A stretch of DNA of 26,074 bases from positions 1-26,074 of the IMG/VR virus record IMGVR_UViG_3300037189_002471. One strand, written 5' to 3'. Positions 1 to 26,074 of this stretch are shown here, in pieces (position 1 is the first letter of the stretch; the number at the start of each line of letters is the position of its first letter). The stretch comes from a virus. Below the pieces are notes generated by a model. The model ran no database searches. It was given only the letters and a program-made list of their open reading frames with translations, and was not told the origin of the DNA. A program made the position numbers and the translations under genes.

Positions 1-1
1 G

Positions 2-826
2 TCTCGCACGACTATTTGGCGTGACATGTCTGGTCTTGAGGATAAAGGGTTAGTTGACACCCACCGTACTAAGCGCAACCTGGGTAAGTTCTGGAAGAAC
101 AAGTACCAGCTTTTGTCTCCATGTTTCATTTCTGAAACTAAGGGGGTTGACATCGATGTTGAGGGTGTTTTACCATGTCTCACAGATGAAACATCAACAG
201 CTGATATAGATATTACTACTGATACAGCTGATACTACTAAAGTAAAGAATACTACGTATTCTTTAGGGGCTAGGGCCCCGAAAAAGAAGGAGGTTGCTGT
301 GGTTAATCGTTGGAAAGACGATGACGACAACATTGCGGGTTTTGGTTTGTTGGAGGACGAGGTTCAGGCTAAGGCTAAGCCAGTGTCGAAGAGAGACCCG
401 AAGACTCGTCGTCAGCGACCTCAGGAGGAGTGGACTGCTGCGGATGTGGCTTCAGAGTTTTCGGCTAGGGTTTACGACAAGATTCGTGGCATCCCAGGCT
501 TGGTGAACACTAACGCTTTGCGTGGTGCTTTGGCTGCTAACCGTTCACGGTTTGAGATGAACGCCACCTTGGAGATGGAACTGATGGACCGTTTCTTTGG
601 TGACGAGAGAAACCTTGCCTCGATTAAGGGTTCGCCTAAGAAAGCTCACGGCATCTTTTTGAACTTCATCACGATGAACGTTACGAAGGTTGTTGAGGAC
701 TTGGAGATGACCTCTGAGGATAAGGACGAGAATTACATTTACGCTTCGGATGGTAAGCGATTTGACAAATCTATGCCTGGTAGGAGAGACTTGGCAGAGT
801 ACGAAGAAAAGTTAAGGAGGGCTTAA
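2..826 (+). CDS. Winged-helix DNA-binding replication protein, 5' end outside the window
   Basis: The frame is open to the left edge. The codons before the first ATG (26) encode TTIWRDM, which fits the recognition helix of a winged-helix domain that continues as LEDKGLV and then a basic wing ending near YQLL. The true start is therefore upstream of the window and the ATG at 26 is internal. A Thr/Asp-rich, low-complexity linker follows (about residues 40-75 counted from 26), then a basic patch and a helical C-terminal domain of about 150 residues that matches no family I can name. The gene overlaps the DnaC-like loader by 1 nt (TAATG at 824-828). A wHTH-linker-helical layout directly before a helicase loader resembles phage replication initiators or DnaD-type proteins. 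That role is inferred; the DNA-binding domain is visible. Confidence 0.75.
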   Translation, partial: SRTTIWRDMSGLEDKGLVDTHRTKRNLGKFWKNKYQLLSPCFISETKGVDIDVEGVLPCLTDETSTADIDITTDTADTTKVKNTTYSLGARAPKKKEVAVVNRWKDDDDNIAGFGLLEDEVQAKAKPVSKRDPKTRRQRPQEEWTAADVASEFSARVYDKIRGIPGLVNTNALRGALAANRSRFEMNATLEMELMDRFFGDERNLASIKGSPKKAHGIFLNFITMNVTKVVEDLEMTSEDKDENYIYASDGKRFDKSMPGRRDLAEYEEKLRRA

Positions 827-1548
827 TGAGTTACGACGTTAGTAAGTTGTCACCGAACAAGAAACACTGGTTGTTGCGTGGCGCTAACATCCCCAGCCGT
901 TTTATCGGATTGGAGCCTAAGGACATTGCCGAGCGCACTGGCGGGTTCCCTGAAGACATTGACGTTTGGTTGGAGCGTGCCATTGACGGCGAGATTATCA
1001 AGCAGATTGGCGGACTGGGTCGCACCGGTGTTGGCTTGTTGTTTGATGGCGGTCCTGGTTTGGGTAAGACTACTCACGCTGTGACGGCTGCTATGGAGTT
1101 TGTCCGTATGCTGCCTGAGGACGACGAGAAGGCACGTGAGGTTTTGCAGATGAAACCTGACGACTACGGCATGAAGTGCCGCCCTATCTATTACATGACT
1201 TTCCCAGAGTTTCTGAGCCGCAAGAAGATGATGTTTGATGCGGAGCCTGAGACTAAGAAGTTGATGCAGCTGGAGATGGAAGGGTTCCATGGCCGTTGCA
1301 AGGAAGACAGTCTGAATGTTCGTGTCTTGGTCTTAGATGACCTTGGCAAGGAGTATGGTTCAGAGTATGACAACACATCATTTGACGAGGTGCTTCGTTC
1401 TCGTTATGATAAAGCACTGCCCACAATTATCACCACTAACGTGAATCGTGATAACTGGAAGAAACAGTATGGCGAGGCTATGGGCAGTTTCGCACACGAA
1501 GCATTTACTAGAGTACGTATTATAGGAGAGGACCTGAGGAGAGCATGA
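826..1548 (+). CDS. DnaC-like AAA+ helicase loader
   Basis: This is a 240-residue AAA+ ATPase of the DnaC/IstB type. The Walker A motif GGPGLGKTT is at residues 75-83, Walker B VLVLDDL at 167-173, the sensor-1 strand ending TTN at about 200-205, and an FTRVR segment near 227-231 suits the arginine-finger region. Loaders of this family use ATP to place the replicative helicase on single-stranded DNA. The position between a winged-helix protein and, three genes on, a DnaB-like helicase supports loader over IstB transposition helper, and no transposase is nearby. Start and upstream stop overlap as TAATG with AAGGAGG a few bases before. The end overlaps the next gene as ATGA. Confidence 0.9.
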   Translation: MSYDVSKLSPNKKHWLLRGANIPSRFIGLEPKDIAERTGGFPEDIDVWLERAIDGEIIKQIGGLGRTGVGLLFDGGPGLGKTTHAVTAAMEFVRMLPEDDEKAREVLQMKPDDYGMKCRPIYYMTFPEFLSRKKMMFDAEPETKKLMQLEMEGFHGRCKEDSLNVRVLVLDDLGKEYGSEYDNTSFDEVLRSRYDKALPTIITTNVNRDNWKKQYGEAMGSFAHEAFTRVRIIGEDLRRA

Positions 1549-1853
1549 GGAAAGAAGTAAAGATGGACATTGCCTGGAGAACAGTACAGCTGTTTATTAG
1601 TCTGGACGGAGTTGCAGAAGTCGAAGTTGACGCAGAGAACCACGAAAAAATCCGTTGTTCTTGCAAGAACTTCGTTGCAACCGCAAGGTGCCGCCACAGC
1701 AAGTACGTTAAGAACCGCATGAACGATGGCAACGGTCATTACGAAGTCCAGGTCCCTGAAGATGTAGATGACGACGAAGCCATTAATGCAATGGCAGACC
1801 CGATTAAGTGGCGCTCGTTTGTAATCAAGCACGGCGAGGTTGAGGTTCTGTAG
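1545..1853 (+). CDS. SWIM zinc-finger protein
   Basis: This 102-residue protein carries C38-S-C40-x8-C49-R-H51, the CxCxnCxH signature of the SWIM zinc finger, a fold known to bind DNA or protein partners. The rest is a short N-terminal beta-rich part and an acidic C-terminal tail. The start overlaps the loader stop by 4 nt (ATGA at 1545-1548) and a GAGGAGA ribosome-binding site lies just upstream. The gene sits between the helicase loader and the helicase, which suggests a role in replication or recombination, but the exact function cannot be read from the sequence. The motif is clear; the biological role is inference. Confidence 0.75.
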   Translation: MRKEVKMDIAWRTVQLFISLDGVAEVEVDAENHEKIRCSCKNFVATARCRHSKYVKNRMNDGNGHYEVQVPEDVDDDEAINAMADPIKWRSFVIKHGEVEVL

Positions 1854-2269
1854 TGCTCAATGGAGATATTTCTAACGAGACATCTCCACGCATTATTGTG
1901 GTGGTGGATGTTGTGGCCGATAGTTATGTTCAGGATAGTCGCAAACTTATGCGTACTACTCAGGAGCGTGTATTTAACGGCCTCAACAACCCAGCACTAT
2001 CTTACCTTTGGAACATCTCGTCAAAGTTCGGTCTATCAGTTGAGTTGGCTGGTTTTGAGAACGAGCTCTGGACAGAGGAACTTTTGGATAAGATAATGGA
2101 CAAGTTGGAACGGCGTGGTGGCAACCCCTTCAACTATTCCGAGGTTTACGCTAACATCGATGACTTCATCGGTGAACTGCCTTACAGGAGCAACCTGAGG
2201 GGCGTTATAGATTTAAAGGACAGAGTTGCTAGATACGGGTCTATTGGACTTGAGCTAGAGAACTTGTAA
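1853..2269 (+). CDS. Conserved-looking hypothetical protein in replication operon
   Basis: This is a 138-residue protein of no family I recognise. It starts with GTG overlapping the previous TAG by 1 nt (TAGTG at 1851-1855), with GAGGT upstream. A hydrophobic strand RIIVVVDVVADSY near the N-terminus resembles the first beta strand of an alpha/beta nucleotide- or metal-binding fold, but no complete motif can be seen. The remainder is mixed helix with many charged residues. It lies between the SWIM protein and the DnaB-like helicase in an unbroken operon, so it is probably expressed early with the replication genes. The CDS is well supported; the function is unknown. Confidence 0.75.
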   Translation: MLNGDISNETSPRIIVVVDVVADSYVQDSRKLMRTTQERVFNGLNNPALSYLWNISSKFGLSVELAGFENELWTEELLDKIMDKLERRGGNPFNYSEVYANIDDFIGELPYRSNLRGVIDLKDRVARYGSIGLELENL

Positions 2270-2286
2270 GACAACAGAGGGCAAAC

Positions 2287-3534
2287 ATGGCATACGATAA
2301 CGAATACCGCTTAGTCAGTAAGGTGATTGCTGACCGCAACATCGTTCCGGTTCTTGAGCGTGGCATCAAGGACGACTGGATTGTTGACGACGACCTCCGT
2401 CGAGTGTGGAAGTTTGTTCGTGAACACTACGGCAACTACCGTGAGGTACCGACAGCGGTCACGGTTGTAGACAACTTCCCCAACTTCAAGGTACTAAAGG
2501 TCGAAGATGCTATTGAGTATCTGATTGACACTATGGTGGCTTACCGCCGCCGTCTTCTGACCCGCAATGGTATTGAGCAGGTTATCTCTAAAGTTGAGAT
2601 GAACGACCACGACGGCGCTCTCAACGAGATGTCAAAGACAGTCACGATTGTTAATGACCAGGGCGTAGTTGGTACCACTCACGTAGATGTTACCGTTGAC
2701 CCAGACAAGTTCTGGGAACAGTATCAGGATGTTCAGAACAGCAAGTTGCTGGGCGTACCAACAGGGTTTGAGAAAATCGACGAGGCTACCGCAGGACTAC
2801 AGGGCGGACAGTTAGTTACTGTAATCGCCCCACCGAAGACCGGTAAGTCTCAGATTTGTTTGCAGATGGCGGAGAACGTTCACGCCGCAGGTCTAGTGCC
2901 TATGTTCCAGTCGTTTGAGATGAATAACCACGAGCAGACACAGCGTTACTTGTCGTTGAGTTCACACATCTCGAACGCCCGTTTCCGTAGGGGTAAGCTC
3001 CAGGCTGCCGAAGAAGACCGTTTGCTGCAGCGCCTAGACGACCTGAAGACAGAGAAACCATTCCACTTGGTTGACGCTGTTAACGGTCTGACTATCGACT
3101 CGTTAATGGCTAAGGCCGAGCAGTTGAACCCAGACATCCTGTTCGTCGATGGTGTATACCTGATGCTGGACCAGGTTACTGGTGAGGCCAACACCCCACA
3201 GGCGCTTACCAACATCACCCGAGGTCTCAAGCGTGTAGCTCAGAGACTGAACATCCCTATTGTTATTTCTACGCAGACTTTGTTGTGGAAGATGAAGGGC
3301 GGCAAAGTATCCGCTGACTCTATCGGTTATTCGTCCTCGTTCTTTCAGGACTCTGACGTAATCCTAGGTTTGGAACCAGTAGAAGAAGACGAGGAAATTC
3401 GTTTGCTGAAAGTTGTGCAGGCACGTAACTGCCCACCATCAGAAACTTCCATCACTTGGCGTTGGGACACCGGCTGTTTCCATGACGAGTCTAAGCAGGC
3501 CAACTGCAAGTTCTGCAGCCCATTTGGTAGATAA
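2287..3534 (+). CDS. dnaB: DnaB-like replicative DNA helicase
   Basis: This 415-residue protein is a RecA-fold, superfamily 4 helicase. The N-terminal part (to about 130) is a helical domain like the DnaB N-domain and linker. The motor begins with GVPTGFEKID, followed by Walker A APPKTGKS at 181-188, Walker B ILFVDG at 274-279 and the polar STQ strand at 328-330. It should unwind duplex DNA at the fork and work with the loader upstream and the primase directly downstream. A C-terminal cluster C397, H399, C407, C410 could bind a metal, an unusual tail for this family. All glutamine codons I inspected are CAG. The start has AGAGGGCAAAC in front of it; the stop overlaps the primase ATG by 1 nt. 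Confidence 0.92.
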   Translation: MAYDNEYRLVSKVIADRNIVPVLERGIKDDWIVDDDLRRVWKFVREHYGNYREVPTAVTVVDNFPNFKVLKVEDAIEYLIDTMVAYRRRLLTRNGIEQVISKVEMNDHDGALNEMSKTVTIVNDQGVVGTTHVDVTVDPDKFWEQYQDVQNSKLLGVPTGFEKIDEATAGLQGGQLVTVIAPPKTGKSQICLQMAENVHAAGLVPMFQSFEMNNHEQTQRYLSLSSHISNARFRRGKLQAAEEDRLLQRLDDLKTEKPFHLVDAVNGLTIDSLMAKAEQLNPDILFVDGVYLMLDQVTGEANTPQALTNITRGLKRVAQRLNIPIVISTQTLLWKMKGGKVSADSIGYSSSFFQDSDVILGLEPVEEDEEIRLLKVVQARNCPPSETSITWRWDTGCFHDESKQANCKFCSPFGR

Positions 3535-4502
3535 TGCGCCAGATTAATGTAGGCGAAGTTCTTGAGTCACTAGGGCTTGAGTACAGCGAACGTTCGGCCG
3601 AGGCTAACGCCCTGTGTCCAGCCCACTTCGCTAGAACAGGTAGGGAAGACCACTCCCCTTCCTGGTGGATAAACCTTGAGTCAGGTATGCACATCTGTTT
3701 TTCTTGCGGGTACAAGGGAAACATCCTTCACTTAGTTTGCGATGTTCTACAGTTCTACACCAAGACCGCCGAAGGTGTTGTCTACGACTACCGAGCAGCC
3801 GAAGAGTGGCTGGCTGGCAAGATTGAGGTCTCACCAGAACGGCTTCTGGAGATTGTTCGTGCTCTTCCAAACTATGTGGAGTCATACCCTAAGCCTGTTC
3901 CCATGTCCGAGGCACGCCTAGTGCTATTCACCGAGCCCCCTCAGGAAGCCCTAGACTCCAGAAACATTACGGCAGAGTCAGCCCAGGCTTACGGGGTTTT
4001 GTGGGACCCAAAGAAATCCGCTTGGGTTCTTCCACTGCGAGACCCGCACTTTAATGAATTGATGGGTTGGCAGGAGAAGGGTACAGTGCAGCGCACTTTC
4101 TTTAACCGCCCCACAGGGCTCCAGAAGTCTAAGACGCTGTTCGGGGTACAGAACCAGCAGGAAGACCTAGTAGTAGTCGTAGAGTCTCCCTTGGACTGCT
4201 TGCGGCTGTTCAGCGCCGGTTTTACGAGTGCCGTGGCAATCTGTGGGTCAACTCCTAGTGTGGAGCAGATTAGGCTCCTTCGTTACTCTGACCGCATCAT
4301 CGCTGCATTTGATACAGATACCGCTGGCAAGAAAGCTTCTAAAGAAATGCTAGAGTTTGCCCGTAAATACGGTTTAAATCTCTCGTATTTCAACTATGGT
4401 AGTACTGGTAAGAAAGACCCAGGCGACCTCACCGATGACGAGATTGCGTGGGGAATCCACAATGCAAAGTCGTCAGTACTCGGTGAAAAGGCGTATGTTT
4501 AA
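3534..4502 (+). CDS. dnaG: DnaG-type DNA primase (CHC2 zinc finger plus TOPRIM)
   Basis: This 322-residue primase has an N-terminal CHC2-type zinc site (C28, H31, C55, C58) for template recognition and a TOPRIM catalytic core with the glutamate in VVES (E217), the acidic pair in FDTDTAG (D260, D262) and a DPGD motif at 285-288. It would lay down RNA primers for the polymerase encoded downstream. It is shorter than bacterial DnaG and lacks a C-terminal helicase-binding domain of usual size, as is common in phages. The start overlaps the helicase stop (TAATG) with little Shine-Dalgarno sequence, suggesting translational coupling. The end overlaps the SNF2 gene by about 8 nt. Confidence 0.92.
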   Translation: MRQINVGEVLESLGLEYSERSAEANALCPAHFARTGREDHSPSWWINLESGMHICFSCGYKGNILHLVCDVLQFYTKTAEGVVYDYRAAEEWLAGKIEVSPERLLEIVRALPNYVESYPKPVPMSEARLVLFTEPPQEALDSRNITAESAQAYGVLWDPKKSAWVLPLRDPHFNELMGWQEKGTVQRTFFNRPTGLQKSKTLFGVQNQQEDLVVVVESPLDCLRLFSAGFTSAVAICGSTPSVEQIRLLRYSDRIIAAFDTDTAGKKASKEMLEFARKYGLNLSYFNYGSTGKKDPGDLTDDEIAWGIHNAKSSVLGEKAYV

Positions 4503-6060
4503 GGGCACACTAAAACCATACCAAGAAGAAGCAGTAGCAAAGATGGTCTCGATGCAGACCGTGCTTGTAGCGTACGAAATGGGTTTGGGAAAAACTCCTA
4601 TGACCATCGCTGCTGTAGAAACACTGAGAGACGCAGGGCAAGTTAAGCAAACTGTGCTAGTGCTTTGCCTTTCAAGTTTGAAATACCAATGGCAAAAGGA
4701 AGTCACCAAGTTTAGTGACTCCACTGCTTTAGTTATTGACGGAACCCCAAAGCAACGTCAATCACAATACGACATCCATACCGATTACGACTACGTAATC
4801 ATGAACTACGAACAGGTTGTAAATGACTGGGAAATCATTAAAGCTTTTACGTTTAGTGCAATCATTTGTGATGAAGCTACGGCTATCAAGGGATTCAAGG
4901 CTAAACGAGCTAAACGAGTTAAAGAAATTGCAAAAAGAATACCTATCCGATTCGCACTCACAGGAACACCGATAGAGAACGGCAAGCCTGAGGAAATCTT
5001 TTCCATCATGCAATTTGTCAACTCCCAAGTGCTGGGAAGGTTCGACATCTTTGACAAAACTTTTATCGTAAGAAACTACTTTGGCGGCGTCCAACGTTAC
5101 CGGAACTTAGAGTTGCTACACTCAAAGCTCCAACAGTTTTCCGTTAGAAAGTCTCAGAAAGACGAAGATGTTAAGCCTTACTTGCCTGACGCAATCTACC
5201 GAGAACCAATACTTGTTAAGTTAGATAGTAAATCCCAAAAGCTCTACAACGTAATTGCTGAAGACCTCAAAACAGTTTTGTCAGAGGCTCGTGATATGTT
5301 TGGTTCTTCGTTCAATGTGGCGTCACACTACGGTCAGCAGTACGACCCTGGGGACCCCGCTAACGAACTGCGGGGGCAAATCATGTCAAGAATTGGGGCT
5401 ATGCGTATGCTGTGCTCGGGGTTTAGCACTCTGGTTGCAAGCGTCGCTAACTTCGATGCCCATAATGGCAAGGGCAGCGCCTACATCCACTCGTTGTCGG
5501 ACAAGGTCAAGGAGCTCACCAAAGCCCCCAAACGAGACACTTTGATTGACTACCTGAAAGACCACCTAGACATTGACCCCAGTTACAAGGCTGTGGTATT
5601 CTCTAGTTATGTCACGTCAGTGTGGGACATTGTTGCTAACCTAGAAAACGCCGGATACATGGCGGTTGGATATACAGGAGAAATGAATGCCAAACAAAAA
5701 GAAGAAGCCAAAGTCAACTTTCAAGGAAGACCTGACATCCGTGTTCTTGTTTCTAGTGATGCTGGGGGATATGGCGTGGATTTACCTCAAGCAAATCTTC
5801 TCGTCAATTACGACCAACCGTGGTCGTCGGGACTAGCAGTTCAACGAAACGGTAGGATAAACAGGGCATCTAGCACCTGGCCAAGCATCACCATACAGGA
5901 CATACTAGTTCTTGACTCAATTGAACAACGGCAGTACGATATGTTAAAGCAGAAAAGCAACGTCGCTGGGGCCATCCTTGATGGTACCGGAATTAACGAA
6001 AAGGGCGGGGTTGACTTAACTGTTGGAAGTCTAATAGACTTCTTAAGTAAAACTAATTAG
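4495..6060 (+). CDS. SNF2-family DNA helicase/translocase
   Basis: This 521-residue superfamily 2 protein has motif I MGLGKT (29-34), motif II DEAT (126-129), motif III LTGTP (145-149), motif V near SSDAGGYGVDL (about 411-421) and motif VI QRNGRINR (440-447). Proteins of this family translocate on duplex DNA and remodel forks or displace bound proteins. The start is uncertain: ATG 4495 gives an 8-nt ATGTTTAA overlap with the primase stop, like other junctions here, and begins at the family core. ATG 4462 has GGGGA upstream and is the main alternative. Its glutamine codons are mostly CAA, unlike the CAG-only neighbouring replication genes, which hints at a separate origin. Confidence 0.9.
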   Translation: MFKGTLKPYQEEAVAKMVSMQTVLVAYEMGLGKTPMTIAAVETLRDAGQVKQTVLVLCLSSLKYQWQKEVTKFSDSTALVIDGTPKQRQSQYDIHTDYDYVIMNYEQVVNDWEIIKAFTFSAIICDEATAIKGFKAKRAKRVKEIAKRIPIRFALTGTPIENGKPEEIFSIMQFVNSQVLGRFDIFDKTFIVRNYFGGVQRYRNLELLHSKLQQFSVRKSQKDEDVKPYLPDAIYREPILVKLDSKSQKLYNVIAEDLKTVLSEARDMFGSSFNVASHYGQQYDPGDPANELRGQIMSRIGAMRMLCSGFSTLVASVANFDAHNGKGSAYIHSLSDKVKELTKAPKRDTLIDYLKDHLDIDPSYKAVVFSSYVTSVWDIVANLENAGYMAVGYTGEMNAKQKEEAKVNFQGRPDIRVLVSSDAGGYGVDLPQANLLVNYDQPWSSGLAVQRNGRINRASSTWPSITIQDILVLDSIEQRQYDMLKQKSNVAGAILDGTGINEKGGVDLTVGSLIDFLSKTN

Positions 6061-6069
6061 GAGGGCCTA

Positions 6070-6513
6070 ATGGCAAAACGCATCGAAGAAGAAATCCGTC
6101 CAATTGTCACCCCAGATGACATTGCGGGCCAGGTAAAGGAATATCTTTACGTAAAGAAGAACATCGACCAGATGGAGACTCGCTCAAAGGAGCTTCGTGA
6201 AAGACTGTTCTCTCACCTTGATGAAGACGGTTACGAAGACGACAAGGGAAACATCCAGCTTGAACTTGACACAGACGTTGACGGCATTGTTCGCCTAGAG
6301 AAGCAGCGTCGTGTTACTCGTAAACTAAACGAGCCGAAGGCTGACGAGATTCTTTCAGAACTCGGATTGAAAGACGAGATTTTTGTCTTGACTCCAGTTC
6401 TTGATGAAGACAAGTTGATGGCTGCTTTCTACGAAGGCAAGATTACGGAAGAACAGCTAGACGAAATGTTCCCATCGAGCGTCGTCTGGGCATTAAGGAC
6501 TTTGAAGAGCTAG
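6070..6513 (+). CDS. Hypothetical protein with coiled-coil segment
   Basis: This is a 147-residue acidic protein with a long charged helix from about residue 18 to 50 that looks like a coiled coil, then a short beta section around DKGNIQLELD and a helical C-terminus. I do not recognise the family. A strong GGAGGG site just before the ATG (6061-6066) supports the start. It lies between the SNF2 helicase and the MerR-like protein, in the replication operon, so a helper role in DNA metabolism is plausible but not shown by any motif. Confidence 0.75.
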   Translation: MAKRIEEEIRPIVTPDDIAGQVKEYLYVKKNIDQMETRSKELRERLFSHLDEDGYEDDKGNIQLELDTDVDGIVRLEKQRRVTRKLNEPKADEILSELGLKDEIFVLTPVLDEDKLMAAFYEGKITEEQLDEMFPSSVVWALRTLKS

Positions 6514-6514
6514 A

Positions 6515-6991
6515 ATGACTATTCGTGGCGAAGCTGACATCCTCAAGTCATTTGAGGGGTTAGACCGTGTTCCTGGGTCTAAACAGAAGCGCCGTGAACC
6601 TTCTCAGCTTTCAGAAAAACGTAAAAAGAAAGCAATGGGGGAGACTAACGGCTGGGATTCAGACCCAATCGTTAAGTCTGTCAAAGGAGTCGAGACCGAG
6701 CTCTTTACCATCAGCGCACTTGCGTTGGCTTTGGAAAAAGAGATTGTGACTATTAGGCTCTGGGAGAAGAAGGGGTACATCCCTAACGCTCCATACCGCT
6801 TGCGTTCTAAAAGTTTAAATGGTAAAAAAGTAAATGGTAATCGTGTTTACACACGAGAGCTGATAGAGATTGCTATTGAGGAGTTTGCAAGTCGTAGACT
6901 TCTTGGTTCCGCTCGTGTAGAATGGAAAAAGCATGAAGACCTCACAGAGGCGTTAGTTCGTCGCTGGAAGGAAAAAACAGAGAGTCAATAG
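6515..6991 (+). CDS. MerR-like helix-turn-helix DNA-binding protein
   Basis: This is a 158-residue basic protein. After a charged, probably disordered N-terminal 60 residues, the segment from about 64 to 115 has the MerR-type winged-helix pattern: FTISALA, a second helix ending IRLWEKKGYIP, then a wing and RVYTRELIE. This arrangement binds DNA. No C-terminal ligand- or metal-binding domain typical of full MerR regulators is present; a short basic helical tail closes the protein. It could be a transcriptional regulator or an origin- or recombination-associated DNA-binding protein. Only one base separates it from the gene before, and the Shine-Dalgarno sequence is weak. Confidence 0.75.
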   Translation: MTIRGEADILKSFEGLDRVPGSKQKRREPSQLSEKRKKKAMGETNGWDSDPIVKSVKGVETELFTISALALALEKEIVTIRLWEKKGYIPNAPYRLRSKSLNGKKVNGNRVYTRELIEIAIEEFASRRLLGSARVEWKKHEDLTEALVRRWKEKTESQ

Positions 6992-7036
6992 ACCTCCGAC
7001 AACCGCCGATAAGGCCGATTAGAAAGAAGAAACACC

Positions 7037-7687
7037 ATGGTTAATAACCCAACCATTGATGCTGACCAGTACCTTACTGAAGACAGCGTTGACGCCAAGC
7101 CAAAGCATGGCACCACTGTACAGGCTGGATGGGAAGCAGCATCTGCATTCCTAAAGCCAAAGGAAAAGAGCAACGCCTACGCCACGGACTTTAAGTTCTC
7201 GGAGCAGGCACAGCTTGTTCGTTTCCTCGATGACGCACCGTTCATGGTTTATGAGCAGCACTGGATTGACCGTGAAGGACGCAAGTCTTTCGTATGTCTC
7301 GGTGACGAGTGCCCTCTATGCACCATTGCCGGAGACAAGCCTCGTGCTCGTTTTGCGTTTAACATCCTTGCTTTTGCGGATGGAACCCCTGAAGTACAGA
7401 TTATGACTGTACCTATTACCATGGCACGCCAGCTACAGGCTGCCAGCGATGACCCTCGTCGTGGACCGCTGACTAAGTACTACTGGTCAGTATCACGTCT
7501 AGGCATGGGCCGTGACACTCAGTACACCCTTGAGCGTGTACGTGCCACTGACCTTGCTGAAGAGTGGGAGTTGGATGCGGACGACCTTGACGCTGTTGCG
7601 GCCAAGGCTGTGAAGTACGACACCAAAGCAATTTACATCAGCCCTCGTGAAGAGTTGCTTGACGTTGCTCGTGCGCTAGTCGCTTAA
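7037..7687 (+). CDS. Single-stranded DNA-binding protein, gp32-like
   Basis: This 216-residue protein resembles the OB-fold core of T4 gp32-type SSBs. H75, C87, C92 and C95 in the segment around CLGDECPLC give an H-C-C-C set like the zinc site of gp32, followed by a basic and aromatic stretch (PRARFAFN) that suits a strand of the OB fold. The N-terminal 40 residues are polar. It would coat single-stranded DNA during replication and recombination. A 45-base spacer precedes it and a strong hairpin follows 11 bases after the stop, so its expression level may be set separately from the polymerase. Family assignment rests on the motif pattern; the match is not close over the whole length. Confidence 0.7.
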   Translation: MVNNPTIDADQYLTEDSVDAKPKHGTTVQAGWEAASAFLKPKEKSNAYATDFKFSEQAQLVRFLDDAPFMVYEQHWIDREGRKSFVCLGDECPLCTIAGDKPRARFAFNILAFADGTPEVQIMTVPITMARQLQAASDDPRRGPLTKYYWSVSRLGMGRDTQYTLERVRATDLAEEWELDADDLDAVAAKAVKYDTKAIYISPREELLDVARALVA

Positions 7688-7697
7688 TCCTTTTCCA

Positions 7698-7728
7698 AGG
7701 GGGCTGGGGTTTTGTGCCTCAGCCCCCT
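7698..7728 (+). terminator. Strong hairpin after SSB gene, possible terminator or attenuator
   Basis: The arms 7698-7709 and 7717-7728 pair over 12 bp with a single G-U wobble and a 7-nt loop. Five consecutive G-C pairs make it very stable. It starts 11 bases after the SSB stop and ends 21 bases before the polymerase ATG. No run of T follows on either strand, so it is not a canonical intrinsic terminator; stems without U-tracts are described as terminators or mRNA-stability elements in actinobacteria. It probably lowers read-through or stabilises the SSB message. Confidence 0.6.
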
Positions 7729-7749
7729 ACAATCTTCATTAGGGCAAAC

Positions 7750-9750
7750 ATGAACATAATTACAACACCAGAACAGTTAAAAGAGTTCGTAGATTTTTAT
7801 TCCAAAGTAGATGCGTTCGCATGGGACACTGAGACCATTGGCGAAGACCGTCTATACCCAGTAATCAATGACGTTTGCTGGATTTCATTTGCGACGGATG
7901 GTCGCACTGACGTTATCCCTATGGGCCACCCTAATGGTGAACTTGAAGGGTACGATAAGCCACTTCTACTCACCGGTCAGCGCCGTCTAGCTGAGGGCAA
8001 GCCTATCCTTGAGTCGCACTACTCAAAGGACGAGCGCAAGTGGACACCTAAGTTTGGTGAGGCTCCTAAGCAGCTGACACCACGTCAGGTATTTGACGCC
8101 ATCAAACCAATCATGTTTGGCTCAGCCCTAAAGATTGCCCACAACGCCAAGTTTGATTTGAAATCAATCGCTAAGTACTACGGCGGCACTATCCCTGCTA
8201 AGCCACACTTTGATACCTTGATGGCGGCGTTTGTCGTAAACAATCTGAACAAGTTTGACCTAGGACTTGCTGCGTGTGTAAAGCGAGAGCTCGGCATCGA
8301 GGTTGAGAAGGGCGTAGGAGAAAACGTCGCACTTCACTCGTTTAGTGACGTGGCTAAATACTCAGGCATCGACGCCGAGGTCACCTGGGCACTCTACAAG
8401 GCGTTAGAGCCAAAGATTGTGGGCAACCTCAAGAAGGTTTGGAAACTAGAGATGGATGTCCTACCAGCCTTGTGTGACATGGAGCTAACGGGCGCATACA
8501 TCGACCAGGACGCCCTAGAGATTCTTGCTAAAGAGATTGAGCGTGGCAAGACTGCTGCCGAGGCTAAGTGCTACAAGGCCGCTGGTAAGGCGTTCGCCAT
8601 TAACTCTGTGCCAGCAAAGCAGACCTTGTTGTTTGTTGGCGAGAACGGAAAGAAACCCCGCATAACCCCTAACCCCAAGTTTAAGAACACACTCACCCCT
8701 AAGGGTGCTGAGGCTAAGAAGAACGGTGTCGAACTTACTTCTGCCCACTTCTCTGTGTCCGCTGATGCTCTTGAGTATTACCGTGGTAAGGACGACTTGG
8801 TGGATGCAATCCTGGAGTACCAGGACTTGAACAAACTTATGACCACTTATGTAACCCCGTACACGGGTGGGTCTGTTAAGCGCACCACTAACGGTAAAGA
8901 GAAGATTACCCAGAAGAAGTCGCTGCTAATCAATGGACGTGTACACACTAACTTTAAAGCTCACGGAGCAGAGACAGGCCGTTTCTCTTCTTCGGAACCC
9001 AACCTCCAGAACATCCCCTCGTCTGGAGAATACGGCAAGTTGGTCCGCAACCTGTTTGTAGCACCCCCTGGCTACAAACTGGTTGTGGCCGATTACTCGC
9101 AGATTGAGCCAAGAATTATTGCTGCGTTCTCTGAGGACCCTGTGCTTTGTGAGAACTACCGAACTGGTGGCGACGTGTACACCACGATTGGTGACACTAT
9201 GGGTGTAGACCGCAAGGCAGGTAAGGTTCTTGTGCTAGCCATCTCGTATGGTGTTGGGCCTGACAAGATTGCGTCATCTATTGGCTGTACTTTGGCAGAG
9301 GCAAAGGATTTGTTGAGCCGTTTCGAACAGAAGTTTTCTTCAATTGAGAAGTATAAGGCGAAGGTAATTCGTCAGGCAAAACAGGTTACTCCCATTCCTT
9401 TTGTCGAAACAATGTTTGGCCGTCGTCGCTACATTCCAGAGTTGAATTCTAAGGACTTCACGATGCTAGGTAGGGCCGAGCGCCAGGCTTTCAACACCAT
9501 GATTCAGGGCTCTGCAGCAGACTTGATGAAGTTGGCTTTGGTCCGTGCTCACTCTTGCTTTACTGACGAGCCAGATGTTAATCTTATTCTTACAGTTCAC
9601 GACGAACTTGTAACTATTGCACCGGAAGATAAGGCGGAAGAAGTGGCGGAGGCGATTCGTAATTCTATGGAGGGCATCAATCTTCAGCAGATTACTGTGC
9701 CGTTGATTGCCGATGTCAAGATTGTCGATAAGTGGGGCGAGGCTAAGTAA
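7750..9750 (+). CDS. polA: Family A DNA polymerase (Pol I type) with 3'-5' exonuclease
   Basis: This 666-residue replicative polymerase has an intact proofreading domain: Exo I WDTET (D26, E28), Exo II HNAKFD (131-136) and Exo III Y204-x3-D208. The polymerase has motif A VADYSQIEPR (D448), motif B R488-x3-K492-x3-L496-x3-Y500 and motif C VHDE (H617, D618, E619). No 5'-3' exonuclease domain is fused to it. The residue equivalent to E. coli Phe762 is leucine (L496). A longer frame begins at GTG 7714, but that lies inside the hairpin, whereas ATG 7750 has AGGGCAAAC before it, the same context as the helicase start. It overlaps the next gene by 1 nt. Confidence 0.95.
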   Translation: MNIITTPEQLKEFVDFYSKVDAFAWDTETIGEDRLYPVINDVCWISFATDGRTDVIPMGHPNGELEGYDKPLLLTGQRRLAEGKPILESHYSKDERKWTPKFGEAPKQLTPRQVFDAIKPIMFGSALKIAHNAKFDLKSIAKYYGGTIPAKPHFDTLMAAFVVNNLNKFDLGLAACVKRELGIEVEKGVGENVALHSFSDVAKYSGIDAEVTWALYKALEPKIVGNLKKVWKLEMDVLPALCDMELTGAYIDQDALEILAKEIERGKTAAEAKCYKAAGKAFAINSVPAKQTLLFVGENGKKPRITPNPKFKNTLTPKGAEAKKNGVELTSAHFSVSADALEYYRGKDDLVDAILEYQDLNKLMTTYVTPYTGGSVKRTTNGKEKITQKKSLLINGRVHTNFKAHGAETGRFSSSEPNLQNIPSSGEYGKLVRNLFVAPPGYKLVVADYSQIEPRIIAAFSEDPVLCENYRTGGDVYTTIGDTMGVDRKAGKVLVLAISYGVGPDKIASSIGCTLAEAKDLLSRFEQKFSSIEKYKAKVIRQAKQVTPIPFVETMFGRRRYIPELNSKDFTMLGRAERQAFNTMIQGSAADLMKLALVRAHSCFTDEPDVNLILTVHDELVTIAPEDKAEEVAEAIRNSMEGINLQQITVPLIADVKIVDKWGEAK

Positions 9751-10157
9751 TGTTTAAGAAAAAGAAAAAGCAGAAACTTACTTTGGCGGACGTGTCTGCC
9801 AGAATCCGTGGGTTCATGCTTGACTCTCAGATAAACAATGCCCATGAACTTAGCGTGCTACTTGGTTGCAGCGTTATTAGCGACGAAGTGCAGTACAAGG
9901 AAGAAAAAGAAAGCGACAAGCGGGTAGAGAAGATTGCTTATCTTATTCCGTTGCTTTATTCACACTCGCACTTGATTGCAGAAAGTTCTGTTGAGTTTCA
10001 GAGACAGAACGTAGCAGATGAACTAAAAGGACTTCCAGATGAAATCTGGTTGGAGAGCAAGAACTTGATGGAGCAGATTTCTATTTCTGCATTGATGGGC
10101 TCTATCTCTCAGCTAATCGATATGGGTTTACTAGAAATACCTAAGGAGCACAAGTAA
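9750..10157 (+). CDS. Hypothetical protein with lysine-rich N-terminus
   Basis: This is a 135-residue protein that opens with FKKKKKQK and continues as a mostly helical, acidic protein. I see no catalytic or metal-binding motif and no membrane segment. It is translationally coupled to the polymerase gene (TAATG at 9748-9752) and to the next gene in the same way, so it is made together with the replication proteins. A polymerase accessory role is possible from position alone. The CDS is well supported by coupling and codon use; the function is unknown. Confidence 0.75.
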   Translation: MFKKKKKQKLTLADVSARIRGFMLDSQINNAHELSVLLGCSVISDEVQYKEEKESDKRVEKIAYLIPLLYSHSHLIAESSVEFQRQNVADELKGLPDEIWLESKNLMEQISISALMGSISQLIDMGLLEIPKEHK

Positions 10158-10546
10158 TGAACAACGCAGACTGGTGGGCAAATAAGCTCGCCCAGCAGAA
10201 TGGTCAGCCTCAGGTAGGCCGTCCAGTCAACGACATCCCCATGCCACCATCGCAGCAGCCATTGGCTCCGATGCCCACGTTTCAACCCGCTCAACCACAG
10301 GCCCGGCAGATTCCGTCCGCTTCGCAGACTTCTACGTGTCCTGACTGCGGGTCGGGCAATTACATGTCTCCTGACCAGAGAACGATTGCGCTTCGGTGCT
10401 ACGACTGTGGCTACCCCATCTCTCAGTCAGGCTCCCGGTTTGGTGGATTGGCTGGTGCTCACGTGGAGGGTGCTGCGAAAGCAGCGATGGGCAATGATTC
10501 GACAAGCAACTGGAACCCGCAAGGAATTATCGGAAGAGTTAACTAA
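10157..10546 (+). CDS. Proline/glutamine-rich zinc-ribbon protein
   Basis: This is a 129-residue protein in three parts: an N-terminal NADWWANKL segment, a Pro/Gln-rich linker (about 17-60), and a zinc ribbon with C61, C64, C81 and C84 followed by a Gly/Ala-rich tail. The two CxxC knuckles 17 residues apart should hold one zinc ion. The tryptophan-rich N-terminus looks like a short docking peptide. There is no catalytic motif. It overlaps both neighbours by 1 nt. The function is unknown; a nucleic-acid or protein adaptor is the simplest reading. Confidence 0.7.
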   Translation: MNNADWWANKLAQQNGQPQVGRPVNDIPMPPSQQPLAPMPTFQPAQPQARQIPSASQTSTCPDCGSGNYMSPDQRTIALRCYDCGYPISQSGSRFGGLAGAHVEGAAKAAMGNDSTSNWNPQGIIGRVN

Positions 10547-10992
10547 TGGCAGGGAAACCCTTTAGCCCAGAGTTGTACGGTAATGACGACGACGCTAAAG
10601 ACCTTTTTATTGCGTTTCTAGAAAACAACGACTGGGAAGCCTGGGTAAATCCAGACCAGTACGGGATAGACGTGCTAGCTATAGATTACTTTGGAGATGA
10701 ATTCCAGTTTGAAGTTGAGGTCAAGCATAACTGGCGTGGCCCCAAGTTTCAGTACGACACGTTGCACTACTCGGACCGCAAACGTAAATTCTTAAGCGAA
10801 CCTAACAACACCTTTTTTGTGACGTTTAACCACGACCGTACCCACGCCCTTCTAGTATCGGGCTTGCTCTTATCGGCGTCACCAACTATTATTAAAGATA
10901 CGATTTACACAAGAAACGAAAAGTTCATAGAAGTACCAGCCGCAGAATGCACATTAGTAAACATAGGAGAACCTCTTGACAAACAGTGGTAG
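10546..10992 (+). CDS. PD-(D/E)XK nuclease-like protein
   Basis: This is a 148-residue protein with a likely restriction-endonuclease-like core. D42 in YGIDVLAID is followed by E58-V-K60 on the next strand, the D...ExK arrangement of the PD-(D/E)XK active site, with an acidic helix before it (DDDAKDLFIAF). The second half has alternating strands consistent with the rest of such a fold. It may cut or trim DNA during recombination or host DNA breakdown. It is in the same operon as recA and the polymerase. The fold assignment rests on motif spacing and is moderately sure; the substrate is unknown. Confidence 0.65.
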   Translation: MAGKPFSPELYGNDDDAKDLFIAFLENNDWEAWVNPDQYGIDVLAIDYFGDEFQFEVEVKHNWRGPKFQYDTLHYSDRKRKFLSEPNNTFFVTFNHDRTHALLVSGLLLSASPTIIKDTIYTRNEKFIEVPAAECTLVNIGEPLDKQW

Positions 10993-11209
10993 CAATTGGA
11001 CAGACGAACAATGGATGGAAGATGTCATCCGCCATTACCAGGACGGTTATCGTTTTGGTAATGCAGACGGGCTGCTAAAAGCCGCTCATGTTATTGAAGA
11101 TTTTGTGCACAGGCTTATTCTTCAGGGACGAGCTGAGGCTAATCTAGACGAGCTGCTTCTTCTATCCGAGACACTCACCATTACTAAGGAAGACGACACA
11201 GATGATTAA
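10976..11209 (+). CDS. Small acidic helical protein (TTG start)
   Basis: This is a 77-residue, acidic, mainly helical protein with no recognised motif. The TTG at 10976 is the best start: AGGAGA at 10965-10970 lies five bases upstream, and no ATG occurs in frame near it except the one at 11012, which would remove the first helix. It overlaps the nuclease-like gene by 17 nt and the recA-like gene by 8 nt. Placement directly before recA suggests shared expression, but I cannot assign a role. Confidence 0.65.
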   Translation: MTNSGSNWTDEQWMEDVIRHYQDGYRFGNADGLLKAAHVIEDFVHRLILQGRAEANLDELLLLSETLTITKEDDTDD

Positions 11210-12248
11210 TGCAGAAGCAAAAAAGATTATGGCCGCTATCAATAAGCGGTTTGGAGAAAACGTCGTAGTAGTAGGGGAGAACATTCGTGGGGACCTTATC
11301 AGACGCATCACTACTGGTTCTACTACATTTGATTACTGTCTAGGCGGAGGATTCCCAGCAAATCAGTGGAACGAACTTATCGGTGAACCATCGCACGGAA
11401 AGACTGCAATTGCTCTCAAGACTATCGCTGCTAATCAGAAAATAAACCCAGAGCACACCACCGTATGGGTTGCTGCCGAACAGTGGGTTCCTGAGTACGC
11501 AGACATGTGTGGCGTGGACACCAGCCGAGTTATTGTTGTAGAAACCAACATTATGGAAGAGGCTTACGATGCAGTTATTGCTTTTGCGGAGTCCAAGGCT
11601 GTTGACGCCATCGTTATCGACTCCCTCCCTGCTCTAAGTCCAGCTCCTGAGATGGAGAAGAACATGGACGAAATGACAGTCGGGCGTGGTGCACTCCTGA
11701 CCAACAAGTTTTTCCGAGTAGTGGGCGCTGCCATGAAACGTTCATTGGTGGAGGACGAACGCCCAATACTCGGATTAATCATTAACCAGTACCGCATGAA
11801 GATTGGTGTGATGCACGGAGACCCACGCACTACCCCAGGCGGAGAAGGCAAGAACTATGCGTTCTTTACTCGCTCAGAGGTACGTCGTGACGAGTGGATT
11901 GAGGTTGGCTCAGGAAACAACAAGGTCCGTGTAGGCCAGCGAATCAAGATTAGGACTATCAAGAACAAGACCGCCCCACCACAGCGTGTAGCGTACATCG
12001 ACTTCTACTTCTCCCCGCACAGCATTTACGCTGCCGGTGACTTTGACACTGCTAAAGAAACCGCTTCTTTGGCTATTATCAAGGGTATTGTGGACCGCAA
12101 GGGTGGCTGGTACTATTACGGAGAACGCAAGTGGCAGGGCTCCGAAGGTCTTGTCAACTCTATCCGTGAAGAAGTAGACTTGCTCGAAGAACTCAAGGAT
12201 AAAATCTTGAGCACCCCAGATAGTTTTGTAGGAGGAACCGATGAGTAA
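11202..12248 (+). CDS. recA: RecA-like recombinase
   Basis: This 348-residue protein has the RecA core: Walker A GEPSHGKT (61-68), a catalytic glutamate in VAAEQW (E93), Walker B AIVIDSL (136-142) and the L2 region beginning INQYRMKIGV (about 184-193) followed by the TTPGG turn. RecA polymerises on single-stranded DNA and drives strand exchange with ATP. The C-terminal part (from about 270) is shorter and different from bacterial RecA. It lies upstream of a Cas4-like exonuclease and two resolvase-type genes, fitting a phage recombination-dependent replication or repair pathway. The stop overlaps the next start by 8 nt as ATGAGTAA. Confidence 0.92.
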   Translation: MINAEAKKIMAAINKRFGENVVVVGENIRGDLIRRITTGSTTFDYCLGGGFPANQWNELIGEPSHGKTAIALKTIAANQKINPEHTTVWVAAEQWVPEYADMCGVDTSRVIVVETNIMEEAYDAVIAFAESKAVDAIVIDSLPALSPAPEMEKNMDEMTVGRGALLTNKFFRVVGAAMKRSLVEDERPILGLIINQYRMKIGVMHGDPRTTPGGEGKNYAFFTRSEVRRDEWIEVGSGNNKVRVGQRIKIRTIKNKTAPPQRVAYIDFYFSPHSIYAAGDFDTAKETASLAIIKGIVDRKGGWYYYGERKWQGSEGLVNSIREEVDLLEELKDKILSTPDSFVGGTDE

Positions 12249-12453
12249 AACTAAAGAAGAGTACATGGCGCAGATTGAAGAAGATTATGCTGCGTATGTT
12301 GAGGCGCAGAACCAGGCTTTTCGTAGAGAAGGAGCCGAAGAGCTTCGTATCGGAATCCTGCGCAGTCTCGAATCGGCTAAAGAGTTTGCCAGCACAGAGA
12401 TGCTCCTTGCTTTTGACAAAGCAATTGCTTACGTAAAGCAGGCAACCATCTAA
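12241..12453 (+). CDS. Small helical hypothetical protein
   Basis: This 70-residue, strongly helical protein is rich in Glu, Ala and Lys and has no cysteine or catalytic motif. GGAGGA lies just before the ATG, which overlaps the recA stop by 8 nt. The stop overlaps the following ATG by 1 nt. It may be a small binding partner of recombination proteins; this is suggested by position only. Confidence 0.65.
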   Translation: MSKTKEEYMAQIEEDYAAYVEAQNQAFRREGAEELRIGILRSLESAKEFASTEMLLAFDKAIAYVKQATI

Positions 12454-12785
12454 TGAAGTCCGAAGGTCAGAGGCAGTCTCAGAAGCATGAAAAGCGTATT
12501 GCTAAAGCCATTGGTGGAAGCACTACCGCAGCTTCTGGGGCCTTCTGGTCTCGCAAAGGCGACGTCCGCAACAACGAACTGCTAGTTGAACACAAGTGGA
12601 CGGGCAAGAAGTCTAAAACTATTCAGTCTGCAGAGCTGAAAAAAATAACCAATGAGGCCATTATGGATGGTCGCACACCGATATTCGGAATCCATCTAGA
12701 CGGAGAAGACTATGTGATTCTTCTGGAAACCGACCTATTTGAAATGTGGAATAAGTTAAATGAGTCTTCAGAACCTACTTCCTAG
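12453..12785 (+). CDS. Hjc-like PD-(D/E)XK nuclease, putative Holliday junction resolvase
   Basis: This is a 110-residue basic protein. An N-terminal helix with KHEKRIAKAIGG supplies the conserved glutamate, GDVR supplies the aspartate and LLVEHKWTG supplies the ExK pair. The order E, D, ExK and the short length match small archaeal-Hjc-type and phage resolvases that cut four-way junctions. The S/G-rich loop before GDV is also typical. It follows recA, where a junction-resolving enzyme makes sense. A RuvC-like protein is encoded 4 kb downstream, so this one may act on other branched or damaged DNA. Confidence 0.7.
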   Translation: MKSEGQRQSQKHEKRIAKAIGGSTTAASGAFWSRKGDVRNNELLVEHKWTGKKSKTIQSAELKKITNEAIMDGRTPIFGIHLDGEDYVILLETDLFEMWNKLNESSEPTS

Positions 12786-13134
12786 TGACGGTGACCTTGA
12801 GTGGTATACTGACGCTGCCTGTTGGAGCGTTGACGAAGATGGAAACTTCCTTGTTGATGTAAACATTTTCTTCCCACCAAGAGACAAGAACCTTTACAAG
12901 AAGATTGCTGATGAAGCAAAGACCTATTGCTTTGGACCAAATAAGAGTAGTGTTTGTCCAGTACGTGCAGAGTGTCTTTGGACTGCTGTAAACCAAGACA
13001 TAAAGAACGGAATCTGGGGCGGCCTAAGCCACAGGGAACGTAATGCTCTTGTGCGTAAGTGGCGTAAGAACTATAAAGAGACCATGACGTTGAAGGAATA
13101 CATCTTTCAGCTAGATAAAAAGGAGAACAAATGA
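12760..13134 (+). CDS. WhiB-family Fe-S transcription factor with expanded cysteine spacing
   Basis: This 124-residue protein has the WhiB hallmarks: C21, C57, C66 and C72, then the GIWGGLS turn and a basic tail (RERNALVRKWRKN). The stretch CPVRAECL is typical. WhiB proteins bind a 4Fe-4S cluster and, with the principal sigma factor, alter transcription; phage copies are known to act against host WhiB function. The usual CxxC between the second and third cysteine is Cx8C here because of about six extra residues. The start overlaps the nuclease gene by 26 nt and has only a weak ribosome-binding site. The tail may bind DNA. Confidence 0.9.
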   Translation: MSLQNLLPSDGDLEWYTDAACWSVDEDGNFLVDVNIFFPPRDKNLYKKIADEAKTYCFGPNKSSVCPVRAECLWTAVNQDIKNGIWGGLSHRERNALVRKWRKNYKETMTLKEYIFQLDKKENK

Positions 13135-13997
13135 CCGTACCAAAGACTGAGCTAAGAAAGTTCCTAGACGCCAAGGCTAAGCCTGCTCGTCTGTTGGGTG
13201 ACATTGAGCGCCACCTACTCCAGCGACCAGTGGGCGACCGTAGCACTACGGTACTGCACCCATCTGAAATCATCAAGAAAGACTTCTGTAAGCGTGGCTC
13301 GTACTTCCTACTGAAGGGCCACACCAAGATTGCAGAAAAGCCACCGCTACGTCTACAGAACATCTTTGACACTGGTCACGCCATCCACGCTAAGTGGCAG
13401 CGTTACTTCCAGGAGATGGGCGTTCTATACGGCCGCTTTACTTGTGTGGCCTGTGACTTTTCTTTGTTTGGCTTAGGTCCAGTAACTTGTCCAAGTTGCA
13501 GCAGAAACACAATGGAGTATCGTGAGGTTACCCTGCACGACGACGCCTTGCGTATTAAGGGCCACACCGATGGTTGGGTAAAGGGCATCGGTAACGACTG
13601 CCTAATTGAGATTAAGTCAATTGGTCCAGGCACTATCCGTGCAGAAGCACCTAACCTGATGATGGACGCAGACGGCGACTTCATGAAGGCTTGGGGCAAC
13701 GTTCGCCGCCCATTCCCTAGCCACATCCTTCAGGGACAGATGTACCTAGAGCTGATGGACCGCATGGGTGTACGGGACGACAATGACGAACCTATCAACG
13801 AGATTGTGTTCCTATACGAGTTGAAGGCTGACCAGTCCTACAAAGAGTTCTCAATTAAGAGAGACTTTGAGTTGGTTCGCCACATTTTCGACAAGGCTAA
13901 GTTTGTAGTGGACGCAGTTGAGGCAGGGATTGCCCCAGAGTGCAACAACAACCCGGGCAGCACTTGCAAGGACTGTGCGCCGTATAAGGAGGACTAA
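13131..13997 (+). CDS. Cas4/RecB-like exonuclease
   Basis: This 288-residue PD-(D/E)XK nuclease belongs to the Cas4 group. The active site is GHTDGW (D147) with E160-I-K162, and a Q201-x3-Y205 motif follows. The Fe-S cysteines are split as in Cas4: C53 in DFCKRGS and C271, C279, C282 near the C-terminus. A second cysteine set, C105-x2-C108 and C120-x2-C123, forms an extra zinc ribbon between the N-terminal helices and the catalytic core. Such proteins resect DNA ends to give single strands for RecA. AAAAGGAGAACAA precedes the ATG and the overlap with whiB is ATGA. There are no CRISPR repeats nearby, so a recombination role is favoured. Confidence 0.88.
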   Translation: MTVPKTELRKFLDAKAKPARLLGDIERHLLQRPVGDRSTTVLHPSEIIKKDFCKRGSYFLLKGHTKIAEKPPLRLQNIFDTGHAIHAKWQRYFQEMGVLYGRFTCVACDFSLFGLGPVTCPSCSRNTMEYREVTLHDDALRIKGHTDGWVKGIGNDCLIEIKSIGPGTIRAEAPNLMMDADGDFMKAWGNVRRPFPSHILQGQMYLELMDRMGVRDDNDEPINEIVFLYELKADQSYKEFSIKRDFELVRHIFDKAKFVVDAVEAGIAPECNNNPGSTCKDCAPYKED

Positions 13998-14455
13998 TGG
14001 GAGCTTTAGAAAAATTTGCTGGTTGGGGTATCCACTTCAACAAACCAAGCGATGAACAGGTTACCCTTCCAGCAGACATTACCGCTATTGCATCTGAGGA
14101 GTTAGGCGAGTTGTTTACACGTCTGACTGCCTGGACGGATTACATCAACTCTCAGTTGGTTATGGCACAGTTAGAGGAACGAGCAATTCTCAAGAAGAAA
14201 GACTTTGCCGAGAACACCATGCTAATTAAGCGAATGGGCGCTGGTGTAAAGGGCGAACGTGTAACTACGGTCAAGGCAGAGATTGCTGTTCACCAGGACA
14301 TCGTGGACCTTGACAGAGATTACGAAGAAAAGTACGCTTATCGTAAGTTGGTGGAGATGCTACTAACAAACCATGAGCGTGACCTATCTCTCGTTAGTCG
14401 TGAGATTACTCGTCGCTCAAACGACTCCAAAGCGTTACGGAAGGAATATCTTTAG
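13997..14455 (+). CDS. Helical hypothetical protein next to Cas4-like nuclease
   Basis: This is a 152-residue protein made almost entirely of charged helices, with likely coiled coil from about 95 to 150. No cysteine pairs or nucleotide-binding motifs are seen. AGGAGG lies just before the ATG, which overlaps the nuclease stop by 1 nt, so the pair is probably made together. A role as partner of the nuclease or in annealing is possible from position, but I recognise no family. Confidence 0.7.
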   Translation: MGALEKFAGWGIHFNKPSDEQVTLPADITAIASEELGELFTRLTAWTDYINSQLVMAQLEERAILKKKDFAENTMLIKRMGAGVKGERVTTVKAEIAVHQDIVDLDRDYEEKYAYRKLVEMLLTNHERDLSLVSREITRRSNDSKALRKEYL

Positions 14456-14631
14456 TGAGTAAATTTGATTACGCCCTAGGTTGGAAAGAAGGGTTCGAGG
14501 AAGGCGAAAAGAAGGCAGCAGAACAGATTGCCGATGTTCTTGAGCGCAGACTTCCGGAACTGTTTTACAAGTGGTCCAGCGACGTAGGCGCAGAAATCGT
14601 AGACATTATCAGAATAAAGAGCGGAGAATAA
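14455..14631 (+). CDS. Small hypothetical protein (GTG start)
   Basis: This 58-residue, acidic, helical protein begins MSKFDYALGWKEG. The GTG overlaps the preceding TAG by 1 nt, with GGAAGGA upstream, and the start sequence GTGAGTAA matches several other junctions in this module. The stop is one base before the next ATG. It has no recognised domain. The CDS is supported by tight placement between two coupled genes and by codon use like the neighbours. Confidence 0.6.
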   Translation: MSKFDYALGWKEGFEEGEKKAAEQIADVLERRLPELFYKWSSDVGAEIVDIIRIKSGE

Positions 14632-14632
14632 C

Positions 14633-15088
14633 ATGGGAAGAATGAAGGATTTGTATACAGAGATGCACGAGGCTGCAGAAGAGCAGGGAGGACTTCCTGA
14701 AGAACTTGTGGACATGCTACGAGCCCACTATGGTGGGGACGCCCGTCCTCTTGGAGACATTGCTAGCCTAAAGCCCGAGCTTGTAGGTCTAATCCAGCGT
14801 GGTGCTGATGACGCTTTTAACGAAGCGGTTCAGCAGAAGTTCCAGCACGCCAAGAGCGTGTTGCTACAGAAGCAGAAGGACTACGGACCACTAAACATTT
14901 CACAGGCTCCAGGCGGGCCTATCAACGGTTTGAGAGTACGTATGCACGATAAGTTGGCTAGGATTAATCACCTCGTTGACTCGGGTGCAACCCCAGAGAA
15001 CGAGAGCCTGCGAGACTCATTCCTAGACCTAGCCAACTACTCAATCATTGCTATGATGGTTCTGGATGGCGACTGGCCTAGTGAGTAA
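14633..15088 (+). CDS. MazG-like / DUF1599-type nucleotide-modification-associated protein
   Basis: In this 151-residue protein the C-terminal two thirds match the DUF1599 (nucleotide modification associated domain 1) pattern: KQKDYGPLN at about 80-88, RMHDKLAR at 103-110 and DSFLDLANYSI at 128-138. This all-alpha fold is related to MazG nucleotide pyrophosphohydrolases and is common in phages, sometimes near base-modification genes. It may hydrolyse or sense nucleotides during infection. No base-modification enzyme is recognised in this window. CGGAGAA precedes the ATG. The end overlaps the next GTG by 8 nt. Confidence 0.75.
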   Translation: MGRMKDLYTEMHEAAEEQGGLPEELVDMLRAHYGGDARPLGDIASLKPELVGLIQRGADDAFNEAVQQKFQHAKSVLLQKQKDYGPLNISQAPGGPINGLRVRMHDKLARINHLVDSGATPENESLRDSFLDLANYSIIAMMVLDGDWPSE

Positions 15089-15515
15089 GTCTGTAGGCTT
15101 CCAGCCCCACTTTGACCACGACATGGCTCGTGGCGAAGTTGGGGAGTCTTTGCTTGACTTGCTGTTTGAAGACAGCCAGGACCCCAACGTTACGATTGAG
15201 GTCAAGACAGACTACCGAGCCAACGAGACCGGTAACTTCTATGTTGAGACTGAGAAGTATCGCAAGCCAGACGCCAGCGATGCTGTTCCATCAGGTGTTT
15301 ACGGTACGCAGTCCAAGTGGTGGGCGCAAGCATCCCCCGACGGCACCGCCGTACTATTCATAAAGACCGAGGCTCTGCGTAACTACATCGAGCTAGTTGA
15401 CCCTCCTAAGAGCGCCCAGCCGATTGCTAACCACAATTCTGCAGCAAGCAAAGGCGTCTTGATTTCTATCAAAGGCCTGATGAAGTATCTTAAACTAGGT
15501 AAGATTAGTGAGTAA
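15081..15515 (+). CDS. Putative PD-(D/E)XK nuclease
   Basis: This is a 144-residue protein from GTG 15081. An acidic helix (GEVGESLLDLLFED) leads to TIEVKTD, giving the ExK pair E40 and K42, followed by ETGNFYVE. An acidic helix, then EVK, then a strand is the order seen in PD-(D/E)XK nucleases. GTG 15081 was preferred over ATG 15066 because GTGAGTAA repeats the 8-nt stop/start overlap used by neighbouring genes; neither start has a strong ribosome-binding site. The biological target is unknown. It could process phage intermediates or degrade host DNA. Confidence 0.65.
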   Translation: MSKSVGFQPHFDHDMARGEVGESLLDLLFEDSQDPNVTIEVKTDYRANETGNFYVETEKYRKPDASDAVPSGVYGTQSKWWAQASPDGTAVLFIKTEALRNYIELVDPPKSAQPIANHNSAASKGVLISIKGLMKYLKLGKISE

Positions 15516-15660
15516 CTGGCTCAAAGCTGCCTGGTGTTTTCTGCGGAGACACAGGCTAACAGCTGGCGGTACCTGCCCCGTAACCGGGGCGGTACTGCTT
15601 ACTTGCAACAAGTGTGGTTTAGATAACATGCCGAAACACAAAGGAAGTAGTTTTAATTGA
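15508..15660 (+). CDS. Small cysteine-rich protein within a highly structured RNA segment
   Basis: The 50-residue frame has C10, H15, C23 and a C33-x2-C36 knuckle, like small phage zinc proteins that end in a CxxCG pair. The GTG start overlaps the previous stop by 8 nt (GTGAGTAA), and the stop overlaps the next TTG by 4 nt, so the frame fits the operon. Codon use is odd: it uses CGG, AGA, AGG, CCC, GGG and GCG, which neighbours largely avoid. The DNA also folds into three adjacent hairpins (15525-15613). It may be a real gene, a structured RNA, or both. Confidence 0.5.
   Translation: MSNWLKAAWCFLRRHRLTAGGTCPVTGAVLLTCNKCGLDNMPKHKGSSFN
15525..15613 (+). other. Run of three adjacent hairpins, candidate structured RNA
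   Basis: The first hairpin has an outer stem AGCTG/CAGCT (15525-15529 with 15560-15564) and an inner stem 15530-15537 with 15549-15555 carrying one bulged G. The second pairs about 15565-15580 with 15585-15599, including CCCCG/CGGGG closing a TAAC tetraloop and one bulged T. The third is ACTTG-caa-CAAGT at 15601-15613. The stems abut with almost no free bases. This is directly visible base pairing; whether it is functional is not known. Confidence 0.4.
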
Positions 15661-15824
15661 CTAACGCAGATTACATAGACGGTGCCTGGGAAGAACGTGA
15701 CCGTATTCTACAGTGGATTGAAGAAAACCGTTCTGCCATAGAGTTGGAGCCTGGTGAGTACATCTACCGTGACCACTTTAACTCCGAGTCGTTGATTGCA
15801 TTTATTAAAGGAGAGAACAAATGA
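15657..15824 (+). CDS. Small hypothetical protein (TTG start)
   Basis: This 55-residue acidic protein begins TNADYIDGAWEERDRIL and ends KGENK. The TTG overlaps the previous TGA as TTGA, with GGAAG upstream, and the stop overlaps the next ATG as ATGA. No in-frame ATG exists, so the TTG is the only reasonable start. The last codons also carry the ribosome-binding leader AAAGGAGAGAACAA for the next gene. It has no known family and is probably helical. Confidence 0.55.
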   Translation: MTNADYIDGAWEERDRILQWIEENRSAIELEPGEYIYRDHFNSESLIAFIKGENK

Positions 15825-15991
15825 GATTTATTCGTTGGTGGAAAAAACTTTGGCGACCTATGACCTACGCCGAAATGACTATGAGGATTGGTACTGTAAG
15901 CCACAATCAGCAGGTCACTCAAGACGAATACATTGGTTCAGACAGTAGCACAGAACGTTCTATTGACCGTACCAAGGGAGAGAACAAGTGA
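15821..15991 (+). CDS. Small basic hypothetical protein
   Basis: This is a 56-residue protein with a basic, aromatic N-terminus (RFIRWWKKLWRP) that could form an amphipathic helix binding membrane or nucleic acid, followed by a polar Ser/Thr-rich tail ending KGENK. It overlaps the upstream gene by ATGA and the downstream one by GTGA, each with an AAGGAGAGAACAA-type leader. There is no recognised domain. The tryptophan and arginine cluster is the only distinctive feature. Confidence 0.55.
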   Translation: MRFIRWWKKLWRPMTYAEMTMRIGTVSHNQQVTQDEYIGSDSSTERSIDRTKGENK

Positions 15992-16263
15992 ACGCACCTG
16001 AATTTGGCGAGAAAATAATCACTTGTGATGAACACGGTGTTGACAACGAACTAACCAGTTGCTGGATTTGCTTTGAGGAGGGCATCCGTTCAGGAGAGCG
16101 TCACCGTATTATTCATTTGCTAAAAAACCCTAAATGTAAACCTAATGACCACGATTACAACGGTGGCTGTAACTGCGATGTCATTGAGGTTATCAAGGCA
16201 GACCGACCATATAAGGGCTGGGGTAACGAATGTACCGCCTGTAAAGGAGAGAACAATGGCTGA
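15988..16263 (+). CDS. Cys/His-rich putative zinc-binding protein
   Basis: This 91-residue protein has many potential metal ligands: C13, H16, C25, C28, H43, C50, C61, C63, C82 and C85. C13-x2-H16 with C25-x2-C28 would make one finger and C82-x2-C85 part of another. The GTG start has AAGGGAGAGAACAA directly before it and overlaps the previous stop as GTGA. It overlaps the next gene by 8 nt and ends in KGENNG because the leader repeat is read in frame. Small zinc proteins like this are often phage early host-interaction factors, but nothing specific can be assigned. Confidence 0.65.
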   Translation: MNAPEFGEKIITCDEHGVDNELTSCWICFEEGIRSGERHRIIHLLKNPKCKPNDHDYNGGCNCDVIEVIKADRPYKGWGNECTACKGENNG

Positions 16264-16390
16264 GAAATACATGTGCACAGGTTGTTACCGCACCGAAGGA
16301 AACGACAACGGAGCAGATTACTGCGACGAGTGTGCCTCATACAAGTATTTTGCTTGGGTAGAAGACGACGAAGACACTTACTATGAGTAA
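16256..16390 (+). CDS. Tiny zinc-ribbon protein
   Basis: This 44-residue protein has C7-x2-C10 and C23-x2-C26, a minimal zinc ribbon, followed by an acidic tail EDDEDTYYE. A longer frame upstream exists, but ATG 16256 sits directly after the AAAGGAGAGAACAA leader (16243-16256), so this start is favoured. It overlaps the RuvC-like gene by 8 nt as ATGAGTAA. The function is unknown; size and acidic tail suggest a protein-binding factor. Confidence 0.6.
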   Translation: MAEKYMCTGCYRTEGNDNGADYCDECASYKYFAWVEDDEDTYYE

Positions 16391-16970
16391 AGAAAAGGTG
16401 TTTGGGGGCAACCTCAAGCCAGGACCAGTGGCGATAGGCATAGACCAGTCGCTCACTGGTTTTGCGATAACTATCTTAAACGTAGACGCTCCTGACCAAT
16501 TCAACACCTGGGTATACAAGTCTGACTATCGAGGCGTCCAGCGATTGGACGACATCAGCAAATGGTTAACAGCCAAGCTGAGAACCGTAGAAGATGAGTA
16601 CATCCAAGACGTGGCTATGGAAGGCACGGTCCTGGCCAGCCAATCTGCGCTAGTGCTAGGCGAACTAGCCGCTACCGTCAAACTTACCCTGTGGTTGTAC
16701 TTCAGGGATTACGACCACCAAGACCACCTCAGAACCCCACTCCAAATCCCTCCAATGACCCTGAAGAAGTACGCTGCAGGCAAGGGCACCGCTAAAAAGC
16801 AGGAGATGCTGATGCAGATTTACAAGCGTTGGGGCATCGAATTTAATGACGATAACGCAGCAGACTCCTACGCACTAGCCAGGCTGGCTTCCGGTGCTGC
16901 CCTGGGGGCCATAGAGACCTCAATAGTTGAGCAAATAAAAGACCCCAAATACCGAGATTCTGTGGATTAA
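16383..16970 (+). CDS. ruvC: RuvC-like Holliday junction resolvase
   Basis: This 195-residue protein has the RNase H-fold catalytic acids of RuvC: D21 in IGIDQSLTGFA, E80 in VAMEGTV, and D157 and D161 in DDNAADSYALARL. The conserved block KYAAGKGTAKKQEM before the last acids also matches RuvC. It would resolve four-way junctions before packaging, or debranch concatemers. It ends the compact early-type operon; the next gene is separated by 60 bases. Glutamine codons are a mix of CAA and CAG, unlike the CAG-only recA and polymerase genes. Confidence 0.9.
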   Translation: MSKEKVFGGNLKPGPVAIGIDQSLTGFAITILNVDAPDQFNTWVYKSDYRGVQRLDDISKWLTAKLRTVEDEYIQDVAMEGTVLASQSALVLGELAATVKLTLWLYFRDYDHQDHLRTPLQIPPMTLKKYAAGKGTAKKQEMLMQIYKRWGIEFNDDNAADSYALARLASGAALGAIETSIVEQIKDPKYRDSVD

Positions 16971-17030
16971 TCCCTGTATTCTAATTGGTGAGGATGGCAC
17001 ACGAATTCGACAACCAAAGGAATACAACTC

Positions 17031-17327
17031 GTGAGCGAAGAACAAATCGTCCTACCTAACACCGAAGAACCATTTCTTCGTGTTTCGGCTGGGTCAAACC
17101 CACAATCCGTAGCATCAGCAATTGCACACGCAATCTACGACAAGCGTGAGGTAAAACTCCGTGCCGTAGGCGCAGGCGCAGTAAACCAAGCAGTGAAGGC
17201 AGCGGCCATCGCACGAGGCTATGTAGCCCCTCGTGGCCTAGACCTCACCATGAAGCCTGGCTTTACTACAATTGAAAGCCGTGATGGCGACATCAGCGCA
17301 ATTGTGTTTGTCATTTCTGTAAGTTAA
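17031..17327 (+). CDS. SpoVS-like protein
   Basis: In this 98-residue protein residues 14-98 match Stage V sporulation protein S: FLRVSAGSNPQSVASAIAH at the N-terminus, the signature GAGAVNQAVKAAAIARG at 47-63 and YVAPRGLDL after it. SpoVS has an Alba-like fold thought to bind nucleic acid, and in Bacillus it affects sporulation and cell division. In a phage it may bind DNA or RNA or alter host development. AAAGGA precedes the GTG start. Spacers of 60 bases before and 36 after it are wider than usual in this genome, so it may be transcribed separately. Confidence 0.85.
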   Translation: MSEEQIVLPNTEEPFLRVSAGSNPQSVASAIAHAIYDKREVKLRAVGAGAVNQAVKAAAIARGYVAPRGLDLTMKPGFTTIESRDGDISAIVFVISVS

Positions 17328-17363
17328 AAAAGCTTTATCCTTATAGAGACTAAAGGAGTCATT

Positions 17364-17810
17364 ATGGCAACTCAGTACAGCGTTGGACACGGTATGCGCC
17401 GTCGTTCAGGCATTCCCTCAAACCCACTAGAAGCGGCAGGTAAATCAATGGCACGTACCCACATGACCTCAGACGAGGCTCACGCAGCAGCAGGCGCAGC
17501 AGGCAGCATGCGTGTACCAATTGGTGCAGCAACCATGAACTCAGTAGATGAGTTGGCCCCAGGTCAGATGCAGGGAACTCTTGTTCCTAAGAAGAGCACC
17601 CAGGCAGCTGACCCTACCAATCCTGGTAGCAAGCAAAACCGTCAGAACATTGAAAAGGTAGGCGCAACTTACCGTGTTCAGCCTAAGTCAACTTTCGTAC
17701 AGCTAGACCCAGCAGCTGGTCCGACCATGGCTAATGCTCGCATCATCCCTTCAGTTCAGGGTCGTGAAAACCCGAACTTTGAATCGGGTATGCAGGCTTC
17801 TTACCTCTAA
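17364..17810 (+). CDS. ORFan protein, Gly/Ala/Pro-rich
   Basis: This is a 148-residue protein of low complexity, rich in Ala, Gly, Met, Pro and Ser, with a basic N-terminus (MRRRSG) and no predicted membrane segment or catalytic motif. It looks largely disordered. TAAAGGAGT lies just upstream, a strong ribosome-binding site, so expression may be high. It begins a run of unrecognised proteins after the SpoVS-like gene. It might be a virion-associated or DNA-associated protein, but this is speculative. Confidence 0.7.
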   Translation: MATQYSVGHGMRRRSGIPSNPLEAAGKSMARTHMTSDEAHAAAGAAGSMRVPIGAATMNSVDELAPGQMQGTLVPKKSTQAADPTNPGSKQNRQNIEKVGATYRVQPKSTFVQLDPAAGPTMANARIIPSVQGRENPNFESGMQASYL

Positions 17811-17819
17811 GGAGGAGTT

Positions 17820-18059
17820 ATGGAAGTTACAACAAAGTACGGTAGTCCAGCACCGCACGACGCTAGTAACTACAAGGTAAACCAAAACAACTCAGTGCAG
17901 TTTGCTAAAGCTGGTGTCTACACCAAGGACACCAACCAGTCTGGAAATTTTGTAATTACTACAGACCAAATTGCTAAACCTGGCCTACCAACGCCCTATA
18001 GCAAAAACACTATGAACAGCGTTTACGGTTCGGGTGCTCAGTATGCGGTAAATAGATAA
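17820..18059 (+). CDS. Small ORFan protein
   Basis: This 79-residue polar protein is rich in Asn, Ser, Thr, Tyr and Gly, with no cysteine. AAGGAGGAG directly before the ATG is close to a perfect Shine-Dalgarno sequence, which suggests abundant product. The stop overlaps the next ATG by 1 nt (TAATG). The Asn/Tyr/Gly-rich composition resembles beta-rich structural pieces, but there is no match to a named family. Confidence 0.7.
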   Translation: MEVTTKYGSPAPHDASNYKVNQNNSVQFAKAGVYTKDTNQSGNFVITTDQIAKPGLPTPYSKNTMNSVYGSGAQYAVNR

Positions 18060-18592
18060 TGGCTGGTGGAGTAAATAACTTTAGCCCCCAGCAGAACTGG
18101 CAGTCTATTGGTGGTAATGGTTTAAGTGGCTACAATAACCAAGGTGGCCAGGGTATTCCTGTTGCTCGTGGTGAACTTGACGCTATCCGCATTGGTACAG
18201 GTCGTGTCCCACAAGCAGAATACCCGGATGGTTACCTTGGTACCATTCGTTCTCGTCGTGATGACCGCCTACTTGACTCAATCAAGAGCCGTGTTGGCCA
18301 GAAAGCATACCAGCGTGGTGTCCACAAGGGTGAGCGCATTGAGCCATCAGCGTATTACTGGAGCCCAGAGTTCAACCCTGACATGGGCATCAAGCGCCAA
18401 ATGAGAGCTAAGTTGACCAACGTCAACGGCGTTAACATTTACATGGTTCCTAAGGCAGGTCAAGACCTGCGCCTCATTCCGGCTCCTCACCTTGTTAACG
18501 ACGGTAAGTCGAACATGCGGTCAGACCAAGACATGGCGTTGGATGTTAAGCGTGCTAACCAGTTGGCTTATTTGAAGCCTGTTTGGAGATAA
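18059..18592 (+). CDS. ORFan protein with basic central region
   Basis: This 177-residue protein opens with a Gln/Asn/Gly-rich 40 residues (NFSPQQNWQSIGGNG and following), then a charged region with RSRRDDR and GERIEPSAYYW, and ends in mixed alpha/beta sequence. I recognise no family. It is coupled to the genes on both sides (1-nt overlap before, one spacer base after). A perfect 7-bp inverted repeat (GCAGGTC/GACCTGC, 18455-18470) lies in its coding sequence. The function is unknown. Confidence 0.7.
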   Translation: MAGGVNNFSPQQNWQSIGGNGLSGYNNQGGQGIPVARGELDAIRIGTGRVPQAEYPDGYLGTIRSRRDDRLLDSIKSRVGQKAYQRGVHKGERIEPSAYYWSPEFNPDMGIKRQMRAKLTNVNGVNIYMVPKAGQDLRLIPAPHLVNDGKSNMRSDQDMALDVKRANQLAYLKPVWR

Positions 18593-18593
18593 A

Positions 18594-18956
18594 GTGGCTG
18601 GTGAATTTGACGGCAACTATGACAGAACTAAACCGTGGCGTAACAACCTCACGGACATGCAAGGCCGCCCTAAGTCTAGTTACAACGGTCCCTGGTCGTC
18701 TAACGAAGAGCGCCTAACTCAGCAGGCACTGATGGTTGCCACTATGCGTGGAAGTTTGCTGCAAGAAGCAGTTCGTCCTAATTTGCCACAGATTCAGCTT
18801 TTTCCACCACGTTTTGGATTTGGAGACCGTCCTCAGATTGGTATTGATGACGTCGTTTCAATTGACCGAGTTTACGTAGAACCACGAGTTTCGTGGTTTT
18901 CTGGCGGTCCTGGAGGGTATTCTGGTAGTACAAGAAATGGTTTGGAAGGTATTTAA
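18594..18956 (+). CDS. ORFan protein (GTG start)
   Basis: This is a 120-residue protein with an aromatic, polar N-terminus (FDGNYDRTKPWRNN), a central helix (ERLTQQALMVATMRG) and a Pro/Gly-rich C-terminal half. GGAGA at 18584-18588 supports the GTG start. It overlaps the next large gene by 1 nt. A terminator-like hairpin occurs inside its 3' part (18880-18900). It matches no recognised family and probably works with the adjacent ORFans, since the genes are coupled. Confidence 0.7.
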   Translation: MAGEFDGNYDRTKPWRNNLTDMQGRPKSSYNGPWSSNEERLTQQALMVATMRGSLLQEAVRPNLPQIQLFPPRFGFGDRPQIGIDDVVSIDRVYVEPRVSWFSGGPGGYSGSTRNGLEGI

Positions 18957-20527
18957 TGGCTAGCAAAAATGCTGCTTTTTGGGCGACACAACGTGCCGCT
19001 GAGATTAAGGCACAGCAAGAAGAGGCAAACCGTAAGGCAGCGGAAGATGCCGCCCCTTCAGTAGGCGGCGCATCAGGCAGTGGTGTGTCTATACCTGAGC
19101 AGTGGGTAGACGAACATGGAATCATTGACCCTGTCCGTGTTACTACTGATGTTAACCCACAAGGACCTAGGCCACCAAAGCCTGTTAAACAGCAAACCAC
19201 GTCTGTTGATGCTCCTCACGGTACGTCACGCCTAGGTGTCCCTTACACTGCTGCTCAAAAGTTTCGTTTGGATGGTGCTAGAAGCACTCGTGAAAAAAAC
19301 AAAATAATTAACGAAATCGAAGTCATTCACCGAGGAGAAATTAGCCGAGGCGAACACCCTGCCCTAAGCGCAGGTCCTTCTCTTGACCCAATCAACATTA
19401 GTCCTGAAGATATTCAGGCGAAAGTTGCAGCTAACAAAGCAGCTCGTGCAAACGACGCTAAAGTCGAGGACCTGCTGCAAGAGCGTATGGCTAAACTTGG
19501 ACCGGAAGGCCCTTTTGGACCTAACGCAATTGCAGAGGCAAAAGCTACCCACGACACTGGCGACTATAAGTGGGGCGCTAGCGAACTACTTGGAATTGCT
19601 AAGGCTGCTCACCGTAAACTTCGTGATTTTATTGCTGACCCACGGCCAGCAGCGGCAGAGCACGCAGGTGACCTTAGGGACCTAGCGGAGCAAGTTCGAG
19701 CACTCTCGCCAAACCACCCTGCAATCGCTGAATTGCACAACAAAGCCAACGCTTTGGAAGACCATGCGGCTAAATTTTCTACAGACGTGTTCTATAAGCA
19801 AGGTGGAATCAACGACAGCCTAGTTACTGCAGGTTCAAAGCTTCGCCAAATTGAACTGCTGACTAACCAGTCAGAGAAACAGCTAGTCAGACGTGACGGC
19901 ACCCCAGACCCTATTCGAGTCTCAGTGGGAGAGCCTACTCAACAGGTTCACATGGGACTAGCTGAAGTGTTTAAAACGTTAGGTAGATTGCACGCCAACA
20001 TCTCTAACACAGGTATCTCAAAAGCTAACCAAGCATCTGGTTTAGGATGGGTAGGGGGAGTTCGTTTGCCTGTATCACGTTTAGACCTAGAGGTTGCTAA
20101 CCAGAGAGTGAAGGAACTGGCTGCCGAAGGAGAGTCCAGCACCGGAGAGTCTCCTAAGTACCGCCCTGGAGTAAAAATTAACTGGAAGTTATCTCCACTT
20201 TCTCGTCCTATGACTGGTGCTGCCCCTAAACCCATAGCTACTATGCTTGGTCCAAAAAAGAGCGGAATGATTCGATACGTTGGTGCCGCTCCTACTACGC
20301 ACGTAATTAATCCCGAAGAACTACCCGCATCTCAGCGTGCATTCCAAGATACTTCCGGTAGAGTGATTCACACTGTAACTCAAAAGAAATATCGAGAAGG
20401 AGACATTGGGCCTGACGGCCAAAAGGTAACTCCACACCCGACACACTACTGGGAAAAAGAGTTTGACAATCCAAGCATCGCAACCTTCGGCAAAGAAACT
20501 ATGCCGTTTGAAGGTTCGGGGAAGTAA
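18956..20527 (+). CDS. Large ORFan protein, helical and disordered
   Basis: This is a 523-residue protein. Residues 1-70 are a charged helix followed by an Ala/Ser/Gly/Pro-rich linker; about 140-350 is a region of long helices rich in Ala, Lys, Glu and His; the last 150 residues are Pro/Lys-rich and look extended. No enzyme motif, signal peptide or membrane segment is seen. Glutamine codons are mixed CAA and CAG. It is translated by coupling with the previous gene. Such an architecture suits an internal virion or scaffold-type protein, but there is no direct evidence for that. Confidence 0.75.
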   Translation: MASKNAAFWATQRAAEIKAQQEEANRKAAEDAAPSVGGASGSGVSIPEQWVDEHGIIDPVRVTTDVNPQGPRPPKPVKQQTTSVDAPHGTSRLGVPYTAAQKFRLDGARSTREKNKIINEIEVIHRGEISRGEHPALSAGPSLDPINISPEDIQAKVAANKAARANDAKVEDLLQERMAKLGPEGPFGPNAIAEAKATHDTGDYKWGASELLGIAKAAHRKLRDFIADPRPAAAEHAGDLRDLAEQVRALSPNHPAIAELHNKANALEDHAAKFSTDVFYKQGGINDSLVTAGSKLRQIELLTNQSEKQLVRRDGTPDPIRVSVGEPTQQVHMGLAEVFKTLGRLHANISNTGISKANQASGLGWVGGVRLPVSRLDLEVANQRVKELAAEGESSTGESPKYRPGVKINWKLSPLSRPMTGAAPKPIATMLGPKKSGMIRYVGAAPTTHVINPEELPASQRAFQDTSGRVIHTVTQKKYREGDIGPDGQKVTPHPTHYWEKEFDNPSIATFGKETMPFEGSGK

Positions 20528-20533
20528 TCCAAA

Positions 20534-21271
20534 ATGACAGCGCCAAAAATGTCTATTGAACGTAAGCTTATAGGGCACGCTTACTCTACGGAGCGACGTG
20601 GTCCAACAGACGATTATTGGACTCCTGGTGGTTCTGGTTTTTCAATTTTACCTGTACCGTCACACCCTGACCACAAAAAACTTCTAGAAAGTCAGTTTGA
20701 AATTCTAGGAGCATTACGACACCACACTGCCGCTGACCCTTCGGAAAGAGCTTCCCAAACAGCAGAAATGTTACGCAGCGCAAAGCCTGCGCAACGACCA
20801 GCCATTCTTGCCTCGTCAGCACTTAGTGACGCTCTTTTTGTTCCAGGTACACAGCACCGTTTAGTTCGTCACCCAGTGTACGAGGAGTCTGCTACCATTC
20901 CTGGATTTGATTCAAGTGTTACCCGTACCACTATTGACCGTTCAGTCAGCCCTGAGGTTGTGGCAGAACCTAAAGGCGGAATTCCTGCTGGGTATAAAAG
21001 CTCGATGTTTGCTGCGAAGCCTGCCCGGGCAGCGACTACTTCGGAAGAGCCTAGACCTGTGCATGGAAATAGAGGAAACCCTCGTGGTACTTTAGGTAAG
21101 ACTACTGGGGGAGTTCGAGGACGAACTGGTTCTAACACTGCTTTCGCTGCTGAACAGGCTAAGAAAAAGACTGCAGCTAAAAAGCCTTCTACTAATAACG
21201 TGCTTGATTTGGGTGACCGAACTAAGCCCCCAACAAAATCTACCCAATCTAATAGCAAGAATAAGAACTAA
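20534..21271 (+). CDS. ORFan protein with basic Lys/Ala/Gly C-terminus
   Basis: This is a 245-residue protein. The first 110 residues contain a helix with LLESQFEILGALRHHTA; the C-terminal 80 residues are basic and low in complexity, rich in Gly, Arg, Thr, Lys and Ala (for example KKKTAAKKPS). The tail resembles nucleic-acid-binding tails of histone-like proteins. The start is 7 bases after the previous stop with GGGGAAG upstream. No catalytic motif is seen. It could compact or bind DNA, by inference from composition only. Confidence 0.7.
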   Translation: MTAPKMSIERKLIGHAYSTERRGPTDDYWTPGGSGFSILPVPSHPDHKKLLESQFEILGALRHHTAADPSERASQTAEMLRSAKPAQRPAILASSALSDALFVPGTQHRLVRHPVYEESATIPGFDSSVTRTTIDRSVSPEVVAEPKGGIPAGYKSSMFAAKPARAATTSEEPRPVHGNRGNPRGTLGKTTGGVRGRTGSNTAFAAEQAKKKTAAKKPSTNNVLDLGDRTKPPTKSTQSNSKNKN

Positions 21272-21282
21272 GGAGTTTACTG

Positions 21283-23628
21283 ATGGCTAAACGAGGCAGA
21301 CAAGTACATAAAGACGTTGCCGCTATTCGTGATGCTGCTAACCGTGGACAAGAGCTTACTGATAGCCGTGGTCGTAACGTAGTTGAAGAAGCAGGGGCCA
21401 CCTCATCTACCGAGGCGGGTTCAGCTCCGGCGTTTACTACTGAAACGACCCCTACTACTGGAACTGCCCGTCCTCGTGGTGGAAATCGTCGTGCTACTGT
21501 GTCCGGTTTCACACAGGGAGTTGAGGCGCACGTAAAAGCCGCTAACCTTATGGATTTTGCGTCTAGATTGCGCTCTACGGCTGCAGAAAAGCTCCCTGGA
21601 GAAGAGGGATTTGGAGAAGAAGAAGGCCCTGTCAAGGCTGCTGATTGGTACTCTACTCCGGAAGAACGTGAACGCCGTGACCGTGACGCACGAGAAGCCG
21701 CCGAGGCTCCTTTGACAAAGAGCACAACCACCCCACTAGTCATTGACGTAAATAAGGCTCGAGAAGACCGACGTCAACGACAAGCAGACGATGCAGAGCG
21801 TGAAGCTACCGCAGGTTCAGGAAAAGCGTCTACTGAAGAAGTAGGTAGCCTGTTTATGCCATCTGCTAAAGAAGTCGCCAAGCCTAAAATGGGCGAATTG
21901 GAAACAGAAGGTTGGTATAGCGAGAAGGACCTCGAAAATGTTAACGAGCCTTCTGCAACACTGAAGCGTCTAGGCCAGACTATTGCAGGTCACGTCATGA
22001 ACTCCGCAGAACTTATTGCCCACAACCTTCCTGGAGCTTACAAAGAAGAGTACGGCCTTGCAGCAAAGACCGTTTCTCAATTGCAGCACCACTTGGGGCA
22101 AATGAGCTTCCTAGGGAACTACGGTGGAGAAAAGCCTGATGACACATTGACTTGGCGAGATGCTACCCAGAAAACTGCAGGTCACGGCTCTGGAACTCCT
22201 CCAGGTCTGCAGTTGGCTGACCAAATTTCTAATAAGGACTCCTCAATACTTTCTGAAAAGGATAACTTCAATCCTTCAGATGTGATGGGTCACGCCCACA
22301 TGGCTGCAAAACTCATCTCTACTTTATCTTCGTGGCTAGAGCAGCAACACAAGGGTGAGCGTTCGCCCCACCCTGAGGCGATGCAGACCAACCCACCTGG
22401 ACCAGAGGTTCGCAGAACTTTTCCTGGTGAACCCGGTGACCCTTGGGTAACCCCTAACTTGGGTAAGGGGTTTGTAAACGCAACCCCTAAAGAATTGACG
22501 TATGGTAGCAAGGCGACCACGTACGGCGAGGCAGCACACCAAGCTGTTTTCCGTATGGGCCTACTGCGTAACGACCCTACCTATGTTCGACGTGCGTTGG
22601 GTAGTTCTACGGAGGATACCGAATCTGAAGGTTCTGTATCAAACTTAGGAAGTGTACCTTGGTCTGGTGTTACTTTCAAACAACAGTACCGCTCAATCCC
22701 TACCCCTATGCCTAGTAGAGGGTTTGCTGGAACAGGTCTGGGCCAAGGCATAACGATTCAGACCCCCGCTCGTCAGCGTATAGAGCAAGAGGCACGCCAA
22801 CACTTTGATGACAACAACCCTACGGAAGAACGACCACGACCACCGCTGGGAACTAATTACGATAAAGATAAGTTTGCCAAAAAGGATGCTGAATGGCAAG
22901 CTAAGGATGATGAACGCAACGCCAAACTAGACCAGGCGGGCGTCCATAAAGACCCTGTAGGTTATTTGGCTAGGGCAGGATACCGCCCAGGAGAATACAA
23001 CGCTGCTCGTGGTAGAATAGTTTCAAGAACTTACGAGGCTGCTCGTGCCGAGGCAGATAGGCGAGCTGCTGCAGCCGCACTCATCCCCCAGAAGATTAGC
23101 GATGCACCTGCTGCTGATGTTAATTACGACCCAACAGCAATGACCCGCCGCCCACGTCAAGCAAGGCTTGGTAGCCCAAACAGCACTAAGGCAGAGTGGA
23201 TAGACCTTCCTGACCCAGTACCATTTACTAAAGAAGAAGTTACTGCAAGAAAAGCGCTGGTTGAAAAGTTTGCTGCTGAACGTGTTCAAAAAGAAGAAGC
23301 GCTAGCAGCAGGTCGTAGAGAAGCACGCAACCACTACATCACCAATAATCCAGCGCCACAGTTGGACTCAAAGTGGACTGATGTTCCAGCAGGAAAAGCA
23401 ACAATCATTCCTGATGATGTTCTGTTGGCACACCAAGACAAGTTGGAACGATGGAACAAAAGAGTTTCTAAAGTTACTGCTGACCCAGACACCTACTGGT
23501 CCGAAGTTGCTGATGGTAAGCACCAGCCAAAGCCAAAAGCGGAGAAGCCTAAAGCTGAACCTAAGCCTCCTGCAATGACTGCTGCTGAAAAGCGTTTGTT
23601 AGCATTCAAATCTCAAATTGGTCAGTAA
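21283..23628 (+). CDS. Very large ORFan protein, charged and partly disordered
   Basis: This 781-residue protein is the longest product in the window. Residues 1-220 are charged and low in complexity (Arg, Glu, Ala, Thr, Gly); about 230-370 holds His- and Leu-rich helices (LAAKTVSQLQHHLGQM, MAAKLISTLSSWLEQ); the rest alternates Pro-rich linkers and charged helices, ending in a KPKAEKPKAEPKPP repeat before a short basic tail. No motif of a known enzyme, tail fibre or tape-measure protein is visible. AAGGAG precedes the ATG. Its helical core looks similar in style to that of the 523-residue ORFan, so the two may be related or interact. Confidence 0.75.
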   Translation: MAKRGRQVHKDVAAIRDAANRGQELTDSRGRNVVEEAGATSSTEAGSAPAFTTETTPTTGTARPRGGNRRATVSGFTQGVEAHVKAANLMDFASRLRSTAAEKLPGEEGFGEEEGPVKAADWYSTPEERERRDRDAREAAEAPLTKSTTTPLVIDVNKAREDRRQRQADDAEREATAGSGKASTEEVGSLFMPSAKEVAKPKMGELETEGWYSEKDLENVNEPSATLKRLGQTIAGHVMNSAELIAHNLPGAYKEEYGLAAKTVSQLQHHLGQMSFLGNYGGEKPDDTLTWRDATQKTAGHGSGTPPGLQLADQISNKDSSILSEKDNFNPSDVMGHAHMAAKLISTLSSWLEQQHKGERSPHPEAMQTNPPGPEVRRTFPGEPGDPWVTPNLGKGFVNATPKELTYGSKATTYGEAAHQAVFRMGLLRNDPTYVRRALGSSTEDTESEGSVSNLGSVPWSGVTFKQQYRSIPTPMPSRGFAGTGLGQGITIQTPARQRIEQEARQHFDDNNPTEERPRPPLGTNYDKDKFAKKDAEWQAKDDERNAKLDQAGVHKDPVGYLARAGYRPGEYNAARGRIVSRTYEAARAEADRRAAAAALIPQKISDAPAADVNYDPTAMTRRPRQARLGSPNSTKAEWIDLPDPVPFTKEEVTARKALVEKFAAERVQKEEALAAGRREARNHYITNNPAPQLDSKWTDVPAGKATIIPDDVLLAHQDKLERWNKRVSKVTADPDTYWSEVADGKHQPKPKAEKPKAEPKPPAMTAAEKRLLAFKSQIGQ

Positions 23629-23639
23629 GGTAGGTAACC

Positions 23640-23843
23640 ATGAATGATGGAGATGGCGCACTCACGCTCGAATTACAGGCGTTCAAAGTTGCTCAGAATG
23701 CTACAATGTACAAGGGGTCAGCACCTTGCCCCATGTGCGGAATAGTGATGAACCCAACTGAGTACATGTACAGCCGCCTTGGAGTTTGTCCACCGTGCGC
23801 TGAAACTAAAAGAACCAACCGAATTAAAAGAAAGATGGCATAA
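23640..23843 (+). CDS. Small zinc-ribbon protein
   Basis: This is a 67-residue protein with a short N-terminal helix, then C30-x2-C33 and C50-x2-C53, forming a zinc ribbon, and a basic end (KRTNRIKRKMA). AAGGTAGGT lies before the ATG. The stop overlaps the next ATG by 1 nt. The basic tail after the ribbon would suit nucleic-acid binding. No specific family is recognised. Confidence 0.7.
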   Translation: MNDGDGALTLELQAFKVAQNATMYKGSAPCPMCGIVMNPTEYMYSRLGVCPPCAETKRTNRIKRKMA

Positions 23844-24055
23844 TGGCAGTAAACACTAGTCGTTCAATGAACGAGAGCCTTCACGAAGGTTCTACCGACG
23901 GTAAGTACCGCAAAGTCCGCCCAGACACTGAAGTACTGGATGTCGATGGTAATGAAAAAACTACCAGCAACCGTCAGTCGCTAAACCCATTCTGGGGTTA
24001 CGGTTTTGTCAACAGCGAGTTCCCACAAGAGTCACAGGTCAACCCAGGCAAGTAA
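23843..24055 (+). CDS. Small hypothetical protein
   Basis: This is a 70-residue polar protein with charged N-terminal two thirds and an aromatic C-terminal segment, NPFWGYGFVNSEFP. No cysteine and no known motif. It is coupled to the zinc-ribbon gene by TAATG and followed by the widest gap in the window (68 bases). The function is unknown. Confidence 0.65.
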   Translation: MAVNTSRSMNESLHEGSTDGKYRKVRPDTEVLDVDGNEKTTSNRQSLNPFWGYGFVNSEFPQESQVNPGK

Positions 24056-24065
24056 TTTTCAAGCC

Positions 24066-24099
24066 CTTGCGCAGGGCCAACCAATACCGTAAACTAATT
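24066..24099 (+). promoter_or_regulatory. Weak candidate promoter in the widest intergenic gap
   Basis: The gap 24056-24123 contains TTGCGC, a 17-base spacer and TAAACT, which loosely fits an actinobacterial TTGnnn / TAnnnT promoter. The hairpin GCCCT/AGGGC (24063-24077) overlaps the upstream box. The match is poor in the -35 box, and the call rests mostly on position in the only sizeable gap in this part of the genome. Confidence 0.2.
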
Positions 24100-24123
24100 C
24101 GTATCACTGATAAGGAGAACAAT

Positions 24124-24309
24124 ATGAGTACAGAAGCACCGCACCTAGGAATTATGATGTGGACCCGTGGTCCTAACGAGGAAAACCCTCGCCCAATGAC
24201 CGGGTCAAAAGCGCATGAGAAAGCTCATTTAGACTGGTTAGCAAAACGTGAGCAGGACCTGCTGACTCCCGAGGGTCAGAAGTGGCTAGACAAACACGGT
24301 AGAATTTAA
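24124..24309 (+). CDS. Small hypothetical protein
   Basis: This is a 61-residue protein with a His-containing helical C-terminal half (KAHEKAHLDWLAKREQDLL). A longer frame begins at 24067, but ATG 24124 follows AAGGAGAACAAT, the same leader family seen before several other genes, so it is the better start. The stop overlaps the next ATG by 1 nt. No known domain. Confidence 0.65.
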   Translation: MSTEAPHLGIMMWTRGPNEENPRPMTGSKAHEKAHLDWLAKREQDLLTPEGQKWLDKHGRI

Positions 24310-24878
24310 TGAGTGGGCTAGTCTCGCCAGATGGTAAGCCGTTGATTGGTTCTAAACCAATCGATGGCCCCATTATTCGTTTGTTACGTTGCATGGTTTG
24401 TGAGACGTGGGAAGAGCTCCCTGATTACGAAGGTCGTTCAGACCAGGATTACCTGTTGGAGATTGCCCTAGAGAAACACAAGTTTCCGTCAGGTGACCCA
24501 CACGTAGGTAAGTTATTTAAAGTTCCAGTTAAAGTCTGGTCAAATCCCGAAGAACGCAAAGCAGTCCTTGACCAGTTGGGTAAGGGTGCGTCACGAGGTC
24601 TGGACGAAATTGACCCAGACAAAAACTTTTACGAGACCAAGATGCAGTTTGCGGATGACGCCATGGCATGTTGGATTAAACACAACCAGCCAACAAATGA
24701 CTGCGACGATTACCAGTCGCCATCAAAGAGACTGCTACCAGACACCGCCAAAGAGCGTGGAGAACTAGGGTTGCCTTTGCCGCAGCACCTAGACGGACCA
24801 AAGATTTACACCTGCCACTTCTGCCCATACCACGGCAAGGTTGTGGAGCGTAAACGCAAGATAATGGGAATGTATTAA
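24309..24878 (+). CDS. Putative zinc-binding protein with three Cys/His clusters
   Basis: This is a 189-residue protein. C28-x2-C31 near the N-terminus, C121, H125 and C132 in the middle, and C169-x2-C172-x2-H175 near the C-terminus (in YTCHFCPYHGK) are likely zinc ligands. The C-terminal finger with a basic end resembles nucleic-acid-binding knuckles. The sequence between is mixed helix and strand without catalytic signature. It is coupled on both sides by 1-nt overlaps. I do not recognise the family. Confidence 0.7.
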   Translation: MSGLVSPDGKPLIGSKPIDGPIIRLLRCMVCETWEELPDYEGRSDQDYLLEIALEKHKFPSGDPHVGKLFKVPVKVWSNPEERKAVLDQLGKGASRGLDEIDPDKNFYETKMQFADDAMACWIKHNQPTNDCDDYQSPSKRLLPDTAKERGELGLPLPQHLDGPKIYTCHFCPYHGKVVERKRKIMGMY

Positions 24879-25162
24879 TGGAAACTTATTTTTTGATTAC
24901 CGTAAACAAAGACGGAACCCTAACCTCATACGCCGAGTTGCCTGAGGAGTTGCCTGTGGCTGACCGAGTAGCCACCAATTACGACGTATACCAGGCTGCC
25001 AAACAGATTGCTGACGAATTTGAGATGGGATTACTGGCGGACCGTGTGGCCAGCAAGGTGATTGCAACCCTGATGCCACCGGTAACTACGCCAGCAGATG
25101 CCATAAAGGACAAGCTAAAAGAGCGTGGGATTAACCCAGAAAGCACGCCAGTAGACGAATAG
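24878..25162 (+). CDS. Hypothetical protein
   Basis: This is a 94-residue acidic protein with an N-terminal beta segment (TYFLITVNKDGTLTSY) and a helical remainder, ending in a Pro-rich tail. There is no cysteine and no recognisable motif. The ATG overlaps the previous TAA by 1 nt. It lies just upstream of the nucleotidyltransferase-like gene; it lacks the RxxxxH motif that would mark a HEPN partner. The function is unknown. Confidence 0.65.
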   Translation: METYFLITVNKDGTLTSYAELPEELPVADRVATNYDVYQAAKQIADEFEMGLLADRVASKVIATLMPPVTTPADAIKDKLKERGINPESTPVDE

Positions 25163-25171
25163 AATAGTCCT

Positions 25172-26050
25172 ATGACTATTCCTACGTCCTACTTCAGCGC
25201 CCCAGCGCAAGAGCTAGACCCCAAGTTGTTTGAGGGTCGCCACATGCGGTCGTGGGCACGTACGGGCGTATTGACTGTGCTAAAAGATTTCCTGGCACTA
25301 AAGTACCGTCATTCAGATTTATGGGCCCACGCATGGATAGCAGGTAGCGCTGTTTCGTACCAATGGCAAGCGGCACGTGAACCACGTGATTTAGATTGTT
25401 TAGTTGGTGTCAATTTTGTTCAGTTCCGTAAGGCCAACCCAGAGTTTGCAGGGTTGCTAGACAAAGAGATTGCTGAACAAATGAACGAAGAGTTCCACAC
25501 CGAGTTGCAAGGGCAAACAGAAAACTGGAACGGGTATGAGTTGACGTTTTACGTTAACCCACAGGCCACAGACATCCGCACGATTAACCCATACGCAGCG
25601 TACGATTTGAAGTACGACGAATGGACCGTTACGCCCGACCCACAGGCCCAACCACCAAAGAACGCCGAGTGGGACCAGATTGTCGAAAACGACCGTCAGC
25701 AAGCCTCACAGGCCCGCACAAGGATAACTCAGGCGGTGCAGGACATCCAGACCGCACACAACGAGCCGCTAAAACGAAACGCAGAGGTTCGGTTAAACGC
25801 TGCAGCACAGCAGGCTAACGCATTGTACAGCCAAATTCACGAAAACCGTTCAATGGCATTTTCACCAACAGGTTCAGGGTATGGGGATTTCCACAACTAC
25901 CGATGGCAGGCGGGCAAACGTGCAGGCACAATCCAAGATTTGAGGTCATTACGCAAGTACCTCACCAGCAACGCACAAGAATTGTATGGCGTTGAGTTGC
26001 CGTCAACCAGCACACTAATTAGACGGGCGGCGTTGTACCGCAACCAATAG
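25172..26050 (+). CDS. Nucleotidyltransferase-fold protein
   Basis: In this 292-residue protein residues 55-80 carry the pol-beta-type nucleotidyltransferase signature: the G58-S59 turn in WIAGSAVSYQW, then D73-L-D75 in REPRDLDCLVGV. A later strand YELTFYV may supply further active-site elements, but a clear third acidic residue is not obvious. Such enzymes transfer nucleotides to RNA, protein or small molecules. The C-terminal half has a long helical region rich in Gln, Ala and Asn (about 170-225) and a final GYGDFHNYRWQ segment. The ribosome-binding site is weak. Substrate and role are unknown. Confidence 0.7.
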   Translation: MTIPTSYFSAPAQELDPKLFEGRHMRSWARTGVLTVLKDFLALKYRHSDLWAHAWIAGSAVSYQWQAAREPRDLDCLVGVNFVQFRKANPEFAGLLDKEIAEQMNEEFHTELQGQTENWNGYELTFYVNPQATDIRTINPYAAYDLKYDEWTVTPDPQAQPPKNAEWDQIVENDRQQASQARTRITQAVQDIQTAHNEPLKRNAEVRLNAAAQQANALYSQIHENRSMAFSPTGSGYGDFHNYRWQAGKRAGTIQDLRSLRKYLTSNAQELYGVELPSTSTLIRRAALYRNQ

Positions 26051-26059
26051 GATAAAACC

Positions 26060-26074
26060 ATGCAAATATTAGTA
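26060..26074 (+). CDS. Start of a further gene, cut by the right edge
   Basis: ATG at 26060 begins a frame of five codons (MQILV) before the window ends. AGGA lies about ten bases upstream, overlapping the end of the nucleotidyltransferase-like gene, and the spacing fits the compact plan of the genome. Nothing can be said about the product. Confidence 0.4.

Follow-up and report, generated by a model that had tools for sequence, protein, structure and literature searches.

The window, by which we mean the whole stretch of 26,074 nucleotides of viral DNA analysed here, carries on its plus strand a recombination cassette in the order RecA/UvsX-like recombinase (11202..12248; PF00154, 158.7 bits; phrog_97), small ORF, Holliday junction resolvase (12453..12785; phrog_2002, 5.4e-22), WhiB (12760..13134), Cas4-type exonuclease (13131..13997; phrog_2506 exonuclease, 2e-32) and a further ORF (13997..14455). 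The start of whiB is overlapped by the resolvase frame over 26 bases, and its stop by the exonuclease frame over 4 bases (ATGA). The last ORF gave tblastn matches, and its counterpart in the Streptomyces phages Alone3 and GiJojo, where it likewise comes next, is annotated as SSB or DNA-binding protein. The Cas4-type exonuclease is rich in cysteine, with CVACDFSLFGLGPVTCPSC inside and CNNNPGSTCKDC at the end, and may itself hold a metal or Fe-S site adjoining whiB. A replication module at 826-9750 and 16383-16970 comprises a DnaC-like loader, a DnaB-like helicase, a primase, a helicase, an SSB and a DNA polymerase, and it also includes a second, RuvC-like Holliday junction resolvase besides the one at 12453.

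The whiB gene encodes a WhiB-like (Wbl) protein of 124 residues (translation of 12760-13131), which covers all 65 positions (1-65) of the Pfam Whib profile PF02467 and scores 54.5 bits (cut-off 23.6). It also has matches to phage WhiB families of the PHROGs collection (phrog_472); a search of NCBIfam gave no usable match. The cysteines are arranged as C21-x35-C57-x8-C66-x5-C72, followed by GIWGG. In solved Wbl structures the second and third cysteine form a CX2C pair, and when the window WhiB is aligned to solved WhiB proteins, a gap of six residues falls exactly between these two. The first presumed cluster ligand is C21 (12820..12822) and the second C57 (12928..12930), from which the eight-residue loop FGPNKSSV (12931..12954) leads, in place of the usual two residues, to the third ligand C66 (12955..12957); the five residues PVRAE then separate C66 from the fourth, C72 (12973..12975). 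The first-pass annotation had reported this Cx8C spacing next to CPVRAEC and GIWGG, and translation confirmed its positions and counts. Its view of the protein as a phage WhiB variant with a genuine insertion between two presumed ligands likewise agrees with the PF02467 match and the alignment gap. That C57 might be non-homologous to ligand 2 was considered and rejected: the canonical helix-2 cysteine is aligned with that of EAKxYC, and no alternative cysteine is available.

Three further features surround the ligands. W15 (12802..12804) aligns with the conserved N-terminal Trp of WhiB1-like proteins (W3 of WhiB1), which is part of the sigma interface according to the pertinent part of PMC10245118; the aromatic patch FFPP, conserved in WhiB proteins, lies at 12868..12879; and the GIWGG turn (residues 84-88; 13009..13023) is the second Wbl signature as defined in passages of PMC6282962 and PMC10245118. 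In an alignment of 27 diverse insert-bearing members (A2), W15 is found in 27 of 27 proteins, and C21, P39-P40-R41, Y46, C57, G59, C66-P67, C72-L73, G84-I85, G87-G88, S90 and R92-E93-R94 are invariant or kept. The long C21-x35-C57 spacing, compared with about x27 in most relatives, is due to about eight extra residues in the segment between the first cysteine and FFPP (WSVDEDGNFLVDVNI; window 12823-12867). This extension is confined to near relatives, mainly L001 and L126-L130, and is a second, younger insertion within the same cluster domain.

Four invariant cysteines are part of published Wbl descriptions. The window WhiB has four cysteines, GIWGG for G[I/V]W[G/A]G after the fourth of them, and the profile score and predicted fold of the family, and judged by every defining feature testable here, it belongs to the Wbl family. 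With eight residues between the second and third cysteine it departs from the canonical CX2C of Wbl classes I-V. CX2C is the usual spacing, yet it is not among the Wbl-defining features in the passages of PMC6282962 and PMC10245118 that characterize the family; therefore, Cx8C excludes the window WhiB from the canonical classes but not from the family.

Occurrence of the Cx8C loop

The first two relatives from a search of viral contigs, 94% and 57% identical to the window WhiB, both have an eight-residue loop, and the 94%-identical copy, which lies on a separate contig, encodes this loop too, with silent nucleotide changes in it. Loop length is kept in relatives down to about 45-60% identity. 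Wider scans, with a script run over the fetched loci, brought the total in environmental phage contigs to 95 distinct WhiBs with an insert. The insertion is shared, a point that the first-pass annotation had proposed to check by alignment with phage and bacterial WhiBs. The loop has eight residues in 88 of these proteins, nine in three, ten in one, thirteen in one and fourteen in two. Within the eight-residue loops, position 2 is Gly without exception (88/88), position 1 is F, L, Y or W in 86 of 88, position 4 is D or N in 71 of 88, and position 5 is Gly in 62 of 88. Among near copies of the window WhiB dN/dS is 0.04-0.06 (about 0.05), and because of this low ratio we regard the gene, on the evidence of its sequence, as being under purifying selection for a functional protein.

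The IMG/VR proteins with this spacing (L001, L126, L127, L129, L002 and many more), all from uncultured phages, belong to the same family and share the loop, the cassette and a C-terminal SHRERNALVRKW-type motif, with identities to the window WhiB from 94% (L001) down to about 40-45%. With the Streptomyces protein L272 (see below) as query, the cultured Streptomyces phages GiJojo, pSt2308, Alone3, LuckySocke and BRock were retrieved. The WhiBs of four of them, BRock (NC_048650.1), GiJojo (PP725410.1), Alone3 (OR725492.1) and pSt2308 (PV588686.1), resemble the window WhiB in having an eight-residue loop between the second and third cysteine with Gly at position 2 (CHGTADGRPC, CHGTDDKRPC, CHGSSDGRQC). 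They are about 35-40% identical to it in the aligned part, and they differ in lacking FFPP and a Trp at the usual place and in having CPLL where the window has CPVR. These proteins carry the plain database label ‘WhiB’, and no published account of a CX8C spacing in WhiB was found in the open-access literature. Cx8C members are thus already deposited as WhiB, and the spacing is apparently without a published description.

How common is the spacing among annotated WhiBs? In a sample (not a census) made up of the 80 rows listed first for a single DNA pattern, CPV[R]...GxxWGG with any spacing, 16 of 80 viral WhiBs were Cx8C and 64 CxxC, 63 of them directly and one CRCC sequence after reclassification on inspection. 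In contrast, about 42 WhiBs from bacterial genomes (L262-L303) were nearly all CxxC, with one Cx3C (L282) and one Cx8C (L272). The rarity assumed in the first-pass annotation therefore does not extend to the sampled viral WhiBs, and annotated Streptomyces phage WhiBs also have the loop, but it holds for the bacterial WhiBs read, whose single case lies in a phage-like RecA-WhiB-Cas4 locus.

This bacterial case, with the loop CNGTNDGIVC, comes from Streptomyces xanthochromogenes (G001:C8:241828-242160). It is flanked on either side by relatives of RecA and the Cas4-type exonuclease, and because of this RecA-WhiB-Cas4 arrangement it is probably phage-derived, likely a prophage or phage contig; the locus was absent from the 60 other genomes sampled in the family. 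A scan of genome contigs for close bacterial relatives yielded only one Streptomyces WhiB, which is CxxC, and among the best 30 matches of a profile search of 394 Actinomycetes genomes all were CxxC with the sole exception of L282. The latter, from bacterial genome G118, reads CQTRC; three residues separate its second and third cysteines, which is a slight deviation from CX2C on a bacterial chromosome. When genomes were scanned with a strict DNA pattern for Cx8C, 0 of 396 matched; this does not prove absence, because only sequences with CPV[R] can satisfy the pattern, and the Cx8C gene already known from G001 (CPLR) was missed. No match was found among the PLSDB plasmids. Among the bacterial WhiBs read, Cx8C is not common. 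For phages, the sequences identify the loop as a conserved trademark of a large phage-borne Wbl branch and not a one-off; the idea that it is an oddity of one protein is not borne out, given a large conserved group with the loop Gly in 88 of 88 and all four cysteines kept.

Gene order, origin of the insertion and second WhiB copies

The gene slot is nearly constant. Among loci with enough flanking sequence, a resolvase precedes the insert-bearing whiB in 90 of 91 and an exonuclease follows it in 78 of 79, and the same resolvase-WhiB-exonuclease order is found in the cultured phages GiJojo, Alone3 and BRock. In the phage collection, matches to the exonuclease and resolvase of the window are essentially limited to these Streptomyces phages. 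Because the neighbours are constant across loci, the long loop, as read from the sequences, marks an orthologous gene of the recombination cassette. The window WhiB has both marks by which we delimit this group, namely a C-x-G loop of about eight residues and the resolvase/Cas4-type exonuclease slot, and we refer to the subfamily as recombination-cassette Cx8C WhiB. The sole deviating locus in these counts, L089 (12776-13336, minus strand), has other neighbouring genes and encodes a WhiB in which a loop of 14 residues (NGRPATSRDPGDAP) separates the second cysteine from the third.

In a tree computed without the loop residues, a single supported clade (21 rows, SH-aLRT 96) unites the environmental insert proteins, and the Streptomyces-phage group together with L272 forms a second cluster. 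A single clade uniting both is not rejected (p-AU 0.52; 87 usable columns). The gene order common to both and their C-x-G motif argue for one origin, but 87 columns cannot prove it. The insertion in L089 may be independent, though placing all insert proteins in one clade is likewise not rejected.

At least one further WhiB is present in 22 of the 26 IMG/VR contigs that carry a Cx8C gene, and all further copies readable by motif are CxxC (10/10). On the 91-kb contig of L001, the nearest relative of the window WhiB, the second copy (G804:35323-35526) lies about 17 kb from the Cx8C gene; given this distance, a second WhiB of the present phage may lie outside the 26-kb window, which is possibly too short to include it. 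Most of the second WhiBs (on the L001 contig, and L314-L317, L320, L321, L330, L332, L337 and L338) lack the N-terminal Trp near the first cysteine that is kept in the Cx8C form. Multiple whiB copies are known from freshwater actinophages, in accounts whose pertinent passages do not mention cysteine spacing (PMC6802176, PMC10914622). The presence of whiB suggests an actinobacterial host (PMC10202952), and by analogy with the literature on such phages the habitat may be fresh water.

Predicted structure and possible function

The four cysteines of WhiB1 sit on helices 1, 2 and 3 (PMC5741622), and from this placement the insertion would lengthen the connection between helices 2 and 3. According to an AlphaFold model (input alignment of 27 sequences; mean pLDDT 75, and a moderate value of about 70 for the loop), helices span residues 43-58 before the loop and 69-78 after it, with C57 at the end of helix 2 and C72 in helix 3. 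The model superimposes on WhiB3 from the WhiB3:SigA4 complex (8cwt_A) with Z 8.4 and 2.2 Å over 73 residues, and on WhiB1 from the WhiB1:SigA4 complex (6onu_G) with a Foldseek probability of 1.00 and a TMt of 0.76. The window WhiB is therefore predicted to fold like a Wbl protein, with the loop that joins helices 2 and 3 accommodating the extra residues. For WhiB1 and WhiB3, PMC10245118 reports that the N-terminal Trp, the aromatic FF patch and the GIWGG turn matter for binding sigma. Their counterparts are conserved in the window WhiB, which has W15, F37/F38 and W86 as contact-type residues. Fold, four cysteines, N-terminal Trp, FF patch and GxWGG are thus common to the window WhiB and M. tuberculosis WhiB1 and WhiB3 in complex with sigma-A region 4 (6onu/6ono, 8cwt/8cyf); the latter differ in having CX2C between the second and third cysteine and in being bacterial regulators with their own DNA-binding motifs. 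The suggestion of the first-pass annotation that the protein might be an inactive sensor is not supported, given the shared insertion, the low dN/dS and the conservation of the WhiB1/3 contact residues.

We hypothesize that the protein is a functional, sigma-binding [4Fe-4S] phage Wbl transcription factor, belonging to a distinct and conserved subfamily in which the inter-ligand loop is lengthened, and from sequence and model we hold this to be likely. The four cysteines would still hold the [4Fe-4S] cluster, and the six extra residues would bulge out as a Gly-containing turn with the ligands staying in place. Such a bulge is possible because helix 2 terminates at C57 and the stretch leading to helix 3 starts at C66, and it agrees with the tolerance of relatives for 9-14 loop residues. 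The holo-protein would bind region 4 of the principal sigma factor of the host, as WhiB1, WhiB3 and WhiB7 do, and thereby steer or block host RNA polymerase during infection, and the loop would probably provide a lineage-specific surface at the cluster edge. Because its reading frame overlaps those of recombination genes, whiB is probably co-transcribed with them and would be made early to mid infection. Against this proposal, members of the BRock type have no Trp at the usual place, the model has only moderate confidence in the loop, and the gene neighbourhood could point to a role in recombination instead of transcription.

Could the C-[FLYW]-G-x-[DN]-G motif conserved in the loop give the protein a new property, be it a cluster with altered tuning or an additional contact with protein or DNA at the cluster? 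Each phage would then have two functionally distinct Fe-S regulators, of which the Cx8C form ties the timing of host transcription to the recombination module or acts inside that module with the neighbouring exonuclease. We offer this as a speculative extension that has perhaps a modest chance of being correct.

The loop might alternatively alter the metal site, which would then hold zinc, a [2Fe-2S] or a labile cluster, and the protein would bind DNA in its apo or zinc form instead of acting as a sensor; this corresponds to the variant ‘stable or inactive as a sensor’ of the first-pass annotation. Four cysteines with a wide Cx8C spacing also fit zinc sites. Moreover, apo-Wbl proteins bind DNA in vitro, the WhiB of phage TM4 included, as reported in parts of PMC6282962 and PMC3390391. 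However, the rest of the Wbl cluster pocket (W15, FFPP, GIWGG and C66-x5-C72) is kept, the predicted fold matches sigma-bound holo-Wbl structures, and the tolerance of loops of 9, 10, 13 and 14 residues fits an outside bulge better than a re-built site, which makes an altered site unlikely.

An Fe-S accessory role in the recombination cassette, with the Cas4-type exonuclease, the resolvase or RecA/UvsX and no longer mainly as a sigma-bound transcription factor, would account for the nearly invariant resolvase-exonuclease slot with its overlapping reading frames across distant phages, and the second WhiB elsewhere in the same phages could handle transcription. Phage operons are, however, often mixed, the sigma-contact residues are still conserved, and the window WhiB contains no domain other than Wbl; we consider such a role quite improbable. 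That sequencing or assembly introduced the 18 extra bases by mistake, or that the gene is decaying, can hardly be credited, since the equal loop length of 88 distinct proteins, encoded on many contigs, and of the proteins of cultured phages, the dN/dS of about 0.05, and independent copies including the 94%-identical one with silent loop changes all speak against it.

A large, conserved phage branch in which the spacing is broken and all else is kept lends itself to testing what in the cluster pocket is needed for redox sensing and sigma binding. Most of these phages have a second WhiB that is CxxC where it was read, which allows both forms to be studied side by side in a single infection, and the cultured Streptomyces phages with the loop make the Cx8C WhiB experimentally accessible now. 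The nearest studied phage case is WhiBTM4 of mycobacteriophage TM4, also a phage-borne Wbl, which we set beside the window WhiB by description. It is highly similar to host WhiB2 (as stated in part of PMC6282962), and it represses host whiB2 and blocks septation, according to passages of PMC8612146 and PMC6282962.
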